From: Sulfurimonas autotrophica DSM 16294
GTDB taxonomy: Bacteria > Campylobacterota > Campylobacteria > Campylobacterales > Sulfurimonadaceae
Reading direction: 5' to 3'
Length of the DNA stretch: 64,000 bases
NCBI RefSeq assembly: GCF_000147355.1
Contig: NC_014506.1
Span: forward strand, 558,001-622,000
The position numbers and the translations under genes are program-made. Under the pieces are notes generated by a model. The model was not told where the DNA came from. It did not search any database and saw only the letters and a program-made list of their open reading frames with translations. Positions 1-64,000 of this stretch are shown here, one piece after another. Position 1 is the first letter of the stretch. Every line of letters starts with the position of its first letter.

Positions 1-1
1 G

Positions 2-136
2 ATATTTGAAGTTGGTGGAAAAAACAAAAGTTTTTCTCAAATAAAAGATATGGAAAATGGGTTTTTGGCATCAGATATTGATTTTACATCAAATAATAAA
101 AAAATACCTCTTTGGCTTTTTTCCTTCATTAGATAA
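2..136 (+). CDS. AAA family ATPase, DUF4143-type C-terminus (5' partial)
   Basis: Only the last 44 codons lie in the window, open from base 2 to a TAA at 134-136. The peptide reads EVGGKNKSFSQIKD near its start and ends with IPLWLFSFIR. This EVGGK...QIK...IPLWLFGF pattern is the typical C-terminus of ATP-binding proteins with an N-terminal AAA domain and a C-terminal DUF4143 domain. These are often accessory, mobile or toxin-antitoxin-like genes of unknown role. The gene converges on a decayed oxidoreductase gene and overlaps its 3' end by 8 bases. Family assignment rests on this short tail only; the ATPase domain itself is outside the window. Confidence 0.6.
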   Translation: MFEVGGKNKSFSQIKDMENGFLASDIDFTSNNKKIPLWLFSFIR

Positions 137-817
137 AGAACCATACCTCTGTGAATGAATCTCCACCTTTTAAAATCTTATTCCAATAGTCACTTTTTGC
201 TTCATATACATCAGATAACCACCATTTTTTTGCAGCATTTGGTGCGTTATTTATCGCGCTGTCTGTGAGGTCTTCATAATTGAATTTCGCCATAATCACT
301 TCACTATAGCCGGTTTTAATAGGATATGCTGAAAAGCCGTCATAACTCTCTTGTTGTCGCTGTTGTGTTATGTCGGAGAGAAGATTTATATGAACAACTT
401 TAGCTTGATGTGCAGCTGATGAAACAGTTTTTCCAAGTGGCGTACCGCAAATATCTCCTATACCGAAAACATTTTTAAAAACATTATGCTGCATAGTTTC
501 TCTGTTGACATCGAGCCATCCTTTGTAGTGACCTCTGCTTTTGGTCAGTTTAGAGTCTGCAACAGCCTTGATTGGATACATCGGAGGTACTACATGTAAA
601 AAATCATACTTTATTTAAACAATCTCTCTTTTTTTCTCTATATTTTCCCACTCTTCAAACTCTTCATCCCAACCGCTATTTTATTCTTTGTATCTAGTAT
701 TATTTTTCTGTCTGTTTTGAATTTTTTTGTGGGTTTGACATCTGCTAAAAACTGTGAAGCCACAAGAGAGAGTAGTCCAAGTGTTTTAAGGGCATATCTT
801 CGTTGGGGGTTTTTCTA
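129..817 (-). pseudogene. Remnant of a sulfide:quinone oxidoreductase / FccB-like flavoprotein
   Basis: An open stretch of 150 codons (581 down to 129) encodes only the C-terminal third of an FAD-dependent sulfide:quinone oxidoreductase-type protein. It contains the second FAD motif (GIGDICGTPLGKT). Reading the same frame further upstream gives KYDFLHVVPP, a hallmark of this family, but that is cut off from the preceding residues by an in-frame TAA at 617-615. Farther upstream, in another frame starting right after a TAG at 817-815, lies a twin-arginine-like peptide (NPQRRYALKTLGLLSLVAS) that resembles a secretion signal. The roughly 270 residues expected between these parts are missing. I read this as one gene broken by an internal deletion, a frameshift and a stop. 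A short expressed C-terminal protein starting at 581 is possible but would lack the catalytic cysteines and the first FAD site. Confidence 0.6.
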
Positions 818-829
818 AATCTTTAGACT

Positions 830-1354
830 TCATTGGTAGTCATTTTTAAATTCTACATAACGTGATGCCGAGGCATAGAGTTCTTTTATTTCATCATCAC
901 TGAGTTCTCTAACAACTTTGGCAGGTGTTCCCATAATGAGTGAACGCGGCGGAAATACCTTATTTTTTGTAACCAGTGAACCTGCGCCGACAATGCTCTC
1001 TTTACCGATGAGGGCACCGTCAAGAATGGTCGCACTCATACCGATAAGGCAGGCTTTTTCTATTGTACACCCGTGTAGCATTACACGATGTCCTATTGTG
1101 ACATCATCCTCAATAATTGTTGGATTTCCGTCACTTTTGTCCTCTTTTTTATAATGCGTTACATGTATCATACTCAGGTCTTGAATATTGACTCTGTTGC
1201 CGATTTTGATGTAATGCACATCGCCGCGAACGACACAGCCAAACCAGATAGAGCACTCCTCTCCACAGGTAACATCCCCGATAACATCCGCAGACGGTGC
1301 TATCCAGCTTTTTTGCCCGATAGTCGGGGTGGTATTTTTATATACATGTAACAT
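830..1354 (-). CDS. Gamma-carbonic anhydrase family protein
   Basis: A 174-residue left-handed beta-helix protein with hexapeptide repeats (IGDV, IGNR, IGHR, IGKE), of the YrdA/CaiE/gamma-carbonic anhydrase family. The likely metal ligands are His64 (MIHVTH), His89 and His94 (IGHRVMLHGC), matching the three-histidine pattern of Cam-type gamma-carbonic anhydrases. It is a cytosolic trimer in known members, and catalyses CO2 hydration only in some. The gene follows ppk1 by 11 bases on the same strand and is probably cotranscribed with it. The decayed flavoprotein gene starts directly after its stop. The true substrate cannot be read from sequence. Confidence 0.85.
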   Translation of the reverse strand: MLHVYKNTTPTIGQKSWIAPSADVIGDVTCGEECSIWFGCVVRGDVHYIKIGNRVNIQDLSMIHVTHYKKEDKSDGNPTIIEDDVTIGHRVMLHGCTIEKACLIGMSATILDGALIGKESIVGAGSLVTKNKVFPPRSLIMGTPAKVVRELSDDEIKELYASASRYVEFKNDYQ

Positions 1355-1365
1355 AAGTTTGCTCC

Positions 1366-3465
1366 TTAACTTTCAATAAAAAGACGATTGACAAGCTGCT
1401 GCACATAAGTAGAAGTCTCTTTTCTTGTCGCCTTTGCAATACGGTTCACATAATCTTCAAGCAGTTTATGGTTATTTATAACTTTTTCTCCCTCTTTGGG
1501 CTTGACTTTTATGTAGGTCCCGTCACTTTGAAGTTCATGTGAAAGAGCATTATCCGAACACTGCAGTTTTAATATTTGTATAATTTTCTTTTTGGCATCT
1601 TCATCTTTTATGGCCGTTAAAAGTTCTATACGGCGTACAAGATTTCGAGGCATCCAGTCAGCACTTGAAATATAAATTTCTGAAGCATCATTTTTAAAAT
1701 AAAATGCTCTGGCATGTTCTAAATATTTTCCTAAAATTGAGATAACTCGAATGTTTTCACTGACACCTTTAATTCCCGGTTTCAAACAGCATATTCCACG
1801 AACGATTAAGTCGATTTTAACCCCTGCCATTGAGGCTTTATAAAGCGCTCTTATAACATCTTCATCAACAAGTGAATTTATTTTTGCAATAATCTGTCCA
1901 TTTTCTCCCTGTCTTGTTTCATTGTGAATAAGCGAAAGGAGTTTTGGCTTAATTTGTGAAGGGGCCATATAAAGCTCATTAAGTTTCCCTTTCTTGCTAA
2001 AACCTGTTAAAAAGTGAAAAAAGCGTGTCAAGTCATTGGTAACATTGTCTTTACTGGTCATATAGCTCATATCGGTATATATTTTTGCAGTAGAAGGGTT
2101 GTAATTTCCTGTGCCTAAGTGTGCATACTGTTTGAGTTTGCCGTTTTTACGTCTTGTGACCAAAGCTGCTTTTGCGTGAACTTTAAAGCCTTGAATGCCG
2201 TAAATTACATGTGCTCCTGATTTTTCCAGTGCCTTTGCCCAGATAAGATTGTTCTCTTCATCAAATCGAGCTTTAAGCTCAACCATAACTGTTACCTGCT
2301 TGCCTGATTCACTTGCATCCATCAGTGCTTTTACTATAGGTGACTTTGTACCTGAACGGTAAAGTGTCATTTTTATAGAAACAACATCCGGGTCTTTTGC
2401 AGCATGTTGAATCAGATTTATAACAGGCTCAAAACTTTCATACGGATGGTACATTAAGACATCCTGCTTTTCTAAAATAGCAAAAATATCTTCATTACTT
2501 TCAAAAGGCGGCAGATTCTTTGGTTGAAATACAGGAGCCAAAAGATGTGCAAAATCTTTATTTGATACTATTTGCCAAAGGCTGGAAAGGTTGAGAAATG
2601 TATGATATTTGTATATGTCATCTTTATATATATGGGCATGACGGTTAAAGAAGTTAATAATCTCATCATCGGCATTAGAACCGACTTCCAGCCGAACCAT
2701 TTCACCTTTACGGCGAAGTTTAAGACCTTCTTCAAGAATTTCCATAAAATCATCTGCTTCTTCTTCTTCTATGGCAATATCCGCATTTCTTGTGACACGA
2801 AAAGGTGCATATTTCATAAGTTCATAGCCTGGAAAAAGTTCTTCGACATGTTTTTGTACAACACTCTCTATAGGCACATACGTGCCGTTTCCAAGTTCTA
2901 CAAATCTGTTTAAAACACGGGGAACACGTATGATTCCAAAACGTTCTATATTCTCATTATCCATATCACGCAGTTTTACGATAAGTCCAAAACTAAGATT
3001 GTTTAGGTGCGGAAATGGGTGTGTTGCATCTACGGCAATAGGAATAATTACAGGGTAGATATTTTCATTAAAATACTGGTTGAGTTTGTGTTTGTCCTGA
3101 TTATTGACTTCATCATAGGTCTTTACACTGATGCCGTGAGGCTCTAATTTTTTAAATATTTCGCTTCTGCAGTGTTCTACGACCTGCTGTTCTTGATGCA
3201 GATAGTTTCTGATTTCACGAAGCTGTTGCAGTGGGGTAAGTCTGTCAGCACCTGAAACAATTATGCCGGCTGCAAACAGTTTTTTAAGCCCTGCAACACG
3301 AATCATATAAAATTCATCCAGATTTGTGCCGTAGATGGCGAGAAATTTTAAACGCTCTAATAACGGTAGAGATTCATCTTGAGCCTGTTTGAGGACTCTT
3401 GTATTGAACTGTAACCATGAAAGTTCACGGTTTAAATAAAGATTTGGATTTTTAAGATTTAACAT
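1366..3465 (-). CDS. ppk1: Polyphosphate kinase 1
   Basis: This 699-residue protein is full length for PPK1, which reversibly transfers the gamma phosphate of ATP to inorganic polyphosphate. The N-terminal domain begins with the typical NRELSWLQFN. The catalytic histidine that becomes phosphorylated is His430 (GFKVHAKAALV), followed by the AHLGTGNYN motif with His449; a second conserved histidine is His584 (YLEHARAFYF). The gene lies between lnt and the carbonic anhydrase gene on the minus strand, with short gaps that suggest one transcript. An AGGG lies about 10 bases before the ATG. Confidence 0.95.
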   Translation of the reverse strand: MLNLKNPNLYLNRELSWLQFNTRVLKQAQDESLPLLERLKFLAIYGTNLDEFYMIRVAGLKKLFAAGIIVSGADRLTPLQQLREIRNYLHQEQQVVEHCRSEIFKKLEPHGISVKTYDEVNNQDKHKLNQYFNENIYPVIIPIAVDATHPFPHLNNLSFGLIVKLRDMDNENIERFGIIRVPRVLNRFVELGNGTYVPIESVVQKHVEELFPGYELMKYAPFRVTRNADIAIEEEEADDFMEILEEGLKLRRKGEMVRLEVGSNADDEIINFFNRHAHIYKDDIYKYHTFLNLSSLWQIVSNKDFAHLLAPVFQPKNLPPFESNEDIFAILEKQDVLMYHPYESFEPVINLIQHAAKDPDVVSIKMTLYRSGTKSPIVKALMDASESGKQVTVMVELKARFDEENNLIWAKALEKSGAHVIYGIQGFKVHAKAALVTRRKNGKLKQYAHLGTGNYNPSTAKIYTDMSYMTSKDNVTNDLTRFFHFLTGFSKKGKLNELYMAPSQIKPKLLSLIHNETRQGENGQIIAKINSLVDEDVIRALYKASMAGVKIDLIVRGICCLKPGIKGVSENIRVISILGKYLEHARAFYFKNDASEIYISSADWMPRNLVRRIELLTAIKDEDAKKKIIQILKLQCSDNALSHELQSDGTYIKVKPKEGEKVINNHKLLEDYVNRIAKATRKETSTYVQQLVNRLFIES

Positions 3466-3518
3466 TGTATTTTAACCCTGGTAAATGATTTTTTCTTATT
3501 ATATCCTATAAGTCCTTG

Positions 3519-4727
3519 TTATTTGATTATGCCGGTTCCTCTGATATTTGCAGCATGGTAAATTGTAACGCCGTTTTTTCTGCCGTAGTACTCTATAAGT
3601 AGCTTTTGCAGTGTCGGTTCAATAGAAGGTGTAAACCAGGCATTATTGCTGATGGCAATCATATATTTGACATCTCCTGTGTAGAGCTCTTTGCATGTAG
3701 CTTCATAACAGATGGCATTTCTAAATTTTATACCTTTTATTTCAAAGTCTGTCGGCTTTTTTGCGGTAACAAAATCACTCCCGCCTTGGAAAAATGTATC
3801 ATTTATGATTTTTTGCGCAAATTTTGGCAGGGGAATGTATTCGCCAAAGGGAACAAGTATGAGTTTTTTTGCTACTTTGTATTTGCCGTTGTAAAACATA
3901 TAGGTTACATTGTAGTTTAAATTATTTTCACTTAAAAGCGCACCGGCAATGATGGTGATTTTTTTAGAAGCTTTCTTGAGTTCTTGCATCAGTTTTGGTG
4001 TTTTATTCATAAACAGAGGAAATACGGATTCAGGAAAGACGACAACATCATATCCCTTGTTCTGTGCTTTTTGAATCTCTTGATAAACCATTCTGATTGT
4101 AGGATAGAGAGCTTCTCTTGTCCATTTTATTTCTTGGGGAATGTTTGTTTGTATGAGTTTTATTTTTAAGGGTGCATCATATTGTTTTGGGTATCCGTAA
4201 TTAAAAGCAAATACAAGAAGCAGCAGAGGCAGAAACTTATATGTTTTGTGCTTTATCAGTGCAGGCAGGGACAAAGCAAGTAAAACTGCAACAAGCTGGT
4301 ACTTATAAACACCTATATAGCTGTTGACAAATAAAAGCTCGATTTTCATCCAGTTCCAGCCGAGCGGTTCAATGAAACTCAGCCCAAAAAGCAGAACTGC
4401 CCTTATGTAAGGTTTGTCGGTAAAGCTAAGCGGTGCAAAAAAGATGAGATAAATAATACCGAAACTAAACGTAATGATTGGCTCCATATAGCCGACACCC
4501 TGATACTTAAAACTGTAGCCGATCCAGTAAAACCAAAATAAGCCTATAAAAAAGCCCGCAACAAGTACCGCTTTTTTAGGAATATATAATAACAGAGCAA
4601 TTGCGCCAAGACCAAAAAAGGTATTAATCAGTTTATTTGAAATTCCAAAATATTCAAAATATATAAAAGCACTAAAAAGTGCAGCCGTAACAATTCCGAG
4701 TAAAAAAATTTTTGTGAATCTATTCAT
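3519..4727 (-). CDS. lnt: Apolipoprotein N-acyltransferase
   Basis: Lnt adds the third acyl chain to the N-terminal cysteine of lipoproteins at the inner membrane. The 402-residue protein has about six hydrophobic segments in residues 5-180, then a nitrilase-type (CN_hydrolase) domain. The catalytic triad is visible as Glu233 (VFPESVFP), Lys287 or Lys288 (before LVPFGEY) and Cys340 (AICYEA). It is shorter than the roughly 510 residues of the E. coli enzyme, mostly in the membrane part, as is usual in this phylum. It is divergent from yajC, with promoters for both in the 97-base gap. Confidence 0.92.
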   Translation of the reverse strand: MNRFTKIFLLGIVTAALFSAFIYFEYFGISNKLINTFFGLGAIALLLYIPKKAVLVAGFFIGLFWFYWIGYSFKYQGVGYMEPIITFSFGIIYLIFFAPLSFTDKPYIRAVLLFGLSFIEPLGWNWMKIELLFVNSYIGVYKYQLVAVLLALSLPALIKHKTYKFLPLLLLVFAFNYGYPKQYDAPLKIKLIQTNIPQEIKWTREALYPTIRMVYQEIQKAQNKGYDVVVFPESVFPLFMNKTPKLMQELKKASKKITIIAGALLSENNLNYNVTYMFYNGKYKVAKKLILVPFGEYIPLPKFAQKIINDTFFQGGSDFVTAKKPTDFEIKGIKFRNAICYEATCKELYTGDVKYMIAISNNAWFTPSIEPTLQKLLIEYYGRKNGVTIYHAANIRGTGIIK

Positions 4728-4772
4728 TTTGAAATTATACGCAATTTTAAGAGCTTATTAGCATAATTTTTG

Positions 4773-4778
4773 TATAAT
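4773..4778 (+). promoter_or_regulatory. Probable -10 element of the yajC-secD-secF operon
   Basis: A perfect TATAAT preceded by TG (TTTGTATAATCG) lies 46 bases before the yajC ATG, between the divergent lnt and yajC genes. No clear -35 box is visible, as is usual for the housekeeping sigma factor in Campylobacterota. Confidence 0.6.
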
Positions 4779-4824
4779 CGCTGAAATTTTATAAATAGAC
4801 TTTGTCTAAAAGGAAGCAAAAGAT

Positions 4825-5091
4825 ATGGAAATTATCTCCCAACTATTACCGTTTGTATTTTTAATTGCAATCATGTATTACGTAATTATTCGCCCGCAGC
4901 AAAAAGAGGCTAAGGCTAAAAAAGAGATGCTTGAATCTCTCAAAAAAAGTGACAAAGTAATTACTAACGGCGGTTTTATCGTTGTTGTTCATAAAGTTGA
5001 AGACAACTTTTTAACAGTAAAATTAAATGATGATACACTCGTAAAAATTACAAAAGATTCCATTGCAAAGAAGTACGAGGATGAAGCTTAA
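4825..5091 (+). CDS. yajC: Sec translocon accessory protein YajC
   Basis: An 88-residue protein with one N-terminal membrane helix (about residues 5-22) followed by the conserved YYVIIRPQQKEAK segment and a small basic cytosolic domain with VITNGGF. YajC associates with SecDF and SecYEG. An AAGGAAG ribosome binding site lies 9 bases upstream. The 3' end overlaps the start of secD, and the three genes yajC, secD and secF form one unit. Confidence 0.95.
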   Translation: MEIISQLLPFVFLIAIMYYVIIRPQQKEAKAKKEMLESLKKSDKVITNGGFIVVVHKVEDNFLTVKLNDDTLVKITKDSIAKKYEDEA

Positions 5092-6646
5092 TTATCGCAT
5101 AGTTATCTTTGCATTGGCAATAGTTTTCGGTATAGTTTTCTCTTTACCGTCACTGTTGCAGACGCAAAGCGGAAAAAAAATAACACTTGGTCTTGACCTG
5201 CAAGGCGGTCTACATATGCTTCTTGGTGTAAAAACAGAAGAAGCGACAAAATCTCGTATCAAATCAATGGCGGCAAGTATCAAGCACTTTGCCGAGCGTA
5301 ATGACATTCTCATAAATGGACTTACCTTTGATAATAAGAGTGTCACATTTGAAGTTTTAGATAGTGATGAAATTAAAACATTTGATGAATTTTTATCAAA
5401 ACTTGAAGGTGTTACTGTTACACATAAAGGTTCGGTAATTAGTGTAAGTTTGACACCAAAAGAGATTGAAAAAACAAAAAAGCAGGCAGTTTCTCAGGCA
5501 ATAGAAACAATCAGAAACCGACTTGACCAATTTGGACTCTCTGAGCCAATTGTTGCACGTCAGGGAAAAGACAAAATCCTTGTAGAACTTGCAGGCATTA
5601 AATCTCAAGAAGATGAACAGCGTGCAAGGGAATTAATCTCACGTGCGGCCAAACTTGAACTAATGGCTGTTGATGAAGACAGAAATGCACGCGTGTACAA
5701 TATGAGCGATGCAGATGCAGCTTCATACGGAGATATAATTTTAGAAGATGTAAAATCACCGAAAATTAAGTATCTTGTGCATGAGATTCCTATTTTAGAC
5801 GGAGGTATGCTTACAGGTGCGAATGTTGGTTTTGATCAGAATAACCGTCCTGTAATTAACTTTAAACTTAATGCCGAAGGCGCTGATATATTCGGTGATT
5901 TTACCGGTAAAAATGTAGGTAAACGCCTTGCTGTTGTGCTTGACGGCAAAGTTTACTCCGCACCGAATATCAATGAACGCATTGGTGGAGGAAGCGGACA
6001 GATTTCCGGAAACTATACAGTTTTAGAAGCAAAAGATTTGGCTATTGCTCTTCGTTCAGGTGCACTGCTGGCTCCAATATATTTGATGGAAAAACGCTCA
6101 GTCGGACCTAGCTTGGGTGCAGACAGCATTAAAGCATCTATGATAGCGCTTATAGGCGGATTTGTGCTTGTTATTGTATTTATGATGGTTTATTACCGTA
6201 TGGCAGGTGTAATTGCAAATATTGCACTGATTGCAAACTTGCTGCTTCTTTTGGCCGTAATGAGTCTTTTTGGTGCAACATTGACACTGCCGGGTATGGC
6301 AGGTATCGTTCTTACGGTCGGTATGGCAGTTGATGCCAATGTAATTATTACAGAGAGAATACGTGAACTTATTTATGAAGGCAAATCTATGCATAAAGCC
6401 ATAGAAGAGGGCTACTCAAATGCAATGCGTGCAATTCTTGATGCAAACATTACAACCTTGATTGCTTCGGTTGTTTTATATGTATACGGAACCGGAGCCA
6501 TTAAAGGTTTTGCAGTAACGATGAGTATCGGTATTTTAGCTTCAATGCTCACAGCAATTCTCGGAACACATGGAATTTACCAGATGCTAGAATCTAAAAT
6601 GGGTAAAAGTAAAAACTACCGTTTCTGGTTTGGGATTAAAGGATAA
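5081..6646 (+). CDS. secD: Protein translocase subunit SecD
   Basis: SecD uses the proton gradient to help pull exported proteins across the inner membrane. I prefer the ATG at 5081 (MKLNYRIVIF), which overlaps the yajC stop and gives 521 residues; a TTG at 5063 in the same frame is possible. There is one N-terminal helix, the conserved LGLDLQGGLHMLL motif, a large periplasmic region (about 55-340) and five C-terminal membrane helices. VGMAVDANVIITERIRE is the conserved helix-4 signature of the RND-like fold. secF follows after 2 bases. Confidence 0.95.
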   Translation: MKLNYRIVIFALAIVFGIVFSLPSLLQTQSGKKITLGLDLQGGLHMLLGVKTEEATKSRIKSMAASIKHFAERNDILINGLTFDNKSVTFEVLDSDEIKTFDEFLSKLEGVTVTHKGSVISVSLTPKEIEKTKKQAVSQAIETIRNRLDQFGLSEPIVARQGKDKILVELAGIKSQEDEQRARELISRAAKLELMAVDEDRNARVYNMSDADAASYGDIILEDVKSPKIKYLVHEIPILDGGMLTGANVGFDQNNRPVINFKLNAEGADIFGDFTGKNVGKRLAVVLDGKVYSAPNINERIGGGSGQISGNYTVLEAKDLAIALRSGALLAPIYLMEKRSVGPSLGADSIKASMIALIGGFVLVIVFMMVYYRMAGVIANIALIANLLLLLAVMSLFGATLTLPGMAGIVLTVGMAVDANVIITERIRELIYEGKSMHKAIEEGYSNAMRAILDANITTLIASVVLYVYGTGAIKGFAVTMSIGILASMLTAILGTHGIYQMLESKMGKSKNYRFWFGIKG

Positions 6647-6648
6647 TT

Positions 6649-7620
6649 ATGGAATTTTTTAAATATAGTCGTACCTTTGATTTTATGAGTAAATCAAAAC
6701 TGGCAATGCTTTTTTCTACTATTTTGGTTTTGGCTTCATATGCGATTTTAGCGACAAAAGGGCTTAATTACGGCATTGATTTTGCCGGAGGAACTGTTGT
6801 ACAAGTAAAATATGATACAAAAGCACCGATAAAAGCAATGCGCGAGAAACTAAAAGCAAACAAGCTTTTTGACGGAGCTTCTATCAGTGAATTCGGTTCG
6901 CCTGATGAGGTTGTTATTCGTATGAAAACAACAACAGGAAATGTAACACAGGATATTGGTGATGTTACACGCGAAGTACTTAAAGGCACCGGTGCTTTTG
7001 AGGTGCGTCGTGTAGATATTGTCGGACCAAAAGTCGGTTCAGAACTTAAAGAAAAAGGCATTATGTCTTTAGTGCTGGCGATTCTGTCTATTTTAATTTA
7101 CGTTGCCTTTCGATTTGAGTGGCGCTTTGCTGTAGCTTCGATTGTAGCTTTAGTGCATGATGTATCCATAGCAATGGGCGCGGTCGCACTTTTTGCCATA
7201 GATGTTAATCTTGATGTATTGGCTGCGATTTTAACACTTTTAGGGTATTCGCTTAATGATACAATTATTGTCTTTGACCGTATTCGCGAGGGAATAACAA
7301 AATCCAAAAAAGCGAATCTGACAGAGATTATTAATGAGTCTATCACAAGAACACTTGCCCGTACGACATTAACATCGCTCACAACATTTTTTGTGGTATT
7401 TACGTTGTTTATGTTCGGCGGCGAGATTATCCATGCCTTTGCATTTACACTTTTAGTGGGTATAATCGTAGGTACATATTCATCAATTTTTGTGGCTTCA
7501 CCAATACTTATTTTCTTTGGTTTTGATGTAAAAGGCTACCATACAAAATTAGCAGAAAAAGCAAAAAGAGAAGCAGAAAAAAACAGAATGCGAGAACAGT
7601 TTGAATCGGGCGTAATGTAG
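6649..7620 (+). CDS. secF: Protein translocase subunit SecF
   Basis: A 323-residue partner of SecD with a first membrane helix, the YGIDFAGGTVVQV motif, a small periplasmic domain, and five further helices that include GYSLNDTIIVFDRIRE. The start is 2 bases after the secD stop. The C-terminus is charged and cytosolic (KAKREAEKNRMREQ). Confidence 0.95.
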   Translation: MEFFKYSRTFDFMSKSKLAMLFSTILVLASYAILATKGLNYGIDFAGGTVVQVKYDTKAPIKAMREKLKANKLFDGASISEFGSPDEVVIRMKTTTGNVTQDIGDVTREVLKGTGAFEVRRVDIVGPKVGSELKEKGIMSLVLAILSILIYVAFRFEWRFAVASIVALVHDVSIAMGAVALFAIDVNLDVLAAILTLLGYSLNDTIIVFDRIREGITKSKKANLTEIINESITRTLARTTLTSLTTFFVVFTLFMFGGEIIHAFAFTLLVGIIVGTYSSIFVASPILIFFGFDVKGYHTKLAEKAKREAEKNRMREQFESGVM

Positions 7621-7627
7621 ATTTTGC

Positions 7628-7633
7628 TATAAT
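7628..7633 (+). promoter_or_regulatory. Probable -10 element upstream of the DUF6394 gene and leuS
   Basis: A perfect TATAAT directly after secF, 141 bases before the next ATG. If used, it would create a long structured 5' leader (described separately). Confidence 0.5.
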
Positions 7634-7639
7634 AAAGTA

Positions 7640-7773
7640 AAGCAACAAGTTGCGATGGGCTTCCTGCCGAAGGAATCCAAGCGATAGCGTAGGTAAGGGA
7701 ATTACTTTCCTTACCGTAATCAATCAAATGGAGGAGGTTTCCTTCATTTTGCAAGCAAAATTAAGGAGTAGCA
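7640..7773 (+). promoter_or_regulatory. Hairpin-rich 5' leader of unknown function
   Basis: The 150-base gap before the DUF6394 gene is GC-richer than its surroundings and holds several inverted repeats. GGTAAGG at 7692-7698 pairs with CCTTACC at 7709-7715. GAAGGAA at 7669-7675 could pair at long range with TTCCTTC at 7739-7745. ATTTTGC at 7746-7752 pairs with GCAAAAT at 7755-7761, just before the ribosome binding site. A 10-codon ORF (MGFLPKESKR, 7655-7687) lies in the 5' part. I do not recognise a known riboswitch or T-box. It could be an RNA regulator or a small intergenic repeat. Confidence 0.4.
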
Positions 7774-8112
7774 ATGGATTGGGGTAAGGTTGTTTATGTT
7801 TTCTTTTCACTAATGAGTCTAACATCAATAGCAGGATTTTTATATGAAAATACTGCTATTTCATTGTTTATAGCAGCAAGTGTCAATCTGGTTTCAACAA
7901 TTTTAAAAATAGGCGTGCGAAATTTACTTTCAGCCGAACTGTTAGCATCCTCTTTAGTCGCTGATTTACACCTTATTCCGGCATTCGTATTTTTGGTTAT
8001 TGTACAAGATGATTCTTGGGCAATGGCTTTGGCTATCGGTGCATTGATTGCAAATCTATTTTCAATGGGACTTGTCTACATTGAGAGTAGTAAAACACAT
8101 GAAGAGTATTAA
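7774..8112 (+). CDS. DUF6394 family small membrane protein
   Basis: This 112-residue, very hydrophobic protein has about four membrane segments and a charged C-terminus. It resembles the DUF6394 family, which is conserved in Campylobacterota between secF and leuS; in H. pylori I recall the equivalent as the gene between HP1547 (leuS) and HP1549 (secF). Its function is unknown. The fixed position suggests a role linked to translation or protein export, but this is inference. A strong ribosome binding site (AAGGAG) precedes the ATG. leuS follows after 20 bases. Confidence 0.75.
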
Positions 8113-8132
8113 TATTTACAGGAAGAATAAAA

Positions 8133-10604
8133 TTGGAATATAGTGCGAAAAATATAGAAAAAAAATGGCAGGATTATTGGAAGCAAAACGAAAGTTTTGA
8201 GCCGAGTGAAGATTTTACAAAAGAGAAAAAATATATACTTTCAATGTTTCCATTTCCAAGCGGACGCCTGCATATGGGACATGTGAGAAACTACTCTATT
8301 AGTGATGCTTTTGCGCGTTATCACAGACAGCAGGGGAAAAATGTGCTCCATCCAATCGGCTTTGACAGCTTTGGAATGCCTGCTGAAAATGCTGCTATAA
8401 AAAATGGCTCACATCCTAAAAGCTGGACATATGACAACATAGATTATATGAAAAACGAGTTTTATTCTCTGGGTTTCTCTTTTTCACGCAAACGGGAATT
8501 TGCCACAAGTGATGAGCTTTATACCAAGTTTGAACAAGGTTTTATTATTGACATGTACAATAAAGGTTTACTGTATCGTGAAAAAGGGATGCTCAACTGG
8601 TGTCCACATGACCAAACTGTACTTGCAAATGAACAGGTAGTGGATGGTTGCTGTTGGAGATGTGATACTCCGATAGTTAAAAAAGATATGAATCAGTATT
8701 ATTTTAAAATTACTGCTTATGCAGATGAACTTTTAGAAGACTTGAAAAAGCTTGAAAATGGCTGGCCGAAACAGGTTTTAACTATGCAGGAAAACTGGAT
8801 AGGAAAATCAAACGGGCTTGCATTTGATTTGTATTTTGACCAAGAGAGTCAAGAAAAACTTGGACATAAGTTCGAGCGTTTTGATGTTTTTACAACCAGA
8901 CCTGACACTATTTACGGTGTAAGTTATACTGCTTTGGCACCTGAGTATGAAATCGTTACATATATGATAGAAAATAAATTGCTTGATGATGCGGTAATTA
9001 AAGAGATTGGTGCAATGAAAAGTGCTTCATCGATTGATAGACAAAAAGAAAAGTCAGGCGTTGCGCTTGGTTTACATGTAAAGCATCCATTAAGCGGAGA
9101 AGAGATTCCTGTCTGGGTAGCGAATTTTGTACTTATGGACTATGGAAGCGGTGCTGTTATGGCTGTTCCTGCACATGATGAGAGAGATTATGATTTTGCC
9201 AAAAAGTATGATTTGCCTATAAAAGCGGTAATAAAACCTTTTAACGGTGAACACGATTTTTCAAGAGCTGCATTTACTGAAGTAGGTGAACTTATTAATT
9301 CCGGTGATTTTAGCGGTATGAATGCACAAAAAGCCCAAGAGCATATTATTGAAATGTTTGAAGAAAAAGATCTTGGAAAAAAGACAACTAATTATAAATT
9401 AAAAGATTGGGGTGTAAGCCGTCAGCGATACTGGGGTGCACCGATTCCTTTTATTCATTGTGATTCATGTGGTCTTGTTATGGAGAAAAAAGAAAACTTG
9501 CCTGTTGCTTTGCCTGAAGATGTAGAAATTACGGGTGAGGGAAATCCTTTAGAAAATCATCCGACTTGGAAACACTGTAAATGTCCTCAGTGCGGCGGTG
9601 ATGCAGTTCGTGAAACAGATACTATGGATACTTTTGTTGAATCTTCCTGGTATTTTTTACGCTTTTGTGCTTCTCCTGCAAACTGGGAAAAAGAGGCTTT
9701 TTCTCCTGAACAGATTAAGTACTGGATGCACCCTAAAGGGCATGAAGGTGTTGATCATTACATTGGTGGTATTGAGCATGCAATTTTACACCTTTTATAT
9801 GCAAGATTTTTTACAAAAGTTTTTCGTGATTTAGGTTATGTTGACTTTGATGAACCTTTTGAGAGACTGTTGACACAGGGAATGGTACTCAAAGACGGTG
9901 CAAAAATGAGTAAATCAAAAGGCAATACGGTTGACCCTGATGCCATTATAGAAAAATACGGTGCAGATACGGCGCGTCTTTTTATTCTTTTTGCTGCACC
10001 GCCGACACAGGAACTTGAATGGAATGACAGTGCTGTTGAAGGTGCATATAAATTCATCAAAAGATTTTTTGAGAGAAGCACAAATGTGCTTACATGTAAT
10101 GAAAAACCGCAGATAAATCATGCAGATTTGAGCAAAGAAGAAAAGTTTGCCCGCAAAAAAGTCTATGAAGCGCTCAAACGTGCCGAAGATGTCTATAATG
10201 AGCGATATACGTTCAATACCATGATCGCGGGTGTGATGGAAGCGATGAATGCACTTAATGCACAAAGCAATGCAGATGTATGGAGTGAGGGCTACTGGAT
10301 ACTCAGCTCTATAATGGAACCGGTTATTCCACATACATGTTATGAGATAAGTGAAAAATACTTTAATCTGAATAACCTGGCACCTCAAGAAATATTAGAA
10401 GAGGTCTTTGTTGAAGAGAGTATCTCTTTGGGTGTTTCAGTCAATGGTAAAAAAAGAGGCGAAATTGAAGTCGCGGCAGATACAGATAAAGATGCAATTA
10501 TTGCTGCGGCAAAAGAGAATATTGCTAAATGGCTTGAGGGAAAAGAAATAGTCAAAGAAATCTTTGTTCCTAAAAAACTTGTCAATATTGTAGTAAAGGG
10601 TTGA
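8133..10604 (+). CDS. leuS: Leucyl-tRNA synthetase
   Basis: The 823-residue class-I enzyme charges tRNA-Leu. The HIGH-type motif is HMGH at residues 47-50 and the KMSKS motif is at about 591-595 (AKMSKSKGN). The zinc-binding region (NWCPHDQ...CCWRC) and the inserted editing domain (about 220-410, with a TTRPDTIYG-like motif) are present. Translation starts at TTG 8133, 8 bases after an AGGAAG ribosome binding site; no better start exists. lptE follows after 4 bases. Confidence 0.96.
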
Positions 10605-10608
10605 AAAA

Positions 10609-11127
10609 ATGAAAACATATCCACACTTTTTGAAGTTATTCTCTTTGTTAATGCTTATAATCTCTATAAGTGCGTGTGGATATAAACCGAGTTCAAAATA
10701 TGCCCGCAGTGTTGTCGGTGAGAAGATAAACACGCATGTAACTATTTCAGCAGTAGACCCGCAAAATACCGTTTTGATTAAAGATGCTGTAGACAGTGCT
10801 ATTGTTGAAGTATTTCATGCTTCTTTAACTGACAGGGCTCATGCTGATAGTCATTTGAGTTTTTCTTTAAATCCTCCAAGTTATTCGGCAATTCAGTATA
10901 ATACAGACGGGTATATTATTGCATACAGAGCGACTATTATTTTAAAAATTATAAGAGAATCTAAAAATATCAAAAAAGACTACACAGCAAAAGGGACGTA
11001 TGACTTTTCAGTTGTGCCTAATGCCGTTATAACAGATCAAGAACGATTTGATGCCATAAAATTCAGTGCTATCAAGGCTATATCATCATTTGTAGCGCAG
11101 ATATCTGCAGAGGGATCGAGACTATAA
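10609..11127 (+). CDS. lptE: LPS-assembly lipoprotein LptE
   Basis: A 172-residue lipoprotein with a clear signal peptide and lipobox (SISAC, Cys23). The C-terminal part matches the general LptE pattern of a small alpha/beta domain that plugs the LptD outer-membrane barrel. The location directly after leuS is the same as in many proteobacteria and in H. pylori, which supports the call more than the sequence itself, because LptE is poorly conserved. Confidence 0.72.
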   Translation: MKTYPHFLKLFSLLMLIISISACGYKPSSKYARSVVGEKINTHVTISAVDPQNTVLIKDAVDSAIVEVFHASLTDRAHADSHLSFSLNPPSYSAIQYNTDGYIIAYRATIILKIIRESKNIKKDYTAKGTYDFSVVPNAVITDQERFDAIKFSAIKAISSFVAQISAEGSRL

Positions 11128-11140
11128 ACTAGGAAAAAAA

Positions 11141-12688
11141 ATGACTATACAGACAATTATTGCCAAGGCTGTAAAAAGACTTAAGGCTGAGGGGAAGTTA
11201 TTAACTCCGGATTTTTATGCCGAAGCTTTTTGCATGGAAGCAAAAAAGGCGAATATGCAGATTGAAGACTGCCAGCATTTGGCAAAATTCAATGAAATGC
11301 TCAATAAAGATTTGCAAAAAGATTTGAAAAACTACAACATCAAAACGATGCATGAATTTATCCGTTTTTTAATCTCCAAACTCAATAGAACCAATCCTAC
11401 ACAATGTTCTGACACTTTAGAATCTGAGACATTACTTACAAAAAGAATCCTGCAGGTTATTACTGTACTGCATAACAAAGAAGCGAGTGAACTTGCACAA
11501 AAGACACTTGATCTTTTAGAACACGGGGCACAGCCGGAGCAGTTAGACCAGTTTCGTCAGCGATGGGTCAATTTTTTAACAACTTACGATGATACCTTCT
11601 TACAAAAATTAAAAGAGTACGGCAATGTAGATACAAAAGATTTACAAAAAACTATTGAAAATTTACAATTGGCATGTGTTAGTCCAGAAGATGTTCAAAG
11701 TGTTAATTTACAAAAAATATCAAAACTTTTGATAGCCTCTTTTGTGCCTTCTATTGCTTCAAGTGTAAATGATACTATTGCTTCTTTAAGCGAAAAAATT
11801 CAGCAAAACCCTGCTTTACTTGAGAGTGTGAGTGTAGCACATGAAATAAGATCAGCAATATCTTTACGAATAGCTCTTGATAAAGAGACTGTCAAAGAGA
11901 TGGTGGAATCTATTGACGGCGTGTTGGACAAACTTTCACTGCGACTCATAGATATGATTGAGCGCTCAGACACTTCAAATACAGAAATACAGAAGATTAA
12001 AAAAGAGCTGGAATCATATAGTGAAGAATCAACAGTAAATTTTAAACTCGCACATAAAAAGCTCTTTACTATCGCCGTTGCCTTGGAAGAAAATACGCAG
12101 CTTTTAAGTAAAGACTTAAAAGGGCACAGTGATGAAGTTCAGGCTTTGAGTAGAAAAGTACATACGCTTGAAAAAGAGCTTGAAGCGGTTAAGCAGGAGT
12201 CAAAAGAAGACTTTTTGACAAAACTTTATAATAAACGTGCACTTGATGAATTCATGAATATGAAAGAGGGTGAGTACAAACGGTATGGACGTAATTTTGC
12301 TATTGTAATGTTTGATATAGATCACTTTAAAAAGGTAAATGATACGTATGGCCACGAAGCAGGGGATGCAGTACTTTCAGCCTTTGCAAAAATACTCAAA
12401 AAAGAGAGCAGAACAGTAGATATTATAGGTCGTTTTGGTGGAGAAGAGTTTTTATCATTGCTGAGTGAAACAGACCTTCAAGGCGGGGTGATTTTTGCCG
12501 AAAAAGTTAGAAAGCATGTAGAAAAGACACGTTTCGTATATAAAGGAAAACGTATAAAGGTTACTGTGAGTGCCGGTATTTCTCAGCGTTCTGACCATAT
12601 TTCGCTCGAAGCGGCTGTAAACTCTGCAGATGAGTATTTGTACAAAGCGAAAAAAGAGGGAAGAAATAAAGCGGAGTACAAAAAATAA
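11141..12688 (+). CDS. Diguanylate cyclase (GGDEF domain) with long helical N-terminus
   Basis: A soluble 515-residue protein. Residues 1-345 are almost entirely helical, with coiled-coil-like heptads at about 270-345 (ALSRKVHTLEKELEAVKQE). The C-terminal GGDEF domain (about 350-515) keeps the active-site GGEEF (433-437), the DIDHFKKVND nucleotide and metal motif, and an RxxD inhibitory site (RTVD, 424-427). It should therefore make c-di-GMP and be feedback-inhibited. It has no membrane segment or recognised sensor domain. It sits between lptE and folC, which are adjacent in H. pylori as I recall, so it looks like an insertion into a conserved operon. Confidence 0.88.
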   Translation: MTIQTIIAKAVKRLKAEGKLLTPDFYAEAFCMEAKKANMQIEDCQHLAKFNEMLNKDLQKDLKNYNIKTMHEFIRFLISKLNRTNPTQCSDTLESETLLTKRILQVITVLHNKEASELAQKTLDLLEHGAQPEQLDQFRQRWVNFLTTYDDTFLQKLKEYGNVDTKDLQKTIENLQLACVSPEDVQSVNLQKISKLLIASFVPSIASSVNDTIASLSEKIQQNPALLESVSVAHEIRSAISLRIALDKETVKEMVESIDGVLDKLSLRLIDMIERSDTSNTEIQKIKKELESYSEESTVNFKLAHKKLFTIAVALEENTQLLSKDLKGHSDEVQALSRKVHTLEKELEAVKQESKEDFLTKLYNKRALDEFMNMKEGEYKRYGRNFAIVMFDIDHFKKVNDTYGHEAGDAVLSAFAKILKKESRTVDIIGRFGGEEFLSLLSETDLQGGVIFAEKVRKHVEKTRFVYKGKRIKVTVSAGISQRSDHISLEAAVNSADEYLYKAKKEGRNKAEYKK

Positions 12689-12690
12689 CA

Positions 12691-13836
12691 ATGCTGCAAA
12701 CTTTTTTAGACAATAAACCACTTTATTATGACAAAATTGACTATGCTCGTATGCCTAGGATATATGAACGTATCAAAAGTGCATTGAAAATTCCAAAAAT
12801 TATACATCTTGTCGGTACAAACGGCAAGGGAACGACAGGACGTTTTTTGGCATCTGCTTTGTATTCTTTGGGCTTTTCTGTCGGACATTACACTTCTCCG
12901 CATATTTTAGAGTTTAACGAGCGTATTTGGCTTGATGGAAAAAGTGTAAACGATACAGTTCTTAATGAGGCACATACAAAACTTTTATCACTTTTAACAC
13001 CGCAAAAAGCAGAGACTTTGAGCTATTTTGAATATACAACACTGTTGGCAATATTTTTGTATCAGGAGTGTGATTATGTGGTACTAGAAGCCGGGCTTGG
13101 CGGTGAATATGATGCAACAGCCGTATTTGAAAATATTTTAACGCTTGTAACACCGATTGACTTTGACCATGAAGCTTTTTTGGGTTCAGAGATAGAATCT
13201 ATTGCAACGACAAAACTCAATGCTGTAAGAACAAGAGCAATTTTAGCAAACCAGCCTCACGAAGAAGTAATTACAGTGGCCAAAAGAATTGCACAACAAA
13301 AAGACGTATTGATTGAAGAGTATGACAGTTTACTTAATGAACAAGATAGTATAAAAATTACAAAAATTGCACAAAACAACAATCTGCCTCATTATCTAAA
13401 AGAGAATTTGATGTTGAGTATTGCCGCTTTGAAGATTTTAGGCATTGATTATGACGTAGAGAATTTTGAGAACGCAAAATTATTTGGCAGGCTTTCACAA
13501 CTAGGTACAAATATTCTTGTAGATGTTGGACACAATACTCTTGCTGCGAAGTCAATTTATGAAACTTTAAAAGAGAATAAATATATATTAGTTTATAATA
13601 GTTATAAAGATAAAAATTATAGCGAAATTATTCATATTTTAAAACCAATTATTTACCATGTAGAGATTATAGATGTAAAAGATGATAGAATAGAAGAGAG
13701 AAATAAATTAGTTCAGGCAATAGAAAATTTAAATATTACACATAAAAAGTTTGAAGGTATAGAGACGCATGAGAATTATCTTGTTTTCGGTTCTTTTAGT
13801 GTTGTAGAGACATTCTTAAAGGAGTATCGTGAATAA
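12691..13836 (+). CDS. folC: Bifunctional folylpolyglutamate / dihydrofolate synthase
   Basis: The 381-residue Mur-ligase-like enzyme adds L-glutamate to dihydropteroate and tetrahydrofolate. The P-loop is VGTNGKGTT at residues 41-49, followed by the HYTSPHILEFNERI motif. It starts 2 bases after the GGDEF gene. The 3' end overlaps the M23 peptidase start by 8 bases, so the two are probably translationally coupled. Confidence 0.93.
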   Translation: MLQTFLDNKPLYYDKIDYARMPRIYERIKSALKIPKIIHLVGTNGKGTTGRFLASALYSLGFSVGHYTSPHILEFNERIWLDGKSVNDTVLNEAHTKLLSLLTPQKAETLSYFEYTTLLAIFLYQECDYVVLEAGLGGEYDATAVFENILTLVTPIDFDHEAFLGSEIESIATTKLNAVRTRAILANQPHEEVITVAKRIAQQKDVLIEEYDSLLNEQDSIKITKIAQNNNLPHYLKENLMLSIAALKILGIDYDVENFENAKLFGRLSQLGTNILVDVGHNTLAAKSIYETLKENKYILVYNSYKDKNYSEIIHILKPIIYHVEIIDVKDDRIEERNKLVQAIENLNITHKKFEGIETHENYLVFGSFSVVETFLKEYRE

Positions 13837-14785
13837 TCATTTTACAGTAACTATTCATGATGACAACGGTGTGAAGCAGTTTAATGTTCATAAGTTTATA
13901 AAAAAAGCTTTTTTATATGCCGGACTGTTTTTATTAAGCATTGTTCTGATTGCTTCGGGAACGATTTTATATTTAAATGCCAGTGTTGATAAACTGCAGA
14001 GCAAAAAAAATGAAGTAGCACAAGCCTATGAGAAGATGCTGCGTCAAAACCAAGAATTACAAACCGATATGAATAATACGACGCATTCACTTTTGGCAAA
14101 AGAAAAAGAGCTCGATGAACTCTCCGACTCTTTATCTCAAATTGAGACACTTATAGGGCTTAAACCTATTGCGGACGAATCTTTAGCGGATAGAGTTAAT
14201 ATGACAATGCTCAACTCATCGCACAGAGCAACATTGCTTGAACTTATACCGAGTGGTTCCCCTGTGGAATATCGCGGCATAACCAGTAAGTTTGGTAACA
14301 GAATACATCCGACACTGCATAAAAAAGAGTTTCACCGGGGTACCGATATGAAAGCAAAACTCAATACTCCCGTATATGCAACGGCTGACGGCATTGTTGA
14401 GTGGGCAGGCATGCATAAGCGCAGTGGGTTTGGTAAACTTATCATACTTGAACATGTGTATGGTTTTAAGTCTTATTTTGGGCATTTAAACAAAATTGTG
14501 ATAAAATCGGGTCAATTTGTAAAAAAAGGTGACTTGATTGCTTATACGGGCAATTCAGGGCTCAGTAATGGACCGCATCTGCATTATGAAATACGATTTA
14601 TTCATCGTGCATTAAACCCATATTATTTTATAAAATGGACGCAGCAAAATTATGATGAAATATTTAAAAAGGAGAAAAAAGTACCATGGCAATCTTTAAT
14701 AATGGCGACATCACTGCTAAAGGTGACAAAACGGACTCAAACACGGCAATTATCACAGCTGGAGCTAAAATCAAAGGCGAAGTAG
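13829..14785 (+). CDS. Membrane-anchored M23 (LytM) peptidoglycan endopeptidase, Csd1/Csd2-like
   Basis: A 318-residue protein with one N-terminal membrane helix (about 27-50), a coiled coil (52-110) and a LytM/M23 domain (about 145-265). The zinc ligands and catalytic histidine are visible: His169 and Asp173 (HRGTD), and His250/His252 (PHLHYE). These enzymes cut peptide crosslinks in the wall. In H. pylori, Csd1 and Csd2 plus the bactofilin CcmA set helical cell shape; here one peptidase gene precedes the bactofilin gene. The last 33 codons overlap the bactofilin gene by 100 bases in another frame, and the overlap begins at the FKKEKKVPWQSL segment. That segment looks conserved, so the overlap seems genuine. 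Confidence 0.88.
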   Translation: MNNHFTVTIHDDNGVKQFNVHKFIKKAFLYAGLFLLSIVLIASGTILYLNASVDKLQSKKNEVAQAYEKMLRQNQELQTDMNNTTHSLLAKEKELDELSDSLSQIETLIGLKPIADESLADRVNMTMLNSSHRATLLELIPSGSPVEYRGITSKFGNRIHPTLHKKEFHRGTDMKAKLNTPVYATADGIVEWAGMHKRSGFGKLIILEHVYGFKSYFGHLNKIVIKSGQFVKKGDLIAYTGNSGLSNGPHLHYEIRFIHRALNPYYFIKWTQQNYDEIFKKEKKVPWQSLIMATSLLKVTKRTQTRQLSQLELKSKAK

Positions 14786-15084
14786 AACTTTCTTGTAATT
14801 TATATATCGATGGAGAATTAGAGGGGTTTATTAAGTCTTCCAAAGAGGTAAATGTCGGTAAGAACGGGCATGTAAAAGGCGATATTACCACAAAACGACT
14901 GGTTGTGCAGGGTTTAGTAGAAGGCAGTGTACATGCGGACAGAGTTGAGATAAAAGCTGCCGGACATGTAAATGGCGAAATAACTTCTGTTGAACTTGTA
15001 ATAGAGTCTAAAGGTATTTTTGAAGGTAACTCAATTATTAAAGATACTACTGCGTCTATGTCAAAAATTGAAACAGGAAATTAA
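14686..15084 (+). CDS. ccmA: Bactofilin (CcmA-type cell-shape protein)
   Basis: A 132-residue protein with a short N-terminal tail, then a beta-helical bactofilin core (about 20-115) built of valine- and glycine-rich repeats (IKGEVELSCNLYIDGELEG, GHVKGDITT). Bactofilins polymerise without nucleotide and position wall enzymes. The ATG has a good AGGAG ribosome binding site about 10 bases upstream. It lies inside the end of the M23 gene. The stop overlaps the mfd start by 1 base. Confidence 0.93.
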   Translation: MAIFNNGDITAKGDKTDSNTAIITAGAKIKGEVELSCNLYIDGELEGFIKSSKEVNVGKNGHVKGDITTKRLVVQGLVEGSVHADRVEIKAAGHVNGEITSVELVIESKGIFEGNSIIKDTTASMSKIETGN

Positions 15085-18077
15085 TGTCTCAGGCAATTTT
15101 ATTTAATCATTTTAGTAAGAATGAAACAAAAGAAGAAGTTGAACTTTTACTATGTGAAGATGCAAAAGAAGCATATGAACTTGAAAATGTAGCGAAATTT
15201 TTTCAGCATGATGTTATTGTCTTTCCCGATTTTAGACCAAGTTACGGTGATGATTTGCGTTCATACAAAGAGGAGTTGCATGAACTTTTTTTTGCACTGA
15301 GAACATATCACTCTGCTCAGAAAAAACCGCTTATTATCTCTCCTTTAAAAACACTGCTCTTTCATCTGCCCAAAAAAGAGCTTTTAGGCACAACAACTCT
15401 AGAATTCGGTGCCGAGATCAATTTAAAAGAGTTTAAGCAACTGATGATTCACTGGGGTTATACTTTTGTGGATATGGTGCAGGTTGAGGGGGAAATATCT
15501 CATCGTGGAGATATCATAGATATTTTTGTCCCTTCATCAAATAATCCAATAAGAATTTCACTTTTTGATAATGAAGTAGAACAGATTAAAGAATTTGAAC
15601 TCGAATCACAAAGAACACTCGGGGATGATTTAGAAGCGCTAGAAATCCGTAGTGCTTTTTACTCTTTGAATGAAAGTGCCTATAATGAACTTAATCAAAA
15701 AATACAAAATAGTGAATTTGACGCATTGAACAAAGATGTGGCTTCTTTAGGCTTTTGGCATCTTGATGATATGGCAGAGAATTTTTTAGAGAATAAAAAT
15801 GTCAAGCTTGTCAGAAATCTGGACAACCTGCTTAAAGATGCTTACGGCATTAATAATCCCCGTCTTCCAAGAGATGCCTTTGACTTGGATGTTTTAGAAG
15901 AAAATGATGAGGTAAAAGAGCTTGTCGTAGCCAATGTCGCACAGCTTTTAAAAGTGCATCAAGACAAAAAAGTGACGCTTATCGCGGCGAATAATGCTAC
16001 TGTCAAACAAGCCGGTATTTATGATACGACTAATATGACAATTATACAAGCTCCGTATATATTAAATATTCTTACGCCTGACGAACTTGTGGTATCGCTC
16101 AATAAAGCAGATAAAAAACGACGTCGAAGAAAAACTTCGATTCTTTTGGATGATTTAAAAGCCGGTGATTATGTTGTGCATGAAGATTACGGTGTGGGAA
16201 TCTTTGAAAAGATAGAGCAGACTGAAATTTTAGGCGGCATAAAAGATTTCATCGTCATTAAATATGTAGGTGATGACAAAATACTGTTGCCTGTGGAAAA
16301 TTTGGACTTTATTGACCGTTATATTGCCGGAGGCGGTGCAACACCTGTCCTTGACAGACTCGGAAAAGGCAGCTTCGGTAAGCTCAAAGCGAAAGTGCGA
16401 AAAAGACTGCTTGAAATTGCAGGTCAGATAGTAAATACCGCAGCAGCAAGGGCTCTCATTAAAGCACCAAAAATTTCTTTGGGTAAAAAAGAGTTGCAGG
16501 AGTTTCAAGCACTTTCGGGTTTTGAATATACAGAAGACCAAACGCAGGCGGTCAATGAAATTTTGAACCAAATGAGTTCAGGTCATATTATGGACAGACT
16601 CCTCAGCGGAGATGTCGGTTTTGGAAAGACAGAAATTGCACTCAACACAATTTATGCAGCATGTCAGTCAGGCTATCAGTCGGCATTTATTGTTCCTACA
16701 ACACTACTTTCAGCGCAGCACTGGCGCTCTTTGGATGAGCGGTTTAAAGACTTGGGCATACGTTATGCAAAAATGGACAGATTTGTAAGTACCAAAGATA
16801 AAAATGCGATTATAAAAGGTTTGGCAAGCGGTGAAATAGACTGTGTTGTAGGAACACACACACTCTTTGGACTTGAATTTAAAAAGCTCGGCGTGGTAAT
16901 TATAGATGAAGAACATAAGTTTGGGGTCAAACAAAAAGAGAAAATAAAAGAGCTGTATCATAATGTGCATCTGCTCTCTATGAGTGCAACGCCGATTCCG
17001 CGTTCACTTAATCAGGCACTGAGCTCCATAAAAACTATGAGTCAGCTTTTAACACCTCCAAGCGAACGTCAAGGTGTGAGAACTTTTGTAAAAGAGTATG
17101 ATGAAAAGCTGATAAAAGAGGTCATACTGCGAGAACTACGCCGCGGCGGGCAGGTTTTTTATGTGCATAATTCGATTGATCATATGCCTATAAAACTGGA
17201 TGAGCTTCAAGCACTCTTGCCGGATTTAAGAATGCTTATGTTGCATTCAAAAATATCAGCTGTAGAGACTGAAAAAGAACTGTTAAAATTTGAAGCGGGC
17301 GAGTATGATTTAATGATAGCCACTTCCATTATTGAGAGCGGGATTCATATGCCTCGCGTCAATACCATCATTGTAGACGGTGCGGACAGATTCGGTATAG
17401 CTGATCTGCATCAGCTTCGAGGGCGTGTCGGTCGTGGACACAGTGAAGGTTTTGCTTATTTCATCGTACAAAACAAAGAAAACCTCACAGATGAGGCAAA
17501 AAAACGACTTTTGGCATTGGAATCAAACTCATTTTTGGGCTCAGGGTCTGTGCTTGCACATCATGATTTGGAAATTCGTGGCGGAGGGAATCTTGTCGGC
17601 GATGCACAAAGCGGACATATTAAAAATATAGGCTACTCTTTGTATCTGCGAATGCTTGAAGATGCCATAAAAGAGCTGAGCAATACGGTAGAGGGAGAGC
17701 GGGCAAAAGTAGATGTTAAACTTACTATCTCTGCTTTTATCAGTGATGAAATTGTCAAAGAAGACAGACTGCGTTTAGATATTTATAGAAGACTCTCACA
17801 GTGTGAAAATGCTGTAGAAATTTATGAAATTGAAGAAGAAGTAATTGACCGTTTCGGCGAGCTGGATGTTCCTACAAAACAGTTTTTTGAACTTATGGTT
17901 ATTAAGCTTTTGTCACTAGAGAAAAAAATCAAAACCATAGCAAACTATGGACAAAATATTACATTCACCTATTTAAATGATTCTAAAGAGACTATAAAGT
18001 CAGATTCAAGAGATGATGATGATATTATTAAAGCAACGCTTTATTATTTAAGAAATAACAAACCAAAAGTTCTCTAG
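15084..18077 (+). CDS. mfd: Transcription-repair coupling factor
   Basis: The 997-residue Mfd removes RNA polymerase stalled at DNA lesions and recruits UvrA. The order is an N-terminal UvrB-like region (VQVEGEISHRGDIIDIF), the RNA polymerase interaction domain (DYVVHEDYGVGIFEKIE, about 355-370), a RecG-like translocase with Walker A GDVGFGKT near 510, DEEH near 606, and the QLRGRVGRG motif VI. The C-terminal autoinhibitory domain is present. It is shorter than the 1148 residues of E. coli, as is normal for the phylum. Confidence 0.96.
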   Translation: MSQAILFNHFSKNETKEEVELLLCEDAKEAYELENVAKFFQHDVIVFPDFRPSYGDDLRSYKEELHELFFALRTYHSAQKKPLIISPLKTLLFHLPKKELLGTTTLEFGAEINLKEFKQLMIHWGYTFVDMVQVEGEISHRGDIIDIFVPSSNNPIRISLFDNEVEQIKEFELESQRTLGDDLEALEIRSAFYSLNESAYNELNQKIQNSEFDALNKDVASLGFWHLDDMAENFLENKNVKLVRNLDNLLKDAYGINNPRLPRDAFDLDVLEENDEVKELVVANVAQLLKVHQDKKVTLIAANNATVKQAGIYDTTNMTIIQAPYILNILTPDELVVSLNKADKKRRRRKTSILLDDLKAGDYVVHEDYGVGIFEKIEQTEILGGIKDFIVIKYVGDDKILLPVENLDFIDRYIAGGGATPVLDRLGKGSFGKLKAKVRKRLLEIAGQIVNTAAARALIKAPKISLGKKELQEFQALSGFEYTEDQTQAVNEILNQMSSGHIMDRLLSGDVGFGKTEIALNTIYAACQSGYQSAFIVPTTLLSAQHWRSLDERFKDLGIRYAKMDRFVSTKDKNAIIKGLASGEIDCVVGTHTLFGLEFKKLGVVIIDEEHKFGVKQKEKIKELYHNVHLLSMSATPIPRSLNQALSSIKTMSQLLTPPSERQGVRTFVKEYDEKLIKEVILRELRRGGQVFYVHNSIDHMPIKLDELQALLPDLRMLMLHSKISAVETEKELLKFEAGEYDLMIATSIIESGIHMPRVNTIIVDGADRFGIADLHQLRGRVGRGHSEGFAYFIVQNKENLTDEAKKRLLALESNSFLGSGSVLAHHDLEIRGGGNLVGDAQSGHIKNIGYSLYLRMLEDAIKELSNTVEGERAKVDVKLTISAFISDEIVKEDRLRLDIYRRLSQCENAVEIYEIEEEVIDRFGELDVPTKQFFELMVIKLLSLEKKIKTIANYGQNITFTYLNDSKETIKSDSRDDDDIIKATLYYLRNNKPKVL

Positions 18078-18488
18078 TTGGTCTATCTCACTCTTTTTTT
18101 AAGTTCTTTTGCTGCTGCAACTTTTTTGCCGGTGGTGAGTGAAGCAGTCCTGGCCTATGATATCACAGCCGGTTACAACATTTACGCTCTGCTAGGCGCT
18201 GCAACAATCGGAAATACGCTTGGTTCATGCGTAAACTACTTTTTGGGTAGAAAAGGGCTTGATTATTTAGAGCGTAAAAAGTATGTAAAAATGACATCTT
18301 TTAAAAAAGCCGAAACAATGTTTGATCGTTATGGGGCTGTTGTCCTTTTGCTTTCATGGGCTCCGGTGATTGGAGACCCTATTACTTTTGTAGCAGGTGT
18401 CTTACATTATGATTTTAAAAGATTTTTTCTGCTTGTTCTTTTTGCTAAAGGCATTCGTTATATTGCTTTTGCACTCTTTTTTATCTAA
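18078..18488 (+). CDS. YqaA-type DedA-like membrane protein
   Basis: A 136-residue protein of the SNARE-associated/DedA superfamily, YqaA branch. It has four hydrophobic segments, the GNTLGSCVNYFLGR segment and the RYGAVVLLLSWAPVIGDPITFVAG motif typical of the family. DedA proteins are implicated in lipid flipping and envelope homeostasis. Translation would start at a TTG directly after the mfd TAG. The gene end overlaps the convergent GATase gene by 4 bases. Confidence 0.8.
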   Translation: MVYLTLFLSSFAAATFLPVVSEAVLAYDITAGYNIYALLGAATIGNTLGSCVNYFLGRKGLDYLERKKYVKMTSFKKAETMFDRYGAVVLLLSWAPVIGDPITFVAGVLHYDFKRFFLLVLFAKGIRYIAFALFFI

Positions 18489-19168
18489 AACAGAGCCTGT
18501 TTTTTAACTTCTTTAGCAAAAGCTTTAAAGATACGATGCGTACTCCAATGATAAGGCATGAACTCTGGATGCCACTGCAACCCTAAAGTGAAATTTTCTT
18601 CTGTTGATTCTATTGCCTGAATCAAAGCGTTTGTATCTCTGGCAGAGACTCTAAGTCCTTTGCCTATTTTTTTAAGTGTTTGGTGATGCAGAGCATTGGC
18701 TTTGAGTCTGTCGGTTTTGAGAATTTTATGCAGACGACTTTTTGGCTCGATGGTTAGTATGTTTGAAGGAAATACTGAATGGGGATGTTGAAAATTCAAA
18801 TCCATTTCAGGAATATGTGGATGCAGTGTTCCTCCCATAAAGAGATTGATAAGCTGCATGCCTCTGCATATTCCCATAACGGGGATGGCTTCTTGTTGTG
18901 CACGTTCAAGTAAAAACAATTCCATAGCATCACGTTGTGTATCGGTTTTTATAGTGCTGAAATGTTTGTGTGTATGAAAGGTTCGAGGATCTATGTCGAT
19001 GCCTCCTGTAATGAGGAGTCCGTCCATTTGGATTTTTTTGTCCCATTGACTAGGCTGAAAAAACTGTGCATGAACACCGTAAAGACGCAGTAGTCCTTGG
19101 CTCATTATCCATGCACTGTGACTTCCCCTTGCAGAACCGGTTATGATCACATTTGTTTTTCTAGCCAT
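18485..19168 (-). CDS. Class-I glutamine amidotransferase-like hydrolase (peptidase C26, PuuD-like)
   Basis: The protein is 227 residues from ATG 19168, which has AAGGG upstream; a GTG at 19189 would add 7 residues. The catalytic triad of the C26 family is intact: the nucleophile in GICRGMQL, and the histidine and glutamate in LQWHPE (Cys108, His207, Glu209 when counted from the longer start). Characterised relatives hydrolyse gamma-glutamyl bonds, such as gamma-glutamyl-GABA. The start overlaps the upstream amidoligase gene by 22 bases, so the two enzymes are probably coexpressed. They may make and break, or edit, the same gamma-glutamyl or amide product. The substrate is unknown. Confidence 0.82.
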   Translation of the reverse strand: MARKTNVIITGSARGSHSAWIMSQGLLRLYGVHAQFFQPSQWDKKIQMDGLLITGGIDIDPRTFHTHKHFSTIKTDTQRDAMELFLLERAQQEAIPVMGICRGMQLINLFMGGTLHPHIPEMDLNFQHPHSVFPSNILTIEPKSRLHKILKTDRLKANALHHQTLKKIGKGLRVSARDTNALIQAIESTEENFTLGLQWHPEFMPYHWSTHRIFKAFAKEVKKQALF

Positions 19169-20157
19169 TGCTTTACCCTTTGGATCCACGCATCTTTTTC
19201 TAAAAAAGCAAGCGGTTCTGCTAGATATTGTGTGTACTCTTTGCTCAGCTTTTTGAGTGTTTCTTTATTATGTGCGAGCTTTTCAACCATTACCCAACTA
19301 TTCCAGGCATGATATGTATGCCACTGCTTTTCATCAACTTTTGAGTTTGGAAGTCTATAATGGTAAGTTGGACGAGCCGATATTTTTTCTTGGGGCAGTG
19401 CACTGTACACTTGATTAGGATTTATCCATGCAAGTAGAGGAAGCAGGTCAAGCGCACGGTTCCGCGTAGGATTATAGATGAGATAATCTTTGATGAAAGT
19501 ATTCATATCGGGTGTATAAGAAGCATCCAATATTTTTTCTATATACTTATTTTCAAAAGGCTTGATATAGGGACTGATACGGCGTAAAATATCAGGTTGA
19601 AGCCACAAAAGAAGATAATCATAGAGTATAAAAAATGCTCTGAGAGTGTCAATAATTTCTTCCACTTCAAGAGAGTACACTTGTGGATTTATATGAAAAC
19701 CAAAGGCATAAAAGGGATTGGCAGCAGTTCCCATTGCTCCATGCACACGAAAATGCTCTTTTAGATTTTCTATCAATTCCAATGTGTCTAGTGGCAGCGG
19801 TGGTGTTGATATCTCATAAGGAACAATAGTTTGTGAAAGTGTGGCAACAAACTCTTCAAGAGCTAGTGCAATTTCTGTCTCTATTATTTGGTCAAGTCCA
19901 ACATTATGAAGCCATTTTTGTAGACCTTGAGAGATGAGAAATTGAAAATCAAGCACCAGATTAAAGTCTCCATAGGGTGTGTCTTTGATTTTGTAGTGAT
20001 AGGGATTTATCTGTTCAATCTTTGCTGGTCCCACAATTTCAACAATCAAATCAGCGCTTTTTTGCAATTCAATTCCGCTATATTCGAGCTCAAAGCCAAC
20101 TTTTCGAAGTTCATTTGAGGAGTTTGTAAGTACAGGCGGCTGTATAAAATGATTCAT
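19147..20157 (-). CDS. Amidoligase-family enzyme (COOH-NH2 ligase fold)
   Basis: A 336-residue protein with the N-terminal motif RKVGFELEYSG (near residue 20), which fits the GxExE metal-binding strand of the glutamine-synthetase-like amidoligases. The later AFGFHINP (about 150) matches their GxHxN motif, and RPTYHYRLPNSKVDEKQWHTYHAW (about 263-286) is the conserved C-terminal region. Established work on this superfamily (amidoligase_2) links such genes with class-I GATase-like hydrolases in predicted peptide or metabolite synthesis pathways. Exactly such a hydrolase gene follows and overlaps here. The actual substrate cannot be read. Confidence 0.72.
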   Translation of the reverse strand: MNHFIQPPVLTNSSNELRKVGFELEYSGIELQKSADLIVEIVGPAKIEQINPYHYKIKDTPYGDFNLVLDFQFLISQGLQKWLHNVGLDQIIETEIALALEEFVATLSQTIVPYEISTPPLPLDTLELIENLKEHFRVHGAMGTAANPFYAFGFHINPQVYSLEVEEIIDTLRAFFILYDYLLLWLQPDILRRISPYIKPFENKYIEKILDASYTPDMNTFIKDYLIYNPTRNRALDLLPLLAWINPNQVYSALPQEKISARPTYHYRLPNSKVDEKQWHTYHAWNSWVMVEKLAHNKETLKKLSKEYTQYLAEPLAFLEKDAWIQRVKQWLEKQM

Positions 20158-20217
20158 AGCTGTATTATACTATTTTTTCACTGTTTTTTTTAAAGAAAAC
20201 TAGGTGAAAGATTTAGC

Positions 20218-20223
20218 TATAAT
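20218..20223 (+). promoter_or_regulatory. Probable -10 element of the ymdB gene
   Basis: TATAAT (AGCTATAATTC) in the divergent gap, placing the start of transcription near 20230, at the foot of a perfect 15-bp inverted repeat. Confidence 0.5.
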
Positions 20224-20225
20224 TC

Positions 20226-20260
20226 TAATACCAATCCCCACTTTATGGGGATTGGTATTA
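20226..20260 (+). promoter_or_regulatory. Perfect 15-bp hairpin at the 5' end of the ymdB transcript
   Basis: TAATACCAATCCCCA (20226-20240) is followed by the loop CTTTA (20241-20245) and its exact complement (20246-20260). No plus-strand gene ends here, so it is not an ordinary terminator. It sits right after a TATAAT and before the ymdB start. It could be an operator, a 5' mRNA-stabilising hairpin, or a terminator-like attenuator. Confidence 0.6.
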
Positions 20261-20283
20261 AAATAAACGAAAAGAATTATAAA

Positions 20284-21090
20284 TTGAAAATAGCATTTAT
20301 CGGCGATATACTAGGTCAACCCGGACGCATTATGTTGCGTGATTATCTCAAAAAAATAAAAGAAGAAGAAAAAATAGATTTTGTAATTGCAAATTATGAA
20401 AATGCTTCGCATGGCTTTGGACTTACACTGAAAAATGCGAATGAACTCTTCTCTTATGGCATTGATGTTATGAGTGGAGGCAATCACACTTGGGATAAAA
20501 AAGACATTATTCCTCTTTTAGATACGCATGAACTTTTGCGTCCGCATAACTACCCTGATGATGTACCCGGAAATGGCTTGCGTGTATATGATATTAAAGG
20601 TGAACAACTTGCAGTACTTAACTTAATGGGCCACTATGCAATGCCCTATACAGATAATGCATTTCGTTGTGCAAAAAATACGGTGCAGGAGTTACATGGT
20701 AAGGGTATAAAAAATATTTTTATTGATTTTCATGCAGAAGCAACAAGTGAAAAGCGTGCATTGATGATGATGCTCCAAGGTGAGGTGAGTGGTATTGTCG
20801 GCACACATACACATGTAGGAACTGATGATTTTCAAATTGTAAACGGCACGGCCTATATGAGTGATATCGGACTTACAGGATGTCGTGACAATGTAATAGG
20901 AATGGATAAAGAAGTACCAATAAAACAATTTTTGACAGGTTTAAAAGGGCATTTTGACATTCCTAAAAAATGTAAAAAAATTCTGCAGATGGCTGTAATG
21001 CAAATAAATGACGGCAGATGCAACGAGGCTTATAAGTTAAAAATATTTGATGATAACAGAGTGATTAAAACTGAGGCGTGGCTCGATTAG
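20284..21090 (+). CDS. YmdB-family metallophosphoesterase
   Basis: A TIGR00282-type calcineurin-like phosphodiesterase, 268 residues from TTG 20284 (MKIAFIGDILGQPGR). An in-frame ATG at 20245 would place 13 extra residues inside the hairpin and is less likely. Metal ligands are seen in FIGDILG, YENASHG, GGNHTWD, FHAEATSEK and GTHTHVGTDD. Bacillus YmdB hydrolyses 2',3'-cyclic nucleotides and affects motility and biofilm; the role in this phylum is unknown. It diverges from the amidoligase gene. Confidence 0.88.
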   Translation: MKIAFIGDILGQPGRIMLRDYLKKIKEEEKIDFVIANYENASHGFGLTLKNANELFSYGIDVMSGGNHTWDKKDIIPLLDTHELLRPHNYPDDVPGNGLRVYDIKGEQLAVLNLMGHYAMPYTDNAFRCAKNTVQELHGKGIKNIFIDFHAEATSEKRALMMMLQGEVSGIVGTHTHVGTDDFQIVNGTAYMSDIGLTGCRDNVIGMDKEVPIKQFLTGLKGHFDIPKKCKKILQMAVMQINDGRCNEAYKLKIFDDNRVIKTEAWLD

Positions 21091-21092
21091 AT

Positions 21093-21542
21093 TTAAGCAG
21101 CGGTTACTTTGTAGTAATTGTCGTTTGCTATATAAGTATTGATAAATTTTTGCTTTAAAACACTGTTTTGCTGTATATTTTTAGGCTGTTTTACTTCTTG
21201 TGCTAAAGCTATTTTAGGCTTTTGCAATAAAGGAAAAAGTTTGGAGTTTTCACTATAGGCATTTTGTGCACTGGTGATTTTATTTATTTTTTCAAATTTT
21301 ATTTTTGAGTAGTCTTTATTGAGTTCGTTTTGTTGTTGCAATAACTGTTGATTATTTAATGATTTATAGCTTGAAATATAATTTAGCGGTATTTTTGCAG
21401 AAGAAGAAACAACTTTTTCAAGTTCTGTTGAAAATAATTTTTTCTCAGATGAAGAACTTTTCTCATTCTCTCTTTGCGTACTTTCTTCTATCTTCGTTGA
21501 AGGTTTGTGTGCTATGTATGTATTGTACGATGAAACAAACAT
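21093..21542 (-). CDS. Hypothetical protein, low-complexity polar
   Basis: A 149-residue protein rich in Ser, Lys, Gln and Asn with no membrane segment or known domain. The N-terminus (MFVSSYNTYIAHKPS) and C-terminus (FINTYIANDNYYKVTAA) frame a mostly disordered or helical middle. I recall similar proteins in Sulfurimonas, always without assigned function. It lies between ymdB and a response regulator on the opposite strand and is convergent with ymdB, 2 bases apart. Confidence 0.6.
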   Translation of the reverse strand: MFVSSYNTYIAHKPSTKIEESTQRENEKSSSSEKKLFSTELEKVVSSSAKIPLNYISSYKSLNNQQLLQQQNELNKDYSKIKFEKINKITSAQNAYSENSKLFPLLQKPKIALAQEVKQPKNIQQNSVLKQKFINTYIANDNYYKVTAA

Positions 21543-21595
21543 TTTATTCTCCAGCTTTTATTAATGTATTATAGCACATCATCTTTTAACTCTGT

Positions 21596-21601
21596 TATAA
21601 T
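21596..21601 (+). promoter_or_regulatory. Probable -10 element of the response-regulator gene
   Basis: TATAAT 25 bases before the ATG at 21627, in the divergent gap with the hypothetical gene. Confidence 0.5.
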
Positions 21602-21626
21602 TATAAAAAATATTTAAGGCATAGTA

Positions 21627-22301
21627 ATGAGTGCAAATATAGTTGTAGTAGAAGATGAAGAAGATTTACTCGAACTTTTAGAGTACACCTTGCAAAAAGA
21701 GGGCTTTGAAACAATAGGGTTTTTAAATACAAAAACAGTTGTTCAGATTTTAGATGAAGAAGAGATAGATTTGCTCATAATGGACAGAAACCTTCCAGGT
21801 GTTGAAGGGAGTGAATTTGTCGCTAAACTGCGTGATGACGGGCTTGATATACCTGTTATATTTTTAAGTGCTAGAGACAGTGATGAAGATATTCAAAGTG
21901 GATTTTTACGAGGCGGTGATGACTATATTACAAAGCCTTTTAACATGAAAGAGTTAGTGCTTCGCATTCGTTCTGTGCTTAAGAGAACCTCCAAAAAACA
22001 TCACGATGGAAAGTTGCTTTTTAGAGATTTACTACTTGACAAAAGTAGCAGAACATTAAGTGTTGATAGTAAGACTGTTGAGGTTACAAAACTTGAATTT
22101 GACCTTTTAAGTGAGTTTATTTTGAATAAAAACAGTGTATTAGATAGAGATTATTTGCTTGAAAACGTGTGGGGAGACAGTGAAAACTACCAGTATAGGA
22201 CAGTTAATGTGGCAATAAACAGACTAAAAGAGAAGATAGATCCGGATAAATCAAAAGATTATATACAAACAGTTCGCGGTGTAGGCTATAAAATATGTTA
22301 A
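21627..22301 (+). CDS. OmpR/PhoB-type response regulator
   Basis: A 224-residue protein with a receiver domain (1-118), phosphoacceptor Asp53 (LIMDRNLPG), acidic pocket VVEDEED and Lys near 104 (DYITKPF), then a winged-helix DNA-binding domain (about 125-224, ending TVRGVGYKIC). It should bind DNA as a phosphorylated dimer. The usual partner position is filled by a membrane protein without a kinase domain (next gene, 7-base overlap), so the phosphodonor is unclear. Confidence 0.92.
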   Translation: MSANIVVVEDEEDLLELLEYTLQKEGFETIGFLNTKTVVQILDEEEIDLLIMDRNLPGVEGSEFVAKLRDDGLDIPVIFLSARDSDEDIQSGFLRGGDDYITKPFNMKELVLRIRSVLKRTSKKHHDGKLLFRDLLLDKSSRTLSVDSKTVEVTKLEFDLLSEFILNKNSVLDRDYLLENVWGDSENYQYRTVNVAINRLKEKIDPDKSKDYIQTVRGVGYKIC

Positions 22302-22684
22302 AACTGAAAAAAGATATTTTTTTAACTTTTTTAGGTACATTTGTTGGCAGTTTTTTTGTACTCTATTTAGTTGCTTATGTTTTATTAAAACGTTTTTTTA
22401 TAGAGAATGTCGATGGTGCACTTATGGATAGATTCAATGCATTGTGGCTTGATATCGGGTCTGCGTTTATTATTGTCTTTACAATAAGTTATTTTTTTAT
22501 AAGAAGATTACAAAAAAGAATTTCTCAAGATACATCTAAAATTCAAGATTACCTTGAAGCAATAGATGCAAAAAATTATGATGCAGTGCTGAAAATAAAC
22601 TATTATACAGAATATTTACATATAGCAGTACTTTTGAAAAATCTTGTTAAAAGACTGAAAAACAAGGATAAAAAAAGAGATTAA
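22295..22684 (+). CDS. Two-TM membrane protein resembling a histidine kinase input region without the kinase
   Basis: A 129-residue protein with two membrane helices (about 8-30 and 50-70) and a short HAMP-like or coiled cytosolic tail (RRLQKRISQDTSKIQDYLEAIDAKNY). This layout matches the N-terminal part of a sensor kinase, but no HisKA or ATPase domain follows and there is no remnant of one downstream. It overlaps the response-regulator gene, as a cognate sensor would. It may be a truncated kinase or a purpose-built regulator. Confidence 0.65.
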   Translation: MLKLKKDIFLTFLGTFVGSFFVLYLVAYVLLKRFFIENVDGALMDRFNALWLDIGSAFIIVFTISYFFIRRLQKRISQDTSKIQDYLEAIDAKNYDAVLKINYYTEYLHIAVLLKNLVKRLKNKDKKRD

Positions 22685-22706
22685 GATTGTTTAAATAATT
22701 TTTTAT

Positions 22707-22712
22707 TATAAT
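22707..22712 (+). promoter_or_regulatory. Probable -10 element of the 142-codon hypothetical gene
   Basis: TATAAT (TTATTATAATTTG) 23-32 bases before the candidate start codons at 22736 and 22745. Confidence 0.4.
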
Positions 22713-22735
22713 TTGTGTCATATGATAAATAAGAA

Positions 22736-23164
22736 ATGGAAAAGATGATGCTGAAAAAACTTTTTAACAAACAGGTGAAAAAACTGCAAGACTGTAAGCA
22801 GGAAAAAGAGATTTTAACAAAAGTAGCGAAGATGGATATCTATGATATGCACAACTATCTCAAAGATGGTAATACATGCGAGATAGGGATTGATGCAATT
22901 ATTAAAAAAATACTTCAAAAAGATACGAAAGAAAATAGAAGATTTGTAGAGATTTATGATGCAAAATATAAAGTAGGTAAATGTTTTGATCTTATACTCA
23001 ATATATTAGAATACAATAATATAACAAAAAAAACTCTTTCATTAATAGATGATTTTTTATTTTTATATTCTGATCTTATCAGAGAATATGATGAAAAATA
23101 TGAAGACAAATATCAGGAAAAATTAAAAAATGCACTCTTTTTTAGACGTAAAGATTTTGAATAG
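22736..23164 (+). CDS. Hypothetical protein
   Basis: Up to 142 residues, charged and mostly helical (MLKKLFNKQVKKLQDCKQEKE...). No family is recognised. Alternative starts at ATG 22745 or 22748 are equally possible. It has no signal peptide or membrane segment. Its position after the regulator pair and before a small DNA-binding protein gives no firm clue to function. Confidence 0.6.
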   Translation: MEKMMLKKLFNKQVKKLQDCKQEKEILTKVAKMDIYDMHNYLKDGNTCEIGIDAIIKKILQKDTKENRRFVEIYDAKYKVGKCFDLILNILEYNNITKKTLSLIDDFLFLYSDLIREYDEKYEDKYQEKLKNALFFRRKDFE

Positions 23165-23243
23165 GATCTAGTATTATAGCAAATTGACATATTTTTTAGC
23201 TTCTTAATTTATCTTAGTTATATTTTTACTTTCAGGAGTAAGA

Positions 23244-23456
23244 ATGAGAGATTTTCGAACGATTATAGAAGTTTTAAAAGAACATATTGCCGATGGTACA
23301 AAAGCCAAAGTGTATGATAAAGACGTGGCAAATTTACTGCATATCTCACAATCAAAATTCGCAACTATTAAAAAAAGAAATTCTACGCCTTTTGTTGAGA
23401 TATTAGAGTATTGTCATCAAAAAGGTTTGTGCTGCAGTGAAATATTTTTTGATTAG
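23244..23456 (+). CDS. Small helix-turn-helix protein, phage CI-repressor-like
   Basis: A 70-residue protein whose core, DKDVANLLHISQSKFATIKKRNSTPFVEILEYC, fits the helix-turn-helix of the CI-repressor/Bac_CI family. Its second helix SQSKFATIKKRN would be the recognition helix. It has no oligomerisation or protease domain. A good AGGAG ribosome binding site lies 7 bases upstream. The gene converges with dnaX and overlaps its end by 4 bases. Confidence 0.65.
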   Translation: MRDFRTIIEVLKEHIADGTKAKVYDKDVANLLHISQSKFATIKKRNSTPFVEILEYCHQKGLCCSEIFFD

Positions 23457-25150
23457 ATTTTTGACTGTACGGTTACCTTTTTTGCTTCAAACATCTCTAT
23501 AGCTTTTTGTATCATAGGCTCTTTTGTTATATCTGTACCATCTGTTTCATCTTGTATAGATGACTCGTTGCAGTTTGTGACACAACTTGCAGTCCCTCCG
23601 GCTTCAATGTCACCTACAGTAGAACCACTTTGTATCTCGGGTTGTTGTTTTTTCTCAACTGGCTCGTTTTTTTGCTCTTGTGTACAGGCTATGCCTTTTA
23701 TCTTTGTTTGGAAACTAAATGTTTCACGTACAAGTTGCTTAATGACTGAATATCCGTGTTTGAGCACTTTTTTACACTCTTCATTCGCACAACTCTCCCA
23801 TGTAAGCGTGTTGTTTTCATAGGAAACAAAGCGAATATTTTTTGTAAAACACTCACCAAGTTCATAATTTCTATCTTTTATTTTGGCTATAAGTTCGTTG
23901 AAAGTTACAAGATACTGGTTGGGAGGAGTAATTTCTTCTTGAACTTTTTCTTGCAGAGGTGTTTCATTTGCAATTTTACCATTCATCTCCGGCGTAGTTT
24001 CTTGAACTTTTATTTTTATAGGAGAAGGTTTCTCTTCTTTTTTTTCTTCTTGAGGTACAATTATGTCCGGACGTTTGACATCTTTTTCAAAAGATTCTAT
24101 CATTTGGTTGATTTCACGTATTTTAAGCGCTTCTATCATCTTGAAAAATATCATTGAAAGCACAAATGAGCCGTCAGCGTTAATGCTAAAAAGATATTTG
24201 GATTCACTGAGAATTCTAAAAAATCTTTCAAGTACTAGGGTAGAAAAAAGAGCATCTTGATTATACATTTTATCTTTGAGATAGGCAATGAGTTCATCTA
24301 CAACCATTTCACTTTCATAATCTTCCAGAGTTTTTGTATATTCCACAAGCCGTGCATAGTCTTTTGCAAAAACAGCATCAAAAAGTTCACTGATAAATTT
24401 AGGATCAACCAATCCAAGCATATCTGTAACTGTTGCAACATTTACATAATTTTTGGAGTAAATGATAGCCTGGTCAAGCAGGGTAAGTGTATCGCGTAGA
24501 CTGCCGCTTCCGCTTCTTGCAAGAATTTCAAGCGCATCATTTTCATATTCTATGCCTTCTAGCTGAAGTATATGTGCAAGATGGTCTACTATTTTATTTG
24601 TCGCAATACTTTTAAATCGAAAGTGCTGTGTTCGGCTTAAAATAGTTGCAGGAAGTTTGAGAGGATCAGTCGTTGCAAGTACAAACTTGACATATTCAGG
24701 CGGTTCTTCAAGCGTTTTAAGCAGAGCATTAAAAGCCTCTTTTGTGAGCATATGCACTTCATCTATAATGAAGATTTTATATCTTGCTATGGCAGGTTTG
24801 TACTTTGTCTGCTCGATAAGGTCACGTATATCATCAATTTTACGGCTGCTTGCTCCATCCATCTCTATGATGTCCATATGACGGTTTTCTTTTGCCATTA
24901 CACAGTTTGAACATTTGTCACAAGGCTGGTGACTCATTCCCTCTTCACAAATAAGCGCTTTTGCAAAGATACGAGCTGTTGAAGTCTTTCCGCTTCCTCG
25001 AAGCCCTGAAAAAAGGTATGCATGAGAGAGTCTGTTTGAATCAAGCGCAAGTGAGAGAGTTTGGGCAATCGTCTCTTGACCAATGAGTTCATCAAAGTTT
25101 GACGGACGATACTTTCTTGCTAAAACTTCATGCGCTTCTTTCAAATTCAT
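23453..25150 (-). CDS. dnaX: DNA polymerase III subunits gamma/tau
   Basis: The 565-residue clamp-loader ATPase has Walker A GLRGSGKTS at about 49-57, a zinc-binding cysteine cluster (CEEGMSHQPCDKCSNC), Walker B IIDEVHML, and the SRTQHFRFK sensor region. Residues after about 370 form the tau-like extension. An A8 tract on the coding strand (24045-24038, codons 369-371) sits at the boundary. A -1 slip there would add about 20 residues and stop, giving a gamma-sized product. pcm lies upstream on the same strand after 69 bases. Confidence 0.94.
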   Translation of the reverse strand: MNLKEAHEVLARKYRPSNFDELIGQETIAQTLSLALDSNRLSHAYLFSGLRGSGKTSTARIFAKALICEEGMSHQPCDKCSNCVMAKENRHMDIIEMDGASSRKIDDIRDLIEQTKYKPAIARYKIFIIDEVHMLTKEAFNALLKTLEEPPEYVKFVLATTDPLKLPATILSRTQHFRFKSIATNKIVDHLAHILQLEGIEYENDALEILARSGSGSLRDTLTLLDQAIIYSKNYVNVATVTDMLGLVDPKFISELFDAVFAKDYARLVEYTKTLEDYESEMVVDELIAYLKDKMYNQDALFSTLVLERFFRILSESKYLFSINADGSFVLSMIFFKMIEALKIREINQMIESFEKDVKRPDIIVPQEEKKEEKPSPIKIKVQETTPEMNGKIANETPLQEKVQEEITPPNQYLVTFNELIAKIKDRNYELGECFTKNIRFVSYENNTLTWESCANEECKKVLKHGYSVIKQLVRETFSFQTKIKGIACTQEQKNEPVEKKQQPEIQSGSTVGDIEAGGTASCVTNCNESSIQDETDGTDITKEPMIQKAIEMFEAKKVTVQSKI

Positions 25151-25219
25151 ACTCCATAATTAATTACATATATTTTAGCAAATATAGGGTTAAAAGATGA
25201 TTTAATGAAACCATTTCTC

Positions 25220-25831
25220 TTAGTAAATCAGCGGCACAAATACAAATCCTGCATATTCTTCTTTTTGCACTTTCGTATCTGAAAGTTTTTTAAACTTAAA
25301 AATAGAGTTCACTACAGGTATAACCAGTGTTGCACCGATTTTAAGTTGTTCAAAAAGCTCAACAGGGATCTCGGGTGCACTGGCAGAGACTAGAATTTTA
25401 TCAAATTGCTCCCCCGGCTTTCCGAGTTTATCACCTGCTTTTTCGATATGACAATGTTTAAATTCAAACTGTGAAAGCTTCTTTTTTCCTGCTTCTACAA
25501 GTGTATCGACCCGGTCCATTCCTATTACGTTGCCGGTTTCTGTGACGATTGCACATAATAAGGCTGTAGTCCAAGCTGAACCTGAACCGATATCGAGTAT
25601 AGAGTCGCCTTCTTGGGGTGCAAGCAGCTCAAGCATAAAGGCTACTGTTGATGGCTGTGAGATAGTTTGACCCTTTCCAATCGGTAAGGGGGCATCTACA
25701 TAGATTTCCTCTTCAAAACCTTCAGGCACAAAATATTTTCTGTCAATTTTTTCAAAAGCTTCCATGATGTGTGGTGTTTTTAATACCCCTGAATTTTGCA
25801 TACTTTGAATAAGTTCTTTATTTGTTTTCAT
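25220..25831 (-). CDS. pcm: Protein-L-isoaspartate O-methyltransferase
   Basis: A 203-residue SAM-dependent enzyme that repairs isoaspartyl residues in aged proteins. The family motif GKGQTISQPSTVAFMLELL (about 53-71) is followed by SAM motif I LDIGSGSAWTTALL (about 80-93). It is close to the usual 210 residues. The gene is 11 bases downstream of the alpha/alpha-barrel candidate and upstream of dnaX, all on the minus strand. Confidence 0.9.
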   Translation of the reverse strand: MKTNKELIQSMQNSGVLKTPHIMEAFEKIDRKYFVPEGFEEEIYVDAPLPIGKGQTISQPSTVAFMLELLAPQEGDSILDIGSGSAWTTALLCAIVTETGNVIGMDRVDTLVEAGKKKLSQFEFKHCHIEKAGDKLGKPGEQFDKILVSASAPEIPVELFEQLKIGATLVIPVVNSIFKFKKLSDTKVQKEEYAGFVFVPLIY

Positions 25832-25842
25832 GTTTTTTCCTT

Positions 25843-27018
25843 TTATACTAATGGTTTTACGGCTATGTCTAAAAACCCCTGAGGTTCCAGACTTGTTGCA
25901 AGCATAACACTGTTAATATCAATATGCTCAGTCCAAGTAGAAACCTTTTGATGTTCTTCAAGCAGCCAAAAATTCTCAATCTCTTTTGCCAAAGGCAGAT
26001 ATTTATAGAGTTGTGCGAGAATTTCTTTGAGTGCTTCTTTTTGTTTGAATGTATCAGGATGATTACTTAGAAGAGATACTGTTTGCTCTATGGCGTGTAT
26101 TCCGATAGACAAGCCGAGCTCTCTAAAGGCAAGACGATACTGCGGGGGATAATTGAGTGTTTGTGTGTGAAGAAAATCTTGTAATCCGCTTTGCGCAGCA
26201 TCCAGCAGCGACAAAAGAAGCCCTTCAAGCGGCAGTTTGTAAAAAATTATGAGTTGTGAGACTTTTCCTGCATCACTCATAATCCCGCCTATGCCTAAAG
26301 AGTCGGCTGTCTCTAGCGGCATCATTGTATACATTTTAGAGGCTTCTTCAATCTCTGTGAATAGATCTGCATCCTCTCCGAGTGCAGATGCCGTCGCCGT
26401 AAGTTGGAGATATGTTAGATATGCATCAAGAGCATCATGCTGTCCCATGGAAGTGACCAAAGGACGGGAAAGATCCGTGCTCATTTTCCAATACATTCGC
26501 TTGGATCCGTCGGACATCTTGTATGTAAAAGCTTTGTGTGCAGTTTTGGCAAGTTCAACTGCCCAACGGATGTACTTGACATCTTTTGTTACATTGGCAG
26601 TCTGACTTAATGCATGCATCCATTTCGTCAGATAATGAAAATATTGTCCGTCTCTATCCCACTCTTGTTTTTCATCATAAGCTTCATTTGGAGCACGTTC
26701 TCTCAGCGGTTTGCCGATACGCAAACCTCCAATGGTCGGATGTTCTTTGCTTCTTCTATCATCCATGCCACTGATGTAACCTTTGCGAGAATCTTGAGGA
26801 TGGTATCTGCCAAGAACTGAATGAACCATATCTATAAGTAATAGCGCCATCTTTTTGTAGTGTTGATTATTTGTTTGACGGTATAATTGCAGAAAATTAC
26901 AAACTGCAAAAGCATCCGTCCATAAATAACGCTTGGAGGGTTTATTGAGATCTGTTAAGCCCGTTTGATGAGCAAATTCATTCATAAGAGATTCTGAAGT
27001 TATATTATTGTTTTTCAT
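25843..27018 (-). CDS. Conserved protein, possible (alpha/alpha)6-barrel fold
   Basis: A 391-residue soluble protein of paired helices with many Trp, Tyr and His residues (YLWTDAFAVCNFLQLYRQT, EWDRDGQYFHYLTKWMHALS, YWKMSTDLSRPLVTSMGQHDALD). This periodic pattern resembles six-hairpin glycosidase or lanthionine-cyclase-like toroids. I do not recognise the family or a catalytic signature with certainty, and no signal peptide is present. It is likely cotranscribed with pcm. Confidence 0.55.
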   Translation of the reverse strand: MKNNNITSESLMNEFAHQTGLTDLNKPSKRYLWTDAFAVCNFLQLYRQTNNQHYKKMALLLIDMVHSVLGRYHPQDSRKGYISGMDDRRSKEHPTIGGLRIGKPLRERAPNEAYDEKQEWDRDGQYFHYLTKWMHALSQTANVTKDVKYIRWAVELAKTAHKAFTYKMSDGSKRMYWKMSTDLSRPLVTSMGQHDALDAYLTYLQLTATASALGEDADLFTEIEEASKMYTMMPLETADSLGIGGIMSDAGKVSQLIIFYKLPLEGLLLSLLDAAQSGLQDFLHTQTLNYPPQYRLAFRELGLSIGIHAIEQTVSLLSNHPDTFKQKEALKEILAQLYKYLPLAKEIENFWLLEEHQKVSTWTEHIDINSVMLATSLEPQGFLDIAVKPLV

Positions 27019-27071
27019 GGTTTTTAGTAATTATACCAATTTTTGTCAAATAATCAAATGCTTAATTTATC

Positions 27072-27077
27072 TATAAT
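27072..27077 (+). promoter_or_regulatory. Probable -10 element of the host-attachment-family gene
   Basis: TATAAT (CTATAATAAAG) 49 bases before the ATG at 27127, in the divergent gap. Confidence 0.45.
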
Positions 27078-27126
27078 AAAGTATTCTTTACATATGATAA
27101 TAAAAAGCATTTAAAAAGGAAAAATT

Positions 27127-27570
27127 ATGAAATTAGACAATACGGTTATAATCGTAGCAGACGTAGGGGAATTAAAAGCGTATGAGGTAAAAAAACATGA
27201 AGATATTTTCAATAATGAACTAAAAATTAATTATTCTTTGGAATTGATTGATGATGAAAATTTTATTGAGGGCAGAAAAAAACTACAAGAGCTTAAAAGT
27301 GATGCTAACGGAAGAATTAACCACGGGAGTATAGAGGAACATAATGTTGAAGAAGAAATTGAAAAAAGAACACTTAAAGAGGTGGCGCAAGATATCAATA
27401 CAATCGTGCAACAGACAAATCCAAAATCTCTTTTCTTGGCATTTCCAAAAGAGTCAAATAAAGAATTGGTAGAGAAACTAAGCCAAGAAACAAAGGCTGT
27501 TTTGAAAAAGAATTTGGAACTGGACTTGGTAAAAGCAGACAAAGAAAAGATACTCACACATTTTCTTTAA
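27127..27570 (+). CDS. Host attachment protein family (baeRF-like)
   Basis: A 147-residue protein starting KLDNTVIIVADVGELKAYEVK, followed by a variable middle and LFLAFPKESNKELVEKLS. This is the pattern of the host-attachment (Host_attach) family, distantly related to archaeo-eukaryotic release factor domain 2. The name comes from plant-associated bacteria; the function here is unknown. A strong AAAAGGA ribosome binding site precedes the ATG. It is monocistronic or weakly linked to murL. Confidence 0.7.
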   Translation: MKLDNTVIIVADVGELKAYEVKKHEDIFNNELKINYSLELIDDENFIEGRKKLQELKSDANGRINHGSIEEHNVEEEIEKRTLKEVAQDINTIVQQTNPKSLFLAFPKESNKELVEKLSQETKAVLKKNLELDLVKADKEKILTHFL

Positions 27571-27626
27571 TGACACCCAAGCGCAGCAAGAAAGAAACTT
27601 TTAGCATATATAGAGTTAAATAAGTA

Positions 27627-27632
27627 TATAAT
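27627..27632 (+). promoter_or_regulatory. Probable -10 element of murL-murD2
   Basis: TATAAT (AGTATATAATCTG) 16 bases before the murL ATG, which would give a very short 5' leader. Confidence 0.45.
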
Positions 27633-27648
27633 CTGATAAAAATATAAA

Positions 27649-29010
27649 ATGGTTCCAATGAAAAAGTTTCAAGAGTTGCGCAAAAAATCAAATACATTTA
27701 TATATAAAAGCTATGAAATTATAGACAATGAAGAGAAAGTTATTCTGAAATTTCATTATCAGCTGGATGAAGAGGGTGAAATTACCGACTTTTTTCATCA
27801 GCTTTCACTCGATAAAAATGAAAAAATTTCTACTGATTTTGCCATGGAAAATATTGTTTTTCATATCGGTATGGCAGAAGCGATAAGCTATTATAAAATT
27901 GCCGTGCCAAAAGAGTTTGTCATAGAATGCGGCACTTTGAATGAAGCACAAAAATTGTGGTTTGCAAAGCTTTATTTTAACGGTTTGGGAGAGTTTATTT
28001 ATCTGAACTCTATTGATGTAAAACAAGATGAACTGGTACATTTTACCTCTACATGTAACGATAAAACATTTGATAAAATATCTTTAAAAACGCAGGAAAA
28101 TATCATCATCCCGATTGGCGGAGGAAAAGATTCACTTGTAAGTTATGAGCTTTTAAAAGATGAATTTCCTGATGCTTTTATGTTCTCAATGAACCCGATA
28201 GTTGCTTCAGAGGATATACTCAAAAAACACCCAGAGCACGCTATAGAGTTAAAAAGAGAACTTGATTTGAAAAAGATTTTAGACTTTAATGAACGCGGCT
28301 ATTTAAACGGGCATATTCCTTTCTCTTCTATTGTCGGGTTTATTTCTATATGGTTGGGGTTGTTGTATAAAACAAAGTATATTGTTCTTTCAAACGAATC
28401 AAGTGCTAATGAAGAAAACATTATTTATAACGGACAAAGAATCAATCATCAATACTCAAAATCCATAGAGTTTGAAAATGATTTTCGAGAGTACATCAGC
28501 AGTTTTATAACAGATGATGTGGAGTATTTCAGTTTTTTACGTCCTTTGGATGAAATACATATTGCCCAGCTTTTTGCAACATTTGCAAAAGAGTACTTTT
28601 TTACATTTCGAAGTTGTAATGTCGGGAGCAAACGTAATGAATGGTGCGGTAAATGCCCAAAATGCCTTTTTACCTACATTATGCTGTGTAACTATATCGA
28701 CGATGCAATACTGCAAAAAATATTTGGCAAAGATATACTCGATGATGCCCAACTACAAGAACTTTTTGACGGACTCTCACAAAGTGATGCTCTGAAACCT
28801 TTTGAATGCGTCGGCACGTATGATGAGGTTAATTATGCCCTGAGTAAAAAATATCATTCTTATTCTCAACGAGAATTGCCATATCTTTTGAAAAATTACA
28901 AGCCAAAAGATACGCCATATGACTTACATGTAAACTATAACGGACAAAATAACCTGCCGAAAAAATTCAAAAAGATACTTAAAAGTAATGTTGAAAAACT
29001 TAATTTCTGA
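27649..29010 (+). CDS. murL: UDP-MurNAc-L-Ala-L-Glu epimerase (MurL)
   Basis: A 453-residue protein with a GGGKDS nucleotide-binding motif (157-162, IIPIGGGKDSLVS) and a Cys-rich segment (FRSCNVGSKRNEWCGKCPKC) in the C-terminal third. This is the layout of MurL, the ATP-dependent epimerase from Xanthomonas that converts L-Glu to D-Glu while attached to UDP-MurNAc-L-Ala. The call is strongly supported by the next gene, a MurD-like ligase that overlaps by 23 bases; MurD2 and MurL form one pathway. An alternative ATG at 27658 is possible. Confidence 0.8.
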   Translation: MVPMKKFQELRKKSNTFIYKSYEIIDNEEKVILKFHYQLDEEGEITDFFHQLSLDKNEKISTDFAMENIVFHIGMAEAISYYKIAVPKEFVIECGTLNEAQKLWFAKLYFNGLGEFIYLNSIDVKQDELVHFTSTCNDKTFDKISLKTQENIIIPIGGGKDSLVSYELLKDEFPDAFMFSMNPIVASEDILKKHPEHAIELKRELDLKKILDFNERGYLNGHIPFSSIVGFISIWLGLLYKTKYIVLSNESSANEENIIYNGQRINHQYSKSIEFENDFREYISSFITDDVEYFSFLRPLDEIHIAQLFATFAKEYFFTFRSCNVGSKRNEWCGKCPKCLFTYIMLCNYIDDAILQKIFGKDILDDAQLQELFDGLSQSDALKPFECVGTYDEVNYALSKKYHSYSQRELPYLLKNYKPKDTPYDLHVNYNGQNNLPKKFKKILKSNVEKLNF

Positions 29011-30217
29011 CTTAGAACAGTATGCCAGCATAGGTATTTTCGGTTTTGGCATGGAGGGCAAATCATTTTATAATTTTGCACAAAAGTACCTGCCAAATAC
29101 AGAGCTTGTCATTATAGATAAAAATCATCCTTCTTGTGATGAAAATTATTTGGACAAGCTGGATGAAGTAGAGTTGATTGTAAAATCACCCGGTATCTCT
29201 TTATATAATCTCGGCATTGATTACAAATCCTACAAATTTTCTTCTACAACAGAACTATTGCTCAAACATTTTAAAAATCAGATTATAGGAGTGACGGGAA
29301 CAAAAGGGAAAAGCACCCTTGTCACACTCATTGACAGCTTGTTGAAAAATGCAGGTAAAAAGAGTGTTTTGTGCGGAAACATTGGTACGCCGGCTTTTGA
29401 TATACTTGAGAATCTTGATGATGAGACAACAATTGTTATGGAACTGTCATCGCACCAGCTCTACCATGTAAACTACTCTGTGCATATTGCAATTTTGACA
29501 AACCTCTTTGAAGAGCATCTGGATTATTATAAAGATGTAGATGAATATTATAGTGCAAAATTTAATATCTTTTTGCACCAAAAGAAGAATGACATTTTTA
29601 TTTACAATCTGCCGCAGAAATTGACACGAGGTTATAATGTACATGAAAATGAACTCAAGTACAATGTGGATTTTAACCTGCAAAACGGTTTTATACATAA
29701 ATCTACTTTACAAATACTTGAAAAACTAAAAGAGATTTTAGCTCTTGATGATGCAGTTTATCTGCGAACAATACAAGAGTTCAAGACACTGCCACACAGG
29801 CTGGAATTTGTAAAAAATATCAAAGGTGTTTCTTATATAAATGATTCCATTTCTACTATTCCTCAAGCTACCATTGAGGCTGTGAAAATTTTAAAAAATG
29901 TAGACACACTTATACTTGGTGGTAATGACAGAGGAGTGCATTATGACGTGCTGATAGATTTCTTGCAAAAAAGTGATATTGACAATATTATACTGTTTTC
30001 AGACACAGGGAAAAAAATTTATGATGCATTACATGTAAAAGAGAAACAAAAAGGGCTGTTTATACAAAATAACTTGCAAGAGAGTGTAAAAAAAGCTTAT
30101 AATATATCAAGAAGTATTGTGTTGTTCTCTCCGGCAGCATCTAGTTTTAATGAATATAAAAACTTTATAGAGCGTGGAGATGAATTTAAAAGTCTGGTGA
30201 ACCAACTAAAAGGATAG
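28988..30217 (+). CDS. murD2: UDP-MurNAc-L-Ala--L-glutamate ligase (MurD2-like)
   Basis: A 409-residue Mur ligase with an N-terminal Rossmann-like domain (GIFGFGMEGKSF), the ATP loop GVTGTKGKST (about 98-107), the central ELSSHQL motif and HRLEFV...INDSISTIPQAT in the last third. It resembles MurD, but the pairing with murL indicates the MurD2 variant, which adds L-Glu rather than D-Glu. The product is then epimerised by MurL. Whether a classical MurD and MurI exist elsewhere in this genome cannot be seen. Confidence 0.8.
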   Translation: MLKNLISDLEQYASIGIFGFGMEGKSFYNFAQKYLPNTELVIIDKNHPSCDENYLDKLDEVELIVKSPGISLYNLGIDYKSYKFSSTTELLLKHFKNQIIGVTGTKGKSTLVTLIDSLLKNAGKKSVLCGNIGTPAFDILENLDDETTIVMELSSHQLYHVNYSVHIAILTNLFEEHLDYYKDVDEYYSAKFNIFLHQKKNDIFIYNLPQKLTRGYNVHENELKYNVDFNLQNGFIHKSTLQILEKLKEILALDDAVYLRTIQEFKTLPHRLEFVKNIKGVSYINDSISTIPQATIEAVKILKNVDTLILGGNDRGVHYDVLIDFLQKSDIDNIILFSDTGKKIYDALHVKEKQKGLFIQNNLQESVKKAYNISRSIVLFSPAASSFNEYKNFIERGDEFKSLVNQLKG

Positions 30218-30220
30218 ATT

Positions 30221-30550
30221 ATGCCGTTTATAGATGTAGATGAAGATAATTTTGATGCTGTTTTAGCAAGAGAATTTGAAAAAGAAAAGTTTGTTATTTT
30301 AAAGTTTGGGTCCCATTATTGTGATGCATGCCAGGTTATGGAGATGGAGCTAGAAGAACTTTGTGACAGACTAACAAATGTTTCGGTATTAAGCATAGAC
30401 AGCGGGGTTTGTGAATATTTGTCACAACGTTTCTTTATTGAAGAAGTGCCGACAACTGTGATTTTTAAAGAGGCTGAGAAACAACTGTTTTACAGAACAG
30501 GTGTAACCCTTGCTGATGACATGATAGATGTTATTTTAAAAGAGTGTTAA
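30221..30550 (+). CDS. Thioredoxin-fold protein
   Basis: A 109-residue thioredoxin-like protein with the redox motif CDAC at Cys34-Cys37 (FGSHYCDACQVME) and the cis-proline loop EEVPTTVIF. It has no signal peptide, so it is cytosolic. It starts 3 bases after murD2 and may be cotranscribed. The CxxC dipeptide differs from the CGPC of classical thioredoxin, so the substrate is open. Confidence 0.82.
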   Translation: MPFIDVDEDNFDAVLAREFEKEKFVILKFGSHYCDACQVMEMELEELCDRLTNVSVLSIDSGVCEYLSQRFFIEEVPTTVIFKEAEKQLFYRTGVTLADDMIDVILKEC

Positions 30551-30551
30551 G

Positions 30552-30576
30552 AGCAGCTAGTGAAATTCTAGCTGTT
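30552..30576. terminator. Bidirectional hairpin between the thioredoxin-like gene and rho
   Basis: AGCAGCTAG (30552-30560), loop TGAAATT, then CTAGCTGTT (30568-30576) lies between two convergent genes and includes the rho stop codon. It is followed by T-rich but interrupted sequence, so its termination strength is uncertain. Confidence 0.5.
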
Positions 30577-31926
30577 TGTGTTCATGCTCTCTAAAAATTC
30601 TGCATTCGTAGGTTTTTTCCCCATAGTGTTATAAATGAATTTAAGTGCTTCAACTTCATTGTCTTGTTTATGCAACATCTGGCGAAGAATAAATACTTTT
30701 TGAAGTACTTCAGGACCAATAAGAAGTTCATCTTTACGAGTTCCTGATTTTAAAATGTCAATAGCAGGGTATATACGTCTATCTGCAATTTTTCTATCAA
30801 GAACAACTTCCATATTACCAGTACCTTTGAACTCTTCAAAAATAACTTCATCCATACGGCTTCCAGTGTCAACCAAAGCAGTCGCAATAATTGTTAAACT
30901 GCCGCCGTTTTCAATGTTTCTTGCCGCCCCAAAGAAACGTTTTGGCTTATGCAGTGCATTGGCATCCACACCACCTGAGAGAACTTTTCCGCTTGAAGGT
31001 GTTACCGTATTGTAGGCACGCGCAAGACGAGTGATAGAATCAAGTAAAATAACAACATCACGACCAAGCTCCACTCTACGTTTTGCTTTTTCTATAACCA
31101 TTTCGGCAACTTTTACATGGTTTTTTGCAGGCATATCAAAAGTAGAGCTATAAACCTCGCCTTTAACACTTCTTTCCATGTCAGTTACCTCTTCGGGACG
31201 CTCATCTACAAGCAAAACCATTAAATCAACTTCTGCATGATTTGTCGTTATCCCGTGAGCGATCTCTTTTAAAAGCTCTGTTTTACCAGATCTTGGCGGT
31301 GCAACAATCAAACCGCGCTGACCTTTACCAATAGGACAAAAAAGATCCATCATTCGTCCGGTAAGACCTTTTTCACGATATTCTAATTTGAGTTGTTCTG
31401 TCGGATAGAGCGGTGTTAAGTTTTCAAATAGAGGTCGTTTTTTACTCTCTTCCGGCGGAAGGGAGTTTACCGCTTCTATTTTTATAAGTGCATAGTAGCG
31501 TTCCTGGTCTTTTGGAGGGCGAACCTGACCTGTGACAACATCTCCGTTTCTTAGAGCAAAACGCTTGATTTGTGTGTTTGAAACGTAGGCATCATTGATA
31601 CTTTCGTTAAAACTTTGATCAATTGAACGGATAAATCCGTAGCCGTCTTGCATAATCTCCAAGATACCGCTAAAAAGAATGTAGCCGCCTTGTGCAGTCT
31701 GGGCTTTTAAAATTTCAAAAATAACATCTTGACGTTTCAGCTCATTTGGCTGTTCAACTCCAAGTTTAGTAGCAATGTCAACAAGTTCACCAATACTTTT
31801 TGTGCGTAGTTCTTCAACGCTTGAGCCTTTTACCGGTGTATGTGTTCTTGATTTTGAATTATTGTTTCTGTTATTATTGTTTTTTGTATTTTTACGAGGT
31901 TGTGTAGAAGATGCATTTTCACTCAT
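30568..31926 (-). CDS. rho: Transcription termination factor Rho
   Basis: The 452-residue hexameric RNA helicase has an Asn/Lys/Arg-rich N-terminus ([18 protein letters not shown]), then the SAP-like Rho_N domain (about 36-75), the RNA-binding cold-shock-like domain (GYGFIRS), Walker [12 protein letters not shown] (about 209-219), Walker [19 protein letters not shown], and the Q- and R-loop regions. The basic tail adds about 30 residues at the N-terminus compared with the E. coli protein. Confidence 0.96.
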
Positions 31927-32012
31927 ATGTATGACTGCCTTAACTGATTAGGATTGGGATTGTAGGAAAGATTAAAAAATACCTTGCGTATCTATCTTGT
32001 TAATGGAATTTT

Positions 32013-32034
32013 ACAATAACTCTAGAGCTATTGT
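32013..32034. promoter_or_regulatory. Dyad between the chemoreceptor-like gene and rho
   Basis: ACAATA-A-CTC-TA-GAG-C-TATTGT is a 9-bp imperfect inverted repeat in the 115-base gap upstream of rho and directly after the MCP-like gene end. It could end transcription of the latter or act as a binding site upstream of rho. No T-run follows on the minus strand. Confidence 0.4.
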
Positions 32035-32041
32035 CAAGTTT

Positions 32042-33154
32042 TTATGTTTTTAGATTTACTATAGCGTCTACAACAGCCGAAATTTCTACTTTTGCTTCAC
32101 TTAATGTTTTTTGTGTCCGCTCTGCGAGTTTTCGTACTTCATCGGCAACAACTGCAAAACCGCGTCCATGCTCACCCGCACGTGCTGCTTCTATGGCAGC
32201 ATTTAAAGCCAGCAGATTTGTCTGTTCTGCTATGTCTGCTATGGTGTCAAGAACAGAGGAAATATCCTGACTTTGTGCCTGCAGGCTAGAGAGTTTTTCA
32301 TCAAATTCAAAATTATCTTCTTCATGGGTAGATATATTTGATTTATAATCTGCACAATCTTCTTCAAGCTTGTTTTTTTCTTTGTGTATGGATTGTATCT
32401 TTTCTTGAAAATCTGTAATATTTTGCTTACATGTAAACTCTAAATCCTGGAGCTTTTCTTCTAAATTTTGTTTTTGTGAAATCAGAGTATTGTGTTTATT
32501 TTGTAAAGAATTATATTGTTCTTTTATCTCATCTAATTGTGTTTCATATTCATTTTTTAGTGAATTCAGTTGGCTTTGCAGCTGTTCATTGTCATGATTG
32601 AGTTCGTTAAATACTTCAGCGGTATTTTTATTTGAACGCTTTTTTTGAAAAAGAATATAGCCTATGCCTAAACCTATCATAAGAGCGAAAAGAGCACTGA
32701 ATATGCTCAGTAGGTAAGAAGTTTGTTTTATCGTTTTTGTTTTATTAATAATCTTGTTTTTATAAATTATTTTATCTTTGTAAACAACTTTTTGTTTTTT
32801 TGTTTTTTTGTTTTGAGCTATAAGATTTTTTGCTTCTTCATTCATCTTCAAATAAAGCTCTTTTATTTGCCCAATGCTTTGAGGGCTTATTTCTGACTTA
32901 TCAAGTGTTGCAAGCGCTGCAAGTGTTTTTTCTCTTATAGCATCAAGCGAATTTGCCTTCTCTTCATCAGTGGAAAGTGCGGAGGTGATTTTGTCATGTG
33001 TTGAAAGTACAAGGTAATAAATTGCGACCTTTTGTTCAGGGGTCAAGTTTTTAGAAATGGCATCTATTCCATAGTTAAGTTTTTCATAACTTTTTTCAAG
33101 CTCTGAAGCAAAAAGAGTAAAGCAAATTAGTAGGAGGGATATAAGTATTTTCAT
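32042..33154 (-). CDS. Truncated methyl-accepting chemotaxis-like protein
   Basis: A 370-residue protein from ATG 33154 ([12 protein letters not shown]); the frame is open further upstream, but those residues overlap the neighbouring gene. It has a signal peptide, a helical periplasmic domain (about 20-130), a basic stretch and one membrane helix (about 144-166), then a long coiled coil and the MCP signalling tip [41 protein letters not shown]. Only about 20 residues follow the tip, so the descending helix and methylation sites are missing. The tip that contacts CheA/CheW is complete. It is 25 bases downstream of another hypothetical gene. Confidence 0.75.
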
Positions 33155-33179
33155 ACAAAGCATTAAGCATAATCTGTTC

Positions 33180-33704
33180 CTAGGCGTAAAGTTCTTTGTT
33201 AAACTCATCAAACTCTTTGAGTGTTTTTTCCAGAAGTTTTTGTGCCTCTTTAAAAATATCTTGAGGTTCCTGGATTGCTTGGAGGGATTTGTCAAACATT
33301 TTTACTATGTTTGTTTTTATGTTGTTATTTGCTGCTTCACTGCGGTGCTCATTTGGTTTAAATATGCCGGCAATCTGCTTTGCAATTTTTGTAACGGGTG
33401 ATTTTGGTGCATCTTCATCGAGCTCTTTTAAAAACTTATTTATAAAGGGTTGCGCTTTTTTCATAAAAGCTTCTATCTCTTTTTGATCCTGTGCATCAAT
33501 CCCGTTTGAATTTATGGAAAAAGCAAATGACTGCATAGAAGAAAAACTCATAGAAGCTGAGCTTGCCTTGCCGTCTGTTTCGTAGTTGAGAGATGCAGAT
33601 TGTTCGTTTGAAAAGTCCATTGTAATGACATCTCCGCTGGATGTTTTCATCGCAATATTTAAATCATGGGAACGATAGCTGTCCATTGCATATGATGTAT
33701 TCAT
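33180..33704 (-). CDS. Hypothetical protein
   Basis: A 174-residue polar protein. The N-terminal half has short beta-strands ([19 protein letters not shown]), and the C-terminal half is helical and acidic ([17 protein letters not shown]). The pattern reminds me of flagellar or DUF5610-like uncharacterised proteins, but I cannot assign a family. It is the first gene of a two-gene unit with the MCP-like gene. Confidence 0.6.
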
Positions 33705-33778
33705 GCTCTTCTCTCTTTTTTACTTTTAATCTATATCGGTAATAATGAAAAATTATCAAATGTAAATGATGTTTTATA

Positions 33779-33784
33779 TACAAT
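33779..33784 (+). promoter_or_regulatory. Probable -10 element very close to the surE start
   Basis: TACAAT (TATATACAATATCG) ends 6 bases before the surE ATG and no ribosome binding site lies between, which suggests a leaderless surE transcript. Confidence 0.4.
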
Positions 33785-33790
33785 ATCGTT

Positions 33791-34576
33791 ATGAAAAATA
33801 AGTATAAAATTTTAGTAACAAATGATGACGGTTATGAGGCAAAAGGGCTGCGCTGTTTGGTAGAAGCTTTGCGTGAACTAAAAGATGTCGAGGTGACGGT
33901 TGTCGCTCCTGCAAATGAAAAATCAGCCTGCGGACACTCTTTGACATTGACAAGACCTTTGCGTTTTATCGGGACTGAAGAAAACTTTTTCAAACTCGAA
34001 GACGGAACACCTACAGACTGTGTTTATCTCTCTTTAAATGTAATTTTTCAAGGGCATAAACCTGACCTTGTCATCAGCGGTATAAACAGAGGTTCAAATA
34101 TGGGTGAAGATATTACCTACAGTGGAACGGCTGCGGGTGCAATGGAGGGCGTATTGCACAAAATTCCCTCCATCGCGATTTCTCAGGTGATGGATTTTAC
34201 AAACCCAAAGGGCGATTTTTCGCTTGCGCAAAAAACAATTCAAAAAATAGTGACAAAAATAAGAGAAAATGACTTTCCCCTGCCTGATAGAGAATTTTTA
34301 AACATCAACATTCCGCCTGATGTGCAGGACGCCGAGATGAAGATTACCTATGCAGGATATAGAATCTACTCCAATGAAGCAGATGTTCACAGTAACCCAA
34401 GAGGTGAAGAACATTATTGGCTTGGTTTGCATCCGCTTAATTTTACGGCAAGAAAGGGTGTCCCCGGTGTGAGTGATTACGAGGCGATACGTGACGGCTT
34501 TATATCTATTACACCTATAATGCTTGATTTGAGTGCACACAAAAGTATGAAAACACTAGAAAAGTGGCTGGATTAA
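33791..34576 (+). CDS. surE: 5'/3'-nucleotidase SurE
   Basis: The 261-residue stationary-phase survival phosphatase dephosphorylates nucleoside monophosphates. Metal ligands are in TNDDGYEAKG (Asn11-Asp13), SACGHS and SGINRGSNMGEDITYSGTAAGAMEG. The length is normal. Translation of the next gene starts inside the surE stop (TAATG). Confidence 0.94.
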   Translation: MKNKYKILVTNDDGYEAKGLRCLVEALRELKDVEVTVVAPANEKSACGHSLTLTRPLRFIGTEENFFKLEDGTPTDCVYLSLNVIFQGHKPDLVISGINRGSNMGEDITYSGTAAGAMEGVLHKIPSIAISQVMDFTNPKGDFSLAQKTIQKIVTKIRENDFPLPDREFLNINIPPDVQDAEMKITYAGYRIYSNEADVHSNPRGEEHYWLGLHPLNFTARKGVPGVSDYEAIRDGFISITPIMLDLSAHKSMKTLEKWLD

Positions 34577-35220
34577 TGCAAAAATATGACCGTATAAAAC
34601 TGGTAGTTAAAGATGATTTTAACAAACTTGAAGATGCTAAAATTATACTTTTGGGGGTCGGCGGTGTTGGCAGTTTTTGTCTGGATTGTTTATATAGAAG
34701 CGGTGTCAAAAATATTACTATAGTTGACTTTGATAGCTATGATATGTCAAATCAAAACCGTCAAATGTGGTCAGAGCTGCATGAGGGTGAGATAAAAGTA
34801 GAGGCACTCAAAGAGCATTATCCGGAGCTTGAAATCATCAACAAGCGTATAGATGAAGCCTGGGTGCAGGAGTTTGATTTTGATGCCTTTGATTTGGTGC
34901 TTGATGCCATAGATGACAGAAATGCAAAACTTGCAATCGCGCAAAAATGTCATAAAAAACTCATCTCTTCTTTTGGAAGTGCCAAAAGGCTTGACCCGAC
35001 AAAGGTGCAGGTGGGCGACATTTGGAAAAGTTACGGTGATAAGTTCGGCTCAAAAATCCGGTATGAGCTGAAAAAACGCGGCTTTAACAAAAAATATAAA
35101 GTGATTTTTTCAAGCGAAGAAGCAACCATAAAAGAAAAAGGCAGTTTTATGGGTGTAACGGCAACATTTGGACTGACTATGTGTGCAGAGACAATTAAAA
35201 AAATAAGAGAAGGGAAATAA
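34576..35220 (+). CDS. tcdA: tRNA threonylcarbamoyladenosine dehydratase (TcdA/ThiF-like)
   Basis: A 214-residue E1-like enzyme with the nucleotide motif LGVGGVGSFCLDCLYRSG (about 30-47), the Arg of NQNRQ, and DAIDDRNAKLAI. This matches the MoeB/HesA/ThiF superfamily, CsdL/TcdA branch, which cyclises t6A to ct6A in tRNA at the cost of ATP. It is shorter than E. coli TcdA (268). I chose the ATG that overlaps the surE stop; an in-frame GTG at 34564 is unlikely. Confidence 0.82.
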   Translation: MQKYDRIKLVVKDDFNKLEDAKIILLGVGGVGSFCLDCLYRSGVKNITIVDFDSYDMSNQNRQMWSELHEGEIKVEALKEHYPELEIINKRIDEAWVQEFDFDAFDLVLDAIDDRNAKLAIAQKCHKKLISSFGSAKRLDPTKVQVGDIWKSYGDKFGSKIRYELKKRGFNKKYKVIFSSEEATIKEKGSFMGVTATFGLTMCAETIKKIREGK

Positions 35221-35223
35221 AAT

Positions 35224-35607
35224 TTGTTTGATTTTTTAGACAGTGACTGGTTTAACATAGGCTTACAAATTGTTTTTGTATTGCTAATATATTATGATGT
35301 AAAAAAGTGGCGGGCAACGAAAAAAAGAGAACATGTATTGAATATTGTGCTTACTATAGGCTTTGGTATCTGGGCATTGTATCCCTATTATACTTCTTAT
35401 ATGGGTTGGAAAGAGGGACAGAAAAAAGAGATGCTTTCACACTGCAAGGGCGATGAAAACTCTACGAAGCTTTGCAAGTGTTTGGATGACGCAACATTTA
35501 AAGAATACATGTATGATGAGTATAAAAAACTTGATAAAAACAGCAGTGAATACAAAGAATTTATAAAAGATGCGAAAGAGGATTGTTTAGATGATTCATG
35601 GTTTTGA
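35224..35607 (+). CDS. Hypothetical two-TM membrane protein
   Basis: A 127-residue protein from a TTG start, with two hydrophobic segments (about 10-25 and 38-56) and a charged C-terminal domain with four cysteines (LSHCKGD, KLCKCLDD, EDCLDD). The cysteine domain would be on one side of the membrane and could bind a metal or form disulfides. No family is recognised. It overlaps the next gene by 17 bases. Confidence 0.6.
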   Translation: MFDFLDSDWFNIGLQIVFVLLIYYDVKKWRATKKREHVLNIVLTIGFGIWALYPYYTSYMGWKEGQKKEMLSHCKGDENSTKLCKCLDDATFKEYMYDEYKKLDKNSSEYKEFIKDAKEDCLDDSWF

Positions 35608-35842
35608 TGTAGATGCACCTTTGGTGTGCGAAGGTATTATAGGTGACGGTTGCGGCGGTGGACGTTTTTTTCTTGTAGAAAATGAAACGCTTTTAGCCTA
35701 TGATCCTCAGACTCAGAGTAAAATCTTTCTTCTTGACGGCATAAAAAATGCCAAATCACTCAGTAAAAAAACGTGTATGCTAACAATAGAGTGTGAAGAT
35801 GAAGTTATAGAATTTGATCTCTCGGCATTGAAAAGAGTCTAA
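35591..35842 (+). CDS. Small hypothetical protein
   Basis: 83 residues, acidic, with GDGCGGGRFFLVENE and an all-beta look. It is the last gene of the surE unit and overlaps the previous gene by 17 bases. No signal peptide, membrane segment or known motif is seen. Confidence 0.6.
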   Translation: MIHGFDVDAPLVCEGIIGDGCGGGRFFLVENETLLAYDPQTQSKIFLLDGIKNAKSLSKKTCMLTIECEDEVIEFDLSALKRV

Positions 35843-35847
35843 GATCT

Positions 35848-35943
35848 CTTTACATGTAAAGCTTGTAACTCTTTTCGGAACCCAGACTTTTAAACGCTAA
35901 AGCGTGGCTTAGAAAAAAACTAAATTTTTTTCTGTAATCTGGG
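35848..35943. repeat. Multi-hairpin intergenic element, copy 1, with convergent terminator
   Basis: It lies between two convergent genes. It starts with the palindrome CTTTACATGTAAAG (35848-35861) and has TTTTCGGAA at 35872-35880, a motif shared with the element at 52151. CCCAGA (35881-35886) pairs with TCTGGG (35938-35943), closing over ACGCT/AGCGT (35894-35905) and AGAAAAAAA/TTTTTTTCT (35911-35933). The A/T-run hairpin is a credible bidirectional terminator. The branched design and shared motif suggest a dispersed element. Confidence 0.55.
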
Positions 35944-37143
35944 CTATGCGTTTTGTTTATTTTCTGTTTTTTGGATAAACATAAACTTTTTAAAGGTGTA
36001 GGTAAATATACTTCCTTTTCCTAATTCAGACTTTATGTCAAGTTGTATGTCGGCTTCGTCTATGATGGATTTTACTATGCTCATACCTATGCCAAAACCG
36101 TTTTTGTACTCATTTTCTCTATAATATCTCTCAAGGATTTTTTGTGGATTTTCAATGCCCTTGCCATAGTCTTGAATACTCAGGCATATGTTTCCATATT
36201 CATCACTAAAGAGTTTTAACTCTATTTTAGTCTTTGTAAATGAAAACTTTATGGCATTTGAAAGGGTGTTGTCAACCACTCTTTGTAGCTTCGTTGTACT
36301 GAAAAACAATACAGGTTTGCCTACATTACATGTAAAGAGGATTTCTATCTCTTTTAGTTGGCAAATCAATTCAAAATAAGAGACCCGCTCTTGTAAAAAC
36401 TCTTTTAAATTTATAGGTTCATTTTTATATTCAACTCTGTTTTGTTTTATAAGATAATCCATATCGTTATAAATTGTAGCAAGTGATTTTGTTGCTGATT
36501 TTATACGGTTGAAGTATTTGTTTTTTCCATAAGTTGTATTAAATAAATCAACATTTACATTAATAATGCTCAAAGGCGTATTGATTTCATGCATAGACTC
36601 CTTTATGAAATCATCAAGCTTTTCATTGACCCGCTTAAAGGGTCTTGAAAAACTGTTTAAAAAATAAAAAGAGAGCAATAAAATCAGTGTGATGATGCCA
36701 AAGGCTATTAAACTTGTTTCCAAAAAGACAGGAGCAAAGGAGATTTTTGTCTTGGTAACTAAATAATTTGCAAAAAAGTATTTTTTATTTGGAAGTTCTG
36801 TGATGAGGTATCTGTTGAAGCCTTTAGAATGATATCCCGGCATATAAGAGGGAAGCGTCTCTTTGATTTGTGTATAGACAGGGCTGAAGTCTTGTTTATA
36901 GAGTCCTGATTCAAAAGAGGAAAATTTGGGAAACTCAAATATTTCACCCGGATGATTTCCAAAGTTGTCCATCGCATTGATGATATGTGATTGAATTGAT
37001 TTTAACTCAACTTCCGTTTGAACTTCTTGGAGATTTATTTTATGGTTGATATAGAGCGACAAAGGTGCCAACAATATAAAAGAGACAATCAGCGTGTAGA
37101 TAAGGCTGTACTTTTTTACAAATTTTTCTTCATTGACAATCAA
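35944..37143 (-). CDS. Sensor histidine kinase
   Basis: A 399-residue membrane kinase with two membrane helices (about 14-32 and 143-163) around a periplasmic sensor domain of about 110 residues. HisKA carries the phosphorylated His185 (SMHEINTPLSI), and the ATPase domain has the N box (NTLSNAIKFS), DYGKGIE and GFGIGMSIV. No HAMP domain is evident. The gene overlaps the upstream response-regulator gene by 14 bases and ends the five-gene porin-DsrE-Cache-RR-HK run. Confidence 0.92.
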   Translation of the reverse strand: MIVNEEKFVKKYSLIYTLIVSFILLAPLSLYINHKINLQEVQTEVELKSIQSHIINAMDNFGNHPGEIFEFPKFSSFESGLYKQDFSPVYTQIKETLPSYMPGYHSKGFNRYLITELPNKKYFFANYLVTKTKISFAPVFLETSLIAFGIITLILLLSFYFLNSFSRPFKRVNEKLDDFIKESMHEINTPLSIINVNVDLFNTTYGKNKYFNRIKSATKSLATIYNDMDYLIKQNRVEYKNEPINLKEFLQERVSYFELICQLKEIEILFTCNVGKPVLFFSTTKLQRVVDNTLSNAIKFSFTKTKIELKLFSDEYGNICLSIQDYGKGIENPQKILERYYRENEYKNGFGIGMSIVKSIIDEADIQLDIKSELGKGSIFTYTFKKFMFIQKTENKQNA

Positions 37144-37792
37144 GTCTGTATCCTATGCCGTAAATATTTTGTATAACGTCTTTTGGCAGTTTTCTTCTGA
37201 GGTTATTTATTTGCACTCTTGCATTAGCAGCTTCGACATCGTTTTGCCAAATTTGCTCATAAAGCATGTCAAAACTGACAATCTGATTGCGGTGTTTTAT
37301 AAATAAAGTAAGAATGTCATTTTCCGTTTTGCTCAACTGTATCTGCTCAGAGGCACTAATGAGTTTACGGTTAATGACATCATACTGATAATCACACGGC
37401 AGTTGCAGTAAGTCATTTTCTGTTTTAAAGCAGTTTGATTTTAAGGCATGCTGGACTCGTAACTGCAGTTCTATCAAATCAAAAGGTTTTTTGATGTAAT
37501 CACAACAGCCGTTGGCATAACCTTGGAGCATTGCATCGGCACTCGACATGGACGTGACGAAAATTGTGGGAATATTCTTTCCTTCATCTGTAAGCTCTTT
37601 TCTTAAAGAAAATCCGTCAAACTCTCCCGGAACATTAACATCTAAAAGAAGCAAGTCATAATCTTTGCTAAAAATTGCATCAAAAGCATCAGTGCTGTTT
37701 TCATAACTGTCTACCGTGTAATCTTTTGCACTTAAAAACTCTTCAATGCTCTCTTTTAAAATCGTCTCATCTTCGAGTAAAAGTATATTCAT
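37130..37792 (-). CDS. OmpR-type response regulator
   Basis: A 220-residue protein with a receiver domain (Asp51 in LLLLDVNVPGE, conserved Lys near 102 in DYIKKPFD) and a C-terminal winged helix (about 130-220, NIYGIGYRLD). It overlaps the Cache gene upstream (4 bases) and the kinase gene downstream (14 bases), so all three are made together. Confidence 0.92.
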   Translation of the reverse strand: MNILLLEDETILKESIEEFLSAKDYTVDSYENSTDAFDAIFSKDYDLLLLDVNVPGEFDGFSLRKELTDEGKNIPTIFVTSMSSADAMLQGYANGCCDYIKKPFDLIELQLRVQHALKSNCFKTENDLLQLPCDYQYDVINRKLISASEQIQLSKTENDILTLFIKHRNQIVSFDMLYEQIWQNDVEAANARVQINNLRRKLPKDVIQNIYGIGYRLDCQ

Positions 37793-38880
37793 TTTATCTT
37801 TCCTCTTGAAATTTTTTGAGAGTTAGCATCCAGCAGCAGGGATATTAACTCTTCTTTTGTATAACTGTGCAGTTTTTCTCGCAACTGTTTTTCTAAGCAG
37901 GCTCTGTCTTTTTGTGCTGCACACTGTTTTAATGAAAGCAGCCCTTTGGCAGTTAAGTCGCAGTAAGGGTTGGTAGATTTGTCTTTGTTGACAATGGTAG
38001 AGTATAAATCTTTTCTTGAATAGGTAAAAAAGCTCTCAAGTTCATTCTCAAAGCTGTTAAAAAGTTTCAGTTTTTCTTTGGAAAGTATGAGTATGAAGTA
38101 CCCGATGCGCTGGGCTTTGGAATTTAAAATCACTTTAGATATATAAAGATAATCTTTTGTCTGCTGTGAACCGAGGTTTTCAAGTTTTGTCAAATCAAGC
38201 CTGCGCAGATTTTGAATGTGATTTATATTGGCACCGTTGTTGGCAACTATCATATTTTTAATACGCGAATTTTTTTGCAGCAGTACTGACTGCTTTTGAT
38301 ACTTATCATCAAGCAGAGCTATAATATCTATATCATACTGCGCAAAGTAGTGCTCTAAAGAATCAAATCGCTGAATGACCTCTACAAATCCGATACACTG
38401 TTTGTTATCTACTATGGGAATAGATGCTATGAGCACAAGCCGCCTTGCCGCTTCATAAGAGAGATGCGGTATAAGTGTTTTTTTCATCTCCTGCAAATCA
38501 GGACGGTATGCTTTGACATTAACACCTGCATCACTGTTATCCCAGCTGCGTGCAAATATTGTTAAATCTTTTGAGAGAATCTGAATACGAATTTTTGAAC
38601 CGCTGAATGTTTCAAGGGCATTCATATGTGTCTGTAGTATTTCGTAGGCTTTTTTCGCGTCATTGTTTTTAAGCGATGATTGGAGTGTTTCATTTTGAGA
38701 TAAGGCAAAAGCAAAGTTAAAGGCGCGGGCTTTTTCATTCTCTACCTGCTTGTTTAAAATATTAAGCAAAACAGTATGCACTCTATTCGTAAACTCTTGT
38801 TTATTTTGTAAATAGAAGTAGCCGATAAAGACTACTAAGAGTAACAATAATATAGCGAGATACTTTTGATAGAGTTTCAT
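37789..38880 (-). CDS. Membrane-anchored double-Cache sensory protein without output domain
   Basis: A 363-residue protein with one N-terminal membrane helix (about 5-25) and a dCache-type ligand-binding domain (about 30-270) that includes the DLTIFARSWDNSDAG and LIASIPIVDNKQCIGFVEV strands of this fold. A second hydrophobic strand (about 257-268) may be a membrane helix. The C-terminal 70 residues have two cysteines (NPYCDL, LKQCAAQKDRACLEK). No kinase, GGDEF or MCP domain is present. It probably passes a ligand signal to the kinase encoded downstream. Confidence 0.75.
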   Translation of the reverse strand: MKLYQKYLAILLLLLVVFIGYFYLQNKQEFTNRVHTVLLNILNKQVENEKARAFNFAFALSQNETLQSSLKNNDAKKAYEILQTHMNALETFSGSKIRIQILSKDLTIFARSWDNSDAGVNVKAYRPDLQEMKKTLIPHLSYEAARRLVLIASIPIVDNKQCIGFVEVIQRFDSLEHYFAQYDIDIIALLDDKYQKQSVLLQKNSRIKNMIVANNGANINHIQNLRRLDLTKLENLGSQQTKDYLYISKVILNSKAQRIGYFILILSKEKLKLFNSFENELESFFTYSRKDLYSTIVNKDKSTNPYCDLTAKGLLSLKQCAAQKDRACLEKQLREKLHSYTKEELISLLLDANSQKISRGKIK

Positions 38881-38910
38881 ACTGTTCCTTATTTTATATC
38901 TGACATTCTA

Positions 38911-39417
38911 TCACTTTATTTTGATATATGCATAGCCATCTCTTTGCAGATCTACCGTTTTGATGATTCCGGCAGGTGTTATTTCAACATAGTCTGAAAT
39001 TTGTTCGGGTTTTACATTTTTCTTTTTCATTGTGTTGTTGCAGGCAAACATCTTGATATTATCACCGCCAAGTTGCTTTAGTCCTTGAATTCTTGAAGCT
39101 GTACCCGCTCCTGTTGGTCCGCCATGATTAATGTAAGGCTTTCTTACAAAACCGGTACCTTTAAAGTCTTTCATAACATACTGAAGACACGGTCCTAGAG
39201 CAACTATATCTATTTCAAAATCAATCATTTTTTTATTGTAGTATTTGACTGCATTATTGAGAGTATTTAACATTAGGTGTACACGTTTTGGATCTGCAAA
39301 GTCACATTGGTATACAATTTTTACAGTCTCATCCTCATCTTCATTATCATTTGCAAATGATGGTGTAACCATCAGAGCAAGAAATACAATTGTGGAAATT
39401 AGTTTTATATATTTCAT
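38911..39417 (-). CDS. Periplasmic DsrE-family protein
   Basis: A 168-residue protein with a cleavable signal peptide (cleavage near SFANDN). The DsrE/DsrF-like fold is suggested by IVYQCDFADPKRVHLML and MFACNNTMKKKNV, the latter holding the family's active-site cysteine (C-x-N-T). Related proteins bind or transfer sulfur. AAGGAT lies 7 bases before the ATG. It follows the porin gene by 10 bases, and the two probably act in the periplasm together. Confidence 0.75.
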   Translation of the reverse strand: MKYIKLISTIVFLALMVTPSFANDNEDEDETVKIVYQCDFADPKRVHLMLNTLNNAVKYYNKKMIDFEIDIVALGPCLQYVMKDFKGTGFVRKPYINHGGPTGAGTASRIQGLKQLGGDNIKMFACNNTMKKKNVKPEQISDYVEITPAGIIKTVDLQRDGYAYIKIK

Positions 39418-39427
39418 ATTTTATCCT

Positions 39428-40796
39428 TTAAAATGCTGCTGTTATTTGGACTTCAAGACGATTGCCCATATTATCTAAAACTTTTTGTGCATTTGCATTG
39501 CCTGGAGCTTTTGCATCTCTAAATGCGTAGTTGAAGTCAATGCGAGTTGCGCCTTTAAATCTGTATGAAGCACCAAGGGTTAAAGTTTTGAAATCGCGTT
39601 CACCTTTTACATCATTTGTTAAACGATTTTGATAGTCATATCTTCCAAATACTTCAACTTTTTTCGGCATAAGTTCATATTGAAGGTTGACATATCCACC
39701 ATCTGCTACATTTTCCTCGCCAAATGCATATTGAAACTGCCAATCATTAATTAATGGATTTGAATCAGTATCTTTAGGTCCTGTGAAAATCATACCTTTT
39801 GCTTTCATATATTCAGCTTCAAAACGAATACCGTGATTGTAGTAAGTCATACCTAAACCATAACGTTTACGTGTTGTTTCTATGCTGCTCGTGTTATTTG
39901 AAAGAAGTACACGTTTACCTGTTTGTCCCCAAACATAAAACTTCATACATCGGGTAAAGTAGCCTCTACCACCATATGTATCTTCAAGTGCAAGGTATCC
40001 ATAGTGTGTTCTGTTGTCATTTGAATTGCTGTTTGCTATTCCTGTTCCGTTTCCATACATGTAAGCATATGTGACAGCCCAATTATCTTTAACTTTTACA
40101 GTATCGAAAATTTGGACACCTGTATCTCTAAATGCACCTATAGGTTGGTCGATACTTGTACTTGTATAATGCACAGTAGAGGCACCACCCGCTGCCGCAC
40201 CGGTTTGAGCAGTTCCGACATTTTTAATTTGACGCTCAAGAAGCTGTTGATTTGTCATCGTTGTAAATGATACATAAGGTGAAACAAAAACAGCCTGTAG
40301 ACCTTCTTCACTTCCTGGGTATTTAAATTTACCGACACGTACTTTTGCATAAGGAATATATTTGAGTGTTACAGAAGCATCGCTAAAGTAGGTAGCAACA
40401 TTGCTGTGTCCTGCAAGGTTATTGATACCATTATTTCCAAATTCTGTCATAACAAAGTAATTAACTTTGTTTTCATTGTCAGCCATGCCTCTAAGGGCTA
40501 AACGGGCTCTAAAAACATTTAACCCGGAATTATCTTTTAAATCAGGATTAAGCAGAGAAAATGGTGTTTTGTTACTACCATTCTTAATTAAGCTCTTTCC
40601 ATAATCTTCTCTATAATTTGCCTGAACAAATCCCCAAACTTTTGGTTTATGACTGCGGTAAGGAACTATTACCCCTTTTGGTGCAACAAACTCCGGCTGT
40701 GAACCCTGTAACATTAGCCAGTCAGCTGCATCCATCTGTGTTGATAGTGCAAGTAATGCTAAGTTTGCCAATTTTACTTTATAAAACTGTTTTCAT
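39428..40796 (-). CDS. OprO/OprP-like outer-membrane porin, apparent frameshift in the signal peptide
   Basis: The 447-codon frame from 40771 encodes a 16- to 18-strand-type porin (KPKVWGFVQANYREDYGK, then alternating beta-strands, ending VQITAAF). Its first codon in that frame is a TTG with no ribosome binding site and gives a signal peptide without a basic start. An ATG at 40796 has a perfect AGGAGGAAA 4-5 bases upstream, but it is out of frame by one base. Dropping one A from the A4 run at 40793-40790 yields MKQFYKVKLANLALLALSTQ, a normal signal peptide. It is therefore a frameshifted gene, or a sequencing error. Confidence 0.8.
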
Positions 40797-40889
40797 ATAT
40801 TTTCCTCCTATGAAAGATTTTGGTAGTGTAAAATAAGAGTGAAAAGAAAGTGTAAAAATATTTTTTCAGTTAAGTTAGAGAAGTTTTGA

Positions 40890-40895
40890 TATAAT
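40890..40895 (+). promoter_or_regulatory. Probable -10 element of the greA-argC-lpxH run
   Basis: TATAAT (TTGATATAATCAT) 35 bases before the greA ATG, in the divergent gap with the porin gene. Confidence 0.55.
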
Positions 40896-40930
40896 CATAA
40901 AACTAAAAAATTTAATACAAAGAATATGAT

Positions 40931-41428
40931 ATGCAAAAAATTGAACCTATGACATTGTTTGGGTATGAAAAATTACAAGCCGAAGTAAAAGATTTAAAAG
41001 AAGTAAAGCGCCCCGGTGTGGTGAAAGCTATTGAAGAAGCGCTAGAACATGGGGACTTAAAAGAAAATGCAGAATATCATGCAGCAAAAGAACAGCAAAA
41101 AAATATAGATAATCGTTTGGCAGAGCTTCAAGAGATTCTTGGAAACTCTCAAATTGTCGATCCTACTGAACTCGAACATGCAAAAGTAAGTTTTGGCTCA
41201 ACGGTAGTAATGACTAATCTCGATACAGATGAAGAGGTGAGCTATACTATAGTAGGCGGATGTGAAAGCAATCCTGATATCGGACTTATTTCATTTAACT
41301 CTCCTTTGGCAAAACAGCTTTTAGGAAAAGAAGAGGGCGATGAGGTAAAGGTTCGTCTGCCCGGCGGTGAAAAAGAGTTCGAGATAGATGAAGTAAAATA
41401 CCAAGATATTGTTTTTGAGTGTAAATAA
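40931..41428 (+). CDS. greA: Transcription elongation factor GreA
   Basis: A 165-residue protein with the N-terminal coiled coil (about 8-75, DLKENAEYHAAKEQQ contains the conserved tip acidic residues) and the C-terminal FKBP-like domain (VRLPGGEKEFEIDEVKY). GreA rescues backtracked RNA polymerase. argC follows after 2 bases. Confidence 0.96.
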   Translation: MQKIEPMTLFGYEKLQAEVKDLKEVKRPGVVKAIEEALEHGDLKENAEYHAAKEQQKNIDNRLAELQEILGNSQIVDPTELEHAKVSFGSTVVMTNLDTDEEVSYTIVGGCESNPDIGLISFNSPLAKQLLGKEEGDEVKVRLPGGEKEFEIDEVKYQDIVFECK

Positions 41429-41430
41429 AG

Positions 41431-42444
41431 ATGGAACAAAACAGTAAAATAAATGTCGGTGTAGTCGGAGCAACAGGTTATACAGGGCTTGAACTTGTAA
41501 AAATGCTTGTAAAACATCCTTATTTTCATTTGGCATATATTGCAAATTCTGAAGGTGGTACAACTATAAATAAGCTGCATCCTTCATTGAACGGTGTGTG
41601 CGAAGATGAAGTACAAAAAGCAGACATTGATGCAATGGCTGCTACATGTAAGCTTGTTTTTTTGGCACTGCCGCATAAAACGGCAATGGCCTATGTCAAA
41701 CCTTTGTTGGAAAAGGACGTCAAAGTCGTTGATCTTTCCGCTGATTACAGACTGCCACAGGATATTTATGAAGAATTTTACTGTCCGCATACTGACAGGG
41801 CAAACCTTGAACATGTTGTATATGGATTGCCTGAACTCAATCGTGAGGCTATAAAGTCTGCAAAACTTGTTGCAAATCCCGGATGTTTTCCGACTTCTGC
41901 TATTTTAGGGTTGCTTCCTTTCATGGACAAACGCATACCCAATACACCTATTATTATTGATGCAAAAACAGGCGTGAGCGGAGCAGGAAAAAAACTGAGT
42001 GAAGTGACGCACTTTGTGAATGTAAATGACAATCTTTTTGCCTATAACCCTCTGCTGCACCGTCATGCTCCTGAAATTGCAAACAAACTGGACGTCTCTT
42101 TTGATGAAGTAAATTTTGTGCCTCACTTGGTGCCTGTCACCCGTGGTATGATAAGCTCGATCTACATACAGGTAGATGAAGAGTTTAATGCAATGAAAGT
42201 ATTGCAAGAGTTTTATAAACATGATATACATGTAAGAGTAAGTGACATGCCTGTTAATATGAAAAATGTCGCAGGGACAAATTTTTGCGACATTTATGTA
42301 AAAAGAAAAGGCAATATGCTTTTTATTTCTTCAAGCATAGACAACCTTATGAGAGGTGCATCCGCGCAGGCTGTTGTAAATGCCAACTTGATGATGGGTT
42401 TTGATGAAACGATGGCAATTCCAGATATAGCCTATGTCCCATAA
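41431..42444 (+). CDS. argC: N-acetyl-gamma-glutamyl-phosphate reductase
   Basis: The 337-residue third enzyme of arginine synthesis. The NADP motif is GVVGATGYTGLEL (about 9-21) and the catalytic cysteine lies in VANPGCFPTSAI (near 151). The conserved His-containing HRHAPEI is near 210. The 3' end overlaps the lpxH-like gene by 11 bases. Confidence 0.95.
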   Translation: MEQNSKINVGVVGATGYTGLELVKMLVKHPYFHLAYIANSEGGTTINKLHPSLNGVCEDEVQKADIDAMAATCKLVFLALPHKTAMAYVKPLLEKDVKVVDLSADYRLPQDIYEEFYCPHTDRANLEHVVYGLPELNREAIKSAKLVANPGCFPTSAILGLLPFMDKRIPNTPIIIDAKTGVSGAGKKLSEVTHFVNVNDNLFAYNPLLHRHAPEIANKLDVSFDEVNFVPHLVPVTRGMISSIYIQVDEEFNAMKVLQEFYKHDIHVRVSDMPVNMKNVAGTNFCDIYVKRKGNMLFISSSIDNLMRGASAQAVVNANLMMGFDETMAIPDIAYVP

Positions 42445-43174
42445 TCCAATTGTAATTAAAGAAGGTGCGTTCATTGTCTCCGATGCGCACTACTCACATT
42501 TACGTCCTGAACTTTTTTATCTTATTCAAGATATTCATTCTCAAAAAATAATTCCGACACAACTCATTTTCATGGGCGATATATTTGATGCTCTTTTTGG
42601 CTCTATTGCGTTTACATGTAAACAAAACAGTGAAATAATTGCACTTATCAATGATATTTCGACAACTTTAGAAGTGATATATTTAGAAGGCAACCATGAC
42701 TTTAATCTAAAAAACATCTTCCCAAAAGCAAAAGTCTTTTCCATTAAAGACCAGCCTGTAGAAGCGGTATATAAAGACAAAAAAGTCTATCTTGCACATG
42801 GCGACTTTGGTGGTGAGTTTATGTATAAAGTCTATACATCTCTTATCAGAAACGCTTTTGTTCTGTTTTTGCTTAAATATATAGATATATTTTCAAACCA
42901 TGCAATCTTAAAGAAATTAGATGCTTATTTGAGTCAAAAGAATGATTGTAAAGAGTTTAAAAATTTCAAAGAATTTATAGAAGAACGCTTGGCCAAAAAG
43001 TATGACTGTGATTACTTTATAGAAGGGCATTTTCATCAAAACACCCAATTTGATACAGCACATTTTCATTACATTAATCTAGGTGCTTTTGCTTGCAATC
43101 AAAGATATTTTATTGTAAAATCAGCTCAAGATATAGAGTTATTAGAAGAAAAAAATTCCCCTAGGGAGATATAA
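42434..43174 (+). CDS. LpxH-like metallophosphoesterase
   Basis: A 246-residue calcineurin-like phosphoesterase with ligands in SDAHYSH, FMGDIFDALFG, LEGNHDFN, LAHGDFGG and EGHFHQN. This matches the UDP-2,3-diacylglucosamine hydrolases of lipid A synthesis and their Campylobacterota relatives. The lipid A role is an inference from similarity. It overlaps argC and precedes cheV by 3 bases. Confidence 0.75.
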   Translation: MSHNPIVIKEGAFIVSDAHYSHLRPELFYLIQDIHSQKIIPTQLIFMGDIFDALFGSIAFTCKQNSEIIALINDISTTLEVIYLEGNHDFNLKNIFPKAKVFSIKDQPVEAVYKDKKVYLAHGDFGGEFMYKVYTSLIRNAFVLFLLKYIDIFSNHAILKKLDAYLSQKNDCKEFKNFKEFIEERLAKKYDCDYFIEGHFHQNTQFDTAHFHYINLGAFACNQRYFIVKSAQDIELLEEKNSPREI

Positions 43175-43177
43175 AAA

Positions 43178-44119
43178 ATGGACAACAAATCTCTAAAAGT
43201 CGGTTCCAATGAAATGGAACTTGTTGACTTTCGTATATTTAAACAAGAAAAAGACAAAGTATATGAAGGTATATATGGAATTAATGTTTCAAAAGTACGT
43301 GAAATTATCCGTATTCCCCATTTAACAGAACTTCCAAGTACACCAGAATTTATAGAAGGTATTTTTGATTTAAGAGAAGTTGTTATTCCTGTTGTAAATC
43401 TGGCAAAGTGGATGGGTGTTGCCGAACCTGAAAATGCAATAAAAAACGCCCGTGTAATTATTACAGAGTTTAATAATGTCCTTATAGGTTTTATAGTGCA
43501 TGAGGCGAAACGTATTAGAAGGATCAGCTGGAGCGATATTGAACCGACATCTTTTATGAGTAGTTCATCAGGATTGGAAAGTAATAAAATTACCGGTGTA
43601 ACAAAAATAGAGGGTGATAATGTTTTACTGATACTGGACTTAGAAAGTGTTGTGCAAGATTTAGGACTTTATGAGCCTGAAACAGATGCAGCGCCGGAAA
43701 CAATAGAAAAATTTTCAGGACTTGCTCTTGTTTTGGATGACAGTGCAACTGCGAGGAAAATTGTAAAAGATGCACTTGTGAAAATGGGCTTTCATGTTAT
43801 TGAAGCGATGGATGGGGAAGAAGGTCTTAGCAAACTCGATGATTTATATACAACATACGGCGATTCAATAGCCAATAATTTAAAAATAATTATTTCAGAT
43901 GTTGAAATGCCTAAAATGGATGGTTTTCATTTTGCAGCAAAAGTCAAAGAAGATGAAAGATTCAATAATATTCCTATTGTATTTAACTCTTCAATAAGTG
44001 ATCATTTTAGTGAAGCAAGAGGCGAAGAAGCTGGTGGAGAAGCTTATTTAGTTAAGTTTCAAGCGAGTTCATTTTTTGATGAAGTGTCACGTATCGTTCG
44101 TGCACATATGAAGAAATAG
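43178..44119 (+). CDS. cheV: Chemotaxis protein CheV
   Basis: A 313-residue protein with an N-terminal CheW-like domain (about 15-165) and a C-terminal receiver (about 180-310) whose phosphoacceptor is in IISDVEMPKMDG. CheV couples receptors to CheA and tunes the array by phosphorylation. A ribosome binding site (AGGGAGAT) lies 7 bases upstream. cheA follows after 11 bases; the order cheV-cheA-cheW is typical of the phylum. Confidence 0.94.
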   Translation: MDNKSLKVGSNEMELVDFRIFKQEKDKVYEGIYGINVSKVREIIRIPHLTELPSTPEFIEGIFDLREVVIPVVNLAKWMGVAEPENAIKNARVIITEFNNVLIGFIVHEAKRIRRISWSDIEPTSFMSSSSGLESNKITGVTKIEGDNVLLILDLESVVQDLGLYEPETDAAPETIEKFSGLALVLDDSATARKIVKDALVKMGFHVIEAMDGEEGLSKLDDLYTTYGDSIANNLKIIISDVEMPKMDGFHFAAKVKEDERFNNIPIVFNSSISDHFSEARGEEAGGEAYLVKFQASSFFDEVSRIVRAHMKK

Positions 44120-44130
44120 GGAGTGTAAAT

Positions 44131-46533
44131 ATGGATGAATTTCAAGAAATACTACAAGATTTTTTAGTTGAATCGTTTGAGCTTGTTGAAAAATTAGATG
44201 AAGATTTGGTTGAGCTGGAGTCTCATCCTGATGATTTGGAACTGCTAAACGGAATATTTCGTGTTGCACATACCGTAAAAGGGGCTTCATCATTTTTAAA
44301 TTTTGATATATTGACGCATTTAACACACCACATGGAGGATGTGCTGAATAAAGCACGTCATGGGGAACTTACTATTACTCCTGATATTATGGATGTGATT
44401 TTAGAGTCAATTGACCTTATGAAAGCGCTTTTGGAAAAAATCCGCGATACAAGCAGTGATGATGGCATAGATGTATCAGCATGTGTTGCAAGACTAGACA
44501 AAGTCAGTGGCGGTACAGGCGAAGTTGAATCACCTGTTGCAGCGGCTCCTGTTGAAGTAGTAGAAGAGGCCCCTGAAGAGGAAGAACCCGATTATGAGAA
44601 CATGGATCCTGATGATGTAGAAGCAGAAATAGAAAGACTTTTAGCGCAGCGTCAAGCTGAAGACAAAGCAAAAAGAGAAGCAAAAATAGCTGCCGGTGAG
44701 GAAGTTCCATCGATGCCGCCCGAACCGAGCGAAGAAGAACCTCAAGAAGAACCAAAAGAAGAAAAGAAAGAAGAAAAAGCCGAAGCACCAAAAGCACCGG
44801 CACCAACGCCTGCTCCATCGGCTGAAAATTCATCACAAAAACCCTCATCCGAAGAGGCAAAAGCAGCAGCACCGGCAAAACGTGCTCCTGCTACGGTTGA
44901 GCAGACAATTCGTGTGGATGTAAAAAGACTAGACCACCTAATGAATCTTATCGGTGAGCTTGTACTTGCTAAAAACAGACTTATTAAAATAAATGATGAT
45001 GTAGAAGAGCGCTATGAAGGTGAGGAATTTTTAGAAGAGTTGAATCAAGTTGTCTCAATAGTTTCGCTTGTAACAACTGACCTGCAAATTGCAGTTATGA
45101 AAACACGTATGCTCCCAATAGGAAAAGTGTTTAACAAATTCCCTAGAATGATTAGAGACCTTTCGCGCGAACTTAATAAAAAAATAGAACTTGTCATTTC
45201 AGGTGAAGATACGGAGCTTGATAAATCAATCGTTGAAGAGATCGGCGATCCTTTAGTTCATATTATACGTAATTCATGTGATCATGGAATCGAGACACCC
45301 GAGGAGCGTATTGCAAAAGGAAAACCGGAAGAGGGTACAATAGCGTTAAAAGCATATAACGAAGGAAATCAGATCGTCATTCAAATAGATGATGACGGGA
45401 AGGGACTTGACCCTCAAATGCTCAAAGAGAAATCGCTTCAAAAAGGTATTATTACCGAAAAAGAAGCGGAGACTATGAGTGATAAAGAGGCATATACCCT
45501 TATTTTTAGACCGGGCTTTTCAACTGCGGCATCAGTAACGAGTGTTTCCGGACGCGGTGTAGGTATGGATGTTGTCAAAACTAACATTGAAAAACTCAAC
45601 GGTATTATTGATATTGACAGTGAAGTAAATGTCGGCACTTCTATAAAGTTAAAAATTCCATTAACCTTGGCAATTATTCAGGCACTGCTTGTTGGTGTGC
45701 AAGAAGAACATTATGCAATTCCTTTGGCGTCTGTACTTGAAACAGTAAGAATTTCAAAAGATGAAATTTATACGGTTGAAGGCCGTTCTGTTATGAGGCT
45801 GCGTGACGATGTTCTCTCTTTGGTACATATTGGGGATATTTTTGAAGTTGAGAGAATTTTGGATGCGAGTGAGCATGCTTATGTTGTTGTTCTAGGTTTA
45901 GGAACAAGCAAACTGGGCCTCATTGTAGATATTTTGGTTGGACAGGAAGAGATTGTTATTAAATCTCTAGGTGATTATCTCAAAGGTATTGAAGGCATTG
46001 CCGGAGCTACAATCAGAGGCGATGGAGGTGTGACACTCATCGTTGATGTTGTCGCACTGATGAGTATGGCAAAAGATGTAAAAGCAACAGCCCTTACAAA
46101 TGGTGACGGTGGTGAAGCTGTAAGCAATGAAAAGACGAAGGCAAGTGATTATACTATAATGGTAGTTGATGATTCTAAAACAGATAGAACGATTATGAAA
46201 AAATCATTAGAGCCGTTAGGTGTTACTATTGTTGAAGCGGGTGATGGTCAAGAGGCTCTCAATATTTTAAAATCCGGTGAATATAATATCGACGCAATGC
46301 TTATTGATATAGAAATGCCGAGAATGGATGGATATACACTTGCAAGTGAAATTAAAAAATATAACAGATATAAAAATCTGCCATTGATTGCTGTAACATC
46401 GCGCACAGGCAAATCAGACCGTATGCGTGGTGTTGAATCAGGAATGGTAGAGTATATTACTAAACCTTATTCGGCAGATTATTTAGCCAGTGTAGTTCAA
46501 AGAAATGTTAATTTTAAAGCGGAGTTTTTATAA
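44131..46533 (+). CDS. cheA: Chemotaxis histidine kinase CheA fused to a receiver
   Basis: An 800-residue protein with an Hpt domain (phosphorylated His47, VAHTVKGASS), then a Glu/Pro/Ala/Lys-rich linker (about 130-265) without an obvious P2 domain. The dimerisation domain (RLDHLMNLIGELVLAKNR), the ATPase (NSCDHGIETPEER, DDDGKGLD, GRGVGMDVV), the CheW-like P5 domain and a C-terminal receiver (Asp726, LIDIEMPRMDG) follow. The CheA-REC fusion (CheAY) is characteristic of Campylobacterota. It overlaps cheW by 1 base. Confidence 0.96.
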   Translation: MDEFQEILQDFLVESFELVEKLDEDLVELESHPDDLELLNGIFRVAHTVKGASSFLNFDILTHLTHHMEDVLNKARHGELTITPDIMDVILESIDLMKALLEKIRDTSSDDGIDVSACVARLDKVSGGTGEVESPVAAAPVEVVEEAPEEEEPDYENMDPDDVEAEIERLLAQRQAEDKAKREAKIAAGEEVPSMPPEPSEEEPQEEPKEEKKEEKAEAPKAPAPTPAPSAENSSQKPSSEEAKAAAPAKRAPATVEQTIRVDVKRLDHLMNLIGELVLAKNRLIKINDDVEERYEGEEFLEELNQVVSIVSLVTTDLQIAVMKTRMLPIGKVFNKFPRMIRDLSRELNKKIELVISGEDTELDKSIVEEIGDPLVHIIRNSCDHGIETPEERIAKGKPEEGTIALKAYNEGNQIVIQIDDDGKGLDPQMLKEKSLQKGIITEKEAETMSDKEAYTLIFRPGFSTAASVTSVSGRGVGMDVVKTNIEKLNGIIDIDSEVNVGTSIKLKIPLTLAIIQALLVGVQEEHYAIPLASVLETVRISKDEIYTVEGRSVMRLRDDVLSLVHIGDIFEVERILDASEHAYVVVLGLGTSKLGLIVDILVGQEEIVIKSLGDYLKGIEGIAGATIRGDGGVTLIVDVVALMSMAKDVKATALTNGDGGEAVSNEKTKASDYTIMVVDDSKTDRTIMKKSLEPLGVTIVEAGDGQEALNILKSGEYNIDAMLIDIEMPRMDGYTLASEIKKYNRYKNLPLIAVTSRTGKSDRMRGVESGMVEYITKPYSADYLASVVQRNVNFKAEFL

Positions 46534-47027
46534 TGAGTGATAAATTAAAAGATATTATTAATAAACAAGGACAACAGCAGGAGAGTGTCGTAGGTCAATT
46601 AGATGATGTTGTTCAACTTGTCGGCTTTATAATAGGTGATGAAGAATATGCAGTGCCTATTCTGTCTATTCAGGAGATTATCAAACCTTTTACCTGGACA
46701 AGAGTTCCTCAGGTTCCAAAATATGTTTTGGGTGTGTTTAATCTTCGTGGTTCCGTTATTCCGCTTATAGATTTACGTACAAAATTTGGACTGCCGACAA
46801 AAAAACAGAGTGATGAAACACGTTTTATCGTTATGCGTCACGGTGATGAAGTTGCAGGTTTTGTAATCGACAGACTGACAATGGCAATACGCATCAAAAA
46901 AGAAAATGTTGGACCGCCGCCTGATACGGTTAACGGAGATGATACAATCATAGACGGTGTCGGAAAACAAGAAGACAAAATTATTACGATTTTAAAAGTT
47001 AATAAACTTTTAGAAAGAGATTTTTAG
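46533..47027 (+). CDS. cheW: Chemotaxis coupling protein CheW
   Basis: A 164-residue CheW with an extra polar N-terminal tail (about 25 residues) before the core (VGFIIGDEEYAVPILSIQEII, GVFNLRGSVIPLIDLR). It links receptors to CheA. The mla genes follow after 12 bases but are functionally separate. Confidence 0.95.
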   Translation: MSDKLKDIINKQGQQQESVVGQLDDVVQLVGFIIGDEEYAVPILSIQEIIKPFTWTRVPQVPKYVLGVFNLRGSVIPLIDLRTKFGLPTKKQSDETRFIVMRHGDEVAGFVIDRLTMAIRIKKENVGPPPDTVNGDDTIIDGVGKQEDKIITILKVNKLLERDF

Positions 47028-47039
47028 CATTTTCATATT

Positions 47040-48146
47040 ATGAATAAAAAATCGTTTCATATTGATGTTCAAAAAGATGGTCTCTCCCTTGATTTTTCAG
47101 GGGAATTGACATTGTATAATCTTACTCAAGCGCAAAACCTCATTGAAACAAATAAACTTTCCAATTCTCAAAAAATAATTATCAACCTGGCAAATGCTCA
47201 GTACCTTGATACTGCATTTGCTCTGTTTTTAACTGATATACAAGAAGAGTATAATGCAGAGATAGAGTGCAATAATAAAAACTTTTTGCATACACTTGAG
47301 TTGACACGAGAGCATAAAAAAAGACTTGATAGCAATGATGATATACATAAAAAAAGTATATTTGAATATTTTGGCAAAATTTTTTATGAATCTTATCTTT
47401 CATTTATCTCTTTTATGGAATTCATAGGCAAAATTTTTATATCTTTTTTACTCTATTTTAAAAGTATAAAAAATATTCGCATAAAAGAGATAGCATTTGA
47501 AATTAATGAAAGTGCAGTACGCGCACTTGGTATTGTTGCCCTTACAAGTTTTTTAATCGGTTTGGTTACGGCATATCAGGCCGCGTATCAGCTCCAGCGT
47601 TATGGAGGCAATATTTTTATAGTAGATATGATGGGTATTTCTGTATTTAGGGAATTGGCACCGCTTATTACGGCAATAGTTATAGCGGGTAGAAGTGGTT
47701 CTGCTTATACGGCACAAATAGGGGCTATGAAAATAACACAAGAGATTGACGCGATGCGGACTATGGGCTTTGACCCTTATACTTTTTTGGTACTGCCTAG
47801 AATTATTGCTCTTATCATTATGCTGCCAATATTGATTTTTGTATCAGATATGATGGCAATGCTTGGTGGAATTATAGTAGCAGATTTAAGTTTGGATTTG
47901 ATACCTTCGCTCTTTATCAATAGACTGAGTGAAGTAGTGGCAATCAAGCATTTTTATGTTGGACTGGTAAAAGGGCCGTTTTTTGCATTTTTGATTGCAT
48001 CTATCGGTATTTACCGAGGTTTAATGGTTAAAGATGATACTCAAAGCATAGGATTTAATACGACCAAAAGTGTCGTCGAGTCACTTTTTGCAGTCATCGT
48101 CTGTGATGCAATTTTTTCAATAGCTTTTACAAATTTGGGGATATAA
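47040..48146 (+). CDS. mlaE: MlaE-type lipid ABC permease with N-terminal STAS domain
   Basis: A 368-residue protein. Residues 1-85 form a STAS (MlaB-like) domain (DGLSLDFSGELTLYNLTQAQ, INLANAQYLDTAFALF), and the rest is the MlaE/YrbE permease with about five helices and the FRELAPLITAIVIAGRSGSAYTAQIGAMKITQEIDAM signature. The fusion replaces the separate MlaB of E. coli. It belongs to an operon with mlaF, mlaD and a lipoprotein gene, and moves phospholipids between the membranes. It overlaps mlaF by 1 base. Confidence 0.92.
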   Translation: MNKKSFHIDVQKDGLSLDFSGELTLYNLTQAQNLIETNKLSNSQKIIINLANAQYLDTAFALFLTDIQEEYNAEIECNNKNFLHTLELTREHKKRLDSNDDIHKKSIFEYFGKIFYESYLSFISFMEFIGKIFISFLLYFKSIKNIRIKEIAFEINESAVRALGIVALTSFLIGLVTAYQAAYQLQRYGGNIFIVDMMGISVFRELAPLITAIVIAGRSGSAYTAQIGAMKITQEIDAMRTMGFDPYTFLVLPRIIALIIMLPILIFVSDMMAMLGGIIVADLSLDLIPSLFINRLSEVVAIKHFYVGLVKGPFFAFLIASIGIYRGLMVKDDTQSIGFNTTKSVVESLFAVIVCDAIFSIAFTNLGI

Positions 48147-48883
48147 TGGAGCTTATTAAAGTAAAAAATGTCAAAACTGATTTTGGTGACAAAGTGGTAC
48201 ATGACGGACTGAACTTACATGTAAATGAAGGTGAAATTTATGGCTTGTTAGGCCCGAGTGGCTGCGGAAAAACGACACTGCTACGTGAAATGGTTTTACT
48301 GCAGGAGTTTAACGCTGGGAGTATTGAAATTTTAGGTCAAAAAATTGAAAATATAAGTGAAGAACAGGCACAGCAACTCAGACGTAAATGGGGTGTTTTA
48401 TTTCAATTTGGTGCTCTTTTTTCTTCTTTGACTTTAGCAGAAAATATAGCTTTGGCCTTGCGAGAGTACTCAACACTCTCAGATGCAATGATACAAGAGA
48501 TAGTTGCATTTAAACTTGATCTTGTCGGTTTAAAACCAAGTGATGCATTTTTATATCCTTCAGAAATAAGCGGAGGTATGCGCAAAAAAGCGGGTATTGC
48601 AAGAGCCTTGGCGATGGACCCGAAGCTGTTGTTTTTGGATGAGCCTACAAGCGGGCTTGATCCTATATCAGCGAGAGAGTTTGATGAACTTATCCTCCAA
48701 TTACGTACAATGCTTGGTCTTACTATGGTGATTGTAACCCATGATTTACATTCAATATATAATACTTTAGATAGAATGGCTATAATTGACAATAAAAAAA
48801 TTGCCTACGAAGGCTCTTTAGAAGAGGTCACTTCTGTGAAGAATGATTTTATACAAACTTTTTTTGGAGGGCATACCAAATGA
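48146..48883 (+). CDS. mlaF: MlaF-type ABC ATPase
   Basis: A 245-residue ATPase with Walker A GPSGCGKTTLL (about 35-45), signature EISGGMRKKAGIARAL, Walker B LLFLDEPTSGLDP and the switch histidine in VIVTHDLHS. The SGGM(R/K)KK signature is typical of the MCE-transporter ATPases. It overlaps mlaD by 4 bases. Confidence 0.94.
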   Translation: MELIKVKNVKTDFGDKVVHDGLNLHVNEGEIYGLLGPSGCGKTTLLREMVLLQEFNAGSIEILGQKIENISEEQAQQLRRKWGVLFQFGALFSSLTLAENIALALREYSTLSDAMIQEIVAFKLDLVGLKPSDAFLYPSEISGGMRKKAGIARALAMDPKLLFLDEPTSGLDPISAREFDELILQLRTMLGLTMVIVTHDLHSIYNTLDRMAIIDNKKIAYEGSLEEVTSVKNDFIQTFFGGHTK

Positions 48884-49842
48884 ATAATAAAGTAAATTAT
48901 ACTTTTATCGGATTGATAGTTTTACTTGGCATCGTGAGTATGCTCGGTTTTACATACTGGATGCTTAAACCCGCAAAGGCGGAAGAAACACAAAAATATA
49001 TTATATATTTTAATGAGTCTGTACTTGGTCTTAATCTAAATGCACCGGTAAAATACAGAGGTATCAAAGTGGGTAAAGTAACGCGACTGCGTATCAATCC
49101 AAACAACAGTGAGCAAGTAGAAGTAACGGTACAGATTTTAAAAACTACACCAATAAAAGAAGACACCGTTGCAAAACTCACAGCACAGGGCATTACGGGA
49201 TTGAGTTATATAAATTTAACGGAGGGCAGTAATCATGCGCCGCCGCTCAAAATAAAAGAGGGACAAAGCTGTCCTGTTATTAAATCAGCTCCTTCATTCT
49301 TTGCGAATGTTGAGCAATCTTTGGATTCGGTGTCTGAATTACTACTTTTAACGTTGGGCAGAACAAATCAGCTGCTTAATGATGGTAATCAAAAGCAATT
49401 TTCTAAACTTTTAGCCAAAAGTGCTTTAGTAATGGCGAAAGTTGATAGTATACTTGATGAAAAAACGATGGCACATATCCAAAAAAGTGCCGAAAATTTA
49501 GACCGTTTGACGCTAAAAATAGATGAAAGTGTTCCAAATATTAATAAATTTGTAAATAAGAGTATTGAATGGGAAAATAAAATCAATAAATCATTCACGA
49601 GTATTAAAGAGACATATCTTCACATGGGAATCATTATGAATAATATGGCAAAGTCTTTCTTACATGTAGAAGAAAATGTAGAAGATGCAACAGTGCAAAC
49701 GCTGCCGTTGATGAACAGTACTATGCTGGAGATGCAGCAAACGCTTATAAATTTAGATGAGTTAATCAATCATTATGAACGTAGTCCGAGCGATATATTG
49801 TTTAAAAAAGAACAAATGAAAAGGGGACCAGGTGAAAAATAG
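48880..49842 (+). CDS. mlaD: MlaD-type MCE-domain protein
   Basis: A 320-residue periplasmic substrate-binding protein with one N-terminal helix (about 7-28), the MCE domain (about 38-118; GLNLNAPVKYRGIKVGKV, LTAQGITGLSYINL) and a long helical tail (150-310). The tail is longer than in E. coli MlaD, resembling tube-forming MCE proteins. It overlaps the lipoprotein gene by 11 bases. Confidence 0.9.
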   Translation: MNNKVNYTFIGLIVLLGIVSMLGFTYWMLKPAKAEETQKYIIYFNESVLGLNLNAPVKYRGIKVGKVTRLRINPNNSEQVEVTVQILKTTPIKEDTVAKLTAQGITGLSYINLTEGSNHAPPLKIKEGQSCPVIKSAPSFFANVEQSLDSVSELLLLTLGRTNQLLNDGNQKQFSKLLAKSALVMAKVDSILDEKTMAHIQKSAENLDRLTLKIDESVPNINKFVNKSIEWENKINKSFTSIKETYLHMGIIMNNMAKSFLHVEENVEDATVQTLPLMNSTMLEMQQTLINLDELINHYERSPSDILFKKEQMKRGPGEK

Positions 49843-50449
49843 ACTAATAACCTTATGGATTACATGTATGGGATTATTTTTGGTGACTGGATGTACTTCA
49901 CCGACACCGGCACAGAATGAGTATAGATTAAACATGAATTTAGAAGTCCTAAAGGCAGGTAAAACCAAATGCAGTCAAAAAACTCTTAAAGTGGAGCAGG
50001 CTTTTAGCGACAAACTTTTTATGTCTTTAAAAATGTACTATGTTAAAGGAAAATACGCACAGTATGCATATACACGCGCAAGATGGGTACAGAGCCCAAA
50101 TGATAAAGTCACAGAAGAAATAACAAGATTTTTGCGAGCAATGCAACTTTTTAAAAGTGTGCAAACTGCAGACTCAAAAACAAAAAATGACTTTAAGCTG
50201 GAAATAAATATAGAAGACTTTATGCAGTATTTTGACGAAAATGAAAAAAATTCCTATGTAAATATTGCCTTTACATGTAGCCTAATCAATACTGCAACAC
50301 ATAAAATAGTTGCTACAAAAACTTTTCATGCAAAAGAAAAGACCAGCTCAAATAATGCACTGGGCGGTGTGAAAGCACTTGAGAGTGCTTTAAACAAAAT
50401 CTTAAAAGAGTGCGGCTTATGGCTGCAGGGAGTCTGTCTTGATAAGTGA
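49832..50449 (+). CDS. ABC transport auxiliary lipoprotein (PqiC/LprE-like)
   Basis: A 205-residue lipoprotein with a signal peptide and lipobox ending at Cys21 (LVTGC). The body resembles the ABC-type transport auxiliary lipoprotein domain found with MCE systems. It likely anchors or docks the MlaD complex at the outer membrane and may stand in for the E. coli MlaA/MlaC pieces, none of which is seen here. It overlaps pepP by 11 bases. Confidence 0.72.
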   Translation: MKNRLITLWITCMGLFLVTGCTSPTPAQNEYRLNMNLEVLKAGKTKCSQKTLKVEQAFSDKLFMSLKMYYVKGKYAQYAYTRARWVQSPNDKVTEEITRFLRAMQLFKSVQTADSKTKNDFKLEINIEDFMQYFDENEKNSYVNIAFTCSLINTATHKIVATKTFHAKEKTSSNNALGGVKALESALNKILKECGLWLQGVCLDK

Positions 50450-51725
50450 GAAAGAGTATAGAAAAAGAAGAACACGTTTAGGGCGTAAACTGAAGCCTTT
50501 TAGTGTGGCAGTACTCTTTAGTGCATCGCCAAAAATACGTTCAAACGATACGGAGTTCCCATACAGACAAAATAGTAATTTTTACTATATGAGCGGTTTT
50601 AAAGAAGACAATGCAGCTTTAGTGTTTGTCAAAGGGGCTAAAAATTTTCATACCTATTTATTTGTGGCAAAAAAAGACAAAACACAAGAGTTATGGCATG
50701 GAAAAAGGTTGGGAAAAGACAAGGCTAAAGCACTTTTTATGGTGGATGATGTTTTTGAATTTGATGAGTTTAATACTAAACTTAAAGAGTTTGTGCAAAA
50801 TAAGCATCATATATATTATGATTTTAAGCTGGATTACTCAAAAGTAAAAATTTTAAAACGTCACGGTAAAAGTATACAAAGCTATGAAAATGTGGCAAGC
50901 TATATTGAAAGTATGCGTTTAATTAAATCCAAAAGTGAAATTAAGCTTATTAATAAAGCATTGAGCATTACAAAAAAAGCACATAATAAAGCGATGAAAA
51001 TAAGTAAAAAACTACAGTATGAGTATCAGCTTCAGGCAAATATTGAGTATATTTTTAAAAAGAACGGCGCATACAGTGATGCTTATACCTCCATAGTTGC
51101 CTGCGGGAACTCTGCAAACACGCTGCATTACATAAACAATGATAAAAAACTTATTCAGGGGGAACTCATCCTCATAGATGCCGGCTGCGAATATGAATAT
51201 TATGCCAGTGATATTACAAGAACCATACCTGTTAACGTAAAATTCACTCAAGCTCAAGCAGAGGTATATGAAATGGTCTTAAATGTTCAAAAAGAGATTA
51301 TTAAAATGATTAAGCCGGGCATTTTAAGAAGTTCATTGCAAAAAAAATCTGAAGAACTGCTCTGCAAAGGCATGATTGATTTGAAAATTCTTCAAGGAGA
51401 ATTAAAAGCTCTTATAAAAGAAAAAGCACATAAAAAATATTATCCGCATGGTATTGGACATTGGATAGGACTTGATGTTCATGATGAGTGCCCGTATAAA
51501 AAGCTAAACGGCAAAGAAATTCCACTGCAGCCGGGAATGGTAATGACAATAGAACCCGGTATTTATCTTGATGAAGAAGACGACAATATTCCTAAGAAGT
51601 ACAGAGGTATAGGCATAAGAATTGAAGATGATATTTTAGTAACGAAAAACGGGTGTGAAAATCTCTCCTGTAAAATTGCAAAAGAGATCAAAGATATTAC
51701 TCGTAAGAGTAACTCCAACCGGTAA
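50439..51725 (+). CDS. pepP: Xaa-Pro aminopeptidase (M24)
   Basis: The 428-residue dinuclear-metal aminopeptidase P has the N-terminal creatinase-like domain (about 1-165). All five metal ligands are visible in LILIDAGCEY, ASDITRTIP, YYPHGIGHWIG, MVMTIEPGIY and GIRIEDDI. It removes N-terminal residues preceding proline. It converges with and overlaps the next gene by 29 bases. Confidence 0.93.
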   Translation: MISEKEYRKRRTRLGRKLKPFSVAVLFSASPKIRSNDTEFPYRQNSNFYYMSGFKEDNAALVFVKGAKNFHTYLFVAKKDKTQELWHGKRLGKDKAKALFMVDDVFEFDEFNTKLKEFVQNKHHIYYDFKLDYSKVKILKRHGKSIQSYENVASYIESMRLIKSKSEIKLINKALSITKKAHNKAMKISKKLQYEYQLQANIEYIFKKNGAYSDAYTSIVACGNSANTLHYINNDKKLIQGELILIDAGCEYEYYASDITRTIPVNVKFTQAQAEVYEMVLNVQKEIIKMIKPGILRSSLQKKSEELLCKGMIDLKILQGELKALIKEKAHKKYYPHGIGHWIGLDVHDECPYKKLNGKEIPLQPGMVMTIEPGIYLDEEDDNIPKKYRGIGIRIEDDILVTKNGCENLSCKIAKEIKDITRKSNSNR

Positions 51726-52128
51726 GATTGTCTTTTTTAGCTTCATTAAATGCATCCGAATCTGCTAAAAAGTCCATGACATGCATCACAGCATGTGGTA
51801 TACTCCTCTGGTCTTCGGGCTTTACTAAAAGCATAGGCATTGGCGTGTCTTGGGCTTTAGTGAGCGCAAAACCTACCGGCATAAGCTGACTCATCAGTTC
51901 TGCCGGTTTTTCTATTTTATGTTCTTGTAAAAACTTCTCAAGTATGGCATCTTGTATCTCTTTTGGAAGTTTTTCATCGGTATTTAAAAAGATTGTGAAA
52001 TGAACAGGGGTTTGTTTAAAATGTTCGGGTGCCGGTGCTGCCATAATGATATACTCTACATTTTTTAAATGTTCTTTTATCTCTTTTGGGTTTAAATATT
52101 GTTCTGTTTTTATTGCCTGGGCTTTCAT
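51697..52128 (-). CDS. Hypothetical protein
   Basis: A 143-residue cytosolic protein with a mixed alpha/beta pattern (NVEYIIMAAPAPEHFKQTPVHFTIFLNTDEKL, SIPHAVMHVMDFLADSDAF). No known family or catalytic motif is recognised. Its 3' end overlaps the convergent pepP by 29 bases. Confidence 0.6.
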   Translation of the reverse strand: MKAQAIKTEQYLNPKEIKEHLKNVEYIIMAAPAPEHFKQTPVHFTIFLNTDEKLPKEIQDAILEKFLQEHKIEKPAELMSQLMPVGFALTKAQDTPMPMLLVKPEDQRSIPHAVMHVMDFLADSDAFNEAKKDNLTGWSYSYE

Positions 52129-52150
52129 GTTTCTCTCTTTATCTATTTTA

Positions 52151-52228
52151 TTTTCGGAACCTAGGTTTTAACCTAGGCCTATTTGCTTAAATGTCTAAAA
52201 GGCAAGGTTAAAACCTTGCTTCCGAAAA
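52151..52228. repeat. Cloverleaf-like inverted-repeat element, copy 2
   Basis: An outer stem TTTTCGGAA (52151-52159)/TTCCGAAAA (52220-52228) encloses two tight hairpins: CCTAGGTT-TT-AACCTAGG (52160-52177) and GCAAGGTT-AA-AACCTTGC (52202-52219). The opening TTTTCGGAACC is shared with the element at 35872. It lies between divergent genes in the 214-base gap from 52129 to 52342, so it is not a shared terminator. It looks like a small palindromic repeat of the REP or MITE type. Confidence 0.6.
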
Positions 52229-52342
52229 AAAACATATCAGTTTTTTAAATCTGTTTAGAATTTTATCATAAATTATAGATATTTTCTCTCTTAAAAGATG
52301 GTACAAAATATGCTATATACTTTGTACAAAGTAAGGACATTT

Positions 52343-53578
52343 ATGCAGTTTATTGAAGCGCTTAAACTTAAAAGTAAGCTTTTTTTTCTTTTTCTATTGA
52401 TAACTATGGGCTTGTTCGCTTTTGGTTTTATAGGAGCGACCTATGTCAATGCAATGAAAAAAAATATGGATTCTTTGTATTTTGGTTCTTTAATACCTGT
52501 TACTGAATTAAATGAAATAGTCCAAACATATAACTATGGCTTAGCCGACACTGTTTACAAGGCAAGTCGAGCTGAAATAAGTCCAAGTGAAGCAGCATCT
52601 AAAATAGAATCATCACTAGAGTACATCAATAAAAAATGGAAAAGCTACTCGTCTCATTTTAAAACAGAAGACGAACTTCATTATTTGGAGTATGCTGATT
52701 TAGAACTTAACCGCACAAACGATTATTTTTATAAAGTTTTAAATGCCGTGAAATCTTCAAAAGATTTAAGCCGTATATCAATCAAGACACTTGAAAAAAA
52801 AGTTGAATCGATTCATAATATTTTACAAAAATTGATTAATTATGAAGTTAATATGGCAAATTATGAAAGAAAAAAATTTCTATACGCATACCATTCAATA
52901 CTGATGAAGATAGGTATTTCACTAGGTGTTATTATATTGGGTGTACTGGTGATGCTATTTTATGTATTTGAGAGTATTCAAAAAGACCAGACACGACTTG
53001 AAGTAGCGTCTAAAAAGCTAAAACTTGCTAACAAAAAACTAGAAAATGCTTCTTACACAGATTCGTTGACCAATCTTCATAACCGAAGATATTTTAACTT
53101 TATATATGACAGAGAAATCAAACGTGCAAAGCGTAATAAGGCTTACGTAACCTTTATGATGTTAGATATTGATTACTTTAAACAATACAATGACACCTAC
53201 GGTCATGTCGAGGGAGATTATGCACTTAAAAGCGTTGCAAAAGTTTTAAAAGGGACGCTTAAACGTCCGGGTGATTATGTATTTAGACTCGGCGGAGAAG
53301 AATTTGGCGTGCTGCTCAGCGATACAGATGAAACCAATAGTGCAAACCTTGCTAGAGAAATTGGTGATGCCGTTAGAGATCTTGAAATTATACATGAATC
53401 TTCAACAGTGAATCAGTTTCTTACAATTTCAGTGGGTGTTGTCTGCTGCATAGCAGATGACGCTTTGGATGAAGAGGTGTTAATTTCACGTGCTGATGAA
53501 ATGTTGTATGAAGCAAAAGAGGGCGGAAGAGACAGGTATGTTATAACATCTAACGCCTCAAAGGCGAAAATTGCTTAG
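52343..53578 (+). CDS. Membrane diguanylate cyclase with periplasmic four-helix-like sensor
   Basis: A 411-residue protein from ATG 52343, which has AAGGA upstream; the frame is open 15 codons further. Two membrane helices (about 15-35 and 190-212) frame a helical periplasmic domain of about 150 residues, similar to the 4HB sensors of chemoreceptors. A coiled coil leads to the GGDEF domain with active-site GGEEF (RLGGEEFGVLL) and DIDYFKQYND. There is no RxxD at the inhibitory position. Confidence 0.85.
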   Translation: MQFIEALKLKSKLFFLFLLITMGLFAFGFIGATYVNAMKKNMDSLYFGSLIPVTELNEIVQTYNYGLADTVYKASRAEISPSEAASKIESSLEYINKKWKSYSSHFKTEDELHYLEYADLELNRTNDYFYKVLNAVKSSKDLSRISIKTLEKKVESIHNILQKLINYEVNMANYERKKFLYAYHSILMKIGISLGVIILGVLVMLFYVFESIQKDQTRLEVASKKLKLANKKLENASYTDSLTNLHNRRYFNFIYDREIKRAKRNKAYVTFMMLDIDYFKQYNDTYGHVEGDYALKSVAKVLKGTLKRPGDYVFRLGGEEFGVLLSDTDETNSANLAREIGDAVRDLEIIHESSTVNQFLTISVGVVCCIADDALDEEVLISRADEMLYEAKEGGRDRYVITSNASKAKIA

Positions 53579-53919
53579 TGCCCGTGTTTAAAACGAAATT
53601 CCTGCTCAACTAAAAGAGGACGAAGCTTCTCTTTTAGTTCTCCTTGAAATTCCATCCAGCCATCTTTGACACTGCCTCCGCAACCTAGTTTTTTCTTGAG
53701 CAATTTGAGCAGTGCAGTTTGTTCCTCTTTTGGTCTGTGAAATTCACCGACAAGTGTAACTGTTTTTCCTCTGCGTTTCTCTTTTTGAAATACTAAAAAA
53801 TGTTTGCCACTCTCTTGAATTTCACTTGAAAGTTTTGTTTTGCGCGAATTTTGCACTTGTGCCCAGCCATCATCAATATCAGCACCTATGAATAAATCGA
53901 GTTTTTTGCCTCTACTCAT
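53575..53919 (-). CDS. SUI1/eIF1-like translation factor (YciH family)
   Basis: A 114-residue protein with the SUI1 fold in its second half (KRRGKTVTLVGEFHR, LLKKKLGCGGSVKDGWMEFQGE). Bacterial YciH discriminates against aberrant initiation complexes; the exact role in this phylum is unknown. It starts immediately next to the DUF5718 gene end and overlaps the convergent GGDEF gene by 4 bases. Confidence 0.85.
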   Translation of the reverse strand: MSRGKKLDLFIGADIDDGWAQVQNSRKTKLSSEIQESGKHFLVFQKEKRRGKTVTLVGEFHRPKEEQTALLKLLKKKLGCGGSVKDGWMEFQGELKEKLRPLLVEQEFRFKHGH

Positions 53920-54768
53920 CTAGTGTACTTCTTGAACCAAAATACTCATATTTTCTTTGTTATATTCTTTGTCTTGAAGTGTTTTTAACACATCATCCAA
54001 AGAATAAGATTTATGATTATATACAACCACTAAAACTTCATCACCTGTTTGTAAAAAAGTCGTCTCTCCATATGGAGTATAGCGTGTTGCTCCTATACTG
54101 ATAATAGCATCTGTCGGATTGTTACATGCAGTAATATAAGTTTTTATATCTTCTAGTGGTCCAAAATCTTCTTGCGTATTTATTTGATTTTGAATCCACT
54201 CAGTGAGTTTGTCATAAAAGTAGCTGTATCCGCTGAGTTCTACATTCTCGCCATAAGCATGCAGTTCATTATCACGGCGCAAAAAGCTGCAGATACTAAA
54301 GTCATCCATCACACCGCCCTGTGCAAACTTATCAATTTTTAGAAGCTTTGAGGCAATTCCTTTGGAATCTTCTCCCCAGTTCTTTTTATCACTGATTTTC
54401 TCAGCTGTGCCGATTCGGATAGAACAGTCATTATATGCAGCGAAATATTTTGGAGCAATGCCGCTAATTTTGCCATCTTTATAGCTGAGTTCACAAATGA
54501 GTCCGACTTCCGGTTCAGCCTGAACATTGACATCTTCTTCTGGAAGTTTGATGCCGGTAGAAGAAAGAGGGTAGGTAAAGAGCATCTCTTTTGGACGAGG
54601 AGTACCTGTAGTTTTTTTGCAAGGAAGATAAAATGGAAACATACCCTTTGGTGCCGCTTCATCTTCTGTGATAATATTTTTAAAATCTTCGAGTTCTCCG
54701 GCTTGAGCAAGGTGCAGTGCAAAATTACCTGCAATGCCCAAACCTAAGTAGTTTTTATACTTTTGCAT
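53920..54768 (-). CDS. DUF5718 family protein
   Basis: A 282-residue soluble protein (YLGLGIAGNFALHLAQAGE..., AEPEVGLICELSYKDGKISGI). It matches DUF5718, a family common in Campylobacterota. The EPEVGLICEL...YFAAYNDCSIR segment resembles the metal-binding core of fumarylacetoacetate hydrolase-fold enzymes, so a FAH-like enzyme is possible. No function is established. It lies directly after the ABC-F gene on the same strand. Confidence 0.65.
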   Translation of the reverse strand: MQKYKNYLGLGIAGNFALHLAQAGELEDFKNIITEDEAAPKGMFPFYLPCKKTTGTPRPKEMLFTYPLSSTGIKLPEEDVNVQAEPEVGLICELSYKDGKISGIAPKYFAAYNDCSIRIGTAEKISDKKNWGEDSKGIASKLLKIDKFAQGGVMDDFSICSFLRRDNELHAYGENVELSGYSYFYDKLTEWIQNQINTQEDFGPLEDIKTYITACNNPTDAIISIGATRYTPYGETTFLQTGDEVLVVVYNHKSYSLDDVLKTLQDKEYNKENMSILVQEVH

Positions 54769-54770
54769 AA

Positions 54771-56378
54771 TTAGAGTGTTCCGGCTTCTTTTGCAGCAGC
54801 AAACTCTTCATAACTTCCCTGGAAGTCAGTGTATGTATGGTCTGCATGCAGTTCTATAATACGTGTAGCAAAAGCATCAAGTAATTCACGGTCATGTGAA
54901 ACACAAACCACATTGCCGTTAAACTCATGAAGTGCTTCACCAAGAGCAACAATCGCTTCAAGGTCAAGGTGGTTGGTCGGTTCATCAAGTACTAAAAAGT
55001 TTCCGCCCTCAAGCATCATTTTTGAAAGCATCATACGGTGTTTTTCTCCACCGGAGATTGATTCTACATTTTTCTCCTGCTGCTCACCGTTAAAAAGCAT
55101 ACGACCAAGACAGTTTCTTATTTCTGCTATTTCACGCTTAGGATCAAATGCGCGTAACCAGTCGTAAAGTGTACCGTCACCTTTAATAATGTCTGCTGTA
55201 TCTTGTGGAAAGTATGAGGGCTCAATAGTCGCACCCCAAGTAACAGCTCCGCCGCAGCTTGGTTGCATCTCTTCCATAATGATTTTTATAAGTGTTGTTT
55301 TACCTACACCGTTTCCACCGATAATGGCGATTTTTTCACCAGGATTTACTTTAAAAGTGATATCTTTAAGAACTTCATTATCACCATAAGAATGGCAAAT
55401 ATGCTCTACATTGAGCGCTTCATCACCCATAACTCTTTTTGCTTTAAAAACAATAGACGGATCACGACGGGATGATGGTTTAATATCATCTATTTGGAGT
55501 TTATCGAGTTGTTTTTGTCTTGAAGTAGCCTGTTTTGCTTTTGATGCATTTGCGCTAAAACGACGCACAAAGGCCTCAAGCTGATCTTTTTCTTTGAGTT
55601 TTTTTGCATTATCAAGTTCCATCTGTTTTGCCATAACATTTGCGGCAATATACCAGTCATCATAATTTCCTGTAAATTCACGAATTTTTTGATAGTCAAC
55701 ATCAAGAATATTTGTAACAACAGCATTTAAAAAGTGTCTGTCATGAGAAATAACGACCATTGTACCTTCGTGACGCTGTAGTTCATGCTCTAACCAGCTG
55801 ATTGTTTCAATATCAAGGTTATTGGTAGGTTCATCAAGAAAGAGTACATCAGGTTTTGGGTATAAAACCTGTGCAAGAAGTACTTTGAATTTGTCGGCAG
55901 AATCAAGAGTACTCATAAGATCATTGTGTTTCTCAGCAGGAATTCCCACATTCTCAAGAATTTTTGCAATATTTACATCATACTCATAGGTTGGATCTTC
56001 TTCTACACAAATAGTCTCAAGCTCTGCAAGACGATTGTTCACCGCATCATCTTCAAAGTCACCCGTCATATAGATTTCTTCTTTTTCTTTGATGGCATCA
56101 TATAAGCGCTTGTTTCCATACAAAACAGCGTCCATAATAGTAAAGTCTTCATAAGCATATTGATTTTGCCCTAAAACGCCGACTTTATTTTGTTTTGGGA
56201 TGATTACTTCACCATCATATTCATTAATTTGTCCGGAAAGAATTTTTAAAAATGTTGTTTTACCGGCACCGTTTGCACCGATAAGACCGTATCTTTTGTG
56301 ACGGTCAAGTTTTAAGTTTATATCTTGAAAGAGTACTCTGTTTCCAAAGCGCATAGTTAAATTTTGTACTGTTACCAT
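54771..56378 (-). CDS. ABC-F family ATPase (YbiT-like)
   Basis: A 535-residue soluble protein with two ABC domains and no membrane part. Walker A motifs are GANGAGKTTFLK (about 34) and GGNGVGKTTLIK (about 350). The second domain has SGGEKHRMM, while the first signature is degenerate (DSADKFKVLLAQ), as in YbiT-type ABC-F proteins. The linker (about 240-300) is charged. ABC-F proteins act at the ribosome E-site. Whether this one is housekeeping or protective against antibiotics cannot be told. Confidence 0.9.
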   Translation of the reverse strand: MVTVQNLTMRFGNRVLFQDINLKLDRHKRYGLIGANGAGKTTFLKILSGQINEYDGEVIIPKQNKVGVLGQNQYAYEDFTIMDAVLYGNKRLYDAIKEKEEIYMTGDFEDDAVNNRLAELETICVEEDPTYEYDVNIAKILENVGIPAEKHNDLMSTLDSADKFKVLLAQVLYPKPDVLFLDEPTNNLDIETISWLEHELQRHEGTMVVISHDRHFLNAVVTNILDVDYQKIREFTGNYDDWYIAANVMAKQMELDNAKKLKEKDQLEAFVRRFSANASKAKQATSRQKQLDKLQIDDIKPSSRRDPSIVFKAKRVMGDEALNVEHICHSYGDNEVLKDITFKVNPGEKIAIIGGNGVGKTTLIKIIMEEMQPSCGGAVTWGATIEPSYFPQDTADIIKGDGTLYDWLRAFDPKREIAEIRNCLGRMLFNGEQQEKNVESISGGEKHRMMLSKMMLEGGNFLVLDEPTNHLDLEAIVALGEALHEFNGNVVCVSHDRELLDAFATRIIELHADHTYTDFQGSYEEFAAAKEAGTL

Positions 56379-56425
56379 AATGTTTAGCCTATATAATATT
56401 TTTCGCGATTATATCTAAAATATGG

Positions 56426-57697
56426 TTAAAGAAAGGCTACTTGGTTGCGTCCATTTGCTTTTGCTTCATAGAGTGCGTTGTCTACACGTTTTATAAGTGT
56501 TGTACTCTCTTCATTTGTTGTATATTGTGTGACTCCAATACTGACAGTAATTTGTTTCACATACTCAAAAAGGTGTTTTTCTATATTTTTACGTATTTTT
56601 TGAGCAAGTTCTAGTGCTTCATCTTTGTTTGTATGGGGTGCCACAAGTATAAACTCTTCTCCACCCCATCTTCCAAAACTGTCTGTTTTCCTAATAGTAC
56701 CCAAAACAACACGGCTAATCTCCTGAAGAACATAATCTCCTGTATCATGTCCATATGTGTCATTAACTTTTTTAAAGTTATCTATATCAAGCATTATCAG
56801 ACTAAATATTTCACCATAGCGCTTTGCTCTTTTTATTTCATCTTCAATTATTGTATTGATTTTATAGCGGTTATAAATACCTGTGAGTGTATCTTTTGTC
56901 GCAAGCTTTTTGAGCTGTTTTTCCAATGCTATGCGTTCAGTAATATCACGGCCTGTAGAGACAAAGTAATTGATATTTCCATTTTCGTCTTTTAATGGAG
57001 AGATGATTTTTTCATCATAGTAAAGAGAACCGTCTTTTTTCTTATTAATTAATATATTTTGATATGTATTGCCGCCTAAAATGCTTTTCCATAGGTTATC
57101 ATAAAACTCTTTTTGATGTACTCCGGACTTGAATATACGGTTATTTTGCCCAAGACTCTCATCTTGTGAAAATTGGGTATGTTTGACTGATGCCGGGTTT
57201 ACATAGATGATATTTCCCTTTACATCGGTGATGCGAACCATCTCCTCCATCTGCTCAATTGCTTGCGAAAGTAGTTTTAATTTTTTTTCACTCTCTTTAA
57301 GTTTTTGAGCCGCTTTTCTATTTTGTATGCGGTTTAAGAGATTCTTTAATTTTTCATTCACCATGTCCAAATCTATAGGTTTGAGTATATAACCATCTAC
57401 AGCGAGATTAATCGCCTCATATAAAAACTCACTGTCACTGTGCGCACTCAGGAGTAAAATAAGCTGTGATACATCTATGGCTTTGATGGCCTTTACCATC
57501 TCCAAGCCATTCATTTTAGGCATACGAATATCTGAAATAACGATGTCTGGACGGTGTTTTTTATAGAGCTCTAAACCCTCTGCACCATCTTGTGCCACAT
57601 AAAGCTCTTTACAAAATCGCTTTAAAAATCGAGAGAGCATCTCTCTGACATTCTCTTCATCTTCCACATAAAGAATAGTTGTATTATTTGTATTCAT
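56426..57697 (-). CDS. Response regulator with PAS and GGDEF domains
   Basis: A 423-residue protein with a receiver (about 1-120, Asp in IVISDIRMPKMNG), a coiled linker, a PAS domain (about 140-255, VRITDVKGNIIYVNPASVK) and a GGDEF domain (RWGGEEFILVA, DIDNFKKVND). It should convert a phospho-signal into c-di-GMP. It overlaps the upstream histidine kinase gene by 14 bases, which makes that kinase the probable phosphodonor. Confidence 0.9.
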   Translation of the reverse strand: MNTNNTTILYVEDEENVREMLSRFLKRFCKELYVAQDGAEGLELYKKHRPDIVISDIRMPKMNGLEMVKAIKAIDVSQLILLLSAHSDSEFLYEAINLAVDGYILKPIDLDMVNEKLKNLLNRIQNRKAAQKLKESEKKLKLLSQAIEQMEEMVRITDVKGNIIYVNPASVKHTQFSQDESLGQNNRIFKSGVHQKEFYDNLWKSILGGNTYQNILINKKKDGSLYYDEKIISPLKDENGNINYFVSTGRDITERIALEKQLKKLATKDTLTGIYNRYKINTIIEDEIKRAKRYGEIFSLIMLDIDNFKKVNDTYGHDTGDYVLQEISRVVLGTIRKTDSFGRWGGEEFILVAPHTNKDEALELAQKIRKNIEKHLFEYVKQITVSIGVTQYTTNEESTTLIKRVDNALYEAKANGRNQVAFL

Positions 57698-59642
57698 TAA
57701 GATTTATCCTAAATTCTGCACCCTCGGCAGTATTGCTTACATCGAGTTTTGCTTTTATATTCTCTTCAATGATCATTTTTGACATATAAAGACCCATACC
57801 CGTACCTTTGCCTTGCTCTTTGGTTGTAAAGTAAGGTTCAAAGATTCTGTTAAGAATTTCCACAGGAATACCGCCTCCGTTATCTCTGATGTAGATTGTT
57901 TTGTTCTTTAACTCTATGGTAATTTTTGCATCTTTTTGCTTGTTTTGTAATAAAATATCTTTTGCATTGTTAATAAGATTCAGAATTACCTGCTGAAATT
58001 CATTTTTATATCCGACTATTTCAAAACCCTCACCGATAAGTTCAACGGCAATATGATTATTTACCAGTTGTGCTTTTTGAATGGAAAGAACCCTTTCTAC
58101 GGCATCTTTAACATTGAAACGCTCTTTTGTCTTGTCAACTCTGTAAAAGTTTCTAAAGTCATCAATCGTATCAGACATAAATTTGATGACTTTTTTAGTT
58201 CCTTGAATAAATTCATCCAAATACTCCTCAGTAATCAAGCCGTCTTCATAGTCATATTTGAGGTTTTGTATCGCGATACCTATTTCATTAAGTGGCTGTC
58301 TCCATTGATGCGCAATCGCGCCTATCATCTCACCCATGGAAGCAAGTTTGCTCTGCTGTTGGAGTGCTTCGAGTTGTTTGATGTTCTCATCGGTTTTTTC
58401 TTTGACGATGTTTTCAAGGTTTTCATTAAGTCTGTTCAGTTCTTGGGTACGTTCATGTACTTTTTGTTCGATATCTTTTTTGCTCTCTTCGAGCTTTTGC
58501 AGCATTATCTGCAAGGAACTTGCAAGTTCTTCTATTTCATCTTTTGTATGAATGGCATCAAAATCTATCTCTTGTCGGTTGTTGCCTTGAGCAATCTCTT
58601 TTGCCGTTTTTGTGATTTTTGTAAGCGGTGTTATAAGATGACGCACTAAAAACAAAGATATTGATGCGATAATTAATGTGATTATAGTTATGTACGCAGA
58701 CAAAGAACCGATAAAATTGTCATACTGTTCTTTTGAAAAAGTCTCAGATGAACTGAGTGCAACAGAGATATGCTTGTCTTTTGTATAGATCAGCGTAGTA
58801 TAGGTAAAAAGAAGGTTATTTGTAAAATAACTCTTTTTGTTCAAACTAAAATCATGCATCAAAGTAGCATCATTATTACCGAATTCATAGCCAAAGATTT
58901 TTTTGTTGTTTTTGTTGTAAATATAGTAACCGTTTTTATCGGCAAGGTAGATGTTTTTATGATTGTTTGCATCTTTATACTGCTCTAAAACCGTAAAGAG
59001 TTTATCTACGTTGGCATTGATGATTAAAATTGCAAAAAGTTTACCCCCGAGATAGATCGGCAGTGCTGTACGCAGAGTTGGAGTCAAGGGATGGCTGATG
59101 CGCCCAAATTCACGATTGAGATTGATATCTGAGAGATAAGCTTTTCCGTCGGCTAACTGCATAGCTTCTTTGAAATATTTTTTCTTTGATTTGTCTTGGA
59201 GTTTGTTTTCCGGTCTGAGATGAATGCCCATTTTATCTTTATATGCCACAATTGCTTCTCTTCCGTTGTTTAAGAGAAGCCGGATATTAAAGTATGCTTT
59301 ATTGTGAGACAAAAGAGAGGTGAAATTGTCTTGCAGTGAATATATAATACCTGCTAAAGTTCTGTTTGTAACAGCGTCATAGTTGTACTTGTTGTTAAAG
59401 GCTCTGTAAAAAGCAATGATATCATCATCTTTAGAGAGAATTTTTGCATCATAAACCAATTTGTTTATACTGCCGTTTATACTTCTAGCATCTTCTTTGA
59501 GTTCAAATTGTAAATTTTCCAAACTATTTTGTTTGAAGTATTCTGTCATTAAAGAGTATGATAATAAAGCAATGGTGACAACACCGATTGCCGCAATGAT
59601 AAAAGTACCGATAGCAACTTTTGTTGAGAGACTAATGCGCAT
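57684..59642 (-). CDS. Histidine kinase with periplasmic Cache domain and HAMP
   Basis: A 652-residue membrane kinase with a first helix (about 9-30), a Cache-like periplasmic domain (about 35-295, YLSDINLNREFGRISHPLTP, LAIL...), a second helix (about 305-330), HAMP, and a long coiled coil (385-435). The phosphoaccepting His is in AIAHQWRQPLNE, the phylum-typical H box, followed by the ATPase (NLINNAKDILL, RDNGGGIPVE, GKGTGMGLYMSK). It overlaps the TPxDVY-repeat gene upstream by 11 bases and the REC-PAS-GGDEF gene downstream by 14. Confidence 0.92.
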   Translation of the reverse strand: MRISLSTKVAIGTFIIAAIGVVTIALLSYSLMTEYFKQNSLENLQFELKEDARSINGSINKLVYDAKILSKDDDIIAFYRAFNNKYNYDAVTNRTLAGIIYSLQDNFTSLLSHNKAYFNIRLLLNNGREAIVAYKDKMGIHLRPENKLQDKSKKKYFKEAMQLADGKAYLSDINLNREFGRISHPLTPTLRTALPIYLGGKLFAILIINANVDKLFTVLEQYKDANNHKNIYLADKNGYYIYNKNNKKIFGYEFGNNDATLMHDFSLNKKSYFTNNLLFTYTTLIYTKDKHISVALSSSETFSKEQYDNFIGSLSAYITIITLIIASISLFLVRHLITPLTKITKTAKEIAQGNNRQEIDFDAIHTKDEIEELASSLQIMLQKLEESKKDIEQKVHERTQELNRLNENLENIVKEKTDENIKQLEALQQQSKLASMGEMIGAIAHQWRQPLNEIGIAIQNLKYDYEDGLITEEYLDEFIQGTKKVIKFMSDTIDDFRNFYRVDKTKERFNVKDAVERVLSIQKAQLVNNHIAVELIGEGFEIVGYKNEFQQVILNLINNAKDILLQNKQKDAKITIELKNKTIYIRDNGGGIPVEILNRIFEPYFTTKEQGKGTGMGLYMSKMIIEENIKAKLDVSNTAEGAEFRINLNEYK

Positions 59643-61407
59643 AACTGCCGTCTTTGAGTATTTGTTTGGTAAGTGTATTGGTTGCTTCTATTACGCTGTA
59701 AATATCAGATGGTGTTTTACCTTGAAATATTTTGTTACTTTTATTGCCTTTATACTCCATTCCATAATAAATATGCAGTTCTGAAACCGTACCGCTGATA
59801 AGACGCAGCGCATTATAAACAGAGTTTGGCGTAATTATTTTATCACGAGGAATGGCGATAGTGGCAGAGTCAACATTACCTCGTTTTTTGATTTTTGTTA
59901 ATATTTTCATAAGTTGTAAACTCTGTAAAAACACATCATGAGGTGATCGTGCTTCATGTGGCAACATGGCTATATTGATATGTTTGTGTAAAAAATTATC
60001 GCTGATTATCTGCACATTCTTATATAGCTTGAGGGCAAGCGTATAGGTCTCATTCGGGGTATATTGCTGATTTAAAATAGTATCAAGTTCATATGATATT
60101 TTCCACAGCTTATTATAAACATCAGAAGGTGTTTTATCTTGGTATATTTTTTTATCAAGATAGTTTCTGTAAGAGATAAAGTTGTAGTTGTATTTTTTTG
60201 CATTGTAAATAAGATTTATTTCATCATCAAGGCGTAAGATAAGCTCATATACTTCACTTGGTGTGATTTTTGTGTTTGGTGCATCAGGAATCTGAGATGG
60301 ATAAAACCCTTCAAGGGCTTTAAGTCTTGACACTTTTTCCAAATCTTCAAGACCTTTTACATAAACATAAATAGGCTGTAGTCCGTAAACATAAGGAACT
60401 TTTTTAGCCTTGATTTGAATGCCCCCTTGTTCTTTAATATGCATAATTTTATGAAGAATGAACTCACTCAAGGCATAAACTTCATTTGGCGTTTTTATGA
60501 GTGATTTTTGCGGGTATTGATTGAGCCGATGTGAAAAGGAAAAAGTAGGAAGCAGTGCTTTTGCATATTCAAGATTTTGTACAACATCTGAAGGTGTTTT
60601 TTTGGTTTTTGGCTTTTGCGGAGGAAAACTCCGCTCAATTCCCAAACGGCGCGAGAGTCTGTTAAGCTCTGCTTTTACTGTTTGAAGTGAATCATAAACT
60701 TCTGTAGGTGAGATGACTTTTTGTTTGATTCTTGGTACGGGTACGGGTGCCATCCAGAGCTTTTTTTCATCTTCACTTATCGCTTTTATTAAATCACGAG
60801 AGGCATAAAGTGCATGATTTGGATGAAGATTGGGCTTTTTAGACGGCATTTTTATATCATTGTATTCTCTTTGTGAAGAACGTAGAAATTTAATCCTCTC
60901 AACAATTTGCTCTGATTGAATATAAACATCTGTTGGTGTGAAGCCTTGCCCGATTAAACTGTCAAAACCAAGAGAAACAGTCCAAAGAACCTGATAAACA
61001 TCACTTGGAGTTTTTCCTTTGTACTGTTTAAACGTAAAGTGTGTTTTTTGATTTTTTAAAAGGTAATGTATTTCCTCTTTTAATCGGATAACATTGTTAT
61101 AAACATCCTGAGGTGTAATTTTTCTCGGCGGTACAGGTGGAACTGTAATAAGTCCAAATTTATATATTTCACGATATTTGTTTACCTTTGTCAAAACTTC
61201 GAGTGTTTTTTGAATAACATGACGCGGAAGTTTATTATGCTGCTGCTCTACCTTCTTGAGTGGTTGCGTGATACCGTTTTCCCTGCGTAGTTCTCCAACC
61301 ATTTGTTTAAGTACCATTGACTGCGAATAAACATCAGAAGGTGTTTTTTCATCTGCATACAATCCTATCAAGCAGCATAAATATAACAGCAAAAATATTT
61401 TTTTCAT
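59632..61407 (-). CDS. Periplasmic TPxDVY-repeat protein, first gene of a signalling operon
   Basis: A 591-residue protein with a signal peptide (MKKIFLLLYLCCLIGLYADE) and about 15 copies of a helical unit beginning [KI]TPS[DE]VY followed by about 15-20 residues of amphipathic helix (e.g. KTPSDVYQVLWTVSLGFDSL, ITPSEVYELILRLDDEINLI). The repeats form two tandem super-modules of about six motifs each (roughly residues 90-320 and 330-585) with matching order and spacing. No known family is recognised. It is translationally coupled to the Cache histidine kinase gene and so is probably a ligand-binding or scaffold partner of that kinase. Confidence 0.78.
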   Translation of the reverse strand: MKKIFLLLYLCCLIGLYADEKTPSDVYSQSMVLKQMVGELRRENGITQPLKKVEQQHNKLPRHVIQKTLEVLTKVNKYREIYKFGLITVPPVPPRKITPQDVYNNVIRLKEEIHYLLKNQKTHFTFKQYKGKTPSDVYQVLWTVSLGFDSLIGQGFTPTDVYIQSEQIVERIKFLRSSQREYNDIKMPSKKPNLHPNHALYASRDLIKAISEDEKKLWMAPVPVPRIKQKVISPTEVYDSLQTVKAELNRLSRRLGIERSFPPQKPKTKKTPSDVVQNLEYAKALLPTFSFSHRLNQYPQKSLIKTPNEVYALSEFILHKIMHIKEQGGIQIKAKKVPYVYGLQPIYVYVKGLEDLEKVSRLKALEGFYPSQIPDAPNTKITPSEVYELILRLDDEINLIYNAKKYNYNFISYRNYLDKKIYQDKTPSDVYNKLWKISYELDTILNQQYTPNETYTLALKLYKNVQIISDNFLHKHINIAMLPHEARSPHDVFLQSLQLMKILTKIKKRGNVDSATIAIPRDKIITPNSVYNALRLISGTVSELHIYYGMEYKGNKSNKIFQGKTPSDIYSVIEATNTLTKQILKDGSYAH

Positions 61408-61431
61408 ATATTATCCCTCTTTATATTTAAT

Positions 61432-61437
61432 ATTATA
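61432..61437 (-). promoter_or_regulatory. Probable -10 element of the TPxDVY operon
   Basis: TATAAT on the minus strand (TTGTATAATATT) about 25 bases before the ATG at 61407, with an AGAGGG ribosome binding site in between. Confidence 0.5.
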
Positions 61438-61470
61438 CAAAAGAACTCTCTAAATTATTATTAATTTTGT

Positions 61471-61476
61471 TACAAT
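61471..61476 (+). promoter_or_regulatory. Probable -10 element very close to the GNAT start
   Basis: TACAAT (TTGTTACAATTC) ends 5 bases before the ATG at 61482, again without a ribosome binding site between, which suggests a leaderless message. Confidence 0.35.
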
Positions 61477-61481
61477 TCTTT

Positions 61482-61898
61482 ATGCAAATAAGAGAAATGA
61501 CATTAAAAGAACTCTACACTGTTTATGATGTAATAAAACAACTCCGAACCGAGCTTAGTTATGAAGAGTTTGAAGACCTTATATACGATATGCGGCATAT
61601 GGAGTATAAAATGTTTGGCATACTCGAACGGGGTAAATTGGTATGCTACAGCGGTGCTGCTGTGCAGACAAACTTGTACCACAAAAGACATTTATATATT
61701 TTTGATTTGGTCACAGATGAAAAATACCGCTATAAAGGATATGGGAAAATGATGCTGGAATATTTACATGATTATGCCAAAACAGCCGCCTGTGAAAATC
61801 TCGTACTCTCCTCAGGAGTGCAAAGGCAAGAAGCCCACAGCTTTTATGAAAAAGCAGGCTTTGAAAAAAAGAGCTACCTATTTGTGAAAGTTCTTTAA
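61482..61898 (+). CDS. GNAT-family N-acetyltransferase
   Basis: A 138-residue protein from ATG 61482 (MQIREMTLKEL), which keeps the first beta-strand of the fold. The acetyl-CoA loop is KYRYKGYGKMMLEYL, and the C-terminal part has SFYEKAGFEKKSYLFVK. The substrate is unknown. It overlaps the convergent GGDEF-EAL gene by 21 bases. Confidence 0.85.
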   Translation: MQIREMTLKELYTVYDVIKQLRTELSYEEFEDLIYDMRHMEYKMFGILERGKLVCYSGAAVQTNLYHKRHLYIFDLVTDEKYRYKGYGKMMLEYLHDYAKTAACENLVLSSGVQRQEAHSFYEKAGFEKKSYLFVKVL

Positions 61899-63998
61899 AA
61901 ATCGTGTTGTGTCTTCTATGGACATAGGCTTTGCAAAATAATACCCTTGAATGTTATGACATCCGTTTTCTAACATAAATTCAAGTTGTTGCGCTGTTTC
62001 AACACCCTCAGCTAAGGTCTTTAATCCAAGGCTTGATGCAAGCGCAATAATGGCTTTTACTATAGAAATATCATCTTTATTGTCTGGAAGTTCCACTACA
62101 AATGATTTGTCTATTTTAATCTTACTAATAGGAAGTTTTTTTATGTATGACAAGGAGGAATATCCCGTTCCAAAGTCATCTATTGAAATTTTTATGCCTA
62201 GCTCTTTTAGTCGATTTAGTTTAGCAATGGATTCTTCTGGTTTTTGCATTAGTCCACTTTCTGTGATTTCAAGTTCAATTTTCTCTGGGGGGCATTTACT
62301 TGAAGAGATAAGATTACTTATAGATAGCTCAAAATCATCTTTTTGCAGTTGTTTCATAGCGAGATTGAGTGATAAGCTTCCCGTGAATATATTTTCATTT
62401 CGCCATTGCATTACTTGTGCTAGAGCTTTTTTCATAACAATTCTGTCAAGTTCTACTATCATGCCTGTTTCTTCTGCAAAAGGTATAAACTCATCAGGAT
62501 AAATCATATTTCCATTCTCATCAATCCATCGGACTAAAGCTTCAAGTCCTATGATTTCTTTAGTTTGAGCATTAATCTGAGGTTGAAAATAGACATCAAA
62601 CACTTCATTTTTTATTGCATTTCTAAGTTTAGACTGCATAGAGATTCTTTTCATAGCTTTTTGTGTCATCTCTTGGGAATAAAATTGATAATTACCTTTT
62701 CCTTCATCTTTTGCCTTGTACATAGCAGCATCAGCACACTTAAGAAGATTTTGTGCATCAGTGGAATCTTTAGGATACACGCTTATTCCCACACTTGCAG
62801 AAATATATAATACATGTTCGCCGATATCTATGCCTTTGTTCGTTGTATCTAGAATTTTTTGTGTTAAAGTTGAAAGAGCTTCTATATTTTTATAATCATC
62901 AACAATAATCACAAACTCATCACCTCCAATTCTTGCAAGTGTATCTTTTTCCCTAATGGCTTGCTTGAATCTTTGTGCAATAATTTTTAAAACTTTATCA
63001 CCCATATGATGACCTAAAGAATCATTAATCTCTTTAAACTCATCCAGATCAATAAATAGGAGTGCACAATCTTGAGAATTTCTTTTGGCATTATCAATAC
63101 TTAGTGCAAGCCTGTCTTGAAAGAGTGCCCTGTTTGGTAAAAGTGTCAGTTCATCATGTGTTGCTTGAAAATGAAGCTTTTTGGACTGTTGCACAATTTG
63201 TTGCTGCATGTTCTTTGTGTCGGTGATATCTTCATAAATACCTAGTATTCCAATATTTTCGTCATTTATCCCTACAAGTGGTACTTTTGAGGTGGAGAGT
63301 ATAATTGTTTGGCCATTCTCATCAGTCTGTTTTTCTTCAATTTGTAATTTTGCTATTCTTTCTTTGATTACTTCCTGATCATCATTCATATATTTTTTAG
63401 CATCAGTTTTTGCCCAAACCATATCTAAGTCAGTTTTTCCTAAAATTTCATCAATGGAGTTAAGTTTTGCATCCTGTAAAAAAAGATTGTTGGCGCCTAA
63501 ATATTTTCCATTTGTATCTTTCCAAAAAACCCGTACCGGCAAAGTGTTTATGATATTTTGAAGCAATTTAAATTGGTTTTGTACATTTATTTGTAAATTT
63601 TTTCTTTCGGTAATATCTATACTTATCTGAACAACACCTTGAATGTTTTTTTCACTGCTACTTATTGGAGAGAGTGAAAATTCTATGTATTTTCCAGAAG
63701 AGGTGTCTTCACTTTCATAATGTTCAATATATTTTTTTTGCTCTATTGCCTGACATATAGAACATTGGGATTTTTGTGAATTTTTTGGATGAAAAAGCTC
63801 GTGATTTGATTTACCAATTATGTCAATTTCTGCTAAAGATAAAAATTCACAAGCAGCATGATTGATTTGCCTTACCATACCTAATTCATCAACTACTGCT
63901 GCAGCAACAGGAATTGCATCATAGGTCGAAGCACCTTTTTGCATTAACGTAAAAGGCTCTTTTAGAGATGTTTTAATAATAGCCTGTAAAAGTACCCA
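61878..63998 (-). CDS. PAS-PAS-GGDEF-EAL protein (5' partial)
   Basis: The frame is open to the window edge, 18 codons beyond the ATG at 63944, and those codons (LLQAIIKTSLKEPFTLM) fit the lead-in to a PAS domain, so the gene probably starts outside. Two PAS domains (about 10-115 and 130-245) precede GGDEF with an intact RIGGDEFVIIV and DLDEFKEIND. The EAL domain has IGLEALVRW, ELEITESGL and DDFGTGYSS. Both the cyclase and phosphodiesterase active sites look intact; which dominates is unknown. No membrane helix is seen in the part available. Confidence 0.9.
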   Translation of the reverse strand, partial: WVLLQAIIKTSLKEPFTLMQKGASTYDAIPVAAAVVDELGMVRQINHAACEFLSLAEIDIIGKSNHELFHPKNSQKSQCSICQAIEQKKYIEHYESEDTSSGKYIEFSLSPISSSEKNIQGVVQISIDITERKNLQINVQNQFKLLQNIINTLPVRVFWKDTNGKYLGANNLFLQDAKLNSIDEILGKTDLDMVWAKTDAKKYMNDDQEVIKERIAKLQIEEKQTDENGQTIILSTSKVPLVGINDENIGILGIYEDITDTKNMQQQIVQQSKKLHFQATHDELTLLPNRALFQDRLALSIDNAKRNSQDCALLFIDLDEFKEINDSLGHHMGDKVLKIIAQRFKQAIREKDTLARIGGDEFVIIVDDYKNIEALSTLTQKILDTTNKGIDIGEHVLYISASVGISVYPKDSTDAQNLLKCADAAMYKAKDEGKGNYQFYSQEMTQKAMKRISMQSKLRNAIKNEVFDVYFQPQINAQTKEIIGLEALVRWIDENGNMIYPDEFIPFAEETGMIVELDRIVMKKALAQVMQWRNENIFTGSLSLNLAMKQLQKDDFELSISNLISSSKCPPEKIELEITESGLMQKPEESIAKLNRLKELGIKISIDDFGTGYSSLSYIKKLPISKIKIDKSFVVELPDNKDDISIVKAIIALASSLGLKTLAEGVETAQQLEFMLENGCHNIQGYYFAKPMSIEDTTRFLKNFHK

Positions 63999-64000
63999 AA

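What the first reader, a model, noticed from the sequence alone, without database searches (positions are those of the whole stretch)
59632..61407. A new-looking periplasmic repeat protein (TPxDVY) heads a c-di-GMP signalling operon
About 15 units of a TP-[SQNT]-[DE]-V-Y motif, each followed by an amphipathic helix, fill almost the whole 591-residue secreted protein. The units fall into two super-modules with the same order and spacing (ITPxxVY, KTPSDVYxxLW, FTPTDVY/YTPNETY, a degenerate one, ISPTEVY/ITPNSVY with SxLxxxYG, KTPSDxxxx), so a multi-motif block was duplicated once. Its 3' end overlaps a Cache-HAMP histidine kinase gene by 11 bases, which overlaps a REC-PAS-GGDEF gene by 14. This predicts a pathway from the repeat protein through the kinase to c-di-GMP. 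I know of no described system of this kind.
Basis: partly seen in the sequence, partly recalled or inferred. Interest (0 to 1): 0.85.

Follow-up and report, generated by a model that had tools for sequence, protein, structure and literature searches.

The report
Periplasmic helical-repeat partner of membrane sensors
A previously unnamed family of secreted proteins, built from 8 or 16 copies of one helix motif, is usually encoded directly before a membrane sensor (kinase, chemotaxis receptor or c-di-GMP enzyme), so it is probably a new kind of outside partner for bacterial sensors.

Summary
The gene at 59632-61407 encodes 591 residues with 16 repeat units (8+8), not about 15; each unit begins a predicted helix, and both overlaps (11 and 14 bases) are as stated. 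No Pfam or NCBIfam family matches above its cut-off, and no solved structure by sequence.

A survey finds a wide family: about 600-residue (16-unit) proteins, mainly in Campylobacterota, and about 300-residue (8-unit) proteins in Campylobacterota, Gamma- and Alphaproteobacteria. A tree supports one duplication of an 8-unit ancestor. In 60 of 73 distinct family genes the next gene on the same strand is a membrane receptor, against 9 of 363 control genes. Outputs vary: kinase (34), chemotaxis receptor (22), GGDEF/EAL (2), other HAMP receptors (2). Between relatives with different outputs the receptor's periplasmic domain can be conserved. In 398 genomes of the window's order, the 21 with the repeat protein are exactly the 21 with this subfamily of Cache sensor domain.

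Best explanation: a periplasmic co-receptor that docks on sensor ectodomains; in the window it would feed a kinase and a diguanylate cyclase. Binding, ligand and sign are untested.

The parts
59632..61407 (-). TPxDVY repeat protein, 591 aa: signal-peptide-like N-terminus and 16 units (8+8), each one helix started by the motif
   Evidence: no curated family match; no PDB sequence match
60499..61407 (-). N-terminal half: signal peptide and units 1-8 (residues 1-303)
   Evidence: Aligns with the C-terminal half; the 20 N halves in the tree form one clade, support 1.0
59635..60498 (-). C-terminal half: units 9-16 (residues 304-591)
   Evidence: the 20 C halves in the tree form one clade, support 0.987
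57684..59642 (-). Histidine kinase, 652 aa: TM, double-Cache-type sensor domain (PF21623), TM, HAMP, H-box AHQWRQP (res. 444), HATPase_c; overlaps the repeat gene by 11 bases
58638..59642 (-). N-terminal 335 residues of the kinase with the periplasmic sensor domain, the proposed docking site
   Evidence: Profile A6; genome-level co-occurrence with TPxDVY
56426..57697 (-). Response regulator with diguanylate cyclase, REC-PAS-GGDEF, 423 aa; RxxD and GGEEF present; overlaps the kinase gene by 14 bases

Best explanation
The TPxDVY protein is a soluble periplasmic co-receptor (accessory sensor) for membrane receptors. Each unit is one helix of about 20 residues started by an N-cap motif (T/S-P-x-D/E, then V-Y facing the core). 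Eight units make one helical module, and the window protein has two. It is co-translated with its receptor and docks on the receptor's periplasmic domain, where it changes signalling in response to something it binds or feels. In the window the order would be TPxDVY protein -> Cache/HAMP histidine kinase -> REC phosphorylation -> GGDEF diguanylate cyclase -> c-di-GMP; in relatives the same kind of protein feeds chemotaxis receptors, GGDEF-EAL proteins or a SpoIIE-type phosphatase. Shown here: repeats, predicted all-helical modules, operon-like linkage, co-occurrence with the sensor domain, conservation of the ectodomain across output swaps. Inferred: export, helix capping and core packing, co-translation, direct binding, sign of the effect, ligand.
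For: (1) 60 of 73 distinct family genes have, as the next gene on the same strand, a membrane receptor (34 histidine kinases, 22 MCPs, 2 GGDEF/EAL, 2 other HAMP receptors); control genes in the same loci 9 of 363. All 60 lie within 100 bases and 33 overlap, with starts as called mechanically. (2) In 398 genomes of the window's order the 21 with TPxDVY are exactly the 21 with a sensor-domain hit of at least 219 bits; the next best hit falls to 186 bits, in a genome without TPxDVY; 12 of the 21 gave no row to that profile. In two of the 21 (G326, G301) a TPxDVY gene without receptor neighbour and a kinase of this subfamily without TPxDVY neighbour lie apart in one genome. (3) Output swaps keep the ectodomain: one alphaproteobacterial-type ectodomain sits on MCPs and on kinases (L063 E=5e-37, L070 E=8e-27), another on an MCP, a kinase and a GGDEF-EAL protein (L118/L153/L152, pairwise E 2e-19, 5e-22, 3e-8), and the Cache type on kinases, a SpoIIE protein and a PAS protein (E-values for a set of 30 ectodomains; domains). 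(4) AlphaFold2 models: 16 main helices, pLDDT 88.1, pTM 0.84, and 8 helices, pLDDT 88.6, pTM 0.85; each main helix starts at a motif. (5) H-box, REC Asp, RxxD and GGEEF are present in the partner genes.
Against: No binding was tested and no complex could be modelled. 13 of 73 genes fail the neighbour test: two sit before what looks like a receptor broken into two frames (L012 at 10937, L147), one is in a che-like cluster (L155), one is followed by a lone REC (L121), one is convergent with a REC-REC-GGDEF gene (L129) and one with a cyclase gene (L107). The others are beside unrelated genes (gas vesicle L064, Mur ligase L130, TonB receptors L108 and L110, TPR L109, and L149, L151, whose neighbours were not identified). 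About four ectodomain families with no or weak mutual similarity are served, which is odd for one specific docking surface. One GGDEF-EAL partner (L012) shows only one TM segment as called. The co-occurrence is not corrected for phylogeny, its cut was chosen after seeing the gap, and the search scored at most five candidates per genome. No signal-peptide predictor was run.
Confidence: 0.72

Rival explanations
1. It is a dedicated periplasmic chaperone or stabiliser for the receptor ectodomain (folding or protection), not a signal input.
For: Close linkage and strict pairing with the ectodomain subfamily fit a chaperone equally well; helical, mostly Cys-free proteins (49 of 68 without Cys after residue 40).
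Against: Many relatives of the receptors manage without it: 92 of 398 genomes have a related Cache domain at E<=1e-20, only 21 have TPxDVY. A multi-unit duplicated array kept in register is more than a simple clamp seems to need (inference).
Confidence: 0.12
2. It is an envelope-stress gauge that inhibits or activates the receptor when titrated away, as CpxP does for CpxA, or bridges to the outer membrane as QseG does for QseE.
For: Precedents: CpxP-CpxA (PMC4160245, abstract) and QseG-QseE (PMC12691602, sections on architecture and discussion). Two TPxDVY loci have an outer-membrane Alginate_exp gene next or next but one.
Against: A lipobox-like string occurs in only 2 of 68 sequences, so an outer-membrane anchor as in QseG is unlikely; no LTxxQ motif. 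Pairing with chemotaxis receptors suits environmental sensing better than stress control (inference).
Confidence: 0.13
3. The repeat protein has an unrelated function (structural, adhesive or enzymatic) and its place beside sensors is chance or a by-product of gene transfer.
For: 13 of 73 genes are not followed by an intact receptor gene.
Against: 60 of 73 against 9 of 363, up to three outputs with the same ectodomain, and 21-of-21 co-occurrence.
Confidence: 0.03

Closest known systems
NspS-MbaA (periplasmic polyamine-binding protein with a c-di-GMP receptor enzyme), and other binding-protein-assisted receptors such as AioX-AioS and GltB-GtrS
   Same: Periplasmic partner that gives a membrane receptor its input; such proteins serve kinases and c-di-GMP enzymes (search listings with starts of abstracts only).
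   Different: That these partners have the two-lobed alpha/beta solute-binding fold is recalled. Here the model is all helical with 8 or 16 repeat units and no Pfam match.
QseG-QseE
   Same: Helical accessory protein encoded in one cluster with the kinase and binding its ectodomain to control autokinase activity (PMC12691602: outline, sections 9 and 13 read).
   Different: QseG is an outer-membrane lipoprotein, there described with QseE only; TPxDVY proteins mostly lack a lipobox (2 of 68 have a like string), carry 8 or 16 repeats and go with several receptor kinds.
CpxP-CpxA (LTXXQ family)
   Same: Periplasmic accessory protein of a histidine kinase (PMC4160245, outline and abstract); helical with a short repeated motif (recalled).
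   Different: No LTxxQ motif in the window protein; the LTXXQ Pfam family (PF07813, number recalled) is not among the hits.
TPR, Sel1 and other alpha-repeat proteins
   Same: Arrays of helical units of about 35-40 residues (recalled for those families).
   Different: One helix plus a long linker per unit instead of a helix pair; no Pfam repeat family matched.

Membership tests
Any curated family (Pfam, NCBIfam, PHROGs) | Match above the curated cut-off | tested here: not met
   Best Pfam DUF5496 12.3 bits (cut-off 27); best NCBIfam dltC 18 bits, E=0.0023 (cut-off 52.35); best PHROG E=0.023 (no cut-off); 4 full-length members in Pfam: two weak hits, best PexRD54_WY E=0.0036 in 1 of 4; 13 half-length members: best E 0.0032 (NCBIfam, 1 of 13) and 0.068 (Pfam, 1 of 13)
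Relatives of known structure | Sequence or fold match to a PDB chain | tested here: inconclusive
   Sequence: none, profiles best E=0.03 and 0.24. Fold: Foldseek 0 matches with E<=0.001 for both models; VIA best Z 5.1 and 4.9, partial, to lyase helices
Periplasmic solute-binding proteins | Two-lobed alpha/beta fold | tested here: not met
   Predicted models list helices only, no strands of 3 or more residues
Periplasmic solute-binding proteins | Works as ligand-bound partner of a receptor | not testable with these tools
   Needs binding assays
CpxP/Spy LTXXQ family | LTxxQ motifs and Pfam match | tested here: not met
   No LTxxQ in the window protein; the family is not among Pfam hits
QseG-like lipoproteins | Lipobox cysteine | tested here: not met
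   The window protein is not among the 2 of 68 members with a lipobox-like string
TPR/Sel1/HEAT solenoids | Pfam repeat match | tested here: not met
   No such hit
Cache-type sensor histidine kinase (partner gene) | PF21623 sensor, HAMP, H-box, HATPase | tested here: met
   PF21623 72.2 bits (cut-off 27), HAMP 40.3, HATPase_c 70; H-box AHQWRQP; HisKA 20.2 bits is below its cut-off 26.9
Diguanylate cyclase response regulator (third gene) | REC Asp, GG[DE]EF and I-site RxxD | tested here: met
   Response_reg 85.3 bits and GGDEF 154.2 bits; RKTDSFGRWGGEEF and DIVISD

The most novel reading that the evidence does not exclude
TPxDVY proteins are a general class of periplasmic co-receptors with a new single-helix-repeat fold. 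The helical module itself recognises the outside signal and can dock on several unrelated ectodomain folds, so that bacteria plug the same sensing module into phosphorelay, chemotaxis, c-di-GMP or phosphatase outputs, much as solute-binding proteins are used.
Probability: 0.4. Interest if true: 0.85.

Novelty: new variant of a known kind. Interest (0 to 1): 0.72.

Why it matters
Most bacterial receptors have unknown inputs. A family of apparent periplasmic partners shared by kinases, chemotaxis receptors and c-di-GMP enzymes, and not found in the libraries and paper searches made here, would give many orphan receptors a candidate input subunit and a single assay target. If the fold is new, it also adds a helical-repeat architecture to periplasmic proteins. 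The split pairs and output swaps make the partnership directly testable.

Tried and rejected
Rejected: chance repeats (13 motif matches against 0.03 in shuffles); membership in TPR, LTXXQ or solute-binding families (see membership rows); operon linkage as coincidence; recent foreign origin by base composition (GC 0.34-0.35 over the operon, within the range of its flanks; weak test); promoter and terminator scans were near chance level (25 against 22.8 and 5 against 3.0). Fold matches to aspartase and fumarase helices (Z up to 5.1, partial) were taken as common helix packing. A tblastn of the L065 repeat protein against plasmids found nothing. Paper searches for the motif (0 papers), for helical-repeat partners of chemoreceptors (0), for Sulfurimonas autotrophica with these enzymes (0), and for accessory proteins of receptors (listings, with passages of PMC8534201) gave no description of this family that I saw; the library holds open-licence papers only. 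No fusion of the repeat to a receptor was seen (open frames up to 630 aa). The Foldseek 'viral' library was not searched.
Full report
WHAT IS THERE. The gene is on the minus strand, 59632-61407, 591 residues. It has an N-terminal hydrophobic stretch ending LYA-DE, read here as a cleavable signal peptide (by eye; no predictor was run), and no lipobox-like string. Sixteen units follow, eight per half, with unit lengths 38,38,35,24,38,38,38,35 and 38,38,44,24,38,38,39,28. Thirteen match a loose motif pattern, against 0.03 expected from shuffles, and the halves align with each other at 28% identity, E=1e-33. The kinase gene overlaps by 11 bases and the REC-PAS-GGDEF gene overlaps the kinase gene by 14. 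The key residues of kinase and cyclase are present.

STRUCTURE. AlphaFold2 with a 17-sequence alignment gives pLDDT 88.1 and pTM 0.84. Besides the signal-peptide helix there are 16 main helices (and one short helix at 300-303). Each main helix starts at the second residue of a motif (the proline in this protein), and the linkers are mostly about 17 residues long, 5 after the two short units and longer in a few places. So the motif reads as a helix N-cap (T/S at the cap, P next, D/E two on: general knowledge of helix capping) followed by V and Y, presumably in the core. A half-length relative from a contig titled Endozoicomonas sp., with a 13-sequence alignment, gives 8 helices with pLDDT 88.6 and pTM 0.85. 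Foldseek against the PDB gave no match with E<=0.001 for either model (110 and 102 matches with E<=10). A second aligner gave at most Z 5.1 and 4.9 over parts, which its own notes call uninformative for helical proteins. So no known fold was found, but a new fold is not proven.

FAMILY. No curated family fits above its cut-off, and no solved relative was found by sequence. Searches found relatives in 5 of 298 genomes of the window's class with the single protein, and with profiles in 21 of 398 genomes of its order, 13 of 295 of the order around an Alteromonas-titled genome, 13 of 185 of the class around a Kangiellaceae MAG, one of them a weak fragment, 2 of 190 of the class around a Pelagibius genome and 1 of 176 of the order around a Tritonibacter genome. 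The centre genome is counted in each tally. A scan of named genome contigs gave 29 loci: 16 with 16-unit forms (or a cut one, L056), mostly in Campylobacterota MAGs, and 13 with 8-unit forms in contigs titled Endozoicomonas, Alteromonas, Pelagibius, Tritonibacter, Epibacterium, Oceanicola and others. In a tree of 40 halves from 20 full-length proteins and 48 half-length proteins, the N halves form a clade (support 1.0), the C halves form a clade (0.987), and both together form one (0.857): a single duplication of an 8-unit ancestor. One full-length protein (L130) was left out. The window's genome is 2,153,198 bases in one contig; its nearest named relatives are Sulfurimonas MAGs (up to 72% identity), and from memory the size fits Sulfurimonas autotrophica, which no call confirms. 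That its order is Campylobacterales follows from that.

NEIGHBOURS. A script took all distinct repeat genes held in the window and 81 loci: 73 genes. The next gene on the same strand is a membrane receptor in 60 (34 histidine kinases, 22 MCPs, 2 GGDEF/EAL, 2 other HAMP receptors). All 60 lie within 100 bases and 33 overlap as called. The same test on 363 other genes of these loci, more than three genes away, gave 9. Domains were called with my own profiles, built from window domains and MCPs of the loci and iterated in part on these loci. Pfam confirmed those it was asked about: 10 of the 22 MCPs, 4 of the 34 kinases and both other receptors, one with GAF-SpoIIE. The 13 misses are listed under evidence against. 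Of the 21 full-length proteins 20 have the receptor, 19 of these kinases. A REC-GGDEF gene stands third in 14 of the 21, the window included; in one more REC and GGDEF are separate genes and in one the contig ends.

THE ECTODOMAIN IS THE CONSTANT. A profile of the sensor domains of 17 receptors next to repeat genes was run on 398 genomes of the order. Hits of 219 bits or more fall in 21 genomes, exactly those with a repeat gene. The next hit, 186 bits, is a GGDEF protein in a genome without one. Two of these genomes (G326, G301) have a repeat gene without a receptor neighbour and a kinase of this subfamily without a repeat neighbour; G301 also has a normal pair. Within families of ectodomain the output changes while the repeat gene stays: MCP and kinase; MCP, kinase and GGDEF-EAL; kinase, SpoIIE and PAS. 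Yet about four groups of ectodomains show no or little similarity to each other (one weak cross-hit, L148, E=6e-6 in a set of 30), and a few (L122, L133) fit none.

MECHANISM. The simplest reading is a periplasmic partner that acts on receptor ectodomains. Close linkage and overlapping genes suggest coupled, roughly matched production, which suits a standing complex better than a feedback inhibitor (inference). Precedents for such partners are NspS-MbaA, AioX-AioS, GltB-GtrS (starts of abstracts in listings), CpxP-CpxA (abstract) and QseG-QseE, where a cryo-EM structure shows a helical accessory protein straddling a four-helix-bundle sensor dimer (sections read). The window system would end in c-di-GMP synthesis. 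Whether the partner activates or inhibits, and what it senses, is unknown.

VERDICT. The family was not found in the libraries and papers searched here; the kind of system (receptor with a periplasmic partner) is known, but this protein type, its several outputs and its so far unmatched fold make it a new variant.

Noticed in passing
window 61878-63944 (-) and 61467-61898 (+): A PAS-GGDEF-EAL gene (two PAS stretches) and a divergent GNAT acetyltransferase gene lie just upstream of the operon; a second c-di-GMP enzyme within 3 kb.
   Followed up: partly
L145 1770-2690 and L142 2424-6017 (G326); L130 5575-7284 and L143 5608-7443 (G301): Genomes where a repeat gene and a receptor of its usual subfamily lie on different contigs, each without the other as neighbour: possible split partners.
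   Followed up: partly
L064 9926-10819 (also L123 8388-9281): In a contig titled Thiosymbion ectosymbiont the repeat gene precedes a GvpL/GvpF gas-vesicle gene and an ArsA-type ATPase gene, not a receptor.
   Followed up: no
L012 5883-8187 and 9197-10950; L147 6338-8196: Receptor genes next to repeat genes that look broken into two frames, perhaps decay or sequencing errors; described only.
   Followed up: no
L059 12836-14164; L107 6162-7481: Outer-membrane Alginate_exp (PF13372) genes near two repeat genes, hinting at an outer-membrane link in some members.
   Followed up: no
L056 10202-11791 (same as L141): Full-length-type repeat gene lacking its N-terminal start in frame; one search reports a stop inside the N-terminal match (G360).
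   Followed up: no
L055 and L057: Contigs titled Persephonella and Nitrospirae MAGs carry 16-unit repeat genes with Cache receptors; may be transfer or mis-binned DNA (L057 is the more divergent).
   Followed up: no
L111-L117: Seven genomes of one order share one arrangement: a 305-residue repeat gene overlapping a 647-664-residue MCP gene, by 4 bases in six of the seven as called.
   Followed up: partly
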